A model generated the notes under the pieces. That model was not told the DNA's origin. It ran no database searches and was given only the letters and a program-made list of their open reading frames with translations. The position numbers and the translations under genes are program-made. Shown piece after piece: positions 1 through 64,000 of a stretch of DNA of 64,000 bases. Positions within the stretch are counted from its first letter, which is position 1, and the number at the start of each line of letters is the position of its first letter. Source of the DNA: Anaerotignum propionicum DSM 1682. GTDB lineage: Bacteria; Bacillota; Clostridia; Lachnospirales; Anaerotignaceae. The stretch is taken from the NCBI RefSeq assembly GCF_001561955.1, contig NZ_CP014223.1:372001-436000 (forward strand), in the 5' to 3' direction.

Positions 1-312
1 TTGCCCTACACCAAGCGGCGAACCTTTGGCAAGGGGGGCATGAAGCTGAATTTCTTGGTAAACTATAGTTGGGAGTGGGACACGGGCTTTGCAAAAAACA
101 ATTTAATGGGGCCTTTACAGTCTCAAGAAGTTTCTCGTGTGGATCTTGTGATTCGATGGGGTGGCAGGAAGCGCCTTTCGGGGTTTTTGCCCTTACAGTC
201 TGTTTATTCTGATTTTTATTTTATTGATGACTTCTGGCCGGATTTCAAAAAGGAGCATTTGGAAGAAGCCATCGGTTGGTACAGCAAGCAGGAAATTTCT
301 TTGGGTGGTTGA
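1..312 (+). CDS. Cis-prenyltransferase (UppS-like), C-terminal fragment
   Basis: This is the 3' end of a gene entering from the left edge; the first in-frame codon here is not a credible start because no ribosome site precedes it. The last ~60 residues match the C-terminus of undecaprenyl diphosphate synthases, which condense isopentenyl diphosphate onto farnesyl diphosphate to make the cell-wall lipid carrier: DLVIRWGG, then RLSGFLP, then YSDFYFIDDFWPDF, ending in LGG. In the classical enzyme the IPP-binding stretch is RTGGEHRIS; here it is RWGGRKRLS, so both arginines and the serine stay but the glutamate becomes arginine. It is therefore probably a divergent paralog. Only about the last third of the protein is visible. 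A terminator follows at 345-380. Confidence 0.75.
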   Translation: MPYTKRRTFGKGGMKLNFLVNYSWEWDTGFAKNNLMGPLQSQEVSRVDLVIRWGGRKRLSGFLPLQSVYSDFYFIDDFWPDFKKEHLEEAIGWYSKQEISLGG

Positions 313-344
313 TAGAGATTACAAATGGAGATACAAGAGAAAAG

Positions 345-380
345 AAAAGGCGGTTCCGCTGAATGGGAACTGCCTTTTTC
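345..380 (+). terminator. Rho-independent terminator after the UppS-like gene
   Basis: Stem AAAAGGCGGTTCC / GGAACTGCCTTTT with one G-T pair, a 7-8 nt loop and a T-rich tail. It lies 33 bases after the stop codon. Confidence 0.8.
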
Positions 381-434
381 TTTACATTACTATTTCTTTA
401 TGCCAAGGTTGTTTGAAAACAGAGAGTTTGTATT

Positions 435-2231
435 TTATAAAGATTCAAACTCATCTAATAACTCTTTGAAGAGGGATAGAGCTTTTTGAATGGGCTCTGC
501 AGTGGATAAGTCCACACCGGCGCCTTTTAGCAAATCAATAGAGTATTCTCTGTCTCCCTTTGAGAGGAAATCCAGATATGCATCAATGGCAGGCTTTCCT
601 TCGGAGAGAATTTTACGGGAGAGGGCGATGGCCGCACTATAGCCCGTTGCATACTGATATACATAAAAAGCATTATAAAAATGAGGAATTCTTGCCCATT
701 CAATATCTATTTCATCATCCAATGTGATATTATCTCCGAAATAATTTCTGTTTAACTCGCGATAAATGGTGTTCAGACCTTCCCATGTTAAGGGTTCTCC
801 TTGCTCCACCATTTGATGGGTGATTTTTTCGAATTCTGCAAACATGGTCTGGCGAAATAAAGTGCCGCGGAATTGCTCTAAGAAATAATTTATAAGATAT
901 TTCCGCATTTTTTTATCTTCCGTTGCCTGAAGGAGATGCTCCATCAGCAAGGCTTCGTTACAAGTGGAAGCCACTTCGGCAACAAAAATCTTGTGTCCAC
1001 TATAAAGATAAGGCTGTTTTTCCCATGTGAAGTGACTATGCAATGCATGCCCCATTTCATGAGCTAAGGTGAACATACTATTAATGGTGTCATTGTGATT
1101 GAGCAAAACGAAGGGATGGACGCCGTAACTTCCCCAAGAATAAGCACCACCTCGTTTTCCTTTATTTTCGTAAACATCAATCCAACCACTGTTCATACCC
1201 AGTTTCAATGCTTTGATATAATCTTCCCCTAAGACATGAAGGGCTTTTGTAACTGTTTTTTTTGCTTCTTCATAAGGGATTTTTACATCATTTTCAGAAA
1301 CTAAGGGCACGTAAAGGTCATACATATGAAGTTCGTCTACCCCAAGTTCTTTTTTACGAATGTCAATATATCGATGCAAAAGGGGTAAATTTTCATGCAC
1401 TGTTTCAATAAGGGTGTCATATACCGATAGAGGAATATTATCATCGGCAAGAGCCATCTCCATTGAAGAATGATAGTTTCTTGCCTTTGCAAAAAAGACA
1501 TCACTCTTTACAGAAGCACTATAGGTTGCAGCAAGGGTATTTTTCTTATCCAAATATACGCTATACAATCCTTTAAATGCTTCCTCCCTCACTCTGCGGT
1601 TGGGACTTTCCAAAAAGGTAACATAACGCCCCTTTGTCAATTCTATTTCTTTCCCTTCAGCATCTGTAACCATGGGAAAATGGATATCAGCATCGTTGAG
1701 CATGGTGAAGATTGTTTGAGGTGCACCGCCTAATTCTGAGCTTTTTGCCAAAAGGGCTTCTTCTGCAGGGGAAAGAGTATGCTCCTTCTGGCGAAGGAGT
1801 GAGTGAAAATAATGGTCATAGATTTTAAATTCCGAAGAAAGCTCTTTGCGAAAGCTTGCCAGTTTCTCTTCCGGGATTGCAATAATCTCAGGTGAGAGGA
1901 AGGACACTGTGGCAGAATATTGAATTAAGAGCATTTCTGCACGGGAGGACATTCCCTGATAAAAAGCATTGGCGCTTTCCTCATGCAGACGCATATTCGC
2001 ATAGGTATAAAGATGATCCAGAGTTAGAGAAAATTCGCTGTTTTTTGTTAAGCATTCCAAAAGGGTTTGGGCGGAATCTTCCAGATGACCGGAAAACTGG
2101 GCCATTTCGGGAAGCTTCTCTTGAAGGTCGGCAAAGACTTCCTCCCACTGAGAGTCTTTTAAATAATAGTCTTCAATATGCCATTTATATTCAGGTCTTG
2201 CATCTTTTCTTTCGGGCAAAATATGATTCAT
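435..2231 (-). CDS. pepF: Oligoendopeptidase F, M3 family metallopeptidase
   Basis: Cytoplasmic zinc endopeptidase of family M3 that degrades oligopeptides. The 598-residue product has the usual PepF length of about 600. The zinc motif HEMGH lies at residues 391-395, with the downstream glutamate ligand E419 inside FVAEVASTCNE, as expected for the M3B family. The N-terminal half is the helical PepF domain. I chose the ATG at 2231 because GAAAGGATGATATC precedes it (AAGGA about 8 nt upstream) and family members start there; the frame stays open for 73 more codons but that would run into the divergent glgA gene. The gene is monocistronic and divergent from glgA. All catalytic residues are present. 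Confidence 0.95.
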   Translation of the reverse strand: MNHILPERKDARPEYKWHIEDYYLKDSQWEEVFADLQEKLPEMAQFSGHLEDSAQTLLECLTKNSEFSLTLDHLYTYANMRLHEESANAFYQGMSSRAEMLLIQYSATVSFLSPEIIAIPEEKLASFRKELSSEFKIYDHYFHSLLRQKEHTLSPAEEALLAKSSELGGAPQTIFTMLNDADIHFPMVTDAEGKEIELTKGRYVTFLESPNRRVREEAFKGLYSVYLDKKNTLAATYSASVKSDVFFAKARNYHSSMEMALADDNIPLSVYDTLIETVHENLPLLHRYIDIRKKELGVDELHMYDLYVPLVSENDVKIPYEEAKKTVTKALHVLGEDYIKALKLGMNSGWIDVYENKGKRGGAYSWGSYGVHPFVLLNHNDTINSMFTLAHEMGHALHSHFTWEKQPYLYSGHKIFVAEVASTCNEALLMEHLLQATEDKKMRKYLINYFLEQFRGTLFRQTMFAEFEKITHQMVEQGEPLTWEGLNTIYRELNRNYFGDNITLDDEIDIEWARIPHFYNAFYVYQYATGYSAAIALSRKILSEGKPAIDAYLDFLSKGDREYSIDLLKGAGVDLSTAEPIQKALSLFKELLDEFESL

Positions 2232-2300
2232 GATATCATCCTTTCTGAATGAGATTTTCATATACAAAAATAATGGTATTGAACTGGTTTTTTCTGTGAT

Positions 2301-2329
2301 AGTATACCACTTTTTTGTTGGGATATGAA
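2301..2329 (-). promoter_or_regulatory. Predicted pepF promoter
   Basis: On the minus strand, TTCATA (2324-2329), a 17-nt spacer and TATACT (2301-2306), about 70 nt before the pepF start. Confidence 0.5.
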
Positions 2330-2347
2330 GGAAAAGCGAAGATTTTC

Positions 2348-2376
2348 TTGCTACTGATAAAAAATCATAGTATGAT
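2348..2376 (+). promoter_or_regulatory. Predicted glgA promoter
   Basis: TTGCTA (2348-2353), a 17-nt spacer and TATGAT (2371-2376). The leader would be very short, with the Shine-Dalgarno almost at the RNA 5' end, which lowers confidence. Confidence 0.4.
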
Positions 2377-2394
2377 AGCAACGAGGTGAGAATT

Positions 2395-3849
2395 ATGAAA
2401 AATGGGCTAAAGGTTTTGATCGTTGCCTCTGAGGCGGCACCCTTTATCAAAAGCGGTGGTTTGGGTGATGTTGTTGGGTCGCTGCCAAAAGCTTTAAAGG
2501 AACAGGGTGTGGATGTTCGTGTTGTGATACCACGCCATATGTCTGTGAAAAATAGTGAAATGCAAGATGTAAAATATCTTGGCGAGTTTGATGTGCATTT
2601 ATTTTGGCGTATTCAGCGGGCAAAGGTTTTGGTGAAACCCCAAGAAGTACCCATTTATTTTATAGAGAATGACTTTTATTTTGGCCGAGGCAATTTATAT
2701 GGCTATGGCGATGACAATGAACGGTTTGCCTTTTTTGGCAAGGCTGTTTTGGATATGATGGCGATGTTGGACTTTTACCCTGATGTTTTGCATTGTAATG
2801 ACTGGCAGACAGGTCCCATATGTCTATACTTAAAAGAGATATACAGCAAGATGATTTATTATTCTAGAATTAAGACTTTGTTTACCATTCATAATTTGCA
2901 ATATCAAGGAAATTTTGATAAGAGCACCATGGAAATTTTGGGTGCACCTTATTATTGTTATGAAAACGGTAACGTTGAGTTTTATAATAACGTAAGCTAC
3001 ATGAAAATGGGATTAACCTATGCTGACAGAATTTCTACGGTAAGTGAAACCTATGCCAAGGAAATTCAAACTTGGGAATTTGGCTATGGAATGGACGGAA
3101 TTTTGCGCAGTCGAAGGGATGTTCTTAGCGGCATTGTCAACGGTATTGATTATTTGAGCAACGATCCGGAAACGGACAGTCATATTACTTATCATTATAA
3201 TGTGGAACATTTAGAGGGAAAAGCACAAAATAAGCAGGTTTTACAGGAGCGCTTGGGACTGGAACGTCGGGATGTACCGATTATTTCTATGATTACCCGT
3301 TTGGCTGACCAAAAGGGCCTAGATATTTTATCTCATGTATTTCATGATATGATGCAAAGAGATGTACAATTTGTGTTGCTTGGAACGGGAGAAACCAGAT
3401 TTGAATATTTTTTCAGAGAAATGGCCCATCGCTATCCCGGCAGAGCCAGTCTGAACATTTTCTTTGATGAAACGTTAGCCCAGCAGATTTATGCAGGGGC
3501 GGATTTATTTTTAATGCCATCTAGATTTGAGCCCTGTGGGTTAGGGCAGATGTTTAGTCTACGTTATGGAACGGTACCTATTGCAAGAAAAACGGGAGGT
3601 TTGGCGGATACCATAATGCCATATGATGCAAAAACGAAAGAGGGAAATGGTTTCTTGTTTGAATCCTACGATGGAGGTGGTATCCTCTGGGCATTGGATC
3701 AAGCCTTACAGGTTTATCATAAGGGAAAAGAGGATTGGATGCATGTTGTGAAAAATGCCATGAACAGCAATTACTCTTGGGCGATTTCTGCCGAAAAATA
3801 TATTGAGCTTTATGAAATGTTGAAAGAAGAAGCTTTACCAACAGAATAA
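2395..3849 (+). CDS. glgA: Glycogen synthase (ADP-glucose type)
   Basis: Transfers glucose from ADP-glucose to the growing alpha-1,4-glucan chain; glycosyltransferase family 5, GT-B fold, cytoplasmic. Over 484 residues the N-terminal nucleotide-sugar loop KSGGL is at 19-23 (KTGGL in most members), followed by GDVVGSLPKAL. The C-terminal Rossmann domain has RFEPCGLGQMFSLRYGTVP, with E379 and P380, then KTGGLADT. The ATG at 2395 is preferred over an in-frame GTG at 2386, because GAGGTG at 2383-2388 is the ribosome site for the ATG. No other glycogen gene (glgB, glgC, glgD, glgP) lies beside it, so the rest of the pathway must be elsewhere. The following terminator makes it a single-gene unit. 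Confidence 0.95.
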   Translation: MKNGLKVLIVASEAAPFIKSGGLGDVVGSLPKALKEQGVDVRVVIPRHMSVKNSEMQDVKYLGEFDVHLFWRIQRAKVLVKPQEVPIYFIENDFYFGRGNLYGYGDDNERFAFFGKAVLDMMAMLDFYPDVLHCNDWQTGPICLYLKEIYSKMIYYSRIKTLFTIHNLQYQGNFDKSTMEILGAPYYCYENGNVEFYNNVSYMKMGLTYADRISTVSETYAKEIQTWEFGYGMDGILRSRRDVLSGIVNGIDYLSNDPETDSHITYHYNVEHLEGKAQNKQVLQERLGLERRDVPIISMITRLADQKGLDILSHVFHDMMQRDVQFVLLGTGETRFEYFFREMAHRYPGRASLNIFFDETLAQQIYAGADLFLMPSRFEPCGLGQMFSLRYGTVPIARKTGGLADTIMPYDAKTKEGNGFLFESYDGGGILWALDQALQVYHKGKEDWMHVVKNAMNSNYSWAISAEKYIELYEMLKEEALPTE

Positions 3850-3858
3850 TGCAGGAGC

Positions 3859-3927
3859 AAAGCCTCTGCAAGTGGGAAAATTCTAGGGAAGGATGCTGGA
3901 GATTTTCTGCTTGGGAGGCTTTTTTTA
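3859..3927 (+). terminator. Extended rho-independent terminator after glgA
   Basis: AAAGCCTC...CAAG pairs with CTTGGGAGGCTTT across a long internal arm that can also fold (GAAAAT/ATTTTC). A run of seven T follows. Confidence 0.65.
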
Positions 3928-4011
3928 TGTTCCTTTATTTTCAAAAGATACAAGCTGCTTGAAATTTTGGAGGAAAATGCGATAGGTGTCAATTGTTTTC
4001 TCCTGTGTAAA

Positions 4012-4040
4012 TTGCAAAAAAACAAGATTTATAGTATGAT
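4012..4040 (+). promoter_or_regulatory. Predicted promoter of the DUF5711-like/cvpA pair
   Basis: TTGCAA (4012-4017), a 17-nt spacer and TATGAT (4035-4040), about 40 nt before the start codon at 4083. Confidence 0.55.
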
Positions 4041-4082
4041 GAAATTTATGGTAGAAACATGCTTTGCAGGAAGGAGCAGTTT

Positions 4083-5462
4083 ATGGGAAAGAACCAGCAG
4101 AAACCGAAAGCGAAGGACAAGGGACTTGTAACGCTGTTAGTGATACTCACTTTAGTGGGCGCAGTGGCAGGGCTAATTTATTTAGATACGTTTTATGGAG
4201 CGGGGCGGCTTCAATCCTATTTTTCCAATGTATTTCAGTCGAAGGAAAGTGGGCAGGGCAACGAGGAGATGGTAGAGGCGAAGGGTAAGATACAACTTGA
4301 CGAGAGCAGTCGTTCATCCTTTGCTGTGTTTGGCAGTCGTTTTTTGTTGAGTACCAAAGATGGCGTAAAATATTTCAATGGAATCGGAGACCGCAAGTGG
4401 AATGATACCTTTAATATGACAATACCTCAGCTGATTTCTGAAGGAAGTTATGCGGCAGTGGGGGATATGAATGGGAAGACAGTTCGGGTTTATGGGGAAA
4501 ATGGACTGATGTATACAGTGCAGACAGAAGGAACCCTCATACAATTTGCATTAAACAAAAATGGGTATTTGTCTGTCATTTCTAAAGGGGACACGGCATA
4601 TTCTGTTCAGATATATAATGCAGGAGGCACTTTGTTGAAGGGACGTATCGAGGAAAGCGCCGGAATATTCCCTTTATGCTCCGATGTATCCGACGACAAT
4701 AAATCTTTTGCCATTAGCTATCTGGATACGTCCGATATTCAGCCTATAGGGAGGGTTTTGTTTTTTTACGTAAATCCCGATGATAGTGAAAACCTTACGG
4801 ACAGCATGTTTGCTGTAGTGGAAAAAAATGATGAAGTCATTCCCATAATCGGTTTTATGCAAGGGGGAGGACTCGCAGCTGTATCAGACCGTGGAATATA
4901 CGGGATTTCTTCCGTTGGACAGGAAGCTTGGAGCTATCCCCTTGAAAACAGATTGGCTCAGGTTTCTTTGTCAAATAAAAACTATGTTGTGCTTGCCATG
5001 GGTGATTCCATTGCCAACAAAGATGGGCGGGAAAAAGGCACAATCTGTTGGATTGATAGCAGTGGTAAGGAGAGCGCAAGCTACAAAAGCGGCGGAGGGA
5101 TTGACTATTTACAGGCTTCTGAACAAGGGGTTGTGATTGGTGTGGATAAAATATATTCAGGAATAAAAAATAGCGGAAGATTGGCATGGAGTTATCGAAC
5201 TGCCTCAGATGTGAGGGATATTCTGCCAATGGAGCAGTTAGAGCAGGTTATGCTGGTTACCAAAGGCGAGGCACTGATTACTCAGATGAAAGGAACCCAA
5301 ACCGCAAGACCTATTGTATCCCCCGAAGGGGAAACAGAGCCAGAGGTTGTTGGGGGAACCACAGATAAAAATCATGAAGCACCCGTTGAGAATGCGCCTT
5401 CCTCTGGAAATCAGCAAAAAGGCGATGACCAAAAACAGGTAAAGAAAGGCATGGCACAATAA
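4083..5462 (+). CDS. DUF5711-like membrane-anchored protein
   Basis: Function unknown. The 459-residue product has a short basic N-terminus rich in lysine, one hydrophobic segment at about residues 16-37, and a long extracytoplasmic region of repeated beta-strand-like blocks (for example SVQIYNAGGTLLKG and GTICWIDSSGKESA) that resemble blades of a beta-propeller. The tail from about residue 415 is low-complexity and rich in E, G, Q and K. This layout fits the DUF5711 family found in Lachnospiraceae, but I assign that from general resemblance, not from a search. AGGAAGGAG ends 6 nt before the ATG at 4083, so upstream in-frame codons are not needed. It sits 33 bases before a CvpA-family gene and probably shares its transcript. 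Confidence 0.6.
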   Translation: MGKNQQKPKAKDKGLVTLLVILTLVGAVAGLIYLDTFYGAGRLQSYFSNVFQSKESGQGNEEMVEAKGKIQLDESSRSSFAVFGSRFLLSTKDGVKYFNGIGDRKWNDTFNMTIPQLISEGSYAAVGDMNGKTVRVYGENGLMYTVQTEGTLIQFALNKNGYLSVISKGDTAYSVQIYNAGGTLLKGRIEESAGIFPLCSDVSDDNKSFAISYLDTSDIQPIGRVLFFYVNPDDSENLTDSMFAVVEKNDEVIPIIGFMQGGGLAAVSDRGIYGISSVGQEAWSYPLENRLAQVSLSNKNYVVLAMGDSIANKDGREKGTICWIDSSGKESASYKSGGGIDYLQASEQGVVIGVDKIYSGIKNSGRLAWSYRTASDVRDILPMEQLEQVMLVTKGEALITQMKGTQTARPIVSPEGETEPEVVGGTTDKNHEAPVENAPSSGNQQKGDDQKQVKKGMAQ

Positions 5463-5495
5463 AAATAAAGAATTTAGGAAATGAAGGTGATACAT

Positions 5496-6197
5496 ATGGA
5501 GCAAATGCCATTGTTATTGGATGCAGCGGTGATTATTTTGATTTTAGTTTTCGCAGGCATTGGCTACCACAAAGGCTTTGTAATGGAGGCACTGAGCTTT
5601 TTACCCATGCTAGCGGCAATGATTGCAGTAAAATTTCTGACTCCAGTGATGGGGGTACTTTTAAGGAAAACTCCCTTTTTTGGGACTTTAGCAAATTCTA
5701 TTGGGAAATCGATGCAACTGGATACGGTAATTGGCAATGCGGCAATGCATACACAAACAGAAATCATTCAGAATATGCACCTACCAGATTTTCTAAAGGA
5801 TGCATTGTTAGAAAATAATAATCCTGTTATCTATAATCTGTTGGATGTACAGGGATTGAAGGAGTATATAGCGGGGTTTCTGGCCAATGTATGCATTAAT
5901 ATTGTCAGCGTAATTATTGTTTTTGTTGTTGTTTTGTTCCTCGCACGTTTTTTGCTGAAGGCATTAAATTTGGTGAGCAAGCTACCGATTTTGAACTTTT
6001 TTAATCGTTCTTGCGGGTTGTTGGTAGGCGGAATTAAAGGACTCTTTTGGATTTGGCTTATTGCTATGGGGATAACTTTTTTACAATGTAATGATAAAAT
6101 GCTATCCTTTTTTCAGGTGTTGAATCAATCGGTGATTGCATTATTTCTATATGAAAATAATATTTTATTGTTCTTGATTTTGAAGATTTTTACTTGA
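5496..6197 (+). CDS. CvpA-family membrane protein
   Basis: Integral membrane protein of 233 residues with about four hydrophobic helices. The N-terminal LDAAVIILILVFAGIGYHKG is the typical CvpA opening: a helix followed by a short turn with a glycine and a basic residue. CvpA was named for colicin V production in Escherichia coli and is linked to envelope stress tolerance; the biochemical role is unclear. A large loop of about 75 residues between helices 2 and 3 is polar. The ATG at 5496 has AAGGTGAT at 5484-5491; an ATG at 5481 in the same frame lies too close to its own upstream purines. It is the last protein gene before the ribosomal RNA unit. Confidence 0.7.
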   Translation: MEQMPLLLDAAVIILILVFAGIGYHKGFVMEALSFLPMLAAMIAVKFLTPVMGVLLRKTPFFGTLANSIGKSMQLDTVIGNAAMHTQTEIIQNMHLPDFLKDALLENNNPVIYNLLDVQGLKEYIAGFLANVCINIVSVIIVFVVVLFLARFLLKALNLVSKLPILNFFNRSCGLLVGGIKGLFWIWLIAMGITFLQCNDKMLSFFQVLNQSVIALFLYENNILLFLILKIFT

Positions 6198-6252
6198 AAA
6201 ACTTGATGTTTTCTGGGTTTGAAATATTATGTAAAAAAAACGAAAAAAATCG

Positions 6253-6281
6253 TTGACAAAGAAGTTTATACATGATAGTAT
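6253..6281 (+). promoter_or_regulatory. Promoter of the 23S-5S-tRNA unit
   Basis: TTGACA (6253-6258), exactly 17 nt, then TAGTAT (6276-6281). An A-rich tract at 6231-6250 just upstream could act as an UP element, as is common for rRNA promoters. It lies between the cvpA stop and the 23S gene, so no 16S gene can belong to this transcript. Confidence 0.8.
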
Positions 6282-6320
6282 GTTTAGGCGGTCGCAAAAA
6301 GGCCGTAAATGAAATAAATG

Positions 6321-6342
6321 CACCTTGAAAACTGAATACAAG
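6321..6342 (+). other. 5' arm of the 23S precursor processing stem
   Basis: This 22-nt stretch, which includes CCTTGAAAACTGAATA, is complementary to 9525-9546 with a single mismatch, so the two arms enclose the whole 23S gene. Such a stem is the usual RNase III substrate in rRNA precursors. A second complementary pair, TCAATCGA at 6352-6359 and TCGATTGA at 9394-9401, lies inside it. Two perfect local hairpins follow at 6398-6416 (GTTGGCA/TGCCAAC) and 6422-6439 (CGTAGTA/TACTACG). Confidence 0.8.
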
Positions 6343-6491
6343 AAAAAAGAGTCAATCGAGAAAAAGTAAAATTTTTTTAGAAATAAAAGTAATAAACGTT
6401 GGCAGACGATGCCAACAAAACCGTAGTATCGCTACTACGAAACATTCCAAAGAACAAGCTATTGTTTTGAATTTATTCAAAGCAAAAAACT

Positions 6492-9387
<2,896 letters not shown>

Positions 9388-9457
9388 AATAAATCGATTG
9401 ATAAAGGCGAGGTAATTTCTTTTCCTAACGGAAAAGACCGCTATATTTCCTTCGCAT

Positions 9458-9497
9458 CAATCACCTCTTCACACCTTAGGTGTCTGGTCGGTGATTG
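9458..9497 (+). other. Hairpin in the 23S-5S spacer
   Basis: CAATCACC (9458-9465) pairs with GGTGATTG (9490-9497), with a nested ACACC/GGTGT. The 217-nt spacer 9388-9604 also holds the 3' arms of the 23S processing stems. I see no tRNA gene in it. Confidence 0.6.
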
Positions 9498-9524
9498 GTA
9501 AACGCTTAGGAAAGCACTAATATT

Positions 9525-9546
9525 CTTGTATTCAGTTTTGAAGGTG
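9525..9546 (+). other. 3' arm of the 23S precursor processing stem
   Basis: Includes TATTCAGTTTTGAAGG and pairs with 6321-6342 across the whole 23S gene, with one mismatch in 22 positions. Both arms must be on the same RNA, so transcription runs from the promoter at 6253 through to the 5S gene. Confidence 0.8.
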
Positions 9547-9604
9547 TAGAGATACATCTGATAGGACAAAGAGGAAGCGAGAGCTTGCCAAAGTCCTTGA
9601 TATT

Positions 9605-9721
9605 TCTGGTGATGATGCGCTTAGGGGACACACCCGTTCCCATTCCGAACACGTCGGTTAAGACCTAAGCGGTCGATGATACTTGGTGGGAAGCTGCCTG
9701 GGAAAGTAGATGGTTGCCAGA
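9605..9721 (+). rRNA. 5S ribosomal RNA
   Basis: About 117 nt. The 5' TCTGGT pairs with the 3' GCCAGA. The conserved core CCGTTCCCATTCCGAACACG is present, as is TGGGAAAGTAG near the 3' end. It follows the 23S gene by 217 bases and is followed by three tRNA genes. Confidence 0.93.
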
Positions 9722-9806
9722 TTTCAATTTTTTACAATTCGATCGCTTGCGATTGAGCATCCCCAGTATAAGAGGATATTTTATCGAAGGCTAGATCATT
9801 GACTGA

Positions 9807-9878
9807 TCCTCGTTAGCTCAGCGGTAGAGCATCCGGCTGTTAACCGGAGGGTCGTTGGTTCGAATCCAACACGGGGAG
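9807..9878 (+). tRNA. tRNA-Asn (GTT)
   Basis: 72 nt cloverleaf. Acceptor TCCTCGT pairs with ACGGGGA (one wobble), discriminator G. Anticodon loop CTGTTAA gives GTT. TTCGAAT T-loop present. No encoded CCA. Confidence 0.95.
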
Positions 9879-9885
9879 TATTTAT

Positions 9886-9957
9886 GGTCCGTTGGTCAAG
9901 GGGTTAAGACACCGCCCTTTCACGGCGGTAACGCGGGTTCGAATCCCGCACGGATCA
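9886..9957 (+). tRNA. tRNA-Glu (TTC)
   Basis: 72 nt. Acceptor GGTCCGT pairs with ACGGATC (one wobble), discriminator A. Anticodon loop CTTTCAC gives TTC. No encoded CCA. Seven bases after tRNA-Asn. Confidence 0.95.
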
Positions 9958-9963
9958 TATTTT

Positions 9964-10034
9964 GGCGCCATAGCCAAGTGGTAAGGCAAAGGTCTGCAAC
10001 ACCTCTATCCCCGGTTCAAATCCGGGTGGCGCCT
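9964..10034 (+). tRNA. tRNA-Cys (GCA), copy 1
   Basis: 71 nt. Acceptor GGCGCCA/TGGCGCC, discriminator T, anticodon loop CTGCAAC gives GCA. Identical over its whole length to the copy at 12014-12084. Last gene of the rRNA-tRNA transcript. No encoded CCA. Confidence 0.95.
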
Positions 10035-10044
10035 TGCAAGAGAT

Positions 10045-10084
10045 ACGTCTTGAATCAGCAAATGCTAATTCAAGGCGTTTTTTT
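10045..10084 (+). terminator. Terminator of the 23S-5S-tRNA unit
   Basis: ACGTCTTGAAT pairs with ATTCAAGGCGT (one wobble), followed by seven T. It begins ten bases after tRNA-Cys. Confidence 0.9.
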
Positions 10085-10185
10085 GCTTACATAATATATC
10101 ATAAGGTTCAAAACTGACATATAGTATTAATTTTAGTTCATAATAATAGTTTATATATAGATTTTGAGACTTTTCCATTTCCCTT

Positions 10186-10636
10186 ATGAGTAGGAATTTT
10201 AGTGAAGCAGAATGGCAGTCCGTTAAAAAAGATTATGGATATTGAACCATTGTACAAAATGAAAGGATGTATCCTCCGGTTCGTTTTGCTGCGTGATTTA
10301 TGGGATTAAAGGAACATGACATTAGTAATTTCAGGTCGAAACCAATATCAGTAATGGAAGTTCCAAGGAAGGAATCGTTTCTATTTGTATTTCTTTGGAT
10401 TTAAAGAGGAGTATTTCGGAACAAATAACGGATATTTTATCGATATTAGAAACAGATTAACCGATGTTATTGCGAGGAAAGAAATGACATTGGAAGATGA
10501 CTATAAAATAGTAAAGCAGCATGTGCTTAAAAAGTATCATATGGAGCCCCACTATGTGGTAGTAACAAATAGTTACATTCAAGAGTTTAATTTAGGATAC
10601 CTAGAGTTTGAGTATAAAGTGAGCAAAAATAAATAA
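10186..10636 (+). pseudogene. Decayed gene of unknown function, two TGA stops and one frameshift
   Basis: Starting at ATG 10186, one frame reads on for about 70 codons with the two in-frame stops at 10243-10245 and 10294-10296, both TGA. CGA (Arg) to TGA by C-to-T change would explain both. Around 10370-10400 the reading must shift forward one frame, into the open stretch 10385-10636 that ends EFEYKVSKNK. The two parts join in the region of SFLFVF / YLYFFGF, so together they outline a protein of about 150 residues with regions such as NERMYPPVRFAA, NGYFIDIRNRL and YHMEPHYVVVTNSYI. I do not recognise the family. No ribosome site precedes the downstream open stretch, so it is unlikely to be a gene alone. 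A terminator follows at 10656. Confidence 0.55.
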
Positions 10637-10655
10637 ATTCGTACTTTTTTGTGAC

Positions 10656-10689
10656 AAAAGATGATCAAGTCCTGGCTATCGTCTTTTTT
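10656..10689 (+). terminator. Terminator after the decayed gene
   Basis: AAGATGAT pairs with ATCGTCTT (one wobble) around a 12-nt loop, followed by a T run. Confidence 0.65.
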
Positions 10690-10756
10690 TGTTTCCGACA
10701 TAAGGATGTAATGTTGTTTTACCATAAATAATATCGAATATATAGTACCGAGTTCA

Positions 10757-10784
10757 TTAAAAAAGGCCTGAATTCAGGCCTTAT
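10757..10784 (-). terminator. Terminator of the acetate-uptake-family gene
   Basis: Perfect palindrome AAGGCCTGAATTCAGGCCTT at 10763-10782. Read on the minus strand it is followed by a T run and lies 18 bases after the stop codon of the minus-strand gene. Confidence 0.85.
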
Positions 10785-10799
10785 AGAGAAAACTTATAT

Positions 10800-11423
10800 T
10801 TACTTCTTTTCAAAACAGTGAATAGGTTTTCCAATCCACAAAAACTCGTAGCCAAATTGCATATTAAGTATAAGAGCACCTGATAAGTAAAAAGATAAAA
10901 TTGCGACAACAAGTTCTGACCAAGCAGCCAATTGGTGCATAGGCTCTGGCATGAATCCAAGTGCGCTACCCGTTAGACCAATGAGTAGAAAATCAACAGC
11001 TACAAAGATAAAAAATAAAACTTTGTTGGTACGGGTTGCTCCTAAGGTCATGAAGATGCTAAAGATTAAATAGCCCAGAAACGCAACACCTAATTGTCTT
11101 GCGTCAATTTTGCTGGTTACTTCTGCACCAAACATACCAAGCTTCATCATCCAGCTCATGGCCACGCCTAACCAGAAAAATCCATAAGCTCCAAAAGCTG
11201 TTCCTCCAAAAGCATTCTCTTTTTTAAAGTCTAGAACACTTGCAAATAGTTGGGCGATACCACCAAGAAAGATTGCCCAAGGCAGAATGAAGGATAAATC
11301 ATTGGTAAACCCCAGTTTTTGTGAAGATGCTACAAGGGTTACCATAGCCAATCCAAGAAGTCCTATGGAACTTGGATCACCTGTTTTCACACTTACATAC
11401 AGTTTTTCATTTTGAGTATTCAT
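10800..11423 (-). CDS. GPR1/FUN34/YaaH (SatP-type) acetate uptake transporter
   Basis: Predicted six-helix inner-membrane protein of 207 residues in the acetate uptake family (SatP/YaaH in Escherichia coli), which moves acetate or succinate with protons or forms an anion channel. The family hallmark near the start, normally NPAPLGL, appears as DPSSIGLLGLA, and the second signature FGGTAFGAYGFFW is intact. The ATG at 11423 has GGAAAGG about 8 nt upstream. It is alone on its strand between the two tRNA-Cys genes and has its own terminator. An inverted repeat ACGTGAT/ATCACGT at 11494-11523 lies in its upstream region and could be an operator. The substrate is inferred only from the family. Confidence 0.85.
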   Translation of the reverse strand: MNTQNEKLYVSVKTGDPSSIGLLGLAMVTLVASSQKLGFTNDLSFILPWAIFLGGIAQLFASVLDFKKENAFGGTAFGAYGFFWLGVAMSWMMKLGMFGAEVTSKIDARQLGVAFLGYLIFSIFMTLGATRTNKVLFFIFVAVDFLLIGLTGSALGFMPEPMHQLAAWSELVVAILSFYLSGALILNMQFGYEFLWIGKPIHCFEKK

Positions 11424-11970
11424 TTTTTTACCTTTCCGTCTATATTGACGAAAATTCCTACCTCCTTTTTCTTATTTTAGATTGAGATAAAATACGTGAT
11501 TTTTAAGTGCTTACATATCACGTCAACCTACAGGGGGTTCGATTGTTAAATAAATCGTTAAAATTTTAAGGAACGTTTTTTCATTTTACCATTTGTTCTA
11601 CTTTCTGTCCACTAAAATATTCATTATTTATAACAAAATTTTTTACGATGAAAAATAGAATTTTTTACATATAGGAAATTAGATAGACTTATATATAAAG
11701 CTTCTATCGCTTTTCTGAAAAATAAGAGGAAATGCAATATAGTTTTATTATTTAGTTTATTTTTAGAATAATAAATGCATATATTCATTTTTAAATTATT
11801 TCGATCATGTAGTATTCTTAACAAAAGTTTATGAACCAGAAAAAAGGGTTAATAGACAGGAATTTAGTGAAATGCTTGGATTTATGCTAAAATGACATGA
11901 AAGAGTGGGAATAATACCCTTGAGAATAATAATTTTGAGTTTTTTGCGCAGAAAGTAACAAAAAAGGGGG
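11424..11970. other. AT-rich gap with an inverted repeat, no gene seen
   Basis: About 550 bases, very AT-rich. The only structure I see is ACGTGAT (11494-11500) and ATCACGT (11517-11523), seven-base arms 16 nt apart, 71-100 bases upstream of the transporter start. A minus-strand open stretch at 11624-11824 has no ribosome site and biased AT-driven composition, so I do not call it. Confidence 0.5.
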
Positions 11971-11999
11971 TTGACGTTTGAAATGGAAAATACTATAAT
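11971..11999 (+). promoter_or_regulatory. Promoter of the second tRNA-Cys
   Basis: TTGACG (11971-11976), 17 nt, TATAAT (11994-11999). The tRNA begins 15 bases later, so transcription starts just before it. Confidence 0.85.
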
Positions 12000-12013
12000 G
12001 ATTTTATATTTAG

Positions 12014-12084
12014 GGCGCCATAGCCAAGTGGTAAGGCAAAGGTCTGCAACACCTCTATCCCCGGTTCAAATCCGGGTGGCGCCT
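12014..12084 (+). tRNA. tRNA-Cys (GCA), copy 2
   Basis: 71 nt, identical to the copy at 9964-10034. Anticodon loop CTGCAAC. Here it is a single-gene unit with its own strong promoter and terminator, unlike the copy in the rRNA transcript. The flanking sequences differ. Confidence 0.95.
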
Positions 12085-12094
12085 TAAGCGGAAG

Positions 12095-12128
12095 GGCAAG
12101 TTTTCTTGAGAGAACTTGTCATTTTTTT
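12095..12128 (+). terminator. Terminator after tRNA-Cys copy 2
   Basis: GGCAAGTTTTC pairs with GAGAACTTGTC (wobbles allowed) around TTGA, then a run of T. Confidence 0.85.
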
Positions 12129-12160
12129 ATTTCAAATTTTACAACTCTACGGAGCGTTGA

Positions 12161-12189
12161 TTGGATTGTAAAGAGAATTCATTTATAAT
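12161..12189 (+). promoter_or_regulatory. Predicted promoter of the HTH fusion and CAT genes
   Basis: TTGGAT (12161-12166), 17 nt, TATAAT (12184-12189). Confidence 0.55.
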
Positions 12190-12209
12190 CATATACGGAG
12201 GTGGCAGTA

Positions 12210-12794
12210 GTGGATTGCAATAAGGTAGGAAAGCTCATTCTGGATTTGCGTAAAGAAAAGAAAATGACACAGAAACAGCTTGCAGATGCCATGAATATAA
12301 GTGATAAAACAATTTCGAAATGGGAACGTGGGCTGGGTTGCCCTGACGTATCGTTGCTCAATGAATTATCAGAGGTATTAAATGTAAATATTGAAAAGAT
12401 ACTGTTGGGAGATTTGGAGCCCAACAATACTGACGGAGGAAATATGAGAAAGATAAAATTTTATATGTGTCCTAATTGTGGAAACGTGATTACAGCCACA
12501 GGGGAAGCAGAAATATCCTGCTGTGGACGCAAAATGACGGCTTTGGTTCCTAAGCCCGCAGATGAGGAGCACTATTTGAATGTGGAAGCAATAGAGAATG
12601 ACTATTATATTACCTTTCCCCATGAGATGAAGAAAGAGCATTTTATATCTTTTGTTGCATATGTAACTTATGATAAGGTTCTTCTTGTAAGGCTATACCC
12701 TGAGCAGGGTGGTGAGGTACGTATTCCAACACTGCGCAGAGGGGAGCTTTATTTTGGGTGCAGCAGAGATGGTTTATGGGTAACTAAAGTATGA
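12210..12794 (+). CDS. XRE-type HTH protein fused to a desulforedoxin/superoxide-reductase-like domain
   Basis: Predicted redox- or iron-responsive regulator of 194 residues. Residues 5-60 are an XRE helix-turn-helix (MTQKQLADAMNISDKTISKWERG). From residue 79 a new module starts with its own Met: CPNCGN and CCGRKM supply four cysteines (87, 90, 104, 105) in the desulforedoxin iron-site pattern. It continues with HEMKKEHFISFVAYV (H138, H144), which resembles the superoxide reductase core, and ends in FGCSRDGLW, where true enzymes have Cys-x-x-His-Gly-Leu-Trp. The last histidine ligand is replaced, so the catalytic iron site looks incomplete. The GTG at 12210 is chosen because GGAGGTGG lies 7 nt upstream; the GTG at 12201 overlaps that site. 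It overlaps the next gene by four bases. Confidence 0.7.
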   Translation: MDCNKVGKLILDLRKEKKMTQKQLADAMNISDKTISKWERGLGCPDVSLLNELSEVLNVNIEKILLGDLEPNNTDGGNMRKIKFYMCPNCGNVITATGEAEISCCGRKMTALVPKPADEEHYLNVEAIENDYYITFPHEMKKEHFISFVAYVTYDKVLLVRLYPEQGGEVRIPTLRRGELYFGCSRDGLWVTKV

Positions 12795-13453
12795 TATGTG
12801 ATGAAGGTTTCGTACCGATTAATATGGGTACTTGGCCCAGAGCACAAGTATTTTATTATTATACCCAAATAGCTCCTACCAGCTATACTGTTGATGTAAG
12901 AATGGACGTTACTGTTTTGAGACATAAATTAAAGCAACGTGGGTTCAAATTTTTTCCTGCTTATTTGTGGTTAGTAACCAAAGCAATGCAAGGCATTGAC
13001 GAGTTAAAAGTAGGGATGAGAGATGGTGTTTTGGGTACGTGGAAGCAATTAACTCCAGCCTATCCTCAGTTTCATCAGGATGACAAAACAACATCATTAC
13101 TCTGGACAGAATTTCGGGAGGATTTTTCAGGATTTTATGAGAATTATGAGAGGGATGTCAAGGCACATGGTAATAGCCACGGCGTGTTGTCTTCAAAAGG
13201 AATTCCTTTATCCAATGCTTATATTATTTCCTGTATCCCATGGTTTACGTTCCAAAGCTTTTCTCTCCATAACCATGGAATAAAGGACTATTATTTTCCC
13301 AGCTTTGAAGCGGGGAAGTTTGTGGAAGAAGAGGGTAAGGTATTTATGCCTCTATCGGTTACAGTGCATCATGCAACAGCAGACGGTTACCAACTAAAAC
13401 TATTCTTTGAATCATTGCAAGGGACAATGAATCACCCGGAGGAATGGCTATGA
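12791..13453 (+). CDS. CAT-family (chloramphenicol acetyltransferase-like) acyltransferase
   Basis: Trimeric acetyl-CoA-dependent O-acetyltransferase fold, 220 residues, the usual CAT length. The catalytic motif HHATADGY is present near the C-terminus, with the catalytic histidine at 194 and the structural aspartate at 198. Other family features are FFPAYLWLVTKA near residue 57 and the FTxFS-like segment WFTFQSFSLH. Many chromosomal CatA-like proteins of Clostridia are not proven to act on chloramphenicol, so the substrate is open. Its ATG overlaps the stop of the HTH fusion gene (ATGA), which indicates translational coupling and perhaps control by that regulator. Terminator at 13579-13610. 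Confidence 0.8.
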   Translation: MICDEGFVPINMGTWPRAQVFYYYTQIAPTSYTVDVRMDVTVLRHKLKQRGFKFFPAYLWLVTKAMQGIDELKVGMRDGVLGTWKQLTPAYPQFHQDDKTTSLLWTEFREDFSGFYENYERDVKAHGNSHGVLSSKGIPLSNAYIISCIPWFTFQSFSLHNHGIKDYYFPSFEAGKFVEEEGKVFMPLSVTVHHATADGYQLKLFFESLQGTMNHPEEWL

Positions 13454-13578
13454 AGGAAGGTATATGAAGCTGTAGATAAGTTTAATGCTTATACGCCAGC
13501 TGCCAGCTCACATGAAATTCTCTCTTGATGATTATGTCTGGACGGGATAGAGAGATGCCAAAAGTTTCGTGAGGTCCT

Positions 13579-13610
13579 AAAATACCACAGAAATTATCTG
13601 TGGTATTTTT
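13579..13610 (+). terminator. Terminator after the CAT-family gene
   Basis: AAAATACCACAGA pairs with TCTGTGGTATTTT around a 5-nt loop, then T. The stem is symmetric enough to work in both directions. Confidence 0.8.
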
Positions 13611-13679
13611 ATAGTGTAATATTACTTTTGGAGAGAAAATGTGGTTTATCATATGAGAACAGTATAAGACCATGGTACA

Positions 13680-13699
13680 TTTAGACATATATCTAAATG
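13680..13699 (+). promoter_or_regulatory. Operator 1 of the ArsR-SdpI pair
   Basis: Inverted repeat ATTTAGA-N6-TCTAAAT, immediately upstream of the -35 element. The same arms and spacing recur at 13734-13753. Confidence 0.75.
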
Positions 13700-13703
13700 T
13701 TAT

Positions 13704-13732
13704 TGACGAAAGCAAGGATTTGTGCTATTTTA
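13704..13732 (+). promoter_or_regulatory. Promoter of the ArsR-SdpI pair
   Basis: TTGACG (13704-13709), 17 nt, TATTTT (13727-13732), bracketed by the two matching operators. Confidence 0.65.
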
Positions 13733-13733
13733 T

Positions 13734-13753
13734 ATTTAGATAAACATCTAAAT
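13734..13753 (+). promoter_or_regulatory. Operator 2 of the ArsR-SdpI pair
   Basis: Second ATTTAGA-N6-TCTAAAT inverted repeat, just downstream of the -10 element and before the ribosome site. Its centre is 54 bp from that of operator 1, about five helical turns. Confidence 0.75.
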
Positions 13754-13769
13754 GAAATGGGGTGATGAT

Positions 13770-14045
13770 ATGGGACTTCAACAGACATTAAAAGCCATTG
13801 GCGACCCGACGCGGCGAGAGATTCTGCTTTTATTAAAAACGGGAGAGAAAACTGCAGGGGAAATAGGAGAGCGCTTTGAGGCTACTGGGGCGACTATATC
13901 TCATCATTTATCTGTATTAAAAAATGCAGGTTTGATAATGGATGAGAAAAAAGGGAAGTATATTTATTATGAGTTAAACATGACGGTTTTTGAAGAGATT
14001 TTAAGCTGGATAACAGCTTTTACTGGAGGGGATAAAAATGAGTAA
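13770..14045 (+). CDS. ArsR-family transcriptional regulator, SdpR-like
   Basis: Small winged-helix repressor of 91 residues. It opens LQQTLKAIGDPTRREILLLL, the standard ArsR start, and has the recognition helix in GATISHHLSVLKNAGLI and the wing at KGKYIYYELN. The CxC metal-binding motif of metal-sensing ArsR proteins is absent, as in SdpR, which regulates an immunity gene in Bacillus subtilis. The ATG at 13770 has GGGGTGA just upstream; an in-frame ATG at 13752 overlaps operator 2 and is less likely. It overlaps the SdpI-like gene by eight bases. The paired operators around its promoter point to autoregulation. Confidence 0.85.
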   Translation: MGLQQTLKAIGDPTRREILLLLKTGEKTAGEIGERFEATGATISHHLSVLKNAGLIMDEKKGKYIYYELNMTVFEEILSWITAFTGGDKNE

Positions 14046-14688
14046 AAAAAGAATAGCAATATACATTTTTTCAGTATTACCAATTATAATGGTAAGCTTG
14101 GTTTATCAGAAGCTTCCGGATTTGGTACCTATGCAATGGGAGGCAGGCGGAGGAGTACGTTATGGTGATAAGTGGCAGTTATATATCATTGCCGGATTAT
14201 GTTTGATTATGGGTATTTTTATGCCCCTTTTGCCCAAAATTGACCCAAGAAAGAAAAATTATGAAAAGTTTTTTTTAGCTTATGAAAATATTGTTCTTAT
14301 GATTGTAATATTTATGGCTGCGATCATGGCAATTTCACTTTCCGAGAGTCTTTATCCCGGAAGAATTTCCATACCCAGAGTTGTCAGCGGCGGTGTTGGG
14401 CTGTTGTTTATCTTTCTTGGGAACATGATGCCCAAAGTGAAATCAAACTTTTTTACAGGTGTTAGAACGCCTTGGGCATTGAGCAGTGAATTGGTGTGGA
14501 ATAAAACACAAAGATTAGGTGGCAAAGTATTCTTTTTCGGTGGATTACTCATGACATTGTGTGCGTTTATTGTACCTATCTTTGCAATGCCTTATGTAGT
14601 TGGTTTGGTAATGTGCGTCATTGTTTTATACCCAACGACAATGTCATTTGTTTGGTATAAGGATGAGACAAAAGTGTTAGAGAAATAA
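14038..14688 (+). CDS. SdpI-like membrane protein (DUF1648/SdpI)
   Basis: Integral membrane protein of 216 residues with about six hydrophobic helices. The N-terminal segment after helix 1, LPDLVPMQWEAGG, is the DUF1648 signature (loop with P, xHW-like residues), and the later NMMPKVKSNFFTGVRTPWAL is the SdpI signature. SdpI gives immunity to the SdpC killing toxin in Bacillus subtilis and also works as a signal partner for SdpR. No sdpA, sdpB or sdpC toxin gene is in this window, so here it may protect against foreign toxins or serve a general envelope role. It is translationally coupled to the ArsR gene. Confidence 0.85.
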   Translation: MSKKRIAIYIFSVLPIIMVSLVYQKLPDLVPMQWEAGGGVRYGDKWQLYIIAGLCLIMGIFMPLLPKIDPRKKNYEKFFLAYENIVLMIVIFMAAIMAISLSESLYPGRISIPRVVSGGVGLLFIFLGNMMPKVKSNFFTGVRTPWALSSELVWNKTQRLGGKVFFFGGLLMTLCAFIVPIFAMPYVVGLVMCVIVLYPTTMSFVWYKDETKVLEK

Positions 14689-14747
14689 CACATTCAAAGG
14701 TGTTAATGAGGGTTGCACAAAATAGGGAGCATGCAAACAAAAAATGT

Positions 14748-14816
14748 TGACGGTACAAGGTTTTACGGCTATACTGAATTCATCGATAGCCAAAAAGCCT
14801 TTTGCCGTCATTTTTT
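14748..14816 (+). terminator. Long-stem terminator after the SdpI-like gene
   Basis: TGACGG...AAGG...GGCTAT pairs with ATAGCC...CCTT...GCCGTCA, giving three stacked stem segments, followed by six T. The rest of the 14689-15020 gap shows nothing else I can support. Confidence 0.75.
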
Positions 14817-15020
14817 ACGTGTTTTTTTGGGTTGCTTTGGCGGGCAAGGATAAGATCATAAGGTCAACCTGCAATAAAGATTAGAGAAGTTATAGATAGT
14901 ATCTCTGAACAGGTAAAGAAGTTTTTGAGGTAATGATATGGTATGAGGATATTTCTTATTGCCATTTGTGGAAGAGGCTATCATTGTTTTGTTAGAGGGC
15001 TCATTAGGAGGTTAAAATAC

Positions 15021-16664
15021 ATGCATAAAGAAAGAACTGTTTATATTATTGGACATAAGAACCCTGATACGGATTCTATTTGTTCTGCTATTGCTTATGC
15101 AGAGTTAAAAAACAGGTTAAAGGAAGGCAATTTTGCGGCAAAAAGAGCAGGGGAAATCAATAATGAAACAAAATTTGTTCTGGAATATTTTGATGTGGCG
15201 GATCCCGGTTTTCTGGGTCACGTTGGCACACAGGTAAGAGATATTACGATTAAATCAACCCCTTCTATCAGTAGAGAGCTTTCCTTAAAAAAGGCATGGA
15301 ACACCATGCGAGATTTAGGGGATGCCACCATGCCAGTGGTGCAGGATGGAAAGCTTGAAGGCATTATCTCCGTTAAGGATATTGCCACAGCCAATATGGA
15401 TGTTTATGAAACCCATATTTTGGCCATGTCGCACACCAAGTATACAAACATTCTGGATACTATCGATGGTAAAATGATTATCGGGGCTGAAGATGATATT
15501 GTAACAAAGGGGAAAATTTTGATTGGTGCGGCGAATCCTGATTTATTGGAATCCTATATTGAAGAAGGGGATATTGTTATCACGGGGAATCGTTTTGAAA
15601 GTCAGCTTTGCTGTATTGAAATGAAGGCGGGCTGTATTGTTGTTTGTATGGGTGCTCCCATTTCTAAGACCATTCAAAAGCTGGCAATAGAAAACAACTG
15701 CAAAATCATCAGCACCCCCCATGATACCTATATGACTGCAAGATTGATGAGCCAAAGCACCCCGGTTGGCTATTTTATGCGTAAAGAGGGGCTGATTGCC
15801 TTTCATAAGGATGATTTTATTTCTGATATAAAGACTGTTTTATCTAAAATCAGACATAGAGATTTCCCAGTTTTAGATCAGGATGGAAATTACTGTGGAA
15901 TGCTCTCCCGCCGCTCTTTATTGGATATGGAGAAGAAAAAAATTATCTTGGTTGACCACAATGAAAAAACTCAGGCAGTAGATGGAATTGACGAAGCGGA
16001 AATTATTGAAATTATAGACCATCACCGTTTGGGCAGTTTGGAAACCACGATGCCGGTCTATTTCCGCAATCAGCCTGTTGGATGCACCGCTACCATCATT
16101 TATGGAATGTATCGGGAAAACGGCGTGGAAATCACTCCAAAGGTTGCAGGTTTATTATGCTCCGCTATATTATCCGATACGCTGATGTTTCGCTCTCCCA
16201 CTTGCACGGAAAAGGATAGAGAGGCTGCTGAGGCTGTAGCAAAAATTGCAGGAATCGACATTCAAGAATATGCAGAAAAAATGTTTCGGGCAGGCAGTTC
16301 TTTGGGGGATAAGGCGCCCCAAGAAATTTTTTATCAGGATTTCAAAAAATTCAGTGGCAGTGGCTTAACCTTTGGGGTTGGTCAGATTTCCTCATTGGAT
16401 CAGGAGGAGCTGAGTCAGCTTCGCACAAAAATAGCCCTCTATATGGAATCGATTAAAGGCAGTTGTGATGTTTTGTTTTTCCTTTTAACCAATATATTGA
16501 CGGAGTCTTCGGAGTTGGTTTTCGTTGGAGATAAGGCAAAGGATATTGTGGATGCAGCATTTTGCGGAACAGCAGAAGAAAATTGGATTTACCTCCCCGG
16601 CATGGTTTCCAGAAAGAAGCAGTTTGTACCTAAAATATTAAATGGGATTCAACAGGTGCTATGA
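15021..16664 (+). CDS. ppaC: Mn-dependent inorganic pyrophosphatase with CBS and DRTGG domains
   Basis: Family II pyrophosphatase: hydrolyses pyrophosphate to phosphate, driving biosynthesis. At 547 residues it is the long form with a regulatory insert. The DHH catalytic domain begins with GHKNPDTDS (H12, D16, D18) and resumes at VDHN (D312) and DHHR (D333-H335). Between them lie a CBS domain (about 68-125), a DRTGG-like domain (about 130-245) and a second CBS domain (about 250-305). The C-terminus is DHHA2. CBS pairs of this family bind AMP/ADP (inhibition) or ATP and Ap4A (activation), so activity likely tracks energy charge. The ATG at 15021 has AGGAGG 9 nt upstream. It overlaps truA by four bases. 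Confidence 0.93.
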   Translation: MHKERTVYIIGHKNPDTDSICSAIAYAELKNRLKEGNFAAKRAGEINNETKFVLEYFDVADPGFLGHVGTQVRDITIKSTPSISRELSLKKAWNTMRDLGDATMPVVQDGKLEGIISVKDIATANMDVYETHILAMSHTKYTNILDTIDGKMIIGAEDDIVTKGKILIGAANPDLLESYIEEGDIVITGNRFESQLCCIEMKAGCIVVCMGAPISKTIQKLAIENNCKIISTPHDTYMTARLMSQSTPVGYFMRKEGLIAFHKDDFISDIKTVLSKIRHRDFPVLDQDGNYCGMLSRRSLLDMEKKKIILVDHNEKTQAVDGIDEAEIIEIIDHHRLGSLETTMPVYFRNQPVGCTATIIYGMYRENGVEITPKVAGLLCSAILSDTLMFRSPTCTEKDREAAEAVAKIAGIDIQEYAEKMFRAGSSLGDKAPQEIFYQDFKKFSGSGLTFGVGQISSLDQEELSQLRTKIALYMESIKGSCDVLFFLLTNILTESSELVFVGDKAKDIVDAAFCGTAEENWIYLPGMVSRKKQFVPKILNGIQQVL

Positions 16665-17434
16665 TGAAAAATTATAAGATGATACTTGCCTATGATGGCG
16701 GGCGATACAATGGTTGGCAGAAACAAGGCAACACAGACAACACCATACAGGAAAAATTGGAGGGCATCGTTTCTGCTTTGGCGGGATGCCCTATTGAGGT
16801 TTTCGGCTCGGGTAGGACAGATGCCGGAACCCATGCTTACGGGCAGGTGGCTAATTTTCATATGGAATGGGATGGTTCGGAGGAGAGACTCATGGATGCC
16901 ATCAATGAAAAGCTTCCTGAGGACATAGGGGTGCTTTCTTTGGAGGAGGTGCCTCCACGGTTTCACAGCCGCTTGAGTGCCAAGGCAAAAACCTATGAGT
17001 ATACCATTTGGAATAGTAAAAGGCCACCAGTTTTTGAAAGAAAGTATGTTTTTTGGTGTGAAAAGCCCTTGAATGTGGAAAAAATGCAAGAGGCCGCAAA
17101 ATTGTTTCTTGGAGAGCATGATTTTAAGAGTTTTTGCGCCAATAAACGAATGAAAAAATCCACGGTGCGGAAAATATATGAGATTCATTTTCATTGCACG
17201 GAGGATAAAATAACCATCTCTTATTATGGAAACGGGTTTTTATATCAAATGATAAGAATACTCACAGGCACGCTGATTGAGGTAGGAGAGGGGAAACGAC
17301 AGCCCGATGAAATCCCCGCTATTTTTGCGGCGTTGGATAGAGAAAAAGCCGGATTCACCGCCCCTGCAAAGGGGTTGGCTTTAAAGGAAGTTTTTTATGG
17401 AGAGAGGCAGGAGGAATATGATACGAATTACTGA
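16661..17434 (+). CDS. truA: tRNA pseudouridine(38-40) synthase
   Basis: Converts uridines 38-40 of the tRNA anticodon arm to pseudouridine. The 257-residue product has the catalytic motif GSGRTDAGTHA with the nucleophile D54, then FGQVANF-like GQVANFH and the C-terminal FLYQMIR. Length is normal for TruA. Translation is coupled to the pyrophosphatase stop (ATGATG across the junction, so the start may be 16661 or 16664). Its stop lies inside the next gene, which starts at 17418. Confidence 0.95.
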   Translation: MMKNYKMILAYDGGRYNGWQKQGNTDNTIQEKLEGIVSALAGCPIEVFGSGRTDAGTHAYGQVANFHMEWDGSEERLMDAINEKLPEDIGVLSLEEVPPRFHSRLSAKAKTYEYTIWNSKRPPVFERKYVFWCEKPLNVEKMQEAAKLFLGEHDFKSFCANKRMKKSTVRKIYEIHFHCTEDKITISYYGNGFLYQMIRILTGTLIEVGEGKRQPDEIPAIFAALDREKAGFTAPAKGLALKEVFYGERQEEYDTNY

Positions 17435-18995
17435 TTTAAAACTGCCTGTAAACGGGGGTGAGGAGCAGCTGAAAAAAAGAGCTGCAAGAGCTTTGGGCAT
17501 CCCTTTTGAAGGTGTAATAAGTATTAAGATTTTTCGTCGCTCCTTAGATGCCAGAAAAAAGGATCAAATTCATTATGTTCTCGTTGTTGATGTGGAGGTT
17601 GCCAATGAAAAAAAGGTACTCGCCAAGGTGACGGGAAAAAATATATCTGTAACCCCAGATTTATCTTATGTTTTTCCTCAAGGAAAGGCTGAATGCATAA
17701 ATCGTCCCGTAGTGGTTGGTTTTGGCCCAGGGGGGATGTTCGCCGCCTTGCTTTTGGCAGAAATGGGCTTGAAGCCTATTATCTTAGAGCGTGGGGGAGA
17801 TGTGGAAAGCCGTAAAAAAGCCATTTCTCTTTTTTGGGAAGAAGGGAAGCTTAATTCTGAGAATAACGTACAGTTCGGTGAGGGGGGTGCGGGTACTTTC
17901 TCAGATGGAAAGTTGACCACTCGCATTAAGGACCCTCGTTGCCGTAAGGTTTTAGAGGAATTTGTGGCGGCAGGAGCACCGGAGGATATTTTATATGATG
18001 CAAAGCCCCATATCGGAACTGATTTATTGCAAAGTGTTGTACAGAGGATTCGAGAAAAGATTCTTTCTCTTGGGGGAGAGGTTCGTTTTTTTGCCAAGGT
18101 TTCGGACATTTTGGTTGAAGGCGGACAAGTTGAGGGAGTTGTACTCTCAGATGGAGAAACCATTCAGAGCAACGATGTGGTTTTGGCCATTGGCCATAGT
18201 GCAAGGGATACCTTTGAAATGTTATATCAAAAAGGTGCCATGTTAGAGCAAAAGCCCTTTGCCATGGGCGTAAGAATTGAGCATCCCCAAAGGATGATAG
18301 ATATTGCCCAGTATGGGGAAGGGGATAAGGAACTACCTCCGGCTGACTATCGCTTGACCTATACCACGAAAAAAGGCAGAGGTGTTTACACCTTTTGTAT
18401 GTGCCCCGGTGGATATGTGGTGGCGGCGGCAAGCGAAGAAGGAAGATTGGCGATTAACGGCATGAGTGAACATGCCAGAGACGGAGAAAATGCCAATTCC
18501 GCACTTTTGGTGCAGGTATTCCCCAAGGATTTTGGCTCCGATCATCCTTTGGGGGGAATGTATTTTCAACGGGATTTGGAGGAAAAAGCCTTCGCTTTGG
18601 GTGGAGGGAATTATACTGCACCTATACAACGGGTAGGGGCATTTCTTGGTAAATCCAAGGAGGGCTCAACGGTTTCTCCCAGCTATCGTCCAAATACAAA
18701 GGAATGCAATTTAGCAGAAATTTTCCCCGACTTTATGACGGAAGCCATGAAAGAAGCTATCCCTGAAATGGGTAAAAGATTAAAGGGATTTGACAGAGAA
18801 GATGCAGTATTGACTGCGGTGGAAAGCAGAAGCTCTTCACCTGTTCGGATTCTGCGTGGGGACGACGGAACAAGCCCTTGGGCAAAGGGGCTTTATCCCA
18901 CGGGGGAGGGTGCCGGTTATGCGGGGGGCATCATCTCTGCCGCTGTGGATGGCATTTTAGCTGCGGAGAAGATATTTTCTAAAAATTTAGTCTAA
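17418..18995 (+). CDS. FAD-dependent oxidoreductase of the COG2509 type
   Basis: Predicted flavoprotein of 525 residues. The N-terminal ~95 residues form a basic domain typical of this family. The FAD-binding Rossmann motif GFGPGG is at about 101-106, with ILERGG ending the second strand. FGEGGAGTFSDGKLTTR and GEGAGYAGGIISAAVDG are family signatures. Members are widely conserved in Clostridia, but substrate and role are unknown to me. The ATG at 17418 follows GGCAGGAGG and overlaps the end of truA by 17 bases, so the three genes from 15021 form one transcript. Confidence 0.85.
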   Translation: MIRITDLKLPVNGGEEQLKKRAARALGIPFEGVISIKIFRRSLDARKKDQIHYVLVVDVEVANEKKVLAKVTGKNISVTPDLSYVFPQGKAECINRPVVVGFGPGGMFAALLLAEMGLKPIILERGGDVESRKKAISLFWEEGKLNSENNVQFGEGGAGTFSDGKLTTRIKDPRCRKVLEEFVAAGAPEDILYDAKPHIGTDLLQSVVQRIREKILSLGGEVRFFAKVSDILVEGGQVEGVVLSDGETIQSNDVVLAIGHSARDTFEMLYQKGAMLEQKPFAMGVRIEHPQRMIDIAQYGEGDKELPPADYRLTYTTKKGRGVYTFCMCPGGYVVAAASEEGRLAINGMSEHARDGENANSALLVQVFPKDFGSDHPLGGMYFQRDLEEKAFALGGGNYTAPIQRVGAFLGKSKEGSTVSPSYRPNTKECNLAEIFPDFMTEAMKEAIPEMGKRLKGFDREDAVLTAVESRSSSPVRILRGDDGTSPWAKGLYPTGEGAGYAGGIISAAVDGILAAEKIFSKNLV

Positions 18996-19037
18996 AAATA
19001 AAGAAGCATATATTTCGAAGTATTCATAAGATAAAAC

Positions 19038-19076
19038 AAAGCGCATGAGATAATCAACTTATCCATGCGCTTTTTG
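19038..19076 (+). terminator. Terminator after the FAD oxidoreductase
   Basis: AAAGCGCATG pairs with CATGCGCTTT, then T. It lies between convergent genes and may also serve the minus-strand acetyltransferase. Confidence 0.8.
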
Positions 19077-19109
19077 TATCTGTTGGAGTGATGCAGAATA
19101 ACGAACATT

Positions 19110-19586
19110 TTATTCCGTGGCTAAATTTTTTAAGGTTTCCCCTTCAAGGCGGTATACCGTCCAATCCTTCATGGGTTCTGCGCCCAAAGATAAATAGAAA
19201 TCGATGCTGGGCTGATTCCAATCCAAGCACCACCATTCCAATCGGCCGCATTTTCGTTCTACGGCAATCCAAGCCAATTCTTTTAAAATTTCTTTTCCAT
19301 AGCCTTTACCTCTGCATTCTTCTTTCACATATAAATCTTCAAGGTAAATTCCCGCTCTTCCTAAAAAGGTGGAAAAATTGTGAAAGAAAAGGGCAAAGCC
19401 GATTTCCTTTCCATCCACTATGGCAAATAGCACTTCAGCCTTTTTTTGTTGGAAAATCCATTCATGGAGAAGTTCTTCTGTAGCGATGACTTCCTCCAGC
19501 ATTTTTTCATAGCTTGCCAATTCTTGTATGAAGGCTAAAATCAGCGATGTATCTTCTTCTTTTGCAAATCGAAACGATAAATCCAT
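19110..19586 (-). CDS. GNAT-family N-acetyltransferase, SSAT-like
   Basis: Acetyl-CoA-dependent N-acetyltransferase of 158 residues. The acetyl-CoA loop is RGKGYGK. The surrounding YEKMLEEV, NFSTFLGRAGIYLEDLYV and RLEWWCLDWNQPSIDFY follow the spermidine/spermine and thialysine acetyltransferase subfamily, so a polyamine or lysine-analogue substrate is plausible but not shown. The ATG at 19586 has AAAGGAG 8-10 nt upstream; an in-frame Met 11 codons earlier has no such site. It lies 42 bases after the lipoprotein gene on the same strand and is probably co-transcribed with it. Confidence 0.85.
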   Translation of the reverse strand: MDLSFRFAKEEDTSLILAFIQELASYEKMLEEVIATEELLHEWIFQQKKAEVLFAIVDGKEIGFALFFHNFSTFLGRAGIYLEDLYVKEECRGKGYGKEILKELAWIAVERKCGRLEWWCLDWNQPSIDFYLSLGAEPMKDWTVYRLEGETLKNLATE

Positions 19587-19628
19587 TTTTTTCTCCTTTT
19601 CTTCTGTTTGCCACTTCATTATACATAT

Positions 19629-20480
19629 TTATTTGATTTCCAGAATGGTCAACGTTCCCGTTTTATCATCATCAGAATAGATAAAAGAAAAGGCGTCTCC
19701 TTCTTTCATGGTATGAAGCTTTTCTGATACAGTTTCATCATAAAATTGGAAGGCTTGAATGGTTCCATCGTCCAAGGTTACCTCAACGGTATGACTGTCA
19801 GCCAAGCCATTGAAAACACAGGAAGCATTTTGTGTCGGTGAAGCAAATCCTTCTTCTTTGGTCATAGCCTCTATACTGTAGAAATATCTGGGATCAACAA
19901 TGCCATCGGCAAAGGCATTTTTTTGCATTGTCACTTCGCATTTGCCCAAAACTTCTTTGTCCTCCATGGTGGAAACAAGCTTTGCCGTAATGACGTAACC
20001 TTTTTCTGTTTCCTTATAATTGGATAACACTGTTTCTGAAAGGCCACGATCTCCCTGTGTCAACAAATAAGCATCCCAATCCTTATCATAGATAATGGAA
20101 TGGGAAAGGGTTTCAGGCAGGGGCAGTAAGTCATCATAGGTTGCGAAAAGGGCAATTGCATACTCCTGAGCAACTTTTTTTGGTACCTTTAACCTTCCAT
20201 CATCAGTCACTGTCACAAGACTGTTTTCAGCGCCGGAATTACCTAAGAAATAGTAAAGGGCACTCCAAAAAAATTCAGGATTTGTGGCATCATAGTCAGT
20301 GTTGTTTTCCAGCATATTTCGCATAAGTGCGTCAATAGGTTCTACCATTGTGGCCATATCTTGGGGTAATGCGCCCTCCGCTTTGGGCTTCACTGAATCG
20401 GGTTCACTGTTTTTTTTACTGCAACCCGTTGTACCCAATAGAAATAGTGCGGTAATAAAATATAATATGTATTTTTTCAT
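19629..20480 (-). CDS. Predicted lipoprotein of unknown function
   Basis: The 283-residue product starts with a lipoprotein-type signal: MKKYILYFITALFLLGTTGC, with the lipidated cysteine at 20 (the -3 position is Thr, so the lipobox is slightly atypical). A short polar linker rich in K, S and P follows. The mature part has no motif I recognise; it alternates acidic and hydrophobic stretches consistent with a beta-rich fold, and ends with a possible small beta-barrel (HTVEVTLDDGTIQAFQF). The ATG at 20480 has GGAGGATT upstream. It is probably transcribed together with the GNAT gene. Confidence 0.6.
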   Translation of the reverse strand: MKKYILYFITALFLLGTTGCSKKNSEPDSVKPKAEGALPQDMATMVEPIDALMRNMLENNTDYDATNPEFFWSALYYFLGNSGAENSLVTVTDDGRLKVPKKVAQEYAIALFATYDDLLPLPETLSHSIIYDKDWDAYLLTQGDRGLSETVLSNYKETEKGYVITAKLVSTMEDKEVLGKCEVTMQKNAFADGIVDPRYFYSIEAMTKEEGFASPTQNASCVFNGLADSHTVEVTLDDGTIQAFQFYDETVSEKLHTMKEGDAFSFIYSDDDKTGTLTILEIK

Positions 20481-20773
20481 TTTAATCCTCCTAAGGATAA
20501 TCCCACATCTCTTTATTCATGGTTGATGTTTGTACGCAATCTGAATGCATTTTTTCTGTCAACCTGCAAAAAATAGAAATTACTTCCAGTATTCGCTTAT
20601 TGTTGTTATGTTTAAGGAAAATCCGGTAACACAGCCGGGTATATAGAATGAAACGGTATTACTCTAGTATAATCCAATATTATAAACGAAACGTAACAAA
20701 AATCTTTCATATTTATAAATTTTTATTGCAAGACTTTTCTGCTCAGTCATAGAATAATGATAGGGGGAAACTC
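20481..20773. other. Intergenic gap between the lipoprotein gene and the glmS promoter
   Basis: Roughly 290 AT-rich bases between divergent genes. It must hold the lipoprotein promoter, but I cannot pick one with confidence. No gene is seen. Confidence 0.4.
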
Positions 20774-20802
20774 TTTACCCATTCAAAAAAAAATGGTATA
20801 CT
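20774..20802 (+). promoter_or_regulatory. glmS promoter
   Basis: TTTACC (20774-20779), 17 nt, then TATACT (20797-20802) with a TG extension (TGGTATACT). Confidence 0.6.
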
Positions 20803-20879
20803 ATCAAAACGGTGTTGCTTTTTGACGAAAAAGATTGCAACCCCAGGCTTCCTATCAGTGAAAAAGAAGGAAAGGACGG

Positions 20880-21045
20880 TTTATGCAGTTGAAGCGCCAG
20901 AACCGCAGATAGGGCGGTTGACGAGGTAGAAGTGATCGAATTTTTCGGCGGATGCTTCTCGCCCATTCGTTCAGGGACGCAGGTCTTTCTACAAATAGGA
21001 GAAGAAAATTCTCCTGACAAAGGGAAAGGCAACGGACGAATAAAA
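20880..21045 (+). ncRNA. glmS ribozyme (glucosamine-6-phosphate riboswitch)
   Basis: Self-cleaving 5' UTR element that cuts the glmS mRNA when glucosamine-6-phosphate binds. The conserved core is visible: AAGCGCC with the expected cleavage between A20893 and G20894, then the P2 hairpin AACCGC/GCGGTT, then GACGAGGTAGAAGTGATCGA, TCGGCGGATGCTTCTCGCC, and further on the AGGCAACGGACGAA segment. The order and spacing match the ribozyme family, and it sits directly before glmS. Cleavage exposes a 5' hydroxyl and leads to mRNA decay, closing a feedback loop on amino-sugar synthesis. Confidence 0.93.
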
Positions 21046-21067
21046 GAATAAAGGAGAAATTTAAATT

Positions 21068-22891
21068 ATGTGTGGAATTGTTGGATATATCGGGAACGCC
21101 GAGGCGGTACCCGTTCTTTTGAATGGCCTTGCCAAGTTGGAATACCGTGGTTATGATTCAGCAGGTATATCTGTATATCATGATGGAATATATACGATTA
21201 AGGCAAAAGGCAGATTGGCAAATCTGGCAGAAAAAATTGACAAAGAGGATACTTTATCCTCTCATATGGGAATCGGTCATACCAGATGGGCAACCCACGG
21301 GGCACCCAGTGACCGCAACAGCCATCCCCATAATAGCCAAAGCGGAAAAATTTCAGTGGTTCATAACGGAATTATTGAAAATTATATGGAAATTAAGGCC
21401 TTCTTGCAGGAAAAGGGTTATGTGTTTGTGTCAGAAACGGACACAGAGGTGGTTGCCCAGTTGTTTGATTATTATTATGAGGGAAATCCTGTTGAAACCC
21501 TAAGCAAAGTAGTCAGAAAGGTTCGTGGCGCATATGCCTTGGCAATTATGTGCATTGACCATCCTGATAGCTTGGTTGCAGTCAGAAAGGATTGCCCCCT
21601 TTTGGCAGGCTTAAGCAGTGATGGAAATTATGTGGCTTCGGATATTCCCGCACTGTTGGAATATACCAGAGACTATTATTTGTTGGATGATAATGAAATT
21701 GTTTTTTTGACCAAAGAAGGGGTAACCCTTTACGATTTGGACGGAAATGAGATTCATAAGGATGTATTCCGTGTGACTTGGGACATTGATGCGGCGGAAA
21801 AGGGCGGTTACGATTATTTCATGATGAAGGAAATTATGGAACAGCCTGAAGCGTTGAGAAAGACCGTGTTCCCCAGAATGACAGAAACGAGAATCAGCTT
21901 TGAAGATATTTCCTTGACAGAAGAGGAAATTAAGAATTTTAATCGTATCCACATCGTTGCCTGCGGCAGTGCGTGGCATGCAGGTGTTGTAGGTAGATAT
22001 GTTATGGAAGAGGTAAGCAGAATTCCTGTTGAAGTAGATATTGCTTCTGAATTCCGCTATCGTAATCCCATTTTGAATCAGAATGACCTGTGTATTATCA
22101 TCAGCCAATCCGGAGAAACTGCAGATACTTTGGCAGCTTTAAGGGAAGCGAAAAAACAGGGGGTTAAAGTACTTTCTATTGTGAATGTGGTAGGCAGTTC
22201 CATTGCAAGAGAAAGTGATGATGTGCTTTATACTTGGGCAGGACCTGAAATTGCAGTGGCTACCACAAAGGGATACACAACCCAGCTTTCCTTGTTATAT
22301 CTGGTTTCCTTGTATTTTGCCAAGGTACGGGGGACTGTGGAGGAAGAACATCTGAATGAGTATTTACAAGAATTACGCTTATTGCCTCAAAAGACAGAAG
22401 AGGTATTAAAGTTGGATACAAAGATGGCTGAGCTTGCGAAAAAATATGCCCAAAGTGAGGACGTATTTATCATTGGCCGAGGTCTGGATTATGCGGCGGC
22501 AATGGAATCCTCTTTGAAACTGAAAGAAATTTCCTATATCCACAGTGAGGCTTATGCGGCAGGTGAGTTGAAACATGGTACCATTTCCTTAATTGAGGAA
22601 GGAACGCTGGTGATTGCCATTGCAACCCAAGAAAGGCTGTTTGAAAAACTGGTGAGTAACGCAAAAGAGGTAAAGGCAAGGGGCGCTAAAGTAATTGCCA
22701 TTGCTGTAGAGGGAAATCTAGCTATGGAAGAAGTGGCGGATGAAGTGATTTATCTGCCGAAGTCAGGAGATATTTTTACAAGCTCTTACAATGTTTTGCC
22801 CATGCAGTTGTTTGCCTACTATACAGCGGTGGAAAGAGGCTGTGATGTAGATAAGCCCAGAAATTTGGCAAAATCAGTAACTGTTGAATAA
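21068..22891 (+). CDS. glmS: Glutamine-fructose-6-phosphate aminotransferase
   Basis: Makes glucosamine-6-phosphate from fructose-6-phosphate and glutamine, the first step to UDP-GlcNAc for peptidoglycan. The 607-residue protein has the N-terminal glutaminase domain starting MCGIVGYIG, with Cys2 as nucleophile after Met removal, HTRWATHG and NGIIENY. Two SIS sugar-isomerase domains follow (SQSGETADT near residue 347, and the LKLKEISYIHSEAYAAGELKHG segment), ending in the standard KSVTVE. GGAGAAA precedes the ATG. It is under the ribozyme at 20880-21045 and has its own terminator. Confidence 0.98.
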   Translation: MCGIVGYIGNAEAVPVLLNGLAKLEYRGYDSAGISVYHDGIYTIKAKGRLANLAEKIDKEDTLSSHMGIGHTRWATHGAPSDRNSHPHNSQSGKISVVHNGIIENYMEIKAFLQEKGYVFVSETDTEVVAQLFDYYYEGNPVETLSKVVRKVRGAYALAIMCIDHPDSLVAVRKDCPLLAGLSSDGNYVASDIPALLEYTRDYYLLDDNEIVFLTKEGVTLYDLDGNEIHKDVFRVTWDIDAAEKGGYDYFMMKEIMEQPEALRKTVFPRMTETRISFEDISLTEEEIKNFNRIHIVACGSAWHAGVVGRYVMEEVSRIPVEVDIASEFRYRNPILNQNDLCIIISQSGETADTLAALREAKKQGVKVLSIVNVVGSSIARESDDVLYTWAGPEIAVATTKGYTTQLSLLYLVSLYFAKVRGTVEEEHLNEYLQELRLLPQKTEEVLKLDTKMAELAKKYAQSEDVFIIGRGLDYAAAMESSLKLKEISYIHSEAYAAGELKHGTISLIEEGTLVIAIATQERLFEKLVSNAKEVKARGAKVIAIAVEGNLAMEEVADEVIYLPKSGDIFTSSYNVLPMQLFAYYTAVERGCDVDKPRNLAKSVTVE

Positions 22892-22927
22892 AATGTTGAT
22901 TGCTTCATTGAATCATGAAGTTTGTAG

Positions 22928-22953
22928 GGTGCCGATAAAGTCGGCACCTTTTT
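22928..22953 (+). terminator. glmS terminator
   Basis: Perfect stem GGTGCCGA/TCGGCACC around TAAAG, followed by five T. Confidence 0.9.
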
Positions 22954-23051
22954 ATTGCACAAATGATTTATAGAGATTCCTTACCCCAAATTATAATAGA
23001 GAGACCAATGAATGGTTTCATTTTATATTTCGACAAAAGGTGATTTTATTA

Positions 23052-23080
23052 TTGACAGCTATATGTATGAGTCATATAAT
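23052..23080 (+). promoter_or_regulatory. Consensus promoter of the GntR-ABC operon
   Basis: TTGACA (23052-23057), 17 nt, TATAAT (23075-23080): a perfect consensus, which suggests that repression sets its output. Confidence 0.9.
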
Positions 23081-23112
23081 ACACTTAGGTGTGTTATTAA
23101 TATAGTACACTT
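23081..23112 (+). promoter_or_regulatory. Candidate YtrA-type operator
   Basis: Overlapping imperfect repeats right after the -10: AGGTGTGTTA (23087-23096) faces TAGTACACTT (23103-23112), and ACACTTAGGTGT lies at 23081-23092. The layout resembles the AGTGTA-N13-TACACT site known for YtrA of Bacillus subtilis, though the left arm is not exact. Confidence 0.5.
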
Positions 23113-23125
23113 TAGGAGGGGTAGT

Positions 23126-23512
23126 ATGTTAGATTTTACAGAACTGGTTCTAAATACGGTGGAACCGGTTTATGCGCAAATAAATGAATTTGTAAAACGG
23201 CAGATATTTTTGGGAAAAGCAAAGAAGGGAGACCCTTTGCCTTCCAGGCGTGAGTTGGCAACCCAGCTGAAAATCAATCCCAATACTGCGCAGAAGGCTT
23301 TCCGTGTTTTAGAGGATGCGGGATTGGTTCTAACGCCCAAAAATACCGTCAGTATCCTTTATTTTGACGAGGATATGCTTGTGGAGATACAACGGGAAAT
23401 GACAGGGGATTTGGTTGCAGAGTTTGTAAAAAGGTTGAAAGAAAATAAATTATCCCTTGATGAGGTATTAGGATTGCTGCAACAGGAATGGCAAAAGGGG
23501 GAGCAGGCATGA
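23126..23512 (+). CDS. GntR-family regulator, YtrA subfamily
   Basis: Transcriptional repressor of 128 residues. The winged-helix GntR domain spans about 10-78 (PVYAQINEFVKRQIFLGKAKKGDPLPSRRELA..., written here in part: PSRRELATQLKINPNTAQKA), followed by the short C-terminal helical dimerisation tail typical of YtrA, not the large ligand domain of other GntR proteins. The ATG at 23126 has AGGAGG 6 nt upstream. YtrA-type regulators usually control an adjacent ABC transporter and respond to cell-envelope antibiotics; the downstream genes fit this. The next gene overlaps its stop (ATGA). Confidence 0.88.
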   Translation: MLDFTELVLNTVEPVYAQINEFVKRQIFLGKAKKGDPLPSRRELATQLKINPNTAQKAFRVLEDAGLVLTPKNTVSILYFDEDMLVEIQREMTGDLVAEFVKRLKENKLSLDEVLGLLQQEWQKGEQA

Positions 23513-24360
23513 AAAATACATTAAAGCTCAGTAATTATTTATTTCATTGGTATTTTCGCAAGAGTGGTCGGTATATCCTGAGCTTTTCCTTGGGAATAGC
23601 CTCTCTTTTGCTTTTGATTAGCAGCAGTCTTAGCCCGAACAACACATATCAGCATATTGCTAAAGAATTTCGCACCTTTGATATGGTGATTGATTATAGT
23701 GGCACAGGAATTGTTTTTTTTCTGGGTTTGGTTACGCTATTTATCACACTCTTTATTCAAATGAATGGATTTTACACAAACGGAAAAGGAATGTATTCTA
23801 TCTTGACGTTGCCTATGAAAAGGTGCCAGGTGTTTTACGCCTTCTTTTTATCAGCATCAGCGGTAGTATTTTTATATTTTGCCCTGTGGCTCGTGGCCAT
23901 GGTGGCGTTGTACATACCCATTACTTCTATGTATGTGAAAGCAGCATTCCAATCTGTTTTGCGTATTTCCCAGAGCGTAACCGTTAGAGACATAGATACC
24001 TCTATTTCCAATGGATTTTTTTTGGCATTTCACAGGAGTATATTTTTATCTTCTTGCTTCCCGGTTTCTTGGATACAGGTATTGGCATTAAGCGGGGGGA
24101 TGTTTCTCTCTATCACTGCCATTGTTTTTGCAGGGTTATATAATGAAAGCGTTTTTACCCGAGTGTTACTGTTTGTGGTTGTGTTAGCGGGGTTTTTTGT
24201 GGCATTTTATCGGGCATGGATCTTTTTCGATAATCAGTTATTTTATTCAGTGAGAACCATAATGCCCCAAAGTCTTTATCTGTTTGTACTGGCAGGGCTT
24301 CTCGGAGTGGTATTAATGATTGTTGCCATAAACAAATTAAAGAGGAGAAAAGACATTTAA
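23509..24360 (+). CDS. ABC transporter permease-like membrane protein
   Basis: Integral membrane protein of 283 residues with about six helices: near 24-42, 67-90, 110-135, 185-210, 213-235 and 248-268. No family motif is sharp, but position between the GntR regulator and the ATPase, and the ABC-2-like topology with a long loop between helices 3 and 4, make it the membrane half of the transporter. Start overlaps the regulator stop by four bases and is preceded by GGGGGAGCAGG. Confidence 0.7.
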   Translation: MKNTLKLSNYLFHWYFRKSGRYILSFSLGIASLLLLISSSLSPNNTYQHIAKEFRTFDMVIDYSGTGIVFFLGLVTLFITLFIQMNGFYTNGKGMYSILTLPMKRCQVFYAFFLSASAVVFLYFALWLVAMVALYIPITSMYVKAAFQSVLRISQSVTVRDIDTSISNGFFLAFHRSIFLSSCFPVSWIQVLALSGGMFLSITAIVFAGLYNESVFTRVLLFVVVLAGFFVAFYRAWIFFDNQLFYSVRTIMPQSLYLFVLAGLLGVVLMIVAINKLKRRKDI

Positions 24361-24375
24361 AAAGGGGGGAAGGGT

Positions 24376-25869
24376 ATGAAAAATAAAGTAATGTGGGCGT
24401 TTGCTTTGTGCATTTTGATTTTCTCAGTTTTTTTGGGTGTAATGCATCGATTACAAGATAACGGCATTTTTTATTTGAGTGATTTGGAGGGACAACGAGA
24501 ATATCTAAACCTTTTTCCCATAGAAGGGATTGCTGGTGATGGCACCCAAGGAATCAGTTTTCGTTTAGAGGATGGGGAGCTTACCACGAAGTTTTATCCC
24601 TTTGATACAGAGCAGATTAAAAGTATTATTTTTGCTGAACGCAAGGGATACACAGGCATAAAGAAATACAGCTATAATTACTATAAACAAGAAAATTATT
24701 ATGATTTTAGCCGCAGCGGAAATGTATACGCTACCACCGATTCAGCACCTTCCAAAGACGCAAACATGCAGCATAAGGATAATTTTCACGAAGAATTATT
24801 AGAAGATTATGATTTGCAAAATGCCAAATTTGTTGGAGGTGAAACAGTTATAGCAGATAAAATTGATGTATATTTATCTTTTTTAGATGCGGATAATGGA
24901 CATTTGGCGAGGGTGCCTACAGGAATGACCTTGCAGGATAAGCCTTATTATTATACCCGGGGGGATTATGCGGAAACGAATTCTTCCTTCACCCATTCAT
25001 CCTTTAATGACATACAAATTAATACAATATGTATTAAATTAGGGGATTCCTATTATAGTATGGCAATTCCTAACGAAGAATGCCGGGGAAAAACTACCTT
25101 ATATCGTGTTAACAAAGAGGAAATGGTTAAAACACCTGATAGGGCGGAGCTATATGACCAAAGGGAATACGGAGAAGCAAAAGCCCTTTGTGCCTTCCCT
25201 TTGGATGAGGATAATCATGTATTGGGGATGTTTAAGGTTGGAGAGAAATCGATTGGAATTTTTAGAACCCAAAAAGACAGCTTATTTTTTGAATTATATA
25301 ATACAGAAGGTGCTTTGGTGGCACAGGATTTGCTTACAAACGAGCTGGGTAGAAAGGTAGACCAAGCTGAGGCAGATGTGGTTTCTTGGAATGAACAGGA
25401 TGCGTCCATTTACTTTAGAACGTATGAAATTGTGAAACAAAAGGACGATTCTGAGGTTTGGGAGACGGTGGTAAACGGGATGTACCAATTTGATGAAAAA
25501 GGCTTAAAGCGAATGAATTGCTATGGAGAGGGTGGAAGATTACTTTCTGTATGCAGAAATAATCTGATTTTTGATGTATCTATGGTAAATGATGAAAAAA
25601 TGAAGCTTCCTTATTATTACGGATATCAAGTGTATCTGACTGTAATGAATGGAGATACAGAAAAAGTTCTTTATCGAGGGATGCTGGAAACGGATTATGA
25701 TGAAGATATATATAAAATGTTTTCTGTATATGATATTTCGAAAAGTGCTCCTTATCTTGAGGAGGCGATGAAGAATTATTATGGCAATTCAGTGATTACC
25801 CAAAGACAGCGCCAGATTATGGAGGTTTTACCCATAAACGGAAAGGTGGAAAATTCATGGTGGAGATAG
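24376..25869 (+). CDS. Signal-anchored extracytoplasmic protein of unknown function
   Basis: The 497-residue product has one hydrophobic segment at about 5-24 and then a long soluble region predicted to lie outside the membrane. It is rich in tyrosine and acidic residues, contains repeated beta-type stretches, and ends in [22 protein letters not shown] recognise no domain. The ribosome site AAGGGGGGAAGGG is strong. It sits between the permease and the ATPase genes and overlaps the ATPase start by 13 bases, so it is made with the transporter and is likely a third partner, perhaps a sensor or a substrate-binding lobe. Alternatively it could be the second, highly diverged membrane subunit with only one helix. 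Confidence 0.6.
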
Positions 25870-26582
25870 AGAATTTATATTTTACCTATGCAAACTATCA
25901 AAGGGTTTTGGAAAATGTCTCCTTCAGTGTTCCCACTGGGCAGATTGTAGCGGTTTTGGGTGCAAATGGTGCGGGGAAAACCACACTTTTAAAGCTGATT
26001 GCCGGTTTGATGAAGCCTGACAACAATTTGGAGATTAAAATAGATGAAAAAACACCCCAGCAGATGACAGGGAAAATTTCGTACATCAGTGAGGCGGGAA
26101 CATATTTTAACGACCTGACGCCCAAGGCGTATGGTGATTTTTTGCAAGATTTTTTTCTATCCTTTGACAGGCCTTACTTTGACATGCTTTTGGAATTTTT
26201 TCATTTAGAGGAACGACCCGTTAAAAAAATGTCAAAGGGGCAGAGGGCCAAGGTGGAAATTGCCGCAGGTATGGCAAAAAGAACGCCCTATATCATCATG
26301 GATGAACCCTTTGTGGGAAAGGATATGTTTACCCGACAGGATTTTATGCAGGCCTTATCGGGAACGCTGTCGGGAGAGGAAACGATTTTTATTACCACCC
26401 ATGAAATAAGTGAAATTGAAAATTTTGTGGATCGGGTGATTATTTTAAAGGAAAATACAATTGCAGTTGATATTACTATGGATGACCTTCGTCAGGAGGG
26501 CAAGACTATTCAGGAGCTTATGAAGGATATTATTGGATATCAGGAAAATGGTTTTTATACTTATTTAGATAAAATTGAGTAG
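25857..26582 (+). CDS. ABC transporter ATP-binding protein, YtrB-like
   Basis: Cytoplasmic ATPase of 241 residues. Walker [10 protein letters not shown] is at 35-43, the Q-loop region follows, the signature appears as [12 protein letters not shown] (SKGQ instead of SGGQ, common in this subfamily), Walker B is YIIMDEPF, and the switch histidine is in ITTHE. The last ~35 residues form a short C-terminal extension. It drives the membrane protein at 23509 and is the last gene of the operon; terminator at 26621. Confidence 0.92.
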
Positions 26583-26620
26583 AGGTACTATGAATCAAAA
26601 GCATTTGTTACAAAAAAATT

Positions 26621-26655
26621 GTTCAAGGGTATATTGCCCTTGGACTTATTTTTTT
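26621..26655 (+). terminator. Terminator of the GntR-ABC operon
   Basis: GTTCAAGGG pairs with CCCTTGGAC (one wobble), then TTATTTTTTT. Confidence 0.85.
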
Positions 26656-26729
26656 GAAGAAGACTAAAAAAACAAATTAGGGTAAAAAAATAACAAAAAG
26701 TCCCATTAAGCCCGAAAAAACAAGGGAAA

Positions 26730-26758
26730 TTGACATCGGTTGGGGGTTATGCTATACT
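26730..26758 (+). promoter_or_regulatory. feo operon promoter
   Basis: TTGACA (26730-26735), 17 nt, TATACT (26753-26758) with TG extension. No clear Fur or DtxR box is seen at the start site. Confidence 0.85.
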
Positions 26759-26802
26759 TTCTCAAGAATTAGACTGAATTAACTTTAGATAGAGGGATTA
26801 TA

Positions 26803-27036
26803 ATGACGTTAGATGAATTGCCCATTGGCAAAGAAGCAGTAATTTTGAAGGTTGGCGGCGAAGGGGTTTTGCGCTATCGCCTTTTAGATATGGGGTTGAT
26901 TCCCAAAACAAAAATCATGGTTACAAAGGTTGCACCTATGGGCGATCCCATAGAGCTGCGTTTGAGAGGGTACACGCTGACTATTCGTTTGGAGGACGCC
27001 AGAAGTATACAGGTGATTGAGGAGGCTGCAAAATGA
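26803..27036 (+). CDS. feoA: Ferrous iron transport protein A
   Basis: Small SH3-like cytoplasmic protein of 77 residues that supports FeoB. Family signatures are LRYRLLDMGLIPKT and GDPIELRLRGYTLTIR, ending with the usual alanine/lysine tail. GAGGGATTATA precedes the ATG. It overlaps feoB by four bases (ATGA), so the two are translationally coupled. Confidence 0.95.
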   Translation: MTLDELPIGKEAVILKVGGEGVLRYRLLDMGLIPKTKIMVTKVAPMGDPIELRLRGYTLTIRLEDARSIQVIEEAAK

Positions 27037-29039
27037 TATTTGCTTTAGCAGGAAATCAAAATTGTGGCAAAACAACATTGTTTAATCAACTGACAGGCTC
27101 CAATCAGCATGTGGGAAACTTCCCTGGGGTGACGGTAGAGCAAAAAATTGGTGAAATCAGAGGCCATAAGGACTGCAAGGTGGTGGATTTACCTGGAATT
27201 TATTCCATCCGCCCCTATACCAGCGAAGAGATTGTAAGCCGAGATTTTATTTTAAACGAAAAGCCTGACGGCATTATTAATATTGTAGACGCTACCAATA
27301 TTGAGAGAAATTTATATTTGACGCTACAATTGTTGGAAATGCGAATTCCTATGGTTTTGGCATTAAATATGATGGATGAGGTACGCAATAACGGCGGTAC
27401 GATTAACGTTGAAAAGATGTCGGAGGAATTGGGCATTCCCGTAATCCCCATCAGTGCGGCAAAAAATGAAGGGATTGAGGAACTGCTTCAAAGTGCATTG
27501 AAGGAAACCAAGCAAAGGAAACTACCACAACGGCTGGATTTTTGTCCTCAGGGGCCTGTGCACAGGTGTATCCATTCTGTTTGTCATCAGCTGGAGGATC
27601 ATGCTGAAAATGCAGGGCTTCCATTAAGATTTAGCGCCACAAAGGTGATTGAAAATGATGAGGATATAATAAAAAGATTGATGCTCAGCCAAAATGAATT
27701 GGAATTGATTGAGCACAGTATTATTGAGATGGAAACAGAGCTTTCCTTGGATCGTAATGCGGCGTTAGCTGATATGCGCTATGCCTTTATTGAGAAGGTT
27801 TGCGAAGCAACGGTAATCAAATGTCAGGAGAGTAAAGAGCATATTCGCAGTGTTCGCATTGATGGACTGTTAACCCATAAATTTTTCTCAATTCCAATAT
27901 TTGTTGGCATTATGTTTATGATTTTTTTCCTTACATTCAATGTGATTGGTGCTTTCTTAAGCGATGGGTTATCAGTACTCATTGATGGGATTACAGGATG
28001 GGTAGATCAAGGGCTTACCTTATATGGCATAAATACTGTGGTACACAGTTTGGTTATTGATGGTATTTTTGCAGGAGTTGGCAGTGTTTTAAGCTTTTTG
28101 CCCATTATTGTGGTATTGTTTTTCTTCCTTTCTATTTTGGAAGATACGGGATATATGGCCAGAGTTGCTTTTGTCATGGATAAGCTTCTGCGGAAAATAG
28201 GTCTTTCCGGTCGAAGTATTGTTCCGCTGTTAATTGGCTTTGGCTGTACGGTACCAGCAGTTATGGCAACCAGAACCCTTTCTTCGGAACGTGACAGAAA
28301 AATGACCATGCTATTAACACCTTTTATGAGTTGCTCTGCAAAAATACCCATTTATGCGGTTTTCACCGCGGCTTTTTTCCCGAAGCAGGGAGCATTGGTT
28401 ATGCTTGGTCTCTATCTATTTGGAATTATAATAGGGATTTTTGTGGCACTTTTGTTTGGTAGAACCATTTTTCATGGTAACCCCATTCCCTTTGTAATGG
28501 AATTGCCAAATTACCGTTTCCCTTCATTAAAGAGCGTGGTTTTGTTGATGTGGGATAAGGCTAGAGATTTTTTACAAAAGGCATTTACTGTTATTTTTGT
28601 AGCTACAATTATTATTTGGTTTTTACAAAGCTTTGATAGTCACTTGAATATTGTAGCAGATAGTGCAAACAGCCTTCTTGCAATGTTCGGACGAATTTTG
28701 GCACCATTATTTGTTCCTCTTGGTTTTACGGATTGGCGTATTCCAACGGCATTGATAACCGGATTCACTGCGAAGGAAGCGGTAATCAGTACTATGAGTG
28801 TTTTGTTGGGAACAACTGTGGCACAACTGAAGGATGCCTTGTCTATGTTATTTACACCTATTTCTGCCATTAGCTTTTTGGTTTTTACGCTCTTATACAC
28901 ACCATGTGTGGCGGCCATAGCAGCGGTGAAAAGGGAGTTGAATTCAGGTTTTTTGGCAGGAGTTGTTGCTTTGATTCAGTGTGTGATTGCATGGATTGTG
29001 GCTTTCGGTGTATATCAAATATTACAGCTGTTTGCATAA
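27033..29039 (+). CDS. feoB: Ferrous iron transport protein B
   Basis: Fe(II) uptake permease with a cytoplasmic G-protein domain, 668 residues. G1 is GNQNCGKTT (7-15), G3 DLPG (52-55), and G4 NMMD (112-115; NxxD). A GDI-like helical domain follows, and from about residue 285 the membrane part with two Gate regions, including the GFGCTVPAVMATR and the CSAKIPIYAVF segments with the conserved cysteines. Length is at the short end for FeoB (no C-terminal cytoplasmic extension). It is followed by a tiny Cys-rich gene. Confidence 0.97.
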   Translation: MIFALAGNQNCGKTTLFNQLTGSNQHVGNFPGVTVEQKIGEIRGHKDCKVVDLPGIYSIRPYTSEEIVSRDFILNEKPDGIINIVDATNIERNLYLTLQLLEMRIPMVLALNMMDEVRNNGGTINVEKMSEELGIPVIPISAAKNEGIEELLQSALKETKQRKLPQRLDFCPQGPVHRCIHSVCHQLEDHAENAGLPLRFSATKVIENDEDIIKRLMLSQNELELIEHSIIEMETELSLDRNAALADMRYAFIEKVCEATVIKCQESKEHIRSVRIDGLLTHKFFSIPIFVGIMFMIFFLTFNVIGAFLSDGLSVLIDGITGWVDQGLTLYGINTVVHSLVIDGIFAGVGSVLSFLPIIVVLFFFLSILEDTGYMARVAFVMDKLLRKIGLSGRSIVPLLIGFGCTVPAVMATRTLSSERDRKMTMLLTPFMSCSAKIPIYAVFTAAFFPKQGALVMLGLYLFGIIIGIFVALLFGRTIFHGNPIPFVMELPNYRFPSLKSVVLLMWDKARDFLQKAFTVIFVATIIIWFLQSFDSHLNIVADSANSLLAMFGRILAPLFVPLGFTDWRIPTALITGFTAKEAVISTMSVLLGTTVAQLKDALSMLFTPISAISFLVFTLLYTPCVAAIAAVKRELNSGFLAGVVALIQCVIAWIVAFGVYQILQLFA

Positions 29040-29051
29040 GGAGCTGATTAC

Positions 29052-29195
29052 ATGGGTATTTTGGATTATATTATTTTAGGACTGATTGCCTTGGGTTTCA
29101 TAGGGGCTGTTCGCCGTATGAAAAAAAACGGCGGTTGCTGTGGATGCGGGGGAAGCTGCGGTCAATGTAAAAAAGAAAGAAAAGAGAAAAAGTAA
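29052..29195 (+). CDS. FeoB-associated Cys-rich membrane protein
   Basis: A 47-residue protein: one transmembrane helix (LDYIILGLIALGFIGAVRR) followed by a cysteine- and glycine-rich stretch, GGCCGCGGSCGQC, and a lysine-rich tail. This matches the small Cys-rich proteins that often follow feoB in Clostridia; a role in iron delivery or FeoB assembly is proposed for the group but unproven. AAGGAGC ends about 8 nt upstream of the ATG. Gap from feoB is 12 bases, so it belongs to the same operon. The terminator starts within its last codons. Confidence 0.88.
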   Translation: MGILDYIILGLIALGFIGAVRRMKKNGGCCGCGGSCGQCKKERKEKK

Positions 29196-29223
29196 GAAAG
29201 TTCAAAAAACAACTTACTTTTTT
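29187..29223 (+). terminator. First terminator of the feo operon
   Basis: AAAAAGTAAG pairs with CTTACTTTTT around a loop of about 17 nt; the stem includes the stop codon of the small gene. A T run follows. Confidence 0.6.
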
Positions 29224-29281
29224 TAGAATGAAATCGGATTTGCAATTGAAAACTGAAAGAATACTAGGTAAAGTTTATCTC

Positions 29282-29330
29282 ATAGGCTCTTCCTTTCTGA
29301 TAAAACAGAAAGGACAGAGCCTATTTTTAT
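29282..29330 (+). terminator. Second terminator of the feo operon
   Basis: ATAGGCTCT-CCTTTCTG pairs with CAGAAAGG-AGAGCCTAT around a short loop, then TTTTTAT. Confidence 0.85.
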
Positions 29331-29355
29331 AGATGGAATTTGAAAAAAGTATTTA

Positions 29356-29907
29356 TTAATTGGGGTAAAAATTTATTTCAATAAAAGAGAGCATGGTATC
29401 ATTTTGGTTGATATAAGTGTGACCGATGGAAGAGTCGAAAGCCAGTGAATCCCCTTCAACCAAAGTATAGTCTCCAGCCTCAGTATGAAGGGTTAGTTCA
29501 CCCTGAATGATATAAATATATTCTTGTGCTTTTTCCGAATGCCCGATGGAAGCATTGGAGGATTGTGCATCCAACTCCACATAAAAAAGCTCGAAATTCC
29601 GCACAGGAGTGTTTTTAAAATAGCAATATACCCTGTAATGCTCTGACTCTCCTATCTGCATTACAGACTCCTCTCTTGAGACAAAAGTTGATTCCTTCTC
29701 AACCCCTTCCATCAATTTTGTATATGGGACATTTAAGCCATTGGCAATTTTCCAAATTGTGTTTATGGTAGGATTGCTGCTACCCTTTTCTATATCTGAA
29801 AGCATGGCTTTACTGATGCCTGAGATTTTTGATAATTGACCCAGTGTCAAATTACGTTCGTTTCTTAATTCCTTGAGATTGATTGCAATAATTTTGCCCA
29901 GTTCCAT
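29356..29907 (-). CDS. XRE-family regulator with C-terminal cupin domain
   Basis: Transcriptional regulator of 183 residues. The helix-turn-helix occupies about 6-62 (LTLGQLSKISGISKAMLSDIEKG), and the C-terminal cupin about 105-180 (GHSEKAQEYIYIIQGELTL, then GDSLAFDSSIGHTY). This architecture is common among regulators that sense small metabolites and control amino acid or polyamine use; the ligand here is unknown. The ATG at 29907 has AAAGGAGAATTT upstream; the frame stays open 25 codons further but without a ribosome site. It is divergent from the HD-domain gene, whose promoter at 29925 faces it. Confidence 0.88.
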   Translation of the reverse strand: MELGKIIAINLKELRNERNLTLGQLSKISGISKAMLSDIEKGSSNPTINTIWKIANGLNVPYTKLMEGVEKESTFVSREESVMQIGESEHYRVYCYFKNTPVRNFELFYVELDAQSSNASIGHSEKAQEYIYIIQGELTLHTEAGDYTLVEGDSLAFDSSIGHTYINQNDTMLSFIEINFYPN

Positions 29908-29924
29908 AAATTCTCCTTTTATAC

Positions 29925-29953
29925 TTGACAAATAAAATGAACAATTGTAAGAT
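29925..29953 (+). promoter_or_regulatory. Predicted promoter of the HD-domain gene
   Basis: TTGACA (29925-29930), 17 nt, TAAGAT (29948-29953). The leader to the HD gene would be about 180 nt. It begins 18 bases from the XRE-cupin start, so that regulator could act on it. Confidence 0.5.
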
Positions 29954-30141
29954 ATAAAAAACAATTTCGTTCGATATATCAATCAAACGTAAGATATGAT
30001 ACATAATATTATAATCAGAATGGAAACAAAAAGCAAGAGAATGCATGTAATTTATATATCTATCTATTTTACTTTGTTGAACCAGTCAAAACTCTGTTCT
30101 TGCACCAGGAAGAAGGATGAATCAAAAGGAGGTCTTTTAAT

Positions 30142-30714
30142 ATGGAGAAGCTATCAAGAGAAGATGCATGGGAATTATTATGTGAATACACGAAGACACC
30201 GGCTCTTCGAAAGCATGCACTGGCAGTAGAGGCAGCAATGGCTCATTTTGCTCGTCTCAATGGAGAAGATGAGGAAGTATGGGGCGTTGTGGGATTATTA
30301 CATGATTTGGACTATGAAAAATATCCGGAGGAGCATTGTCACAAAGCTGAAGAAATTATGAGTGAACGGGAAGTAGATGAAATTTATATTCGTGCCATGA
30401 AAACCCATGGTTATGGTATTTGTACTGAAGTGAAGCCGGAAAGCCAGATGGAAAAGACATTGTTTACCATTGACGAGCTGACGGGGCTGATAAATGCTCT
30501 TTGCCTGATGCGACCATCGAAAAGTGTGTTGGATTTAGAGGTAAAGTCTGTGAAAAAGAAATTTAAGGACAAGTCCTTTGCAGCAGGGGTGAATAGAGAA
30601 GTCATTATCAAGGGTTGTGAAATGCTGGGGATAGACTTAGATGAGGTCATGCGAGAAACCATTGAAGGGATGAAAGAAAGGGCAGAGGAAATTGGGTTAA
30701 AAGGAGCCCTTTAG
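30142..30714 (+). CDS. HD-domain hydrolase
   Basis: Predicted metal-dependent phosphohydrolase of 190 residues. The HD residues are H25, H54-D55 in GLLHDLDYEKYP, H65/H67, and H89 in MKTHGYG, as in small stand-alone HD proteins annotated for nucleotide or phosphate-ester hydrolysis. The substrate is not known. AGGAGG lies about 8-13 nt upstream of the ATG. It is alone on its strand and divergent from the XRE-cupin gene. Confidence 0.88.
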   Translation: MEKLSREDAWELLCEYTKTPALRKHALAVEAAMAHFARLNGEDEEVWGVVGLLHDLDYEKYPEEHCHKAEEIMSEREVDEIYIRAMKTHGYGICTEVKPESQMEKTLFTIDELTGLINALCLMRPSKSVLDLEVKSVKKKFKDKSFAAGVNREVIIKGCEMLGIDLDEVMRETIEGMKERAEEIGLKGAL

Positions 30715-30867
30715 TTAATTGTAATTCTGAGGTTTTTATCATTATTTAACAAAAAAATGTTGAAATCATGACCTCAGAAGAAAAGTACGAAAAGAATTAT
30801 TTTTGCGATTTATAAAGGGCATTAAAGGAATACGGTTATTGTGTTGGTTTTAGATGGAATACATAAA

Positions 30868-30904
30868 AGATTTGCCGTAGAATTAAATTCTACGGCAAAT
30901 CTTA
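30868..30904 (-). terminator. Strong hairpin downstream of the CAP-domain gene
   Basis: AAGATTTGCCGTAGAA pairs with TTCTACGGCAAATCTT around five bases: 16 perfect pairs. On the minus strand it is followed by TTATG and lies 75 bases after the CAP gene stop. T runs are short in both directions, so it may be a transcript-end structure or a processing signal. Confidence 0.5.
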
Positions 30905-30978
30905 TGAAAACATATTAAATAGGGAATAGCATTTTTAGCATTCACCTGTTTATTTTTAGTTCATATCATTTTTTAATC

Positions 30979-31872
30979 TTAGTAAGTAAATAACTGTGTC
31001 CATGCATTGCCATCTACGCCAACGCCGATGTACTTAAAGTTGGGGTTCATAATATTTGCTCTATGTCCCTCGGAGTTCATCCAGTCATTCATAACCTGTT
31101 CAGGTGTTTTTTGTCCAAGAGCGATATTTTCGCCGGCACCTCTGTAAGAAGCATTTGCTTCGTCAAGGGCTGTAAAGCAGCTTCTGCCATCAGGTCTTGT
31201 ATGGGAAAAGCTTGTCTGAACTTCTTTTGCACGAACTTGTGCAGCTGCGGTAACTTTTGTATCAATTGTCAATGCACCTAAGCCTGCTTTTGCTCTTTCT
31301 GCATTTACAAGGTCAACTACTTTCTGTGCATTTACGGATACAGTTGCGGTTGTATCAGTAGAACTGTTGTTGCCGGAACCATTGTTGCTGGAACCGTTGT
31401 TGCTGGAACCGTTGTTGCCGGAACCGTTGTTGCCGGAACCATTGTTGCCGGAACCGTTGTTGCCGGAACCGTTGTTGGAGCCGGTTGTACAATTGGGTCC
31501 TGTACAAGTGTTGCCGGTGTTACATTTTGTGCCTGCTGTAGCCTTGGAACCGGGTGTGCACTTAATGTTTGGTGTGCAGTTAATTCCGTTTTTTGTGATA
31601 ACAATACCTTTTAAGTTTGCAGCACCCTTTACAGATGATCCGTTGTTGCAGTTTAACTGGCTTAAAATGGAATCCAAATTAACGGAGTTTAAGCAGTTAT
31701 TTTGTGTGCTGTTCAAGTTCTGAGCACCCTTTACTGTGCCGTTTGTCAATGCTTTTGGTGTTGGGCAATTGGAGCCGGAAGGTATATTGCATCCAAGAGG
31801 TGCAGCCATTGCCTGCACGGACATGGTAAGGACTGCTACAGAAACAGCGGCAGCTAATCTAAATTTTTTCAT
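30979..31872 (-). CDS. Secreted Cys-rich protein with C-terminal CAP (SCP/YkwD-like) domain
   Basis: Exported protein of 297 residues. Signal peptide at 1-24 (KKFRLAAAVSVAVLT, ending AMAA). The next ~105 residues carry nine cysteines, mostly single and set in short motifs such as SNC, QNNC, KCTPG and GPNC, with VKGA-type spacers. A flexible linker of seven NNGSG or NNGSS units runs from about 132 to 171. The CAP domain follows (about 181-297) with VDLVNAERAKAGLGAL, SHTRPDG, GENIALG and GHRANIMNP. CAP proteins of this type are common in spore-forming Firmicutes; the enzymatic role is unsettled. The ATG at 31872 follows AAAGGAGGAAC. It is a tandem paralog of the gene at 31902. Confidence 0.85.
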   Translation of the reverse strand: MKKFRLAAAVSVAVLTMSVQAMAAPLGCNIPSGSNCPTPKALTNGTVKGAQNLNSTQNNCLNSVNLDSILSQLNCNNGSSVKGAANLKGIVITKNGINCTPNIKCTPGSKATAGTKCNTGNTCTGPNCTTGSNNGSGNNGSGNNGSGNNGSGNNGSSNNGSSNNGSGNNSSTDTTATVSVNAQKVVDLVNAERAKAGLGALTIDTKVTAAAQVRAKEVQTSFSHTRPDGRSCFTALDEANASYRGAGENIALGQKTPEQVMNDWMNSEGHRANIMNPNFKYIGVGVDGNAWTQLFTY

Positions 31873-31901
31873 TTCAGTTCCTCCTTTATTCAATCTACGC
31901 T

Positions 31902-32429
31902 TTAATTACAGCTGGTATTGCAATTAGAACCGGTGCAGTTATAACCGTTAAAGCAGTTAGAAGCAGTTGTGGTGCTAGCACCCTTAACAGCTTTTGATGT
32001 TGTTGTGCAGTTGGAACCGGTTGCGCAGTTTGAGCCTGTGTTGCAGTTGGAGCCTGTTGTGCAATTGTTTGTGCTTGCACCTTTCACTCTTGTTGCAGCA
32101 TTTGTATAGCAGTTAGAACCCTTTGTTGAAGTGGTGCAGTTAGAGCCTTTTGCTGTTGTTGTGCCTTTTACATAGCTAGCACCCTTTACAGATGAACCGT
32201 TGTTTTTGCAGTTCAGCTGGCTTAAAACAGAATCGATGTTTGTTGATTTAAAACAATTATTCTGTGTGCTGTTTGAGGTCTGGATACCTTTTACCGCACT
32301 TGTGTACGCTTTGCTTGTTGGGCAACTGGAACCGGAAGATATATTACAGTTCAGAGGTGCGGCCATCGCCTGCACGGACATGGTAAGAACTGCAACGGAA
32401 ACAGCAGCGGCTAATCTAAATTTTTTCAT
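31902..32429 (-). CDS. Secreted Cys-rich repeat protein, paralog of the neighbour's N-terminal half
   Basis: Exported protein of 175 residues. Its first 26 residues, the whole signal peptide region, are identical to those of the CAP-domain gene next to it, and the similarity goes on through QLNC..NGSSVKGA. It has no CAP domain or NNGSG linker. Instead it has 14 cysteines in the mature part, many in GSNC or TGSNC units, and four or five VKG motifs. The even spacing of single cysteines suggests disulfide-linked or metal-binding repeats. Function unknown. Ribosome site AAGGAGGAAC; the CAP gene starts 29 bases after its stop, so both are likely on one transcript. Downstream sequence of each gene's start is alike, so this is a tandem duplication that has diverged. 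Confidence 0.8.
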   Translation of the reverse strand: MKKFRLAAAVSVAVLTMSVQAMAAPLNCNISSGSSCPTSKAYTSAVKGIQTSNSTQNNCFKSTNIDSVLSQLNCKNNGSSVKGASYVKGTTTAKGSNCTTSTKGSNCYTNAATRVKGASTNNCTTGSNCNTGSNCATGSNCTTTSKAVKGASTTTASNCFNGYNCTGSNCNTSCN

Positions 32430-32491
32430 TTAAAGTTCCTCCTTATTCATAGAAAAGTTTTTAAATAGTTGTTTCTCAATTGTTATGTAAT

Positions 32492-32510
32492 TGTTACAAA
32501 ACTGTTACAA
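32492..32510 (-). repeat. Two TGTTACAA repeats upstream of the Cys-rich pair
   Basis: TGTTACAA at 32492-32499 and again at 32503-32510, 11 bp apart (one helical turn), about 65-80 bases before the start at 32429. A regulator binding both on one DNA face is possible; I cannot define the promoter exactly. Confidence 0.4.
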
Positions 32511-32629
32511 GAACATAGTATCACAGCATTCAAAAGAATAAAAGCGTAAACAAATGGTAATTATCTATGAAAAAAGTGGTGAAAATCTTCGTTTTCCTTG
32601 TATTTTAAGGGGTTTGAGGGATAAAAAGG

Positions 32630-32672
32630 AAAAAACCCTTTCTTAATTTTAATAAAGGAAAGGGTCTTTTTA
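32630..32672 (-). terminator. Terminator of the AIM24-family gene
   Basis: Stem AAAACCCTTTC (32632-32642) with GAAAGGGTCTTTT (32658-32670). Read on the minus strand a T run follows; also T-rich on the plus strand. Confidence 0.75.
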
Positions 32673-32680
32673 TAATTAAA

Positions 32681-33364
32681 TTATTTTGTATCTAAAGAAA
32701 AGAATGGTTTTAAAGCAGATGCAACGGAGCTGATAGGCATTGTTTGCAGCCATATATGTCCGGGGCCCGTTATAACTGTATTAAAAAGGCCTTCACCGCC
32801 AAATAGCATATTTTTAAGGCCGGGAACCATTTGAATATCCATTTGGCAGGTGGTGCTCATCGCGGCAAGGTAGCCGCTGTCAATGATAATCTGTTGTCCT
32901 GCCTGAAGGTCGTATTCCACGGTGTGTCCATCAAATTCTGCAAAAACGGTACCTCTTCCAGAAACCTTTTGCAAGATAAAGCCTTCCCCGCCAAAAAGAC
33001 CAGAGCCAAATTTCTTATGAAAATGGACAGAAAGCTGTACACCTGCTTCTCCAGCAAGAAATGCGCTCTTTTGGAAAATATATTCTTGATTGGGTGAAAC
33101 CTCAAAGGCTTTGATGCTTCCAGGGAAGCTTGAAGCAAAGGCAATCACCCCAGGGCCTTGACTAGCGGTGTATTTATTTTGAAAAAAGGATTCCCCTGAA
33201 AACATTCGCCCAAAGGCCTTTCCAATTCCACCGTTTGTGCTTGTTTCCATTACCATATTGGGGGACATCCACGCCATAGAGCCCTTTTCGGTAATCATTG
33301 TTTCTTCTGCATCCAGCTTGCATATAACCACTGGCAAGGTTTCACCTGTTATCTCATATTTCAT
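32681..33364 (-). CDS. AIM24/TIGR00266-family protein
   Basis: Protein of 227 residues with the double-stranded beta-helix of the AIM24 family (bacterial relatives of a yeast mitochondrial protein). Typical segments: MAWMSPNMVMET after a threonine-rich strand, GEGFILQKVSGRGTVF, and GGEGLFNTVITGPGHIWLQT near the end. No signal peptide or helix, so it is cytoplasmic. The molecular function of bacterial members is not established. AAGGAGGATTT precedes the ATG at 33364. Confidence 0.85.
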   Translation of the reverse strand: MKYEITGETLPVVICKLDAEETMITEKGSMAWMSPNMVMETSTNGGIGKAFGRMFSGESFFQNKYTASQGPGVIAFASSFPGSIKAFEVSPNQEYIFQKSAFLAGEAGVQLSVHFHKKFGSGLFGGEGFILQKVSGRGTVFAEFDGHTVEYDLQAGQQIIIDSGYLAAMSTTCQMDIQMVPGLKNMLFGGEGLFNTVITGPGHIWLQTMPISSVASALKPFFSLDTK

Positions 33365-33639
33365 GTAAATCCTCCTTAAAATAATCAAGTATCATTATTA
33401 ATGAATACAACCACCAAAAACGTTGTTCTCATTTCTATAAGTCCCATTTGAAAAAGCCGGATGTCTGAATAGCCCAGTGGGCAAAAGGACAGCTTGGGAA
33501 TTGTCCGTGAACCTTTTGCTTCTCAAAAAAGCGTTTTTACAAATGGAGACTTTTGTTTCATTATATCATAAAAAAGGTGTAAGTTTATCCATAGATTAGA
33601 AAATACGAATATTTTTTTGTCAAAAATGAAAATTACTAC
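33365..33639. other. Structured intergenic stretch, no gene seen
   Basis: GCAAAAGG (33481-33488) faces CCTTTTGC and encloses GGACA/TGTCC, so a long hairpin can form around 33481-33520, followed by GCGTTTTT. It contains TTGTCCGTGAAC at 33501-33512, which recurs at 35046-35057. No start codon with ribosome site is present. Confidence 0.45.
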
Positions 33640-33669
33640 TTGACAGAGTATATGAAAATAATGTAAAAT
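33640..33669 (+). promoter_or_regulatory. Promoter of tRNA-Gly
   Basis: TTGACA (33640-33645), 18 nt, TAAAAT (33664-33669). The tRNA starts 18 bases later. Confidence 0.8.
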
Positions 33670-33686
33670 TCTTATTGCAACTGTGT

Positions 33687-33758
33687 GCGCGAGTGGCTCA
33701 GTGGTAGAGCATCGCCTTGCCAAGGCGAGGGTCGCGAGTTCGAATCTCGTCTCGCGCT
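33687..33758 (+). tRNA. tRNA-Gly (GCC)
   Basis: 72 nt. Acceptor GCGCGAG/CTCGCGC, discriminator T. Anticodon stem-loop CGCCTTGCCAAGGCG gives GCC. TTCGAAT T-loop present; no encoded CCA. Own promoter and terminator. Confidence 0.95.
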
Positions 33759-33763
33759 GTTTT

Positions 33764-33799
33764 AATCGGTTTTGATTATTCAAGACCGATTTTTTTTGT
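33764..33799 (+). terminator. Terminator after tRNA-Gly
   Basis: AATCGGTTTTG pairs with CAAGACCGATT (one wobble) around ATTATT, followed by T. Confidence 0.9.
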
Positions 33800-33925
33800 T
33801 CCGATTTTGGAAAAATAAGTCTGAATGCTTTGCTTAATTGAGCAGGAAGTGCTACCATATAAGGAGGCAAATATATCTGAAAAAAGATTCGAGAATCGTT
33901 CCATTTTGCAACACGGGAGGACAGT

Positions 33926-34822
33926 ATGAAGAGGGCAATTTCTATTTCTTGCAATACAGCGTGTACCTTTGTGAAGGGAAGATTCCCCTATCATTGGGAT
34001 TTGAATGTTTATAGAGGCTGTACTCATGACTGTAAATATTGCTATGCTCGTTATTCCCATAAGTATTTGCGGGAAAAGGGGGATTTTTCAGACTCCATTT
34101 TTGTGAAAACGAATATTGTGGAGGCATTGGAACGGCAATTGCGCAATCCCAAATGGGATAAGGCGGTCATTAATTTAGGCGGCGTTACAGACAATTATCA
34201 GGCTGCCGAAGCCATGGAGAAACATATGCCTGAAATCTTGCGTCTGATGATACAATATAATAATCCCATTACCATTTCTACAAAATCTGATTTAATATTG
34301 AGGGATTTTGACTTGATTGATGAATTATCAAGAAAAACCTACGTCAATATTGCCTCCACCATAACCACTGCAAATGAAACTTTGCAAAGGAAGCTGGAGC
34401 CCGGTGGGGTTAGCCCCCTGCGTCGGTTTTTGATGCTAAAGGAATTTGCAAAAACCAAGGCCTCTACGGCAGTGCATATGATGCCATTGCTACCGCTCCT
34501 TACGGATGGAGAGGAAAACTTGAATGCTGTTTTTTCTCAGGCTAGGGACGTCCATGCGGATTATCTACTGGCAGGGCTGCTGTATTTAAGAGGAGAAACA
34601 AAGCAGGTATTTTATCATTTTTTGAAAAAGGAATATCCGAATTTATTGGGCGAATATAGGATACTTTATCAGAATGGGGGTCTTAAGGATTACAGAGGAC
34701 CTTTGTATGAAAGATTAGGTAGAATCAGAGATAAATATCAGATTTCCTTTGATTATAAGAGTAGGCTTGAACGAGAGGTAAATGGAAAAAATAAGCCTAT
34801 TCAGATTAGCCTTTTCGACTAA
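33926..34822 (+). CDS. SPL-family radical SAM protein
   Basis: Radical S-adenosylmethionine enzyme of 298 residues related to spore photoproduct lyase and Rv2578c-type proteins (COG1533). The iron-sulfur cysteines are in GCTHDCKYCYARYSH, a CxxxCxxC motif near residues 31-38. ISTKSDLILRD and NIASTITTANE are family features. True SplB repairs spore photoproduct in UV-damaged spore DNA, but this protein is shorter and belongs to the broader group whose substrate is unknown. CGGGAGG lies 5-6 nt before the ATG. It is downstream of tRNA-Gly and separated from it by a terminator. Confidence 0.85.
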   Translation: MKRAISISCNTACTFVKGRFPYHWDLNVYRGCTHDCKYCYARYSHKYLREKGDFSDSIFVKTNIVEALERQLRNPKWDKAVINLGGVTDNYQAAEAMEKHMPEILRLMIQYNNPITISTKSDLILRDFDLIDELSRKTYVNIASTITTANETLQRKLEPGGVSPLRRFLMLKEFAKTKASTAVHMMPLLPLLTDGEENLNAVFSQARDVHADYLLAGLLYLRGETKQVFYHFLKKEYPNLLGEYRILYQNGGLKDYRGPLYERLGRIRDKYQISFDYKSRLEREVNGKNKPIQISLFD

Positions 34823-34844
34823 ACGATTGATTGGCAAAATTTCA

Positions 34845-34873
34845 TTGACATTTTTGTTTTTGAGAAATAAATA
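34845..34873 (+). promoter_or_regulatory. Predicted promoter before the YlxP-like gene
   Basis: TTGACA (34845-34850), 17 nt, TAAATA (34868-34873). The transcript would have a leader of about 215 nt with hairpins, including AGAGC/GGCTCT near 35015-35042. Confidence 0.45.
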
Positions 34874-35096
34874 TACTTATCTTTCAGTTAGAATATACTA
34901 TCTGTTTGCTAAAATGAATTTATGTTTACGCATAATTCTTTTCAATCTGAACCACCTAGACAGGGCGTTGCGAACTTGTCAGCTTTTGGGAGGAAAAGGG
35001 TTTATCTCCCTTGGAGAGCTGGGGTAAGAGTCCGTGGCTCTGCCCTTGTCCGTGAACTTGAATCATTTAGCGACAAAAGAAAGAAGGAGGCTTGTC

Positions 35097-35378
35097 ATGA
35101 TTATCGGTAGCTGCGAAGTGACCTTTCACGCTGATTGGGTAACATCTTTGAAAGAAAAACGAATGGTAGTGAAAAGTCTGGTAGAAAAAACAAGACATAA
35201 ATTTAACGTTTCCGTTGCAGAGGTTGACTGTCAGGATCAACATAAAATCATCGTAATCGGTTTTGTCTGCGTAACCAACGAAAAACGACAGGCAGACAGC
35301 ATCATACAGCATATCCTGCGCTTTATGGAGCAAAACACGGAAGCGGAAATGATTTCCGCAGAATTTGAAGTGTTTTAG
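35097..35378 (+). CDS. DUF503 (YlxP-like) protein
   Basis: Small protein of 93 residues with the DUF503 fold (ferredoxin-like). Family signature: SLKEKRMVVKSLVEKTRHKFNV near residues 19-39, then VSVAEVDCQDQHKIIVIGF. YlxP lies in the nusA-infB-rbfA operon of Bacillus, which suggests a link to translation or ribosome maturation; here the gene stands alone. AAGAAGGAGG precedes the ATG at 35097. Function not established. Confidence 0.88.
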   Translation: MIIGSCEVTFHADWVTSLKEKRMVVKSLVEKTRHKFNVSVAEVDCQDQHKIIVIGFVCVTNEKRQADSIIQHILRFMEQNTEAEMISAEFEVF

Positions 35379-35442
35379 GGAGGTTTTTTGGCTGAAACAG
35401 TGGATTTTTTTATATTTTACAGTAGATTTTCAAAATACCGTG

Positions 35443-35451
35443 TGATATAAT
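35443..35451 (+). promoter_or_regulatory. Extended -10 of the tig promoter
   Basis: TGATATAAT at 35443-35451. The -35 position (TAGATT at 35423) is poor, as is usual with an extended -10. Confidence 0.5.
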
Positions 35452-35556
35452 AACCTTTGATTGTTCAGTTTTAGGGACTGACATTTGGATGACGACAGTT
35501 TGATAAATATAAGATTTAGTTGTCATAGAAACAGATTTTTAAGGAGGAGCTTCTAC

Positions 35557-36858
35557 ATGAACGCAACATTGATGAACAAAGAAAAAACAGAAGTAAAATT
35601 TTCTTTTGAAGTAACCGCAGAAGTATTGGAAAAAGGTATGGCTTTTGCTTATAACAAGCATAAAAATCAAATTTCTCTCCCTGGTTTTAGAAAGGGTAAA
35701 GTACCTAGAAAGTTGATTGAGGCACAGTATGGCGAAGGCTTTTTCTATGAAGATGCAGTAAACCATATTTTCCCTGAAGAATACATGGCAGCTGTAAAAG
35801 AGCTGAATTTGGACGTAGTTTCCGCACCATCTTTGGATGTTGAATATATCGGTTCCGATAAGGGTGCAAAATTTATTGTTGATGTTACAATTAAACCTGA
35901 AATTAAGTTGGGTCAATATAAAGGCCTTTCCGCTGAGAAGGTTGAATCTGAAGTAACAGATGAAGAAGTTATGGCTGAATTGGAAAAAGCTCAGGCGAAA
36001 AATGCAAGAACCGTTGAAGTAACTGACAGAGCAGCAGAAATGGGCGATGTTGTAAAGATGAGCTATGAAGGCTCTGTTGACGGTGTGCCTTTTGATGGTG
36101 GCAAGGCAGATGAGCATGATTTGGAATTGGGCAGCGGTATGTTTATCCCCGGTTTTGAAGAAAAGCTTGTTGGTCACTCTTTGGGTGAAAAATTTGACAT
36201 TGACGTTAAATTCCCAGAAGAGTATCACTCTCAAGATTTAGCAGGCAAGGATGCAGTTTTTGCAATTGAAATCAAAGGGATTACCAAGAAAGAGCTGCCA
36301 GCATTGGATGATGCTTTTGCAGAGGATGTTTCCGAATTTTCCACTTTGGATGAATACAAAGCAAGCATTCTGGAAAAGCTTGCAAAGGAGAAAGAAGAAA
36401 AAGCAAGACAGGTTCAGGGCGACAAGCTTCTGGATGTTGCAGTTGCAAACTGCGAAATGGAAGTACCTCAGGTTATGTATGACAATAAAATCAACAGCAT
36501 GATGAAGGATTTCGAAGATAACATCGTGCGTCAAGGCTTGTCCTTAGACATTTACTGCCAGTATATGGGTACAACCCCTGAAGAAATGAAAGAGAACTTT
36601 AAGGACACCAGCGTGAAGAGTGTGGATGCAAGATTGATGCTGGAAGCCATTGCAAAGGAAGAAGGCTTAGCGGTTTCTAAAGAAGAGCTGGAAGCTGAAA
36701 TTTGCAAATATGGCGAAAGCTACGGCATTGATGGAAAAACAATGCTGGAGATGATTAGAGAAGAGGATAAAGAAGCGCTGGAACAGGATATGCTTGTAAG
36801 AGCAGCGATGAAGCTGATCGAAGACACAGCCGTTTTAACAGATCCTAAGGCTGAATAA
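35557..36858 (+). CDS. tig: Trigger factor
   Basis: Ribosome-bound chaperone with peptidyl-prolyl isomerase activity, 433 residues. N-terminal ribosome-binding domain (about 1-115) includes the signature GFRKGKVPRKLIE near residues 46-58. The FKBP-type PPIase domain spans about 155-245 (GDVVKMSYEGSVDGVPFDGG, then LGSGMFIPGFEEKL). The C-terminal helical substrate-binding domain follows. AAGGAGGAGC precedes the ATG at 35557. It lies upstream of clpP-clpX, the usual order in Firmicutes. Confidence 0.97.
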   Translation: MNATLMNKEKTEVKFSFEVTAEVLEKGMAFAYNKHKNQISLPGFRKGKVPRKLIEAQYGEGFFYEDAVNHIFPEEYMAAVKELNLDVVSAPSLDVEYIGSDKGAKFIVDVTIKPEIKLGQYKGLSAEKVESEVTDEEVMAELEKAQAKNARTVEVTDRAAEMGDVVKMSYEGSVDGVPFDGGKADEHDLELGSGMFIPGFEEKLVGHSLGEKFDIDVKFPEEYHSQDLAGKDAVFAIEIKGITKKELPALDDAFAEDVSEFSTLDEYKASILEKLAKEKEEKARQVQGDKLLDVAVANCEMEVPQVMYDNKINSMMKDFEDNIVRQGLSLDIYCQYMGTTPEEMKENFKDTSVKSVDARLMLEAIAKEEGLAVSKEELEAEICKYGESYGIDGKTMLEMIREEDKEALEQDMLVRAAMKLIEDTAVLTDPKAE

Positions 36859-36867
36859 GACCATCGA

Positions 36868-36900
36868 TTAGGCACAGTTTTACTGTGCCTAATTAAGCTT
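36868..36900 (+). terminator. Hairpin between tig and clpP
   Basis: TTAGGCACAG pairs perfectly with CTGTGCCTAA around TTTTA. The tail is only moderately T-rich, so read-through into clpP is possible. Confidence 0.6.
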
Positions 36901-36949
36901 TATAGGTATTTCAAAAGGTATAAATTAATTGGGAATGGAGGGAGTTCAT

Positions 36950-37549
36950 ATGAGTTTAGTGCCTATGGTAGTGGAACAGACAAACCGGGGAGAGCGTTCT
37001 TATGATATTTATTCCAGACTGTTAAAGGACAGAGTTATTTTTCTGGGGGAAGAGGTAAATGATGTTACATCAAGCCTTATTGTAGCACAGCTATTATTTT
37101 TGGCTGCGGAAGACCCAGATAAAGACATTAGCCTTTATATCAACAGCCCAGGCGGTTCAGTAACCGCGGGACTTGCGATTTACGATACCATGCAGTATAT
37201 CAAACCTGATGTGTCTACAATCTGCATTGGTATGGCAGCCAGTATGGGAGCTTTTCTTTTGTCAGGTGGTGCAAAGGGAAAAAGATACGCATTGCCGAAT
37301 GCAGAGGTTATGATTCATCAGCCTAGTGGTGGAGCAAGAGGACAGGCGACGGATATTTTTATCCATGCTGAAAATATATTGCGTACCAAAAAGAAATTAA
37401 ATGAAATTATGGCTAATAATACAGGCAGGACCATTGAGGAAATCGAAAGAGATACAGAGAGAGACCATTTTATGACGGCTGAGGAAGCAAAGGCCTATGG
37501 GCTGATTGATGATATAATTACAAAACCTCAGACAAAGGAGAGAGGCTAA
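36950..37549 (+). CDS. clpP: ATP-dependent Clp protease proteolytic subunit
   Basis: Serine protease of 199 residues forming a tetradecameric barrel. The catalytic triad is visible at the classical positions: S98 (GMAASMGA), H123 (VMIHQP) and D172 (TERDHF). The N-terminal [20 protein letters not shown] is standard. The ATG at 36950 has GGAGGGAG 5 nt upstream. clpX follows after two bases, so the protease and its unfoldase are made together. Confidence 0.98.
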
Positions 37550-37551
37550 AT

Positions 37552-38847
37552 ATGGCAGGAAAAACAGAAGATACGAACAAATTGCGTTGTTCCTTCTGCG
37601 GGAAAACTCAGGATCAAGTAAAGAAGCTGATTGCTGGGCCGAATGTATATATTTGTGATGAATGTATCGAGCTGTGCGCCGAGATTATTGATGAAGAATA
37701 TGATGTTTTAGCAAACAAAGAAGAGAAGTTTAATGTTCCAAAGCCAAAAGAAATCAAAGAGACGCTAGACCAATATGTAATTGGTCAGGATAAGGCAAAA
37801 CAAGCTTTGTCAGTAGCGGTTTATAACCACTATAAGCGCGTTTATATGGATGCCAAGGCGGAGGATGTTGAGCTTCAAAAAAGCAATATTCTTTTGGCAG
37901 GCCCCACAGGTACAGGAAAAACCTTGCTGGCACAGACTTTAGCCAGAGTATTAAACGTTCCTTTTGCCATTGCGGACGCCACCTCTTTAACCGAAGCGGG
38001 ATATGTAGGTGAGGATGTGGAGAACATCCTGCTGAAGCTCATTCAAGCGGCGGATTACGACATTGAACGCGCGGAGAGAGGCATTATTTATATTGATGAG
38101 ATTGATAAAATTACCAAGAAATCGGAAAATGTATCAATCACCAGGGATGTCAGTGGCGAAGGCGTGCAACAGGCATTGCTGAAAATTCTGGAAGGAACCA
38201 CAGCAAGTGTACCTCCTCAGGGCGGCAGAAAACATCCTCATCAGGAGTTTATCCAAATAGATACAACAAATATTTTATTTATTTGTGGCGGCGCATTCGG
38301 CGGCATTGAAAAAATCATTGAAAACCGTATGGGACATAAGGTTATTGGTTTTGGTGCTGAAGTGCATAGCAGATTAAACAAAACATCAGACGAAATTCTT
38401 CGTTCTTTGATGCCTCAAGATTTGTTAAAATACGGCCTTATTCCTGAATTTATTGGACGTTTGCCTGTAGTGGTAACTCTGGACAATTTGGATGAGGAAG
38501 CGTTTACCCATATTTTGACGGAGCCAAAGAATGCATTGACAAAGCAGTATGAATATCTATTTGCTTTAGACGATGTTATTTTGGAATTCGAACCTGATGC
38601 ATTGGCTGCAATTGCTAAAAAGGCAATGGAGCGGGCTACAGGTGCCAGAGGCTTGCGTGCAATTATGGAGGAATTCATTAATCCTATTATGTATGAAATC
38701 CCCGCAGAAACAACGTTGGAAAAATGCATTATTACCCAAGGTGTTGTGGAAGGGAATGAAGCCCCTAAATATATTTATAACGAAAACAGGCAGCCATTAC
38801 AGCGTATGCGCAGACGCAAGCATACAAGAAAAGTGAATGCCTCTTAA
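37552..38847 (+). CDS. clpX: ATP-dependent Clp protease ATP-binding subunit
   Basis: AAA+ unfoldase that feeds substrates to ClpP, 431 residues. N-terminal zinc-binding domain with C13, C16, C35 and C38. Walker A GPTGTGKT at 117-124, Walker [10 protein letters not shown], the GYVGEDVE pore loop, and the IGF loop (KVIGFG) that docks into ClpP. The C-terminal small domain ends in a basic tail. GAGAGAGGC precedes the ATG. Terminated at 38872. Confidence 0.98.
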
Positions 38848-38871
38848 ATGGACTTACCATTTATATGAAGC

Positions 38872-38908
38872 AAAAATCCCCTATGAATATTTCATAGGGG
38901 ATTTTTAC
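38872..38908 (+). terminator. clpPX terminator
   Basis: AAAAATCCCCTATGAA pairs with TTCATAGGGGATTTTT around a minimal loop; a T run is part of the stem. Confidence 0.9.
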
Positions 38909-39212
38909 GTGATTAAAAACCCAAAGATATATTTGATTTTTCACCAATTTATTAAAATTAAACAGCGGGTTATGTTTGATAACCTTCAAGAAAGGAATGT
39001 AATATTAGAATATTTATCCCAAAGTTTGTTCAAAATGGGGAAAGATAGGCCAGAAATGGCTTTTATTCATAGTGCAAACAAATTGGTTTTTATGCATTAC
39101 TACAGATAAAAAATATAATCGTCTATATAATGTGGAATAATGTGCATGGAATGTGGAATGGATAGCAATAATAACAAAATTGCAAAATAAGAAAAAAAGT
39201 GATTAAAATGTG
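38909..39212. other. AT-rich gap between clpX and the ilvA promoter
   Basis: About 300 bases. An open stretch from 38837 to 39109 overlaps the terminator and lacks a ribosome site, so I do not call it. Nothing else is seen. Confidence 0.5.
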
Positions 39213-39241
39213 TTGACGTTGTTAAAAAGTGAACATATAAT
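39213..39241 (+). promoter_or_regulatory. Promoter of the threonine ammonia-lyase gene
   Basis: TTGACG (39213-39218), 17 nt, TATAAT (39236-39241). A near-perfect palindrome, AACATATG-TG-CATATGTT at 39272-39289, lies between the start site and the gene and could be an operator. Confidence 0.8.
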
Positions 39242-39312
39242 TATTTTGTATTCGAGATATAGACAAAAATAAACATATGTGCATATGTTAAAGACACAGG
39301 AGTGAGAGTGCA

Positions 39313-40506
39313 ATGTTATCTTTAAAAATGATTCAAAATGCAAAAGAGGTTCTGAATGGTATTGCAACAGAAACACCTTTATTTCAGTCTAAGTTTATCA
39401 ATCCTGACGCTGATGTGTATATTAAATGTGAAAATATGCAGGTAACGGGCTCCTTTAAGTTGAGAGGTGCTTATTACAAAACAGCTAATTTAACGGAAGA
39501 AGAAGCAATGCATGGCGTTGTGGCTTGTTCTGCAGGCAATCATGCCCAGGGCGTTGCTCTGGCGGCAAAGAAAAAAGGAATTCAAGCTGTTATTTGTATG
39601 CCTGCCGGTGCACCCCTTGCTAAAGTTGAGGCAACAAGAAGCTATGGCGCAGAGGTTGTGTTAGTTCCCGGTGTTTATGATGATGCTGCAGCAAAAGCGG
39701 CAGAGCTTAAAAACGAAAAGGGATACACCTTTTTACACCCCTTTAATGATGACTATGTAATGGCAGGACAGGGAACCATTGGTCTTGAGATTTTGGAGCA
39801 TTTGGAAGATGTTGATGTTGTGCTGGTTCCTATTGGCGGTGGCGGCTTAATCAGCGGTGTTGCTTGTGCAATTAAAGAATTAAAACCCGAATGCAAGGTT
39901 TATGGTGTACAGGCTGAAGGCGCACCTTCCATGTTTAATTCCTTCCGTGATGGTAAAATTGAAACACTGGCTGAAGTAAACACTGTTGCCGATGGTATTG
40001 CGGTAAAACAGCCGGGAGACAAGACTTTTGAAATGTGCCAGAAGTATGTAGACGGAATTGTTACGGTTTCTGAGGAAGAAATTGCTTCTGCAATCCTGAT
40101 GCTCTTAGAAAAGCATAAAATGGTGGCAGAAGGTGCCGGTGCAGTTTCCGTTGCGGCAGCAATGTATAATAAGGCTGATATTCAGGGCAAAAAGACCGTA
40201 TGTATTATTTCCGGTGGTAATGTAGATATTAATATTTTAGACCGTATTATTGATAAAGGTTTGCAGATGAGCGGTCGATTGACAAAATTCTCTGTAACAA
40301 TGATCGATAAGCCAGGTCAGCTTACACAGATGCTTCAAATTATTGCAGAAGCCGGTGCAAACATTTTCAATGTTAACCATGACCGTATGGTACGCAATAT
40401 TGCAGTTGGAAAATGCATCGTAGATGTAACAGTGGAAACCAGAAACAAAAACCATTGCGAAGAGCTGATCGAAAAGCTTGTTTCAAAAGGTTATGATGTA
40501 AAGTAA
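39313..40506 (+). CDS. ilvA: Threonine ammonia-lyase with one ACT domain
   Basis: PLP-dependent deamination of L-threonine to 2-oxobutanoate and ammonia, entering isoleucine synthesis or 2-oxobutyrate fermentation. The 397-residue protein has the PLP lysine K49 in GSFKLRGA, the SAGNHAQGVA loop and the phosphate-binding PIGGGGLISG. The last ~75 residues form a single ACT domain (TMIDKPGQLTQMLQIIAEAGANIF), so allosteric control by an amino acid is expected. It is the ~400-residue class, between catabolic TdcB and the ~500-residue biosynthetic IlvA with two ACT-like repeats; which role dominates is unclear. AGGAGTGAG precedes the ATG. Monocistronic. Confidence 0.93.
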   Translation: MLSLKMIQNAKEVLNGIATETPLFQSKFINPDADVYIKCENMQVTGSFKLRGAYYKTANLTEEEAMHGVVACSAGNHAQGVALAAKKKGIQAVICMPAGAPLAKVEATRSYGAEVVLVPGVYDDAAAKAAELKNEKGYTFLHPFNDDYVMAGQGTIGLEILEHLEDVDVVLVPIGGGGLISGVACAIKELKPECKVYGVQAEGAPSMFNSFRDGKIETLAEVNTVADGIAVKQPGDKTFEMCQKYVDGIVTVSEEEIASAILMLLEKHKMVAEGAGAVSVAAAMYNKADIQGKKTVCIISGGNVDINILDRIIDKGLQMSGRLTKFSVTMIDKPGQLTQMLQIIAEAGANIFNVNHDRMVRNIAVGKCIVDVTVETRNKNHCEELIEKLVSKGYDVK

Positions 40507-40553
40507 GGAAAACCTTTCTTTTCTATATGTCTATTTAGCCCCCCTAAATAGCG

Positions 40554-40592
40554 AGACATCCTTTTATTTATAAAATAAAGGGATGTTTTTTT
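40554..40592 (+). terminator. Terminator of the threonine ammonia-lyase gene
   Basis: ACATCCTTTTATTT pairs with AAATAAAGGGATGT around a short loop, followed by seven T. A smaller hairpin CTATTTAG/CTAAATAG lies just before it (40531-40551). Confidence 0.85.
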
Positions 40593-40647
40593 ATGGGAGT
40601 TAAGGTATAATCACAATACGATAGATTAATAAAAGTGGAGGATTATT

Positions 40648-41592
40648 ATGGAAGGTAAGAAAAAGGCCGGTATTCTGATTACTTTGAGCGGGGGAATTTG
40701 CTGGGGGATATCAGGGTGTTTCGGGCAGTTTTTATTTGTGGAGAAAAATATTACGGCAGAATGGCTGGTTGCAATACGCCTTATTTTTGCAGGAGTTTTA
40801 TTAATAATAATGGGGTTTGTGATACAAAAGGAGAAAATGTGGGAGGTTTTTAAAAATAAAGCTGACACAAAGCAGCTTTTGATTTTTTCTTTTTTGGGGA
40901 TGCTCATGTGTCAATATACATATTTTGCAGCAATACAGCATTCCAATGCGGGAACGGCAACAGTATTACAGTTTCTAAATCCATTAATTATTTTGGCGGT
41001 GGTTTGTGTAAAGGGGAGGCGGCTGCCAGGCAAGGTGGAACTTTTGGGAATTATGGCGGCTCTTTTAGGTACCTTTTTGCTGAGCACACGTGGAGATATT
41101 CACAATATGTCTTTGACAGGGACGGCGCTGTTTTTTGGGTTAAGCTCCGCTTTGGGTGCCGCCCTTTATAGTTTGCTTTCTGGTGATTTGATGAAAAAGT
41201 ATGGTGTTTATGTTGTAGTTGGCTACGGGATGTTGTTCGCGGGCATTATTATGGTGCCTTTTGTTCGTCCTTGGAATTATCCAATCTTGTGGGATTTAGG
41301 AACCATTCTGGGGGTTTTAGGGGTGGTTGTGATTGGTACAGCAGTAGCTTTTTCTCTATTTTTAAAAGGTGTTAGCCTGGTTGGCCCATTTATGGGGAGC
41401 CTTTTGGGCAGTATAGAGCCTGTGACGGCAATTGTGGTATCTGTACTGTTCCTTGGTTCGGTGTTTCATCCTGTTGAGTTGGTTGGATTTATACTGATTT
41501 TGGGCACGGTATTCGGATTATCTTTTTATTCCGGGAAAGAAGAAAAGGAAATGATTGCCCGTGAGACGGAGAAGGTTTACGAAGTAGATTAA
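40648..41592 (+). CDS. EamA/DMT-family transporter
   Basis: Ten-helix drug/metabolite transporter of 314 residues, two EamA halves (about 8-140 and 155-290). ICWGISGCFGQF in helix 1, RLIFAGVLL in helix 2 and LGSIEPVTAIVVSVLF near helix 9 are typical. Members export amino acids or other metabolites; the substrate is not predictable. It lies downstream of ilvA with its own likely -10 (TATAAT at 40606-40611) and GTGGAGGA ribosome site. Linkage to ilvA could mean amino acid export, an inference only. Confidence 0.88.
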   Translation: MEGKKKAGILITLSGGICWGISGCFGQFLFVEKNITAEWLVAIRLIFAGVLLIIMGFVIQKEKMWEVFKNKADTKQLLIFSFLGMLMCQYTYFAAIQHSNAGTATVLQFLNPLIILAVVCVKGRRLPGKVELLGIMAALLGTFLLSTRGDIHNMSLTGTALFFGLSSALGAALYSLLSGDLMKKYGVYVVVGYGMLFAGIIMVPFVRPWNYPILWDLGTILGVLGVVVIGTAVAFSLFLKGVSLVGPFMGSLLGSIEPVTAIVVSVLFLGSVFHPVELVGFILILGTVFGLSFYSGKEEKEMIARETEKVYEVD

Positions 41593-41677
41593 AAAATCTA
41601 AAAATAATGTCTATAAAATCTGCTTCAAAAAAATTCCAAAGGCTAGTAACAACCTGACAAAAGAAGAGGTTGTGTAA

Positions 41678-41724
41678 AAAAAGCCCATTGCAAGGTGATT
41701 CCTACGCCTGCAGTGGGCTTTCGT
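41678..41724 (-). terminator. Terminator of the DUF2148 gene
   Basis: AAAGCCCATTGCA pairs with TGCAGTGGGCTTT; on the minus strand a run of seven T follows. The inner segment TTGCAAGGT is also found in the recA terminator at 53997. Confidence 0.75.
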
Positions 41725-41737
41725 ATCAATAGATGTC

Positions 41738-42316
41738 TTATTTTGCATTACAGCCGGGAGCAGCCGCAGAGGACGCAGGAGCCACGGCAGGGCGGTCGTA
41801 ATAAGGGCTTTTCTCTGATACGGAAAGGGGTACACCATAGCCTAAGAAGACCTTTTCTGAAAAAAGTCCTAAAGATAATGCTGCTTTTCCGGCGGAAAAC
41901 ATAATTCTGTTGTCGATATGATGTGCTGCCGCCACGGATACGGCAGAGCCCATGGCAATGCCTAAATCACCTACGGCAAAGGCGCAATGGGCGCCGCTTT
42001 TATTGGCACCGAAGCAGTCTCCTGCGCCACAGTAATTACAGTAAGGCAAACCTCTATAGGTTTCCTGTGCCCCAAAGAGAACAACGCAGGCAGATAATTC
42101 TACGTTTTCTGCATCTCTTATATAAAAAGGTTGACGGGTTTCCTCCCCGATTTTTCTCATTTCTGCCGCAAGGGCATCCTTATCCGTTCCATCAATAATG
42201 AGGGATTCCATGCTGTCTCTGCCACAACCCTTGGGCGCTGTTTTTGCCGCTGCAATCATGAGGGAAGCTACGGTTTCAATTGCTCTTAGTTGAAGCTTTT
42301 CACCACTGTATTTCAT
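41738..42316 (-). CDS. DUF2148 ferredoxin-domain protein
   Basis: Protein of 192 residues. DUF2148 members have an N-terminal helical part (AIETVASLMIAAAKTAPKG) and a central cysteine cluster, here LPYCNYCGAGDCFG, with a further cysteine in GAHCAFAVGDLGIA, and Cys in GPKGCGRDS earlier; these could hold an iron-sulfur cluster. The last ~25 residues are low-complexity (A, P, S), ending PGCNAK. Function unknown; common in anaerobes. AGGAGGAACA precedes the ATG at 42316. Confidence 0.8.
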   Translation of the reverse strand: MKYSGEKLQLRAIETVASLMIAAAKTAPKGCGRDSMESLIIDGTDKDALAAEMRKIGEETRQPFYIRDAENVELSACVVLFGAQETYRGLPYCNYCGAGDCFGANKSGAHCAFAVGDLGIAMGSAVSVAAAHHIDNRIMFSAGKAALSLGLFSEKVFLGYGVPLSVSEKSPYYDRPAVAPASSAAAPGCNAK

Positions 42317-42359
42317 CTTATGTTCCTCCTTTTCCTTTTGTAAACTGAATTCACTATTC

Positions 42360-42389
42360 ATTATACAGTATGTTTAATAAAAGATGCAA
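42360..42389 (-). promoter_or_regulatory. Promoter of the DUF2148 gene
   Basis: On the minus strand TTGCAT (42384-42389), 18 nt, TATAAT (42360-42365). Confidence 0.6.
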
Positions 42390-42440
42390 TATCGTAGAGG
42401 AAATTGCATTGATAAAAAGAGTGCGTGATTTGCATATTTA

Positions 42441-42449
42441 TGGTATAAT
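42441..42449 (+). promoter_or_regulatory. Extended -10 of the ftsK/spoIIIE promoter
   Basis: TGGTATAAT at 42441-42449, about 60 bases before the gene. No good -35. Confidence 0.5.
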
Positions 42450-42511
42450 TTTATATTAAAGGCAAACAGTGGTTCGTAAATTTTGTTTCAAAGATAGATG
42501 AGGTGAGTAAT

Positions 42512-45349
42512 TTGGCAGAGCAGAAGAAAACAGCAAGAAAAAGCGGTACAGGTACAACAAAGGCCCCCGCAAAATCTACTGCCGTGAAAAAAAATACAAA
42601 TGGAAAGTCCAGTTCAGGGAAAAGTGGTTCCCCAAAAAGCCAGCATAAGGGCAATGCTAAGGTAATAGAGAATGATAGCCGTTTTGGGGACAGCATTCTG
42701 GACGAGGTAATCCTAATTATAATTATGTTAATTTCCCTAGTGGCTGAAATCAGCGTGCTTACTGAAAAAATGGGAGTCATTGGGCATTTGTTTAGCAGTT
42801 TATTTAAGGGGCTATTTGGCTTTGCAGGAGTGCTATTGCCGTTATGTATTATTATCTATTGTGGATGGCTTTTGGCAAGTGAAGAGAGAAAAATGCCTGT
42901 GGTTCGTGGACTTGGTGGCCTGTTGTTTCTTCTTTGTGTTGCTGCAGGGGTACATTTGATACATCCCATTGAAGCTACTGCCAATTTGAAATTTTTCCAG
43001 AAAGTAGCTTTTTACTACGGAGAAGGTGCTATGGGCAACGGCGGTTTGCTGGGAGGGGCACTGGGCGGTCTTTTATATGGCGCTTTTGATACCTTGGGCA
43101 GCACTTTAGTGTTGATTGCCCTTTTGATTATTTCGTTGATTATGACAACGGGGAAATCCTTTTTTCAGGCTGTTTCTGACTATTCAGCTCACCAAAAGGC
43201 AATGCAAAAGGTAAGATATGAGAAAATAAAAAGCAGAGCGGAACAAATTCGTTTAATGGAGCAGGCGGAGGCGGAAAAGCGGGAACGCCGCCGACAAAGA
43301 GAGAAAAAGAAGGGCAGTTATAATATTGAGCTCAGGGATCAGGAAGGCTGTGAGGTCGAAGCACCTGACATAGTGGAAACTGTTTTCCGCAAAAAGGATC
43401 CTGTAAAATATAAGAAGGCAGACCCCATTTATAACTTTATTTTCGAGGAAGGACAGGAGGGGGCACCCGACGAAGAAATTGAAGATTTTGAGATTGAATC
43501 CGTTGGGGAAAATCAGAAGAAAGACGAAGAAATTCCAATTATGATTCATTCCAAGGCGGTTCAAGATGAAGGGGAGGAAATGATTGAGGAAATTTTCAGA
43601 GAGACCCCAGAAGAGGAAATTTTGTTATCTGAAGAGGAAGATGTTTTTTCTAAGGACGAGCCTCTTGGCGATACAGAGGAAATACCCATTGTTGTTTTGG
43701 ATGAAGAGACAGAGAGCTTAAATGCTTCAGATAATTTGGATATGTCTGAAAGCATCAATATTTCAGACGATTTAGAAATGACGGCGGATGCCGATGATTT
43801 GGAAGATACCGAAAAAGGAGAAAAGCAAGAAAAGACTGCTGAGGAAACGGAAGCTGTCCCAGAAGAGGAAGTGCCTGCCGAACCAATCGAAGAAGAAATC
43901 CCCTATGTTTTTCCTCCTATTGAGCTTTTGGGAGAAGACCCGAAATCAGGGGGTGGAGATTCTAAGGCGGAGATGCTTGCCAATGCAAAAAAGCTGGAGT
44001 CAACATTAAAGAGCTTTGGCGTTGATGCAAAGGTAATCCAAATCAACAGAGGACCCACAGTTACCCGATATGAATTATCCCCTAGCCAGGGGGTAAAAGT
44101 AAGCAAAATTGTAAATTTGGCGGATGACATTGCCCTAAATCTGGCGGCTAGCGGCATCCGTATTGAAGCGCCTATCCCGGGAAAGGCTGCAGTGGGTATT
44201 GAAGTGCCCAACAGGGAGACCCAATCTGTATATTTGAGAACGGTATTAGATAGTGATGCCTTCCATAATCATGGTTCTAAGTTGGCCTTTGCATTGGGAG
44301 AGGACATTGCAGGGAACCCTGTAGTTACGGATATTGGGAAAATGCCCCATCTTTTGATTGCAGGTGCAACGGGCAGTGGTAAGAGTGTTTGCATCAACAC
44401 GCTGATTACCAGCATTTTATATAAGGCTGACCCCAAGGACGTTAAACTTTTGCTGGTCGACCCTAAGGTAGTAGAATTGAGCGTTTATAATGGTATTCCT
44501 CATCTATTGATTCCTGTTGTTACCGACCCGAAAAAAGCGTCCGCGGCATTAAATTGGGCGGTGCGGGAAATGTTGCAAAGATATAATGATTTTGCATCCT
44601 TTGGTGTTAGGGATATAAAGGGCTTTAATGCCATGAAAGAGGAAGAAGGGGATGAAAAAGGGAAGATGGCACAAATTGTCATCGTTATTGACGAGTTGGC
44701 GGATTTGATGATGGCGGCACCCGGTGAGGTAGAGGATTCTATTTGCAGATTGGCACAGATGGCTCGTGCCGCAGGAATGCATTTGATTATTGCAACCCAG
44801 CGACCATCCGTAGATGTTATTACCGGTGTCATTAAAGCAAACATTCCGTCCCGATTGGCCTTCGCGGTTTCCTCTGGCATTGATTCCCGAACCATTTTGG
44901 ATATGGTTGGTGCGGAGAAGCTTTTGGGTAAGGGGGATATGCTGTTTTACCCTGCGGGACAAAGTAAGCCTGCCCGTTTACAGGGGGCTTTTGTTACCGA
45001 TAAAGAGGTGGAGGATATTGTTTCATTCCTGAAAAAGAGTGGTCGTCCGGGATATACTCAAGATACCATAGACCAAATTACAAAGGTAACCAAAACCGGT
45101 ATGGATGCAGATGAGGACAGTGACGAATTTTTTGAGCCTGCAGTAGATTTGATTATTGAAAAGGAAAAAGCTTCGGTTTCTATGCTGCAAAGACAATTTA
45201 GAATTGGTTATAACCGTGCAGCAAGGTTGATGGATGAGTTGGAACGCAAGGGAATGGTTGGCCCTGAGGATGGTAGCAAGCCCAGAAAGGTACTCATTAC
45301 CCGTGCCCAATGGGAGACGATAAAAGAGCCAGTGGAAGAAGAACTTTGA
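42512..45349 (+). CDS. ftsK: DNA translocase FtsK/SpoIIIE
   Basis: Membrane-anchored DNA pump that clears chromosomal DNA from the division septum and, in spore formers, moves it into the forespore. The 945-residue protein has four N-terminal helices (about 60-205), a long acidic linker (about 250-480), then the alpha-beta motor: Walker A GATGSGKS at 618-625 and Walker [14 protein letters not shown]. The C-terminal gamma winged helix ([21 protein letters not shown]) reads DNA polarity motifs. I place the start at TTG 42512 because GAGGTGA (42500-42506) sits at the right distance; a GTG at 42503 overlaps it. Monocistronic. Confidence 0.93.
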
Positions 45350-45538
45350 TAAAGGAAAAAAGAAAAATTGTGTTACATAAACAGATGAGTTGTTGGAGTA
45401 TTATTTTCAAAAGGATTTTTTTAAAGAGAAATAGGTTTTGCGAAAAGACTCCTAAAATATTAAGAATCTAAAAGACAGGATACAGCCGAAGGAAAAGTCT
45501 GAACCAATCTTGTACTGGATAAAATATTTCTTTGTCTG
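45350..45538. other. Gap between ftsK and the fhs promoter
   Basis: About 190 AT-rich bases. No gene; no clear terminator for ftsK is seen. Confidence 0.4.
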
Positions 45539-45567
45539 TTGACAAAAAAACCTGCATATAGTACCAT
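45539..45567 (+). promoter_or_regulatory. Predicted promoter of the ZTP-fhs-folD unit
   Basis: TTGACA (45539-45544), 17 nt, TACCAT (45562-45567). The -10 is weak but the start would fall just before the riboswitch. Confidence 0.5.
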
Positions 45568-45572
45568 TTCCC

Positions 45573-45657
45573 TAGAGGTCATATGACTGACGGGAGTGGA
45601 GTTAACCACATGGAGTATGACAAGGATAAATGCCGACCGTCTGGGCGATGACGCTTG
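45573..45657 (+). ncRNA. ZTP riboswitch (pfl motif)
   Basis: Senses ZTP/ZMP, the purine intermediates that build up when 10-formyl-tetrahydrofolate is short, and turns on one-carbon genes. P1 is GTCATA (45578-45583) with TATGAC (45616-45621). Inside are GACTGACGGGAGTGG and the hairpin GTGG/CCAC with AGTTAA loop, then ATGGAG. After a linker comes the highly conserved 3' part CCGTCTGGGC (about 45637-45646). The expression platform is the overlapping terminator at 45632-45674. The downstream genes, fhs and folD, are the classical regulon. Confidence 0.88.
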
Positions 45658-45674
45658 GACTGTCGGCTTTTTTA
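45632..45674 (+). terminator. Riboswitch-controlled terminator before fhs
   Basis: GCCGAC (45632-45637) pairs with GTCGGC (45662-45667), followed by six T. It shares CCGACCGTCTGGGC with the ligand-binding 3' domain, so ligand binding should prevent it from forming. Confidence 0.85.
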
Positions 45675-45729
45675 TTTGCGGTTCATGGCGTATGAAAACC
45701 GTTGAAGGACTGAAAGGAGTTTGTTTATC

Positions 45730-47400
45730 ATGAAAACAGATTTGCAGATTGCACAGGAGTGCAAAATGGAGCCGATTACTGCGATTGCCGCAAAAGCAGG
45801 GATTCCCGAGGAATTTGTGGAATGCTATGGAAGGTACAAAGGGAAAATCAGCGACAAATACTATAATCAAATAAAAAACAACCCTAACGGGAAGCTGATT
45901 TTGGTAACTGCTGTAAATCCTACCCCTGCAGGTGAGGGGAAAACTACAGTGACCATTGGCTTAACACAGGCATTACAGAAGTTGGGCAAAAATGCCATTA
46001 CTTGTTTAAGAGAACCATCCCTTGGCCCTTGCATGGGTGTAAAAGGGGGAGCAGCCGGTGGCGGATATGCGCAGGTTGTTCCTATGGAGGAAATCAACCT
46101 GCATTTTACTGGAGATTTGCATGCCATTACTACAGCAAATAACCTTTTGGCGTCAATGGTGGATAACCATATTCAACAAGGAAATGATTTGAATATTGAC
46201 ACTAGAAGAATCACTTGGAAAAGAGTAGTTGATCTAAATGATAGACAGTTGAGAAGCATCATTTCAGGCTTGGGCGGCAAGGTAAACGGCGTACCCCGTG
46301 AGGACGGCTTCCAAATTACCGTTGCTTCCGAGATTATGGCGATTTTCTGCTTGGCAAACGATTTAAAGCATTTAAAAGAGATGTTGGGGAAAATTATTAT
46401 TGGCTATACTTACAATGATGAGCCTGTAACGGCAAAGCAAATCGGTGCTGATGGTGCAATGACTGTTTTATTGAAGGATGCCCTTCAGCCTAACTTAGTA
46501 CAGACTTTGGAGCATACGCCTGCAATGATTCACGGCGGCCCTTTTGCAAATATTGCCCATGGCTGTAACAGTGTGCGTGCCACAAAATTAGGCTTGAAAA
46601 TGGCAGATTATGTGGTCACGGAAGCAGGTTTTGGTGCGGATTTGGGGGCAGAGAAGTTTTTTGATATTAAGTGCCGTAAGGCCGGCATTCGTCCTGATGC
46701 CGTTGTTTTGGTTGCAACAATCCGTGCAATGAAATATAATGGTGGTGTTGCCAAAGCAGATTTGAGCAATGAAAATTTAGATGCTTTGAAAAAAGGTTTT
46801 GTAAATTTAGAAAAGCATATTGAAAATATACAGAAATTTGGTGTTCCTGTTGTGGTTACTTTGAACCATTTTGTGGCAGATACTGAGGCGGAGGTTGCCT
46901 TTGTGAAGGCAAGCTGTGAAGCCATGGGTGCTACTTTTGCCATTGCAAGGGTTTGGGCAGAAGGCGGTGAAGGTGGCCGTACTCTGGCAGAAAAGGTACT
47001 AGAGACCATAGAAACGAAGGAAAATAATTTCCATACCTTATATGATGACAATTTAACCATTCAGGAAAAAATAAATTGTGTTTGTAAAGAAATTTACGGT
47101 GCAGGAAATGTCAACTTCTCAGCAGCAGCGAAAAAGACTCTGGCTCAAATAGAACAGTTGGGCTTTGGACATTTCCCTGTTTGTATTGCAAAAACACAAT
47201 ACTCCCTATCTGACGACCCTAAGCTTTTGGGACGTCCTGAGGGATTTGAGGTAAATGTGAAAGAATTGAGAATTTCAGCAGGGGCAGGCTTTATCGTTGC
47301 AATGCTTGGAGATATTATGACAATGCCAGGCTTGCCAAAGAGACCTGCGGCTTTGGATATTGATATTGATGAAGATGGAAACATCGTGGGATTATTCTAA
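45730..47400 (+). CDS. fhs: Formate-tetrahydrofolate ligase
   Basis: ATP-dependent formylation of tetrahydrofolate by formate, giving 10-formyl-THF for purines and the acetogenic or one-carbon branch. The 556-residue protein has the nucleotide motif [10 protein letters not shown] at 64-73, then [20 protein letters not shown] and the C-terminal [23 protein letters not shown] 45730 has AAAGGAGT about 9-16 nt upstream. It is followed nine bases later by folD; both lie under the ZTP riboswitch. Confidence 0.98.
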
Positions 47401-47409
47401 GGAGTTGTA

Positions 47410-48270
47410 ATGATGACAGCACAATTGATTGATGGCAAGTTGATTTCGGCACAAATCAAAGAGGAAGCGGCGAAAGAAGCGGCTCAAATTAAGGCGCAGG
47501 GTGTGAATCCTTGCCTTGCCGTTGTTTTGGTGGGAAACGATTCCGCTTCTCAGGTTTATGTGAATAATAAAAAAAAGGCATGTGAGGCAGTGGGTATTCG
47601 CTCTGTATCCTATGAATTAGGAGGAGAAACATCGGAGGAGGAACTGCTCCGCCTTGTGGCACAGTTAAACGCTGATGAGACCGTTCATGGTATTTTGGTG
47701 CAAATGCCTTTGCCGAAGCAAATCAACGAGGAAAAAGTAATTCTTGCCATTGATGCCAAAAAGGATGTGGATTGCTTTCATCCTATGAACGTGGGTCTAT
47801 TGCATTCAGGGGGCAAGGGATTTTTGCCTTGTACACCCGCAGGTATTATTGAGTTAATTAAGCGCAGTGGGCATACCATTCAAGGACAGAATTGTGTGAT
47901 TATCGGAAGAAGCAATATCGTTGGGAAGCCTGTGGCTATGCTGTTAATGCAGGAGAACGGAACGGTGACTATTTGCCATTCAAAAACCCGTAATCTGGCG
48001 GAGGTTTGCCGGGGGGCGGACATTATCGTTAGTGCCACGGGAAAGGTAAATACCGTTACGGCAGAAATGGTAAAAGCAGGTGCCATTGTGATTGACGTAG
48101 GCATGAACCGCAATGAGGCAGGTAAGCTTTGCGGTGATGTGGATTTTGAAGCCGTGAAAGAGATTGCAGGGGCAATCACTCCTGTGCCGGGAGGCGTAGG
48201 GCCCATGACCATTGCAATGCTTATGAAGAACTGTCTTGTAGCTGCAAAAATGCAGAACAACTTGATGTAA
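47410..48270 (+). CDS. folD: Methylenetetrahydrofolate dehydrogenase/cyclohydrolase
   Basis: Bifunctional enzyme interconverting 5,10-methylene-THF, 5,10-methenyl-THF and 10-formyl-THF, 286 residues. Signatures: YVNNKKKACEAVGI with the catalytic lysine, VHGILVQMPLPKQI, the DVDCFHPMN segment and the Rossmann CVIIGRSNIVGKPVAMLL. Ends PGGVGPMTIAMLMKN. Two adjacent ATGs (47410, 47413) fit the GGAG site at 47401. Acts directly after Fhs in the pathway. Confidence 0.97.
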   Translation: MMTAQLIDGKLISAQIKEEAAKEAAQIKAQGVNPCLAVVLVGNDSASQVYVNNKKKACEAVGIRSVSYELGGETSEEELLRLVAQLNADETVHGILVQMPLPKQINEEKVILAIDAKKDVDCFHPMNVGLLHSGGKGFLPCTPAGIIELIKRSGHTIQGQNCVIIGRSNIVGKPVAMLLMQENGTVTICHSKTRNLAEVCRGADIIVSATGKVNTVTAEMVKAGAIVIDVGMNRNEAGKLCGDVDFEAVKEIAGAITPVPGGVGPMTIAMLMKNCLVAAKMQNNLM

Positions 48271-48286
48271 ATTTAGGGAGGTAAAC

Positions 48287-49645
48287 ATGAAAGGAACCGT
48301 AGCATTCACTTCTTTAGGGTGTGACAAAAACAGAGTAGACAGCGAGGTTATGCTGGGAATATTGGCGCAAAATGGCTTTCAGACCATTGCCGATGAAGCA
48401 GAGGCAGATATCATCGTGATAAACACATGCTGTTTTATTAAGGATGCCCTAGACGAAAGTATTGAAACCATTCTGGAGATGGCGGAGTATAAAAAAACAG
48501 GCAAATGCAAAGGCTTAATCGTAGCCGGTTGTTTGGGTCAGCGCTATGAGAAGGAGTTTTTTGATGAACTGCCTGAGGTGGATGCAGTCATTGGTACAGC
48601 GGCTTACGAATCCGTGGCGGAGGTGGCGGCGGATATTTTGAAGGGTAAAATGGGGGAGAAATATTTAGAAGATATTGACCGTCCCATGGAAGATACCAAT
48701 GGAAAGTTGCGGATTCTTTCTACTGCCCCATATTTTGCATATTTAAAAATCTCTGAGGGCTGTGATAACCATTGCACCTATTGTGTTATTCCTAAGCTTA
48801 GAGGAAAACACAGAAGCCGTACCATGGAAAGCCTTGTGGAGGAAGCAAAGGTATTGGCGGATAATGGTGTGAAGGAATTGGTCATTGTTGCACAGGATAC
48901 CTCCATTTATGGCAGAGATTTATATGGTGAGCCCAAACTTCATGCCTTGTTGGAGGAATTATCAAAGGTTGATGGTATTGAATGGATTCGTCTGTTATAC
49001 TGTTATCCAGAAACGTTAACCCAAGAAACCATTGATGAAATGGCTAGAAATGAAAAAATCTGTCATTATATTGATATGCCCATTCAGCATGGGAACGACG
49101 CTGTGTTAAAGCGCATGGGAAGAAAAAGTAACCAAGCTTTAATCAAAGAAAAGGTAGCGGCATTGCGTGGGGCGATGCCCGATATTGCCATTCGTACGAC
49201 ACTGATTGTGGGATTCCCTGGTGAAACAGAAGAGGAATTTCAAGACTTGGTTGATTTTGTGGAAGAAATGCGTTTTGACCGTTTAGGTGTATTCTCCTAC
49301 TCTCAGGAGGAGAGTACGGCGGCAGCAATTATGGAGAATCAAATTGATGAGGATTTGAAAGAAGTCAGAAAAGAAACCATAATGGATATTCAAAAAAATA
49401 TTGCCGCTTCCCTCTGTGAAAAGGAAGTTGGTAAGGTAGTACAGGTTTTAGTGGAGGGCAAACTGCCCGAAGAAAATATTTATTGCGGAAGAACCCGCAG
49501 AGACGCACCGGATATTGACGGATTGGTGTTTTTAACCGCCGAAGAGGAACTGTATTCCGGAGATTTTGTAACAGCAAGAATCCGAGAAGCCGGAGACTAT
49601 GATTTGATGGGAGATGTAATTTATGCAGATGAATCTGCCGAATAA
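48287..49645 (+). CDS. rimO: Ribosomal protein S12 methylthiotransferase
   Basis: Radical SAM methylthiotransferase that modifies Asp in S12. The 452-residue protein starts VAFTSLGCDKNRVDSE, the RimO (not MiaB) form of the UPF0004 domain, with C12 and later cysteines for the auxiliary cluster. The radical SAM motif CDNHCTYC has C159, C163 and C166. The C-terminal ~65 residues are the TRAM domain. GGGAGGTAAAC precedes the ATG. It overlaps pgsA by 23 bases. Confidence 0.95.
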   Translation: MKGTVAFTSLGCDKNRVDSEVMLGILAQNGFQTIADEAEADIIVINTCCFIKDALDESIETILEMAEYKKTGKCKGLIVAGCLGQRYEKEFFDELPEVDAVIGTAAYESVAEVAADILKGKMGEKYLEDIDRPMEDTNGKLRILSTAPYFAYLKISEGCDNHCTYCVIPKLRGKHRSRTMESLVEEAKVLADNGVKELVIVAQDTSIYGRDLYGEPKLHALLEELSKVDGIEWIRLLYCYPETLTQETIDEMARNEKICHYIDMPIQHGNDAVLKRMGRKSNQALIKEKVAALRGAMPDIAIRTTLIVGFPGETEEEFQDLVDFVEEMRFDRLGVFSYSQEESTAAAIMENQIDEDLKEVRKETIMDIQKNIAASLCEKEVGKVVQVLVEGKLPEENIYCGRTRRDAPDIDGLVFLTAEEELYSGDFVTARIREAGDYDLMGDVIYADESAE

Positions 49646-50162
49646 ACTGACAATGCTTCGGGTTATTTTAATTCCCGTATTCCTATTGGTACTGTTTTTG
49701 GTGCCTGCGCCTTTGAATCGTTATATTGCCGTTGCAATTTTTATTGTTGCCTCTCTAACGGATTTTTTGGACGGATACCTTGCGAGAAAATGGAATTTGG
49801 TTAGTAATTTCGGTAAATTTATGGATCCCTTGGCGGATAAGCTTTTGGTAATGGCAGCCCTTGTTTCCATGGTTCAGTTGGGAGATTTGGCGAGTTGGGT
49901 AGTTATTATTATTTTAGCCCGGGAGTTTGCCATTACAGGCTTTCGCACCCTTGCCATGGAGGCTAAAATTGTCATGGCGGCAAGCTGGTGGGGAAAGGTA
50001 AAAACCACAGTGCAAATGATTATGATTATTGTGGTATTGTTGAATTTACCTTTTCCGGGTATTTCTATCATTGAAAAGCTTTTGGTTGGTTTAGCGGTAT
50101 TTTTCACTATCTTATCTGGGGCGGATTACATTATAAAAAACAAGCAGGTTTTAAAGGGATGA
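49623..50162 (+). CDS. pgsA: CDP-diacylglycerol-glycerol-3-phosphate 3-phosphatidyltransferase
   Basis: Membrane enzyme for the committed step of phosphatidylglycerol synthesis, 179 residues. The CDP-alcohol phosphotransferase motif D-G-x2-A-R-x8-G-x3-D-x3-D is complete: DGYLARKWNLVSNFGKFMDPLAD (about 48-70). Four to five membrane helices. The start at 49623 follows GGGAGATG within rimO; a second in-frame ATG is at 49629. rimO-pgsA-cinA-recA is a familiar order in Clostridia. Confidence 0.95.
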   Translation: MQMNLPNKLTMLRVILIPVFLLVLFLVPAPLNRYIAVAIFIVASLTDFLDGYLARKWNLVSNFGKFMDPLADKLLVMAALVSMVQLGDLASWVVIIILAREFAITGFRTLAMEAKIVMAASWWGKVKTTVQMIMIIVVLLNLPFPGISIIEKLLVGLAVFFTILSGADYIIKNKQVLKG

Positions 50163-50503
50163 TTACAGACCTTGGGCGTCGCCCAAACCTACTTGCTTTT
50201 TTGTAAAAAGCAAGGCCAAAAACTTTATATTACCCGATATTATGGGGGTAAACATGTGAGTATGTTATGGAAGTATGAAAAGAGCAGACTTGCTTTTCGA
50301 AAGAGTCGCTTTTGTAGCGGAAAGGTTTGGGAAACGGAGCGTTTCCCCAATAAAATCCGCAGAATGGGCTTTGCCCATACGAGGAAAACAGTGAGTTTAA
50401 GACCTTTTGGTCGCAGAACTCATCTGTTTTTCCTTTACATACTTGAAAAAAGCTTGAAGAAACTGAGCTTTTTTCAAAGGGTGGCAACTTAGTCGACACC
50501 GTC
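50163..50503. repeat. Hairpin-rich intergenic mosaic between pgsA and cinA
   Basis: About 340 bases made of short inverted repeats: TTGGGCG-T-CGCCCAA (50172-50186), CTTGCTTTT/AAAAAGCAAG (50191-50214), GGGAAACG/CGTTTCCC (around 50328-50346) and ATGGGC/GCCCAT (around 50364-50379), among others. Open stretches on both strands here have no ribosome site and change frame composition at each hairpin, so I do not call genes. Such mosaics look like small interspersed palindromes; copy number elsewhere cannot be seen here. Confidence 0.5.
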
Positions 50504-50529
50504 AAAAGAGCAGGATTGCTCTTTTTTTC
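50504..50529 (+). terminator. Terminator at the end of the mosaic
   Basis: AAAGAGCA/TGCTCTTT around GGAT, followed by T. It closes the rimO-pgsA transcript. Confidence 0.75.
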
Positions 50530-50610
50530 TTTTCAAAAAGACTTGGAAATTCCTTATAAAAAGAATACAATAAGAACAGAATGTTCAAACATAAGATAAG
50601 GAGGCGTAAC

Positions 50611-51852
50611 ATGAAGGCAGAAATTTTGGCAGTAGGCACAGAACTACTGCTTGGAGATATTTTAAATACCAATGCGCAATACTTAGCCAAGGAGCTGGCG
50701 GCACTGGGGATTGAGGTGTATTATCAAACTGTGGTGGGGGATAACCCAAAAAGATTGGAAGAAACCCTCTATCACGCTTTTTCCAGAGCAGATTTGGTGA
50801 TAACCACCGGCGGCCTAGGCCCCACAGAGGATGACCTGACAAAGGAAACAGCGGCGAAGTACTTTGGGGAGCCCCTTATTTTGGATGAGAAGGCACTGGC
50901 GCAGATTCAGGTTTTTTTTGACCGTATTGGCAGAACAATGACAGAAAACAATAAAAAACAGGCATTTGTTCCTGAACATAATAGCGTCGTTATGTACAAC
51001 GCCAACGGTACCGCACCGGGCATTATCATAGAAAAGGATGGAAAAATTATTATTATGCTACCCGGCCCACCAAAAGAGGTAGTGCCTATGTTTGAAAATC
51101 AAGCGAAGCCTTATCTGGCAAATAAGCAGGAATTTACCTTTATTTCCAGAATCTTGCGAGTAGCTAGTGTTGGAGAAAGTGCCATGGAGGAAATGGTAAA
51201 GGATTTGATTGATGCACAAACAAACCCTACCATTGCTCCCTATGCCAAGGAGGGGGAAGCGCTTTTGCGCATTACTGCTAAGGCAAAGGATGAAGAGGAA
51301 GCAAACCGATTAATTGACCCTGTTGCGGTGGCATTAAAGGAGCGTCTTGGGAAATCTGTTTATGCTGAAGGCGAAACAAATATGGAAACAGAGGTTGCCA
51401 AGCTTTTGTTAGCCCAGAAAAAAACCATCGCCGTTGCGGAATCTTGTACAGGCGGGGAGATTTCTTCCCAATTGGTACGCTTTCCCGGTATATCAGAAGT
51501 GTTTTTGGAGGGATGTGTAACCTACACCAATGATGCAAAAATGAAGCGTTTAGGTGTCTCTGCCCAAACCTTAGAGAAGTTCGGCGCCGTCAGTGAAGAA
51601 ACTGCAAAAGAAATGGCGGAGGGCATTGCCAGAACCTCAGGCTCAACAATTGGCATTGCTACCACAGGCGTGGCAGGGCCGGATGGCGGAACAGATGAGA
51701 AGCCTGTGGGTTTGGTTTATATCGGTATTTACAACAATGGAGCCGTTGAAGCCAGAGGGTTCCATTTCGCCGGGAATAGAAATAAAATCAGAGAGCGGGC
51801 AACCTTCCAAGCTTTGGATTGGTTGCGGAGAAAATTGCAATATGAGAAATAA
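50611..51852 (+). CDS. cinA: CinA-family protein (competence/damage-inducible; NMN amidohydrolase-type)
   Basis: Full-length CinA of 413 residues. The N-terminal COG1058 domain (MKAEILAVGTELLLGDILNT, later TTGGLGPTEDDLTKE) has ADP-ribose pyrophosphatase activity in studied members; the C-terminal PncC domain (about 255-410: VAESCTGGEISSQLV, GVAGPDGGTDEKPVGLVYI) is nicotinamide mononucleotide deamidase. TAAGGAGGCG precedes the ATG. The eamA-type gene starts within its last codons, and recA follows. Confidence 0.95.
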   Translation: MKAEILAVGTELLLGDILNTNAQYLAKELAALGIEVYYQTVVGDNPKRLEETLYHAFSRADLVITTGGLGPTEDDLTKETAAKYFGEPLILDEKALAQIQVFFDRIGRTMTENNKKQAFVPEHNSVVMYNANGTAPGIIIEKDGKIIIMLPGPPKEVVPMFENQAKPYLANKQEFTFISRILRVASVGESAMEEMVKDLIDAQTNPTIAPYAKEGEALLRITAKAKDEEEANRLIDPVAVALKERLGKSVYAEGETNMETEVAKLLLAQKKTIAVAESCTGGEISSQLVRFPGISEVFLEGCVTYTNDAKMKRLGVSAQTLEKFGAVSEETAKEMAEGIARTSGSTIGIATTGVAGPDGGTDEKPVGLVYIGIYNNGAVEARGFHFAGNRNKIRERATFQALDWLRRKLQYEK

Positions 51853-52720
51853 AGGGGATTGGATGCTTCTGATTGCCGCCATACTTGGCGGTGGGGGCTT
51901 CATTGGTGTAAAATATCTTTTGGATTGGGGCTACACGCCATATCAGGTAATGTTAGGCAGATTTATAATTGCAACGGTTTGCTTAAGCTTGATTTATTTT
52001 AAGAGATATTTTCAGATTACCAAGAAAGAATGGAAGATGGGCGGTATTTTAGGTGTGCTGCTGGCGGCAACCTTTGTGCTTTTGACAGTGGGGCTTCAAT
52101 ATACAACGCCATCTGTCAACGCTTTTTTATGTAACACCCAGGCTGCTATTGTTCCTTTTATCTGTTGGGTGGCTTTTCGGCAAAAGCCCTTGCCAAGCGG
52201 GTTTTTGGCAGCCTTTTTAACATTGTTTGGTGTGGCACTTCTTTCGGTAACAGAGGATTTTAAATTGGATATTGGTGCTGTTTTGTCCTTTGGAGCGGCG
52301 GTTGCCTTTTCCATGCAGATGGCTTTTATGGGAAAAGCCGTTCTGGAGTGTGATTCTGTGAACATTGCTTTGGTGGAGCATTTAGTTGTTACAATAATAT
52401 CTTTTGTGATTACAGCTATGACGGGAATGGACATGCCGTCTCTTAACGGACTTGCTGTAGCAAGTTATTTAAATGTAGGTATCTTTTGTACAGCAATCTA
52501 TTTTGTGTTGCAGTCTGTGGGGCAAAAATATACCTCAGCCAATAAAACCGCAATTATTATTACTTCTGAGTCTATCTTTGCCGCAATCATATCCATTTTG
52601 TTTTACGGTGAGAGAATGGGATGGCGTGGCGTCTTAGGGTGCGGAATTATTTTTGCGGCAATGCTTTTGGCAGAAAAACCATTAGGAAAAACAGTTGACA
52701 CAGAGGAGAAAATAAGTTAA
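51842..52720 (+). CDS. EamA/DMT-family transporter between cinA and recA
   Basis: Ten-helix transporter of 292 residues, two EamA halves. It opens LLIAAILGGGGFIGVKYLLDWG and has YTTPSVNAFLCNTQAAIVPF and TSESIFAAIISILFYGERMG. The ATG at 51842 overlaps the cinA stop by 11 bases, so translation is coupled. Substrate unknown. The recA promoter lies in its last codons, an unusual packing of a transporter inside the cinA-recA pair. Confidence 0.88.
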   Translation: MRNKGDWMLLIAAILGGGGFIGVKYLLDWGYTPYQVMLGRFIIATVCLSLIYFKRYFQITKKEWKMGGILGVLLAATFVLLTVGLQYTTPSVNAFLCNTQAAIVPFICWVAFRQKPLPSGFLAAFLTLFGVALLSVTEDFKLDIGAVLSFGAAVAFSMQMAFMGKAVLECDSVNIALVEHLVVTIISFVITAMTGMDMPSLNGLAVASYLNVGIFCTAIYFVLQSVGQKYTSANKTAIIITSESIFAAIISILFYGERMGWRGVLGCGIIFAAMLLAEKPLGKTVDTEEKIS

Positions 52721-52723
52721 TAT
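52695..52723 (+). promoter_or_regulatory. recA promoter inside the upstream gene
   Basis: TTGACA (52695-52700), 17 nt, TAATAT (52718-52723). The -35 and spacer are coding sequence of the transporter; its stop codon overlaps the -10. Confidence 0.8.
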
Positions 52724-52725
52724 AA

Positions 52726-52737
52726 GAACATTAGTTC
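52726..52737 (+). promoter_or_regulatory. LexA (SOS) box of recA
   Basis: GAACATTAGTTC, matching the Firmicutes LexA site GAAC-N4-GTTC, followed by G. It begins two bases after the -10, where bound LexA would block transcription until DNA damage. Confidence 0.88.
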
Positions 52738-52762
52738 GTTTATTAGGGAGGGTGAAGGTCAA

Positions 52763-53914
52763 TTGGCAAAAAAAGATGATTCAAAAAAAGATGACATCAG
52801 ATTTGAGGATAAGGATAAGGCGCTGTCTGCGGCGTTGGGTTATATTGAAAAACAATTTGGCAAGGGTGCCGTGATGAAGCTGGGTGACAGCAGTCGCCAG
52901 ATGAATGTGGAGGTAACGCCTACCGGTTCTTTAAGCTTGGATGTAGCCTTAGGTGTTGGTGGCATACCAAAGGGCAGAATTATAGAAATTTATGGCCCTG
53001 AATCTTCCGGTAAAACAACCGTTGCCCTTCATATGGTTGCAGAGGTGCAAAAAAGAGGAGGCATTGCCGGTTATATTGATGCCGAACATGCCATGGACCC
53101 TGTTTATGCAAAGGCTCTGGGCGTTAATATTGATGAATTGTATATCTCCCAGCCTGATAACGGTGAGCAGGCTTTAGAGATTGCAGAAACCATGGTTCGC
53201 TGTGGCGCCATTGATATTGTCATTGTGGATTCCGTTGCGGCATTGGTTCCTAAGGCAGAAATTGAAGGTGAAATGGGCGAATCCCATGTGGGTCTCCAGG
53301 CCAGATTGATGAGCCAGGCGTTAAGAAAGTTGACGGGTATTACGAATAAATCTAAATGTACCGTAGTGTTTATTAACCAGTTGAGAGAGAAAATCGGCGT
53401 TATTTATGGCAGCCCTGAAACAACTACAGGTGGTCGTGCCCTTAAATTTTATGCCTCTGTTCGTATCGACATCAGAAAGGCGGATGTGCTGAAACAAGGA
53501 ACAGAGCTGATAGGAAACAGAGTTAAGGTTAAGGTAGCAAAAAACAAAGTGGCTCCACCATTTAAAACGGCAGAGTTTGATATTATATACGGGCAGGGTA
53601 TTTCCAAGTATGGAGACATTTTGGATTTAGCTTCTGAGGTAAGCATTATTAACAAAAGCGGTTCTTGGTTCTCCTATAAGGAAACAAGAATTGGTCAAGG
53701 CAGGGAGAATGCAAAGCAATTTTTGCAAGAGCATGAAGATATCTGCCTTGAGGTTGAAAATGCAGTGAGGGAGCATTACGGTCTGTTTTCTATGGCGGAA
53801 ACGTCTGGACAGGGGCTAGATGGAAATCTAACGGATGGAAAGACACTGGAAGTGCAAGGTGTTTTTGACACGGCAGAAAATGAATCTGGAATTGAAGAAT
53901 TAGATTTGGAGTAA
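52763..53914 (+). CDS. recA: Recombinase A
   Basis: DNA strand-exchange protein and SOS co-protease, 383 residues. Walker [10 protein letters not shown], the DAEHAMDP segment, [13 protein letters not shown] (Walker B) and loop L2 around [20 protein letters not shown]-terminal acidic tail ELDLE. The start is TTG at 52763, supported by GGGAGGGTGAAGG upstream and by the KDDIRF...DKDKAL opening; no ATG is better placed. Controlled by the LexA box. Terminator at 53997, then recX. Confidence 0.98.
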
Positions 53915-53996
53915 TTGAATTTATTATAAAATATCTAAAGGAACTTTCAAAATTGGGATTTCAATATTGCATCTTTGGAAGGTAACAAAAAAATGT

Positions 53997-54046
53997 AAAA
54001 GCCCGTATTGCAAGGTAGAGCCTTTTCCATGCAACCGGGCTTTTTA
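53997..54046 (+). terminator. recA terminator
   Basis: AAAGCCCG..TTGCA pairs with TGCAA..CGGGCTTT, followed by T. It shares TTGCAAGGT with the terminator at 41678. Confidence 0.8.
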
Positions 54047-54155
54047 TATGGATGAATAGGGGTAAGCCTGATGAATTAATACTCTTTAGGAGAGTGGACT
54101 GTCGAAAACTGAAATCATTTTATGCTGAATTGTGATAGTGAAAGGAAAAAAATTG

Positions 54156-54164
54156 TGTTATAAT
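54156..54164 (+). promoter_or_regulatory. Extended -10 of the recX promoter
   Basis: TGTTATAAT at 54156-54164, 24 bases before the recX start. No LexA box is seen here. Confidence 0.55.
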
Positions 54165-54187
54165 GAAGAAATAAGGAGAAAAATCCT

Positions 54188-54805
54188 ATGCTTGTGACAA
54201 AAATTATACCCCAGAAAAGAGATACCTCTAAATACAATATTTTTATTGACGGAGAATATGTTTTTGCCCTCTCTTTAGGGGATATGGAATATTTCCATAT
54301 TAAAGAAGGTAGGGAGATACCCGAAAAAACGGTAGCCTTTATTCAGAGAAGCCTGATTTATATTCAGGCCCAGAACAAGGCATTACATTTTATCGGGTAC
54401 AAGTTGCGCACAGAAAAGGAAGTAAGGCAAAAGCTCATGGAAAGTGATTTTTCGGAAGAAATCATTGAAGAAGTGATGATTTTTCTGAATAAGTATCATT
54501 ATACCGATGATAGAGAGTATGCCAATCGATATATAAAGGATCGCCTGCATTTAAGTCCAAGAGGGGCTTACGCATTGCGCATGGAGCTAATCCAGAGGGG
54601 AATCTCTGAGGAAATTTGCGAAGAAGTCATAGAGCAAACGGATTTTTGTGAAACAAAAGATGCGGTGAAATGGCTGGAGAAAAAAACAAGAGGTCAGTGG
54701 CCGCCTGATGAGAAAAAAAAGAAGCAATTATATGGTTTTTTGCAACGGAAAGGTTACTCCTATGGAGTGATAAAGGATGCTTTTGAAGAAATGAATCAAC
54801 AATAG
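54188..54805 (+). CDS. recX: RecX regulatory protein
   Basis: Modulator of RecA filaments, 205 residues. Three-helix RecX repeats: LHFIGYKLRTEKEVRQKL (about 61-78), YHYTDDREYANRYIKDRL and the LYGFLQRKGYSYGVIKDAFEE repeat near the C-terminus. The N-terminal ~50 residues are the beta-rich extension common in Firmicutes RecX. AAGGAGAAAAATCCT precedes the ATG. The gene is separated from recA by a terminator, with its own promoter. Confidence 0.93.
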   Translation: MLVTKIIPQKRDTSKYNIFIDGEYVFALSLGDMEYFHIKEGREIPEKTVAFIQRSLIYIQAQNKALHFIGYKLRTEKEVRQKLMESDFSEEIIEEVMIFLNKYHYTDDREYANRYIKDRLHLSPRGAYALRMELIQRGISEEICEEVIEQTDFCETKDAVKWLEKKTRGQWPPDEKKKKQLYGFLQRKGYSYGVIKDAFEEMNQQ

Positions 54806-54819
54806 GCAGGGTGTGGATC

Positions 54820-57591
54820 ATGAAGTCTTATATTGCTGAGATAAGAGAGCTGCGAAAAAACTTGGTGGAGTCATATAAAGAAGGTGATTATAAAAGGGCG
54901 TTGTTTCTTGGGGAACATTTATTGGAGCTTTCTAAAAAAAACGGAGATGACACCCAGTCTGATTTGGGAGAGGACTTTCATAATGTTGCCGTTATTTTTG
55001 ACGAGCTGGGTTTCTATGAGAAAGCGGCGGAATATTATGGCCGAGGAGCGGAACTAAAGAAAGCACATAGAGGTGAATCTCGGGGATATGCTGATACATT
55101 AAACAATTTAGCCATTGTCTACAGCAATTTGGATAGACACGAAGAGGCTTTGAATACCCATATGCAGGTTCTAAAAGTGCGAGGGCGTAAGTTGGGACAA
55201 AATCATAAGGACTATATTCATACTTTGTACAATTTAGGGAATTGTTATGAAAGCCTGAAGGAGTATGAAAAGGCTCTGGAAAGCCATGGTCGGGCGTTGG
55301 AGAGAAGTTTGGATTGCCGTTACTTGCAAATAATGGATCTGGCGGATATTCATTCCTCTATGGCGCGCTGTTATGATAAAACGGGGAATTATAAAAAGGC
55401 AATTTACAACTATGAGGTTGCTTTGGATATAATGGAAAAAAAGCTGGGTAACCGCAACCTAGCCTATCTAAACAATGCCATGGCCCTGGCCTTTGTTTGT
55501 GAAAAGGCGGAACTTACAGGCCTTGCCGTGGAATATTGTGAGCGTGCCGTTGAGGTGCACAGACAAGTGTTTCAGCAAGGTCATTTAGATTATGTGAATC
55601 ATTTGAGTTATCTGGCTGATTTATGCTATAAGGACGGTCAATTTAAAAAATCCTTTCAGCTACATACTACTGGAATGGAGATCATTGAGAGGAAATTCGG
55701 GCAAAATCACTTACTGTATATTGATTTTCTAGATAAAATAGCGCTAGATTATTGTGGAATGAAAGAGTTTTTAAAAGCTTTGGAAATGGGAAAAAAGGCT
55801 TTCTCATTAAGAGAAGCTTTTGAAACACAGCATAAAAACATAAGTGTAAAAAGCTATGTACAAATGGGACAAATCATGGCGAAAATGGAAGACTGCATGC
55901 AGGCGCTTTGCTATTATAAACAGGCTCTTGATATTTTGGAAAAAGATTCTTCCGAAAATCAATGGATTCTGGCACAGCTATGGTTTGAATTTGCTTGTAT
56001 ATTTGAGCATCATGGTTCTTATGAAGCGGCGGCATTTCTATATGAAAATGCACTAAGAATAAGAAACACTCTTTCCTGTGCAAATAAAAAACCTGTAATT
56101 TCACTGATGAATGCCCTTGTGCAAGTTCGTCAGAAACAGGAAGAATATACGAAAGCAGTGTTAATTTGCCTGGAGATGGAGAAAGTTGCAAGAGATGCTC
56201 TGGGGAGACGGCATTCCGAATATGGTGAAGTGCTTAAAAATTTAGGAATCGCTTATCAAAAATCAGGTGATTTGGCTACAGCTGGAAAATATTTAGAGGA
56301 AGCCCTAAGACTGCAACGGGAGACTCTGGATGGAGACAATCCAATTTATATTGAGACGTTGGAGGTTTTTGCGGAAATTTGCTTTTGCAGGGGTGATTGT
56401 AGTTATGCATTACAGCTTTACAAAGAGCGCAATGATATGAATTTTGAGGAAACATCTGAGGAGCAAAGAATTGCCGCATGTACCCTTTTGGCAATGGGAA
56501 ACTGCTGTTTCAGGCTAGGGGATAAAGAAAAGGCAAAGGAATATGCAATTAAGGCAAAAGAGAAACTGATTCAAAGTGGATTAATGCCCAATGAAAGGTA
56601 TCTGCAACTAAAAGAAATATATGGAGCAGGAAAAAATAGCTGTATCTCAATAAATAGGCCGGTGAGAAGGCGTATGCGGGACAGTGAGCGGAAAAGCCTT
56701 GAAGAAGCAATTGCTTTTATGACACAGCTTTGTGAAAAAAGCAGAGTCAAAGGAAATTTGGAAAATGGGAAAATGGCATTCGCAGTGTTTTCCTTGGGGG
56801 AAATGTATCAGCGCCTTGGTCAAAAAAATGATTCGATTTATTGGTATACTCTAGCTGAAAAGTATGCTGATCCTACGTATTATGCAAGGACTTGTATACG
56901 ATTGGGAGAGGTACTTATGCTGTATGGGGACGAAGAAAAAGCATTGCAAAAATTTGTGAATGCCAAAGAATTTATTGCAGAATACGGTGATACCCACTCA
57001 TGGGAGAATTGCCGTGTACTAGGTCATATTGGGGATTATTTCTACAAAAAAGGCGAGATGACAACGGCTTTGGGATTTTATCATTCGTGGAATCAGCTTT
57101 ATAAAGAGCTGAATTTGCCCGAGTGTTCCTCAAGAGACAATCGTATTATAAAAATCGGCAAAATTTTGATTGCCTTTGAAAGACATAAGGAAGCCATGGA
57201 GCTTTATTATGTATTGGCTGTGTCAATCAGAAATCGTGAGGGGGAAACAGAAAGATTCAGCAAACTGCTTTTGCGGGTTGCAAGCCTCCATATTCAAATT
57301 GGGAACATTAAAGAAGGGGAGACAATGCTGGATCATGTTTTACTTTTGGCAGGGAAAAATGGAATAACAACAGAAAGTTTTGGTAAGGTTTGTGATAAGG
57401 TTGGCAGGCTCTATGCATTGGCAGGAATTGAAGAAAAAGCTTTGGAAGCGTTGAAATTGGCCTATAGAGAAAATTTAAATGGTAAAAAATGCATAACAAA
57501 AGAGGGCATTCAGCTTTTGCGTGAGCTTTTGTGGAAAAGTGGCGACAGCAAAGCTTATTTTTCCGTAAAAAATGGGCATGAATTAGAATAG
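54820..57591 (+). CDS. Large TPR-repeat protein of unknown function
   Basis: Cytoplasmic protein of 923 residues made almost wholly of tetratricopeptide repeats of the 42-residue kinesin-light-chain type (for example YADTLNNLAIVYSNLDRHEE, YIHTLYNLGNCYESLKEYEK, YGEVLKNLGIAYQKSGDLAT). At least 12 repeats lie between about 45 and 580, then a basic break (RPVRRRMRDSERK, ~614-626), then another repeat block to the C-terminus. No signal peptide, helix, NB-ARC, CHAT or kinase domain is visible. It presumably works as a protein-binding scaffold. ATG 54820 has AGGGTG upstream and follows recX by 14 bases, so the two may be co-transcribed. rplU follows behind its own promoter. Confidence 0.75.
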   Translation: MKSYIAEIRELRKNLVESYKEGDYKRALFLGEHLLELSKKNGDDTQSDLGEDFHNVAVIFDELGFYEKAAEYYGRGAELKKAHRGESRGYADTLNNLAIVYSNLDRHEEALNTHMQVLKVRGRKLGQNHKDYIHTLYNLGNCYESLKEYEKALESHGRALERSLDCRYLQIMDLADIHSSMARCYDKTGNYKKAIYNYEVALDIMEKKLGNRNLAYLNNAMALAFVCEKAELTGLAVEYCERAVEVHRQVFQQGHLDYVNHLSYLADLCYKDGQFKKSFQLHTTGMEIIERKFGQNHLLYIDFLDKIALDYCGMKEFLKALEMGKKAFSLREAFETQHKNISVKSYVQMGQIMAKMEDCMQALCYYKQALDILEKDSSENQWILAQLWFEFACIFEHHGSYEAAAFLYENALRIRNTLSCANKKPVISLMNALVQVRQKQEEYTKAVLICLEMEKVARDALGRRHSEYGEVLKNLGIAYQKSGDLATAGKYLEEALRLQRETLDGDNPIYIETLEVFAEICFCRGDCSYALQLYKERNDMNFEETSEEQRIAACTLLAMGNCCFRLGDKEKAKEYAIKAKEKLIQSGLMPNERYLQLKEIYGAGKNSCISINRPVRRRMRDSERKSLEEAIAFMTQLCEKSRVKGNLENGKMAFAVFSLGEMYQRLGQKNDSIYWYTLAEKYADPTYYARTCIRLGEVLMLYGDEEKALQKFVNAKEFIAEYGDTHSWENCRVLGHIGDYFYKKGEMTTALGFYHSWNQLYKELNLPECSSRDNRIIKIGKILIAFERHKEAMELYYVLAVSIRNREGETERFSKLLLRVASLHIQIGNIKEGETMLDHVLLLAGKNGITTESFGKVCDKVGRLYALAGIEEKALEALKLAYRENLNGKKCITKEGIQLLRELLWKSGDSKAYFSVKNGHELE

Positions 57592-57597
57592 TTTTTA

Positions 57598-57626
57598 TTG
57601 ACATGGTTTTTTTGCTGTGATACTAT
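57598..57626 (+). promoter_or_regulatory. Promoter of the rplU operon
   Basis: TTGACA (57598-57603), 17 nt, TACTAT (57621-57626). Confidence 0.8.
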
Positions 57627-57631
57627 TATGA

Positions 57632-57712
57632 AGTATGTTCAGCCGCACGAAGAGGTTTTAAAATCGAAGAAAGGCTTTGATTACCGAATTCGGCGAGTAA
57701 ATTGCGAGGAGG
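57632..57712 (+). ncRNA. L21 ribosomal protein leader
   Basis: Leader between promoter and rplU with the motif GTTCAGCCGCACGAAGAGG, typical of the Firmicutes L21 leader, and a 3' part GAATTCGGCGAGTAAATTGCGAGG. L21 or a partner is thought to bind it for feedback control. Confidence 0.7.
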
Positions 57713-57719
57713 TGTTCAT

Positions 57720-58025
57720 ATGTACGCAATTATTGAAACAGGTGGTAAGCAGTATAAGGTAGCTGAAGGTGATGTCATCACAGTTGAAAAGTTAGGCGTT
57801 GAGGCTGGTCAGGATTTTACATTCGACAAGGTTCTTGTTTTGGCAAAAGACGGTGACGTTAAAGTAGGTGCTCCTTATGTTGACGGTGCTGCTGTTACAG
57901 CTTCTGTAATTGGTGATGGCAAGGAGAAAAAGGTTATTATTTATAAGTACAAATCCAAAAAAGGCTTTCACAAAAAAAGAGGCCATAGACAGCCTTTCAC
58001 AAAATTACAGATCAAATCTATCTAA
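57720..58025 (+). CDS. rplU: Ribosomal protein L21
   Basis: Large-subunit protein of 101 residues: [17 protein letters not shown] at the start and [19 protein letters not shown] at the end, as in all L21. GAGGAGGTGTTC precedes the ATG at 57720. First gene of the standard rplU-prp-rpmA operon. Confidence 0.98.
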
Positions 58026-58027
58026 TT

Positions 58028-58360
58028 ATGATAAGAGCTATTATTTATCGTAAAGACGGAAAAATCTGCGGAGTTGAGCTAACCGGACATGCAGAGTACG
58101 CCAAAAGCGGCAGGGACATTGTCTGTTCCGCTGTATCTGTATTGACGTTGAATACCATAAATGCCATTGAGCAATTTACGGAAATTCCATTTCGCTGTGA
58201 AGCGGATGAAAAAAACGGCGGTTTTCTCAAAGTCCTTTTCCCTTTAGAGGGTATGGCAGACCATGATACCCAGCTTTTATTGCAAACGTTGGAGATGGGT
58301 TTGTCAGCAATAGAAACGGAATATAAACGGTATTTTACTTTGATTGATAAGGAGGTGTAA
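58028..58360 (+). CDS. prp: Ribosomal-processing cysteine protease Prp
   Basis: Cysteine protease of 110 residues that removes the N-terminal extension of L27. Catalytic pair H21 and C33 within GHAEYAKSGRDIVCSAVS. The gene starts two bases after rplU and ends four bases before rpmA. Its substrate is encoded next door, with the expected cleavage site. Confidence 0.95.
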   Translation: MIRAIIYRKDGKICGVELTGHAEYAKSGRDIVCSAVSVLTLNTINAIEQFTEIPFRCEADEKNGGFLKVLFPLEGMADHDTQLLLQTLEMGLSAIETEYKRYFTLIDKEV

Positions 58361-58363
58361 GTG

Positions 58364-58654
58364 ATGTTCAGATTAAACCTTCAGTTCTTCGCGCATCATA
58401 AGGGCGGCGGTTCCACAAAGAACGGTCGTGACTCTAATGCAAAAAGACTTGGCGCAAAACGTGCAGATGGTCAGTTTGTTTTGGCTGGTAATATCTTATA
58501 CACACAAAGAGGCACAAAGATTCACCCCGGTACAAACGTTGGCAAAGGTGGCAATGACACTTTATTTGCCTTGGTTGATGGCCGTGTGAAGTATGAAAGA
58601 AAAGGCAGAGATAAGAAACAGGTTTCTGTTTATCCTATCGAAATCGCTGAATAA
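58364..58654 (+). CDS. rpmA: Ribosomal protein L27 precursor with cleavable N-terminus
   Basis: Large-subunit protein of 96 residues. It starts [18 protein letters not shown]: the nine residues to LQFF are the extension that Prp removes, leaving AHHKGG as the mature N-terminus that reaches the peptidyl-transferase centre. The ATG at 58364 has GGAGGTG 6 nt upstream (an adjacent GTG at 58361 is less likely). Terminator at 58663. Confidence 0.97.
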
Positions 58655-58662
58655 GAATTGCG

Positions 58663-58695
58663 AAGGCTTCAAATGATACCATTTGAAGCTTTTTT
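58663..58695 (+). terminator. Terminator of the rplU-prp-rpmA operon
   Basis: AAGGCTTCAAATG pairs with CATTTGAAGCTTT, followed by T. A second small hairpin, AAAGCAA/TTGCTTT at 58701-58719, follows. Confidence 0.85.
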
Positions 58696-58919
58696 CGTGA
58701 AAAGCAAAATAATTGCTTTTTGGGAAAAAGGTGAAGCTTGTAAGGTAATGGAAGAGAATAAAATTTTTAGTGAACCGAGAGCTGCCTTTGCAGGCATTCC
58801 TTTTCGTAAAATTAATAATCGTAAAAACTCCTACTGATAAATATTTTAGTATTTATGAAGTATGGAGAGACAAATCCTTGGAACATACAGTTTGAGGTAA
58901 TTCATAAAGAGGTGAAAAA

Positions 58920-60197
58920 ATGTTTGTAGATAGAGTCAAAATTCATATTAAGGGTGGAAACGGCGGCAATGGTATGGTTTCTTTTTATAGAGCCAAATAC
59001 ATTACACATGGTGGTCCCGATGGTGGTGATGGCGGTAAAGGCGGCAGTGTCATTTTTGTGGGCGACGAAGGTATGAATACCCTGGTTGATTTTCGTTATA
59101 AAAGGGTTTTTAAAGCCCAAAATGGCGGCGATGGTGAAAAACGAAACTGCTTCGGTAAAGATGGTCAGGATATTATTGTTCGGGTGCCCGTGGGTACTGT
59201 AATCCGTGAAGCTGAAAGTGGTAAGGTTATGGCGGATATCAGCAAAGCAGGGGAAGAAAAGACCCTGATTTTCGGCGGAAAGGGTGGAAAGGGTAATCAG
59301 CATTTTGCAACCCCCACCAGACAAGCACCAAGATATGCGGAGAGAGGTCGTATTGCAAAGGAATACGACGTTATTTTAGAATTAAAATTGATTGCGGATG
59401 TTGGACTGATTGGTTTCCCCAACGTAGGCAAATCTACACTGCTTTCTATGGTAACAAATGCAAACCCCAAAATTGCTAACTATCATTTTACAACCCTTTC
59501 TCCAAATTTGGGTGTCGTGCAGGGCAGATTTGGCGATAGCTTTGTTTTGGCAGATATTCCAGGTTTGGTTGAGGGTGCCAGCGAGGGTGTGGGCTTAGGC
59601 CATGAATTTTTGCGCCATGTGGAAAGAACCAAGGTCTTTATCCATGTTGTGGATGCGGCTGGAGTAGAAGGGGATGATCCCGTTGAAAATATTCGCAAAA
59701 TCAATCACGAGTTGGAAGAATATAATCCGGAATTATTAAAGCGTCCCCAGGTGATTGCAGCGAATAAGACGGATATTCCGGAAGCGGCGGAAAATGTGGT
59801 GCGCTTGAAGGAAACTTATGAAAAAGAAGGTTACAAGGTGTACCCCATCTCTGCGGCAACGAACAAAGGATTGGATGAGCTTTTGTCAGCTGTTGCCATG
59901 ATTTTAAAGGATTATCCCGAGGATATTATTTTTGCCGAGGATTATGAAGAATACGATGAGGTTGCTGTAGATGTTGATCCTTTTACCATCGAGGAGGTGG
60001 AGGATGGCTACTTTGTGGTAACAGGTGTTGGTGTAGAAAAGATGATTGGCTATACCAACATTGATACGGAAAAAGGTTTTGCTTTCTTCCAGAAATATTT
60101 AAAGGAAAAGGGCATCATCGAAGCCTTGGAGGAAAAGGGAATTGAACAAGGCGAGACTGTTCGTATTTATGATTTAGAGTTTGAATTCTGGAAATAA
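58920..60197 (+). CDS. obgE: GTPase Obg
   Basis: Essential ribosome-associated GTPase of 425 residues. The glycine-rich Obg fold fills 1-158 (KGGNGGNGMVSFYR, GGDGGKGGSVIF, GKGGKGNQHFATP). The G domain has G1 GFPNVGKS at 165-172, G3 DIPG and G4 NKTD. A C-terminal OCT domain (about 350-425) closes it. AAGAGGTG precedes the ATG. It follows the ribosomal protein operon, the usual place. Confidence 0.98.
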   Translation: MFVDRVKIHIKGGNGGNGMVSFYRAKYITHGGPDGGDGGKGGSVIFVGDEGMNTLVDFRYKRVFKAQNGGDGEKRNCFGKDGQDIIVRVPVGTVIREAESGKVMADISKAGEEKTLIFGGKGGKGNQHFATPTRQAPRYAERGRIAKEYDVILELKLIADVGLIGFPNVGKSTLLSMVTNANPKIANYHFTTLSPNLGVVQGRFGDSFVLADIPGLVEGASEGVGLGHEFLRHVERTKVFIHVVDAAGVEGDDPVENIRKINHELEEYNPELLKRPQVIAANKTDIPEAAENVVRLKETYEKEGYKVYPISAATNKGLDELLSAVAMILKDYPEDIIFAEDYEEYDEVAVDVDPFTIEEVEDGYFVVTGVGVEKMIGYTNIDTEKGFAFFQKYLKEKGIIEALEEKGIEQGETVRIYDLEFEFWK

Positions 60198-60206
60198 GAT
60201 TTATTG

Positions 60207-60247
60207 AAAACCCTATGAGGAGCTTAGGCTTCTCTGGGGTTTTTTTG
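60207..60247 (+). terminator. obgE terminator
   Basis: AAAACCCTATGAGGAGC faces GGCTTCTCTGGGGTTTT, followed by T; stem with one or two bulges. Confidence 0.75.
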
Positions 60248-60348
60248 TCGATAAAGAAAGGAATGTTTTCAAAGGAAATTACCCGGTTTTTAAGCATTTT
60301 ATAAGGAAACCATATATAATGAAGGTATGATGATAAGGAGAGTTACTC

Positions 60349-62046
60349 ATGTGTAAAAAAATATTATTATACATACTTTATATGGTAGAGATAACGGTGC
60401 TTATTTTTGTATGCGTTGACGCAGTTGGGTTTTTTCGTTATGGGTCAAGCCAATCGAAGCGGGGTGAGTTGTCAGAGCTGAAAGAGGGATGGACGCTTAA
60501 GCTTGGAGAGGTTATATATCCCATAGAAGAGTTACCCAAGGAATTTGTAATGGCGTCTGACGCTGCAATGATTTTTCGACAGCTGCCGGAGAAAATAAAT
60601 GATAATTCTATTTTGGCCTTTGAAAATAGATTTCAAGATGTTCAAGTCAAAATCAATGGTGAAGAACGTTACACTTATCACGGACTACTTCCTGATCAGG
60701 GGCGGCGGATGAACACCAATGTTCTTTGCATTGTGGATTTAGAGGAAAAGGATGCAGGACAGGAAATGAAGGTCGCTTTTCAATCCCCCATGAAAACGAT
60801 GGGTCTGCACCTCCCCAGTTTTTTTATGGGGACAGAGTCCGGTTTGATGTTAGAATCCTTGCGGGCTGGGCTATCCTCTTTGGTTTTTTCGGGGATAATG
60901 CTTTTTTTTACCATACTGTGTATAGCAATGTTTCTTAGAGAAAAAATGGGGAAGGGAGAAAAGGTTGAGATACTAGCACATACTTCCCTTCTGATGGTAC
61001 TAAGCAGTATTTGGTCAATCGCAAACTGTGAAGTAGTTCATTTGTGCGTTGGCAATGATATTTTATTAGCTTATCTTTCTTTTAATTCTTTCATGCTATT
61101 ACCCATTATGATACCTATTTTTTATAGCGATGTTCTGGTACGCTATAAAAAATTTTTGTATCGATTGGCGGGGGTAGCCACCTTTAACTTTTTGTTTCAA
61201 AATATATTGAATTTTTGGGGTAAATATCAATATATTCAGATGATGTCCATTACATATATTCTTCTTCTATTCACAATCTTTGCTTTGATTGGAATTTCTA
61301 TTGGAGAATATACAAAGGAAAAATGTTACTATACTGCCGGATTTTTGATTGCTACAATTGTATTTTTAAGCTTTTATATGATGGATGTGTTGCGATTTTT
61401 CTTTTTTGCACCTCTGGACAATGCCAGATTTTTTCGATATGGTGTTTTGGCTTTTATCATTATTATTGTTTGGATTTGCGCGAAAAAGGTTCTATGCTAT
61501 GTTGAGGTTGAGATTGAAAATCGGGTGTATAAGGAGTTGGCTCTAAGAGACGTTTTAACCCATTTGCCCAATCGAGTAGCCTTGGAGAAATGTATTGAGA
61601 GCTTAGAAGAGAGAGGCGCTGTTTGTAAAAATTTAACGGTGATTTTAATGGATGTGAATGGGCTTAAGCCTGTAAACGATAAAAGTGGTCATGGTGCGGG
61701 AGATAGACTTCTATGCGAGGCGGCAAAAAGCATCAAGGAGGCATTTCCGGAGGAAAAGGATGCATGGTATCGCTTGGGTGGAGATGAATTTGTTGTATTG
61801 ATGACTCAGACAGAGCTGAGTAATGAGGAGTGTCAACAAAGGATGCAGAAGGCTACTGAGAAATGGAAGAATTTTGAACATGGGCCTATTTCTATTTCCT
61901 GCGGCAGCCAAACAGCGCGGGATGTCAAGGTTACAAAAGAAATCGTTCATCATTTGATGCAGGAAGCAGATCAAATCATGTATAAAAACAAAATTCAATA
62001 TTATCAAAAGAAGTTAAACAAAAGAAGCTCTCAGGAGATTCTCTGA
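60349..62046 (+). CDS. Membrane-bound diguanylate cyclase (GGDEF)
   Basis: Predicted to make cyclic di-GMP from two GTP. 565 residues: helix 1 (about 4-28), an extracytoplasmic domain (about 30-175) rich in beta strands, a block of about seven helices (about 180-390) like the 7TM sensor architecture, and a cytoplasmic GGDEF domain (about 400-555). The signature is RLGGDEF with GGDEF at 477-481 intact; DVLTHLPNR and MDVNGLKPVNDKSGHGAGD are also present. The inhibitory I-site RxxD would fall at EEKD, so its arginine is missing and product inhibition is not expected. GATAAGGAGAG precedes the ATG. Terminator region around 62213. Confidence 0.9.
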   Translation: MCKKILLYILYMVEITVLIFVCVDAVGFFRYGSSQSKRGELSELKEGWTLKLGEVIYPIEELPKEFVMASDAAMIFRQLPEKINDNSILAFENRFQDVQVKINGEERYTYHGLLPDQGRRMNTNVLCIVDLEEKDAGQEMKVAFQSPMKTMGLHLPSFFMGTESGLMLESLRAGLSSLVFSGIMLFFTILCIAMFLREKMGKGEKVEILAHTSLLMVLSSIWSIANCEVVHLCVGNDILLAYLSFNSFMLLPIMIPIFYSDVLVRYKKFLYRLAGVATFNFLFQNILNFWGKYQYIQMMSITYILLLFTIFALIGISIGEYTKEKCYYTAGFLIATIVFLSFYMMDVLRFFFFAPLDNARFFRYGVLAFIIIIVWICAKKVLCYVEVEIENRVYKELALRDVLTHLPNRVALEKCIESLEERGAVCKNLTVILMDVNGLKPVNDKSGHGAGDRLLCEAAKSIKEAFPEEKDAWYRLGGDEFVVLMTQTELSNEECQQRMQKATEKWKNFEHGPISISCGSQTARDVKVTKEIVHHLMQEADQIMYKNKIQYYQKKLNKRSSQEIL

Positions 62047-62438
62047 TGGAAAATGGTTGTCGTCAGAGCTAGCCATTTGGTTTAATACAAACCTCGGTGA
62101 TACTTGCTCATTTGATAGGCATGTTTGGTAAGCATGCAAAGAAAAAGTTCTATGAAACAGATTTTATGGTGTTATTATGAATTCAGAAGGATTTCACTTT
62201 ATTTAATAGCAAAAGTGTCGACATAGTCGACACTTCTTTTCTATTAAGAGTGGTCTGATATTTGAGGTTGCTTCTGGACAGATTGCATGTTTAATTTTAA
62301 AAAAATAAAATGTGAAAATCTTAGAATAATAAATTGGTAAAAATTCATATCTCACGAATAAGAAATCTGAACTTGCATAGAGTTTTTTTTACTTCTTTGG
62401 GAAACAATAATCCAAAATGAAGTAAATGAGGTGATAAA
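62047..62438. other. Intergenic gap with a terminator, no gene seen
   Basis: About 390 AT-rich bases between the GGDEF gene and the M16 pair. The only clear element is the hairpin at 62213-62242. I looked for riboswitch cores and saw none. Confidence 0.5.
62213..62242 (+). terminator. Terminator downstream of the GGDEF gene
   Basis: AAGTGTCGAC pairs with GTCGACACTT around ATA, followed by CTTTTCT. Confidence 0.7.
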
Positions 62439-63698
62439 ATGTATTCCTTGGAGAGAAATACGCCAAGATGCAGAATTTTTTGGTTGGATGGCAAAAAGTT
62501 TAAAACGAATTTGTTTTTACTTTTTTTTGAGTTACCTTTAAGACGTGAAACTGCCACAAAAACTGCATTGTTGGCAGAGGTATTACGAGAGGGCAGCAAG
62601 GCTTATCCTGATGCTCGCAGAATTGCTACTGCTGCAGAAGAAATGTATGGTGCTCTGTGGGATATTTCTATTGTGAAAAAAGGGGAAAAACAGCTTTTGG
62701 TTTTTTCATTGGAAACGGCAAAGGCAGTTGATACAGAGGAGTCAATTGGATTTTTAAAGGCACTTTCATCAGAACCCCTAGTGGATCATCTTGGGTTCCC
62801 CGAAGCCGTTGTAAATCGGCGGAAGGAAATAATGGCGAGAAAGTTGGCAGCACTAAAAGATGACAAACAAGACTACGCCCGCAGACGATGCCTACAAGAG
62901 GCGGCAAAGGGAACACCTCTTGAAATCTCTGCTGATGGTTATGAAGAAGATTTGGATGAAATTGATGGGAAAACACTATATGATTATTATTGCAAAATCA
63001 TAGAGCATGCACCAGTCAAAATATTCTTTTGCGGTGATGAGGGAGAAAAAAGGAAGCTGACTGTTTTTCGTAAAATTTTTCAAGGTGGAGAGCCTTTGGA
63101 AAGCTTAAGAGAGGTAGAACAGTCCACTAGGCAGGAGCCTGTTTTTGTAAGAGAGAATACACCAATGGAGCAGGCAAGACTTTTATTGGCCTTCGATACC
63201 AAGGCAGAATGGGGCAAGCGAAGTTATGGCACAATGCTGGTACTGAATCAGCTATTTGGCGGGGATCCTGACTCATTGCTTTTTCAAAACCTAAGAGAGC
63301 GGGATGGCCTTTGTTATGACATTAAATCTTTTTCTTATCCTTTAACGGGGCTTTTGTTTGTGCAAACAGGAATTAATGTGCAGGATGCTAAAAAGTCTGC
63401 AAAGGGAATTCTCCACGAGTTGGAAAAACTTGGACAAGATGTTGTGGAAGAGAAAAAGTTAGAGCAGGCAAAGACTGCATTATTAAGGCAGTATCGTACT
63501 ATTGCGGATCAGCCTTGGGCAATGGCGGATTTTTCTGTGGAGCAGGTTTTGGGTGAAGGAGAGCGGGGACTTGAACCGTTTTTGCGCCGTATTCGAAATG
63601 TTACTGCGGAAGAGGTAAGTCGTATGGCAAACAAAGCCGTATTGAAAGCCATTTATTTGTTAAGCGGTCAGGAGGTGGCAAAAGATGAGGGAAAATGA
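62439..63698 (+). CDS. M16-family peptidase-like protein, YmfF type (non-catalytic subunit)
   Basis: Protein of 419 residues with the two-domain M16 (insulinase) fold. The zinc motif HxxEH is absent: the equivalent helix reads LLAEVLREGSKAYPDARRI, as in YmfF, the partner of the catalytic YmfH. The C-terminal domain has the R/Y pair-like segment FQNLRERDGLCYDIKSFSYP. Such pairs act as heterodimers; in Bacillus they lie near pgsA-cinA-recA and are linked to maturation of a modified elongation factor P, which I cannot test here. AAATGAGGTG precedes the ATG. It overlaps the next gene by 14 bases. Confidence 0.85.
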   Translation: MYSLERNTPRCRIFWLDGKKFKTNLFLLFFELPLRRETATKTALLAEVLREGSKAYPDARRIATAAEEMYGALWDISIVKKGEKQLLVFSLETAKAVDTEESIGFLKALSSEPLVDHLGFPEAVVNRRKEIMARKLAALKDDKQDYARRRCLQEAAKGTPLEISADGYEEDLDEIDGKTLYDYYCKIIEHAPVKIFFCGDEGEKRKLTVFRKIFQGGEPLESLREVEQSTRQEPVFVRENTPMEQARLLLAFDTKAEWGKRSYGTMLVLNQLFGGDPDSLLFQNLRERDGLCYDIKSFSYPLTGLLFVQTGINVQDAKKSAKGILHELEKLGQDVVEEKKLEQAKTALLRQYRTIADQPWAMADFSVEQVLGEGERGLEPFLRRIRNVTAEEVSRMANKAVLKAIYLLSGQEVAKDEGK

Positions 63699-64000
63699 TA
63701 AAGATAAAAACGGGACAGCTTGGGCAAAAACATCCTCTGGAATGGATTGCTATTTTTTTCCTATGCCGGATTATGAAGAGAAAATGGCGGCAATTGTGGT
63801 GAAAGCGGGTTCCAATTTTTTAGCCTGCAATGCAAAAAATCAAGAAAAGCCATTGCATTTTCCTGAAGGAACGGCACATTTTATTGAACATAGGTTGTTT
63901 CGCCAAAAATGGGGAGATGCTTTTTCAACCTTTAGTAAACAGGGTGCTTCTGCCAATGCTTTTACCGATGCTGAGAAAACAGTTTATTATTTTAGTTGCC
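63685..64000 (+). CDS. M16-family zinc peptidase, YmfH type, 5' fragment
   Basis: The first 105 codons are present; the gene runs off the right edge. The zinc motif HxxEH is intact as HFIEH (residues 65-69) in PEGTAHFIEHRLF, and GASANAFTDAEKTVYYF follows, as in active M16 subunits. The ATG at 63685 has AGGAGG 9 nt upstream and lies inside the end of the YmfF-type gene, so the two subunits are translationally coupled. Confidence 0.9.
   Translation, partial: MRENDKDKNGTAWAKTSSGMDCYFFPMPDYEEKMAAIVVKAGSNFLACNAKNQEKPLHFPEGTAHFIEHRLFRQKWGDAFSTFSKQGASANAFTDAEKTVYYFSC

Follow-up and report, generated by a model that had tools for sequence, protein, structure and literature searches.

The window analyzed here, a stretch of 64,000 nucleotides from Anaerotignum propionicum DSM 1682, contains on its minus strand a pair of neighboring genes for secreted proteins and, upstream of them, a promoter region with repeated hexamers, as follows.

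30979-31872, minus strand: gene for a 297-aa secreted protein (P0001, below the CAP protein) with a Cys-rich N-terminal half, an NNGSG linker, and a C-terminal CAP domain (ORF and Pfam).
31801-31872, minus strand: signal peptide in the CAP protein, judged by eye to span residues 1-24 (putative cleavage).
31902-32429, minus strand: first gene of the pair, for a 175-aa secreted Cys-rich protein (P0002), a tandem paralog without a CAP domain (ORF).
32358-32429, minus strand: signal peptide in the 175-aa protein, judged by eye to span residues 1-24 (putative cleavage after AMA and before AP).
32471-32476, minus strand: AGAAAC, perhaps a degenerate fourth hexamer of the same register (by eye).
32482-32509, minus strand: WalR-type operator TGTAAC-N5-TGTAAC-N5-CATAAC (pattern match of 18/18; also upstream in relatives).
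32515-32520, minus strand: putative -10 element TACTAT with an upstream TG (from the TANNNT register across loci).
32544-32560, minus strand: conserved upstream block TTACCATTTGTTTACGC (from TNCCA conservation).

An earlier note on this DNA had described two neighboring exported ORFs with a shared signal region, and their coordinates, lengths, and identity were confirmed: the N-terminal 26 residues of the two proteins are identical, and the genes agree at 70 of the 78 nucleotides that encode these residues. The CAP domain of the 297-aa protein was also upheld, as were the Cys-rich repeats of the 175-aa protein, which has 14 Cys residues, 5 VKG motifs, and 6 GSNC units, compared with 10, 2, and 1, respectively, in the CAP protein. 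The two genes are separated by 29 bp, in which a ribosome-binding site alone is seen by eye, and, judged from this arrangement, they look like one transcription unit with the 175-aa gene first. No further match to the 175-aa protein was found in the 3.12-Mb genome besides these two places (E ≤ 1). That the Cys-rich sequences belong to no described family was borne out by a profile search, in which neither the 175-aa protein nor the N-half of the CAP protein matched a Pfam or NCBIfam family; against the PDB, the 175-aa protein returned a single chance-level match (E 0.53).

Several features adjoin the pair. An inverted repeat recognized by eye at 30864-30908, between a 190-aa gene and the CAP gene, is perhaps a shared terminator, and the same stretch gives a weak Rfam match to a miRNA that is far under the gathering score. 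A gene for an AIM24-family protein (window positions 32681-33388; Pfam E 9e-74) adjoins the operon, and a relative is found beside the CAP gene in two related genomes (G001 and G004). Because of its overlap with a tRNA-Gly gene (33687-33758), the ORF at 33523-33954 is probably spurious.

Bacterial CAP proteins are, to our knowledge, common and mostly without an assigned function. The CAP domain of P0001 (PF00188, residues 186-288, E 6e-20) scores 72.7 bits against a gathering score of 21.1, which places the protein in the CAP superfamily. In an alignment of six CAP fusions, H224, E238, E248, and H270 are invariant; these putative cavity residues we take to be the His and Glu residues of the CAP domain cavity. 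Among solved chains, the one nearest to the CAP part belongs to an extracellular SCP-domain protein (4ifa; E 6e-12). The best NCBIfam match of the CAP part is spore_YkwD (TIGR02909), whose score of 111.4 bits is below the cut-off of 171 for membership. The protein thus resembles bacterial YkwD-type members of the CAP/SCP/PR-1 family in its C-terminal domain, which is above the Pfam cut-off, but differs from them in a Cys-rich N-half without any match and in a score under the spore_YkwD cut-off. Animal CRISP proteins also combine a CAP domain with a Cys-rich region, although there the Cys-rich region comes after the CAP domain and in P0001 it precedes it. Another NCBIfam match of the CAP part, to the Rhodobacterales divisome lipoprotein DalA, was rejected (41 bits against a cut-off of 200); a term search of the DalA paper (PMC10470522) finds neither CAP nor SCP.

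Structure prediction, which had been proposed as a check on both halves, was informative for one of them. The AlphaFold model of the CAP protein (6 sequences) has pLDDT values of 70-90 over most of the CAP region, excepting residues 222-245, all but one of which fall below 50, but values below 50 throughout residues 1-176. The conserved NCLNS...SILSQLNC stretch overlaps two short helices of low confidence.

To place the pair among its relatives, we compared eight Anaerotignum genomes, seven of which contain the N-half of the CAP protein, versus only one, that of A. propionicum itself, with the 175-aa protein. Because of this difference, we read the pair as the outcome of a local duplication, in which the conserved protein is the CAP fusion. 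The fusion is thus widespread, and the 175-aa protein is a local form, a species-level tandem duplicate with no CAP domain and with additional Cys repeats; this corrects the earlier emphasis on the pair. The suspicion that a pair absent from all relatives would be a local oddity accordingly holds for the pair but not for the CAP fusion. In the six relatives examined, the fusion is intact in five, and the sixth (G005) has both halves, its assembly showing a stretch of N within the linker. No second protein of the 175-aa type was found in these six relatives with a CAP fusion, so tethering of the CAP protein through the 175-aa protein, as the earlier note had supposed, is not a general mechanism. 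Outside the genus, the N-half gave weak matches only in a 60-genome sample (best E, 8e-4).

The gene neighborhood is broadly common to the six relatives: relatives of the window's FeoB gene lie within about 8 kb of the CAP gene in five of them (G001 being the exception), and relatives of the genes at 35485-38847 are near the CAP gene in five, the contig of G007 ending first. Both the Cys repeats (GSNC in A. propionicum, TGSDC in several relatives, and ADKSC in one) and the linkers (NNGSG, TTNET, and NSGS) vary by species. One relative, G001, lacks both the Cys of the NC motif and the CAP-domain Cys of RSCF, a single event that is no proof of a disulfide. It has to be considered that the Cys-rich proteins may be extracellular buffers of metals or thiols, with the CAP domain incidental. 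The 14 Cys of the 175-aa protein, which has only 13 charged residues past residue 24, would suit such a role, as would the TGSDC repeats of relatives; however, the Cys spacings of the 175-aa protein are all at least 4, leaving no CXC or CXXC motif, and the Cys repeats change between species while the CAP domain and the operator are kept, making a buffering role improbable.

Across the family, CAP-domain matches with E ≤ 1e-8 were obtained in 45 of 58 genomes, some of them, among the weaker, perhaps to other CAP proteins, and a named genome collection yielded 72 CAP loci, including ones from Blautia, Enterocloster, other Lachnospiraceae, Paenibacillus, and Fictibacillus. Most of the CAP proteins that were read share a common plan, namely, a signal peptide, an N-terminal part with some Cys, a low-complexity linker, and a C-terminal CAP domain. 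Within a hand-chosen set of 40 loci, the total Cys count is odd in 23 proteins, and a regular expression for the common N-domain core matches 10, so we claim no single N-domain family beyond the genus.

The operator lies upstream of the 175-aa gene, first of the pair, and is a 28-bp array whose hexamers fit the consensus TGTWAH-N5-TGTWAH defined for WalR of Bacillus subtilis and given in a paper on WalRK of Clostridioides difficile (PMC9210968); a WalR box is therefore present near the promoter. The triple pattern YRTAAY-N5-YRTAAY-N5-YRTAAY has one exact match in the A. propionicum genome and none for the reversed control, a uniqueness that is partly by construction because the pattern was drawn from this site. 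A looser pair pattern is weakly enriched in the same genome (7 matches versus 3 in the control), and a further search for regulon members in the eight Anaerotignum genomes gave 17 matches, 9 of them at the CAP promoter (in five genomes) and 8 elsewhere, with 8 in the controls. At another locus of this study (L148, positions 2977-8642) are two tandem genes for large secreted proteins, of which the first, the one searched, ends in a Cu_amine_oxidN1 domain, and TGTAAY-N5-TGTAAY occurs about 280-290 bp upstream of them on the opposite strand (L148, 2671-2698 and 5505-5521); the two proteins may belong to a surface layer and share the regulator, or the sites may be there by chance.

The operator keeps a fixed position relative to a -10-like element, from which it is separated by a 5-bp gap. 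Of 40 loci considered, 32 have the site, and TANNNT starts exactly 11 bp upstream of the first hexamer in 29 of these 32 (12 loci for the next-best register), a count that measures register rather than frequency because 13 of the 40 loci were picked from a scan of a named collection (see below) mainly for looking positive. Farther upstream, TNCCA is present at -49/-50 from the first hexamer in 26 of 32 CAP promoters.

This promoter bears on the proposal of a surface or spore layer, in which the exported surface role fits the signal peptides and the spore half fares poorly. According to that proposal, the proteins would form a disulfide-linked spore or exosporium layer, and the CAP protein would be a YkwD-type spore protein. 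The top NCBIfam match of the CAP part is indeed spore_YkwD, but at 111 bits versus a cut-off of 171. Clostridia do have Cys-rich exosporium proteins such as CdeC and CsxA, which are likewise Cys-rich and exported, but the promoter of the pair, a -10-like element with a WalR-type operator, lacks a sporulation-specific look. A SpoIVA match was obtained in 53 of 58 family genomes (49 above the cut-off), including that of A. propionicum; co-occurrence with sporulation genes had been suggested as a check in the earlier note, and with SpoIVA it is uninformative since the gene is nearly universal in the family and does not discriminate. A spore layer is thus quite unlikely.

The operator recurs at CAP loci across the family. 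In a set of 27 family loci, drawn from the best 30 of 55 matches with start codons chosen by eye (L045, L065, and L066 were left out, and L037, L039, and L042 gave way to different loci from their genomes), comparison with dinucleotide shuffles gives p ≤ 0.002 for 22, and the box is missing at five (L047, L048, L049, L050, and L064). A scan of 66 loci from the named collection, with starts set by a heuristic, left 62 for evaluation (two had too little upstream sequence and two had no ORF), and 14 of the 62 reach at least 17/18. Eleven of these carry the names "Lachnospiraceae bacterium" (six of them), Blautia, Acetatifactor, Enterocloster, Metalachnospira, and Anaerotignum, names that we take to denote Lachnospiraceae or near relatives; the other three (L079, L096, and L097) are clostridia or unnamed. 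Three of the 14 repeat genomes of the 27-locus test. Among the 62 loci, no Paenibacillus, Fictibacillus, or Bacillus locus attains at least 17/18, nor do some Lachnospiraceae loci (L094 and L108) or those of Butyricicoccus and Agathobaculum (L078, L080, L098, and L100).

Real DNA served as a stronger control. Over both strands of all 72 CAP loci (434,201 bases), 29 sites score at least 17/18, although note that these include overlapping registers of one array, and they fall in 21 loci, 6 of which are the same Anaerotignum gene. All 29 lie upstream of the CAP match and on its strand, with none elsewhere in the 72 loci.

The genome of A. propionicum also encodes the regulator that such an operator would call for. 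At its wal locus (L147), walR, walK, a gene for a secreted 153-aa protein, a gene for a 468-aa protein, and yycI follow in a row. The top NCBIfam matches of WalR and WalK are resp_reg_YycF (339 bits; cut-off, 340) and HK_WalK (496 bits; cut-off, 725), so that WalR is present by top matches that are both under strict cut-offs. YycI is above its Pfam cut-off, the 468-aa protein is YycH by position and without a profile match, and the 153-aa protein after walK matches nothing in Pfam or NCBIfam.

In this genome, the interval separating walK from the gene that follows it contains a related array, TGTTAT-N5-TGTAAG-N5-TGTAAC-N5-TGTAAT, followed by TATAAT (about positions 3525-3580 of L147; in the genome, around 2787041-2787057 of contig C1). 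Its last two hexamers are kept in all eight Anaerotignum genomes, among them G006, which has the wal array and lacks a match to the N-half. With a criterion of a triple of at least 16/18 plus a strict pair within 260-300 bases after walK, the array was recovered in 41 of 47 family genomes (8/8 in the genus, then 21/23, then 12/16, the shuffles in the latter two sets being mononucleotide); walK itself was found in 55 of 57 genomes, 47 of which were examined. The array is missing at L185, L188, L210, L216, and L218, and L208 was not counted as a 42nd case, since it reaches 18/18 only by running into its own -10 element. Together, the array and the -10 element suggest that the walRK operon has an internal promoter just after walK.

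The two kinds of array differ in placement, the one after walK preceding its -10 element (by eye) and the one at CAP genes coming after the -10 element there. This difference bears on the idea that the conserved repeats are a 5' UTR element working at the RNA level, with no protein bound to the DNA. If the -10 element is right, the repeats would indeed fall roughly within the transcript's initial 30 bases; however, the array after walK sits upstream of its -10 element, the 11-bp period is about one turn of the DNA helix, and Rfam (E ≤ 0.1) finds nothing on the repeats, its one chance-level miRNA match being elsewhere. An RNA element is accordingly very improbable.

Overall, the CAP box is strongly, though not strictly, associated with the wal array. 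Both are absent from G031 and G071 (CAP loci L047 and L049; wal loci L185 and L188); G067 has the wal array (L181) and lacks the CAP box (L048), and the CAP box occurs in G022 and G080 (L046 and L055), where the 300 bases scanned past walK show no array (L210 and L216). Such separate occurrences, within the stretches scanned, would be expected if the operator belonged to another regulator of the OmpR family, most likely PhoP, and the CAP protein were an exoprotein of phosphate starvation or another stress, and PhoP boxes also consist of hexamers with a similar 11-bp period. Against PhoP, a similar hexamer array directly follows walK in 41 of 47 family genomes, and we consider regulation by PhoP or another such regulator rather unlikely.

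The observed ORFs, their architecture and orthology, the conservation of the operator, and the related array after walK would be best explained, with a probability of roughly 0.55, by a secreted CAP wall protein that belongs to the WalR regulon of Lachnospirales, including Anaerotignum, with the pair as a small operon; G022 and G080 lower the probability slightly. The CAP fusion of A. propionicum would then be one local version of an exoprotein that many Lachnospirales have. At genes that it represses, WalR typically binds past the -10 element. We infer the binding of WalR at the operator, and the direction of its action, from the sequence: an array past the -10 element would cover the start site, and repression is therefore expected at the CAP promoter; activation is expected after walK, where the array comes before the -10 element. 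With WalR~P on the three, or perhaps four, hexamers, the start site would be masked and transcription blocked.

The WalR~P of B. subtilis is an activator of yocH and a repressor of iseA, whose product is a secreted inhibitor of wall D,L-endopeptidases (PMC7299342); repression of iseA, together with that of pdaC, is also given in PMC4478028. By analogy to iseA, WalR~P probably represses the CAP protein, which is secreted like IseA, and the CAP operon would therefore be expressed when WalR activity falls. The similarity does not extend to the proteins, as the IseA profile is not matched and a Pfam scan at E ≤ 1 returns CAP alone for P0001 and nothing for P0002. The C. difficile Wal regulon provides a second comparison, being a WalRK system with TGTWAH-N5-TGTWAH sites in a clostridium, but "CAP domain" and "SCP" are absent from the main text of PMC9210968.

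Within the WalR reading, the CAP domain would be the effector at the wall. We also infer, from the Cys content, that the Cys-rich half probably engages in disulfides, either inside one molecule or linking several, and that these would stabilize the CAP protein or hold it at the wall or cell surface; the odd Cys totals of the proteins (23 of 40) leave room for links between molecules. The 175-aa protein would perhaps be extra disulfide-forming material. A more specific and frankly speculative version would have Lachnospirales employ the exoprotein as a secreted CAP protein dedicated to feedback on wall hydrolysis, shut off by WalR~P at an operator that overlies the transcription start and performing the job of IseA by an unrelated fold, with a Cys-rich N-domain that is self-cross-linked at the cell surface and, in A. 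propionicum, the CAP-less paralog as its cross-linking partner.

The CAP domain, WalR, and the WalR box are each already known. In the literature searched, of which subscription journals were mostly outside, we found neither a report of a Lachnospirales Cys-rich CAP exoprotein under a WalR-type operator nor a link in print between CAP proteins and WalR. A CAP exoprotein with a WalR-type operator in many Lachnospirales would tie the CAP family to cell wall homeostasis.
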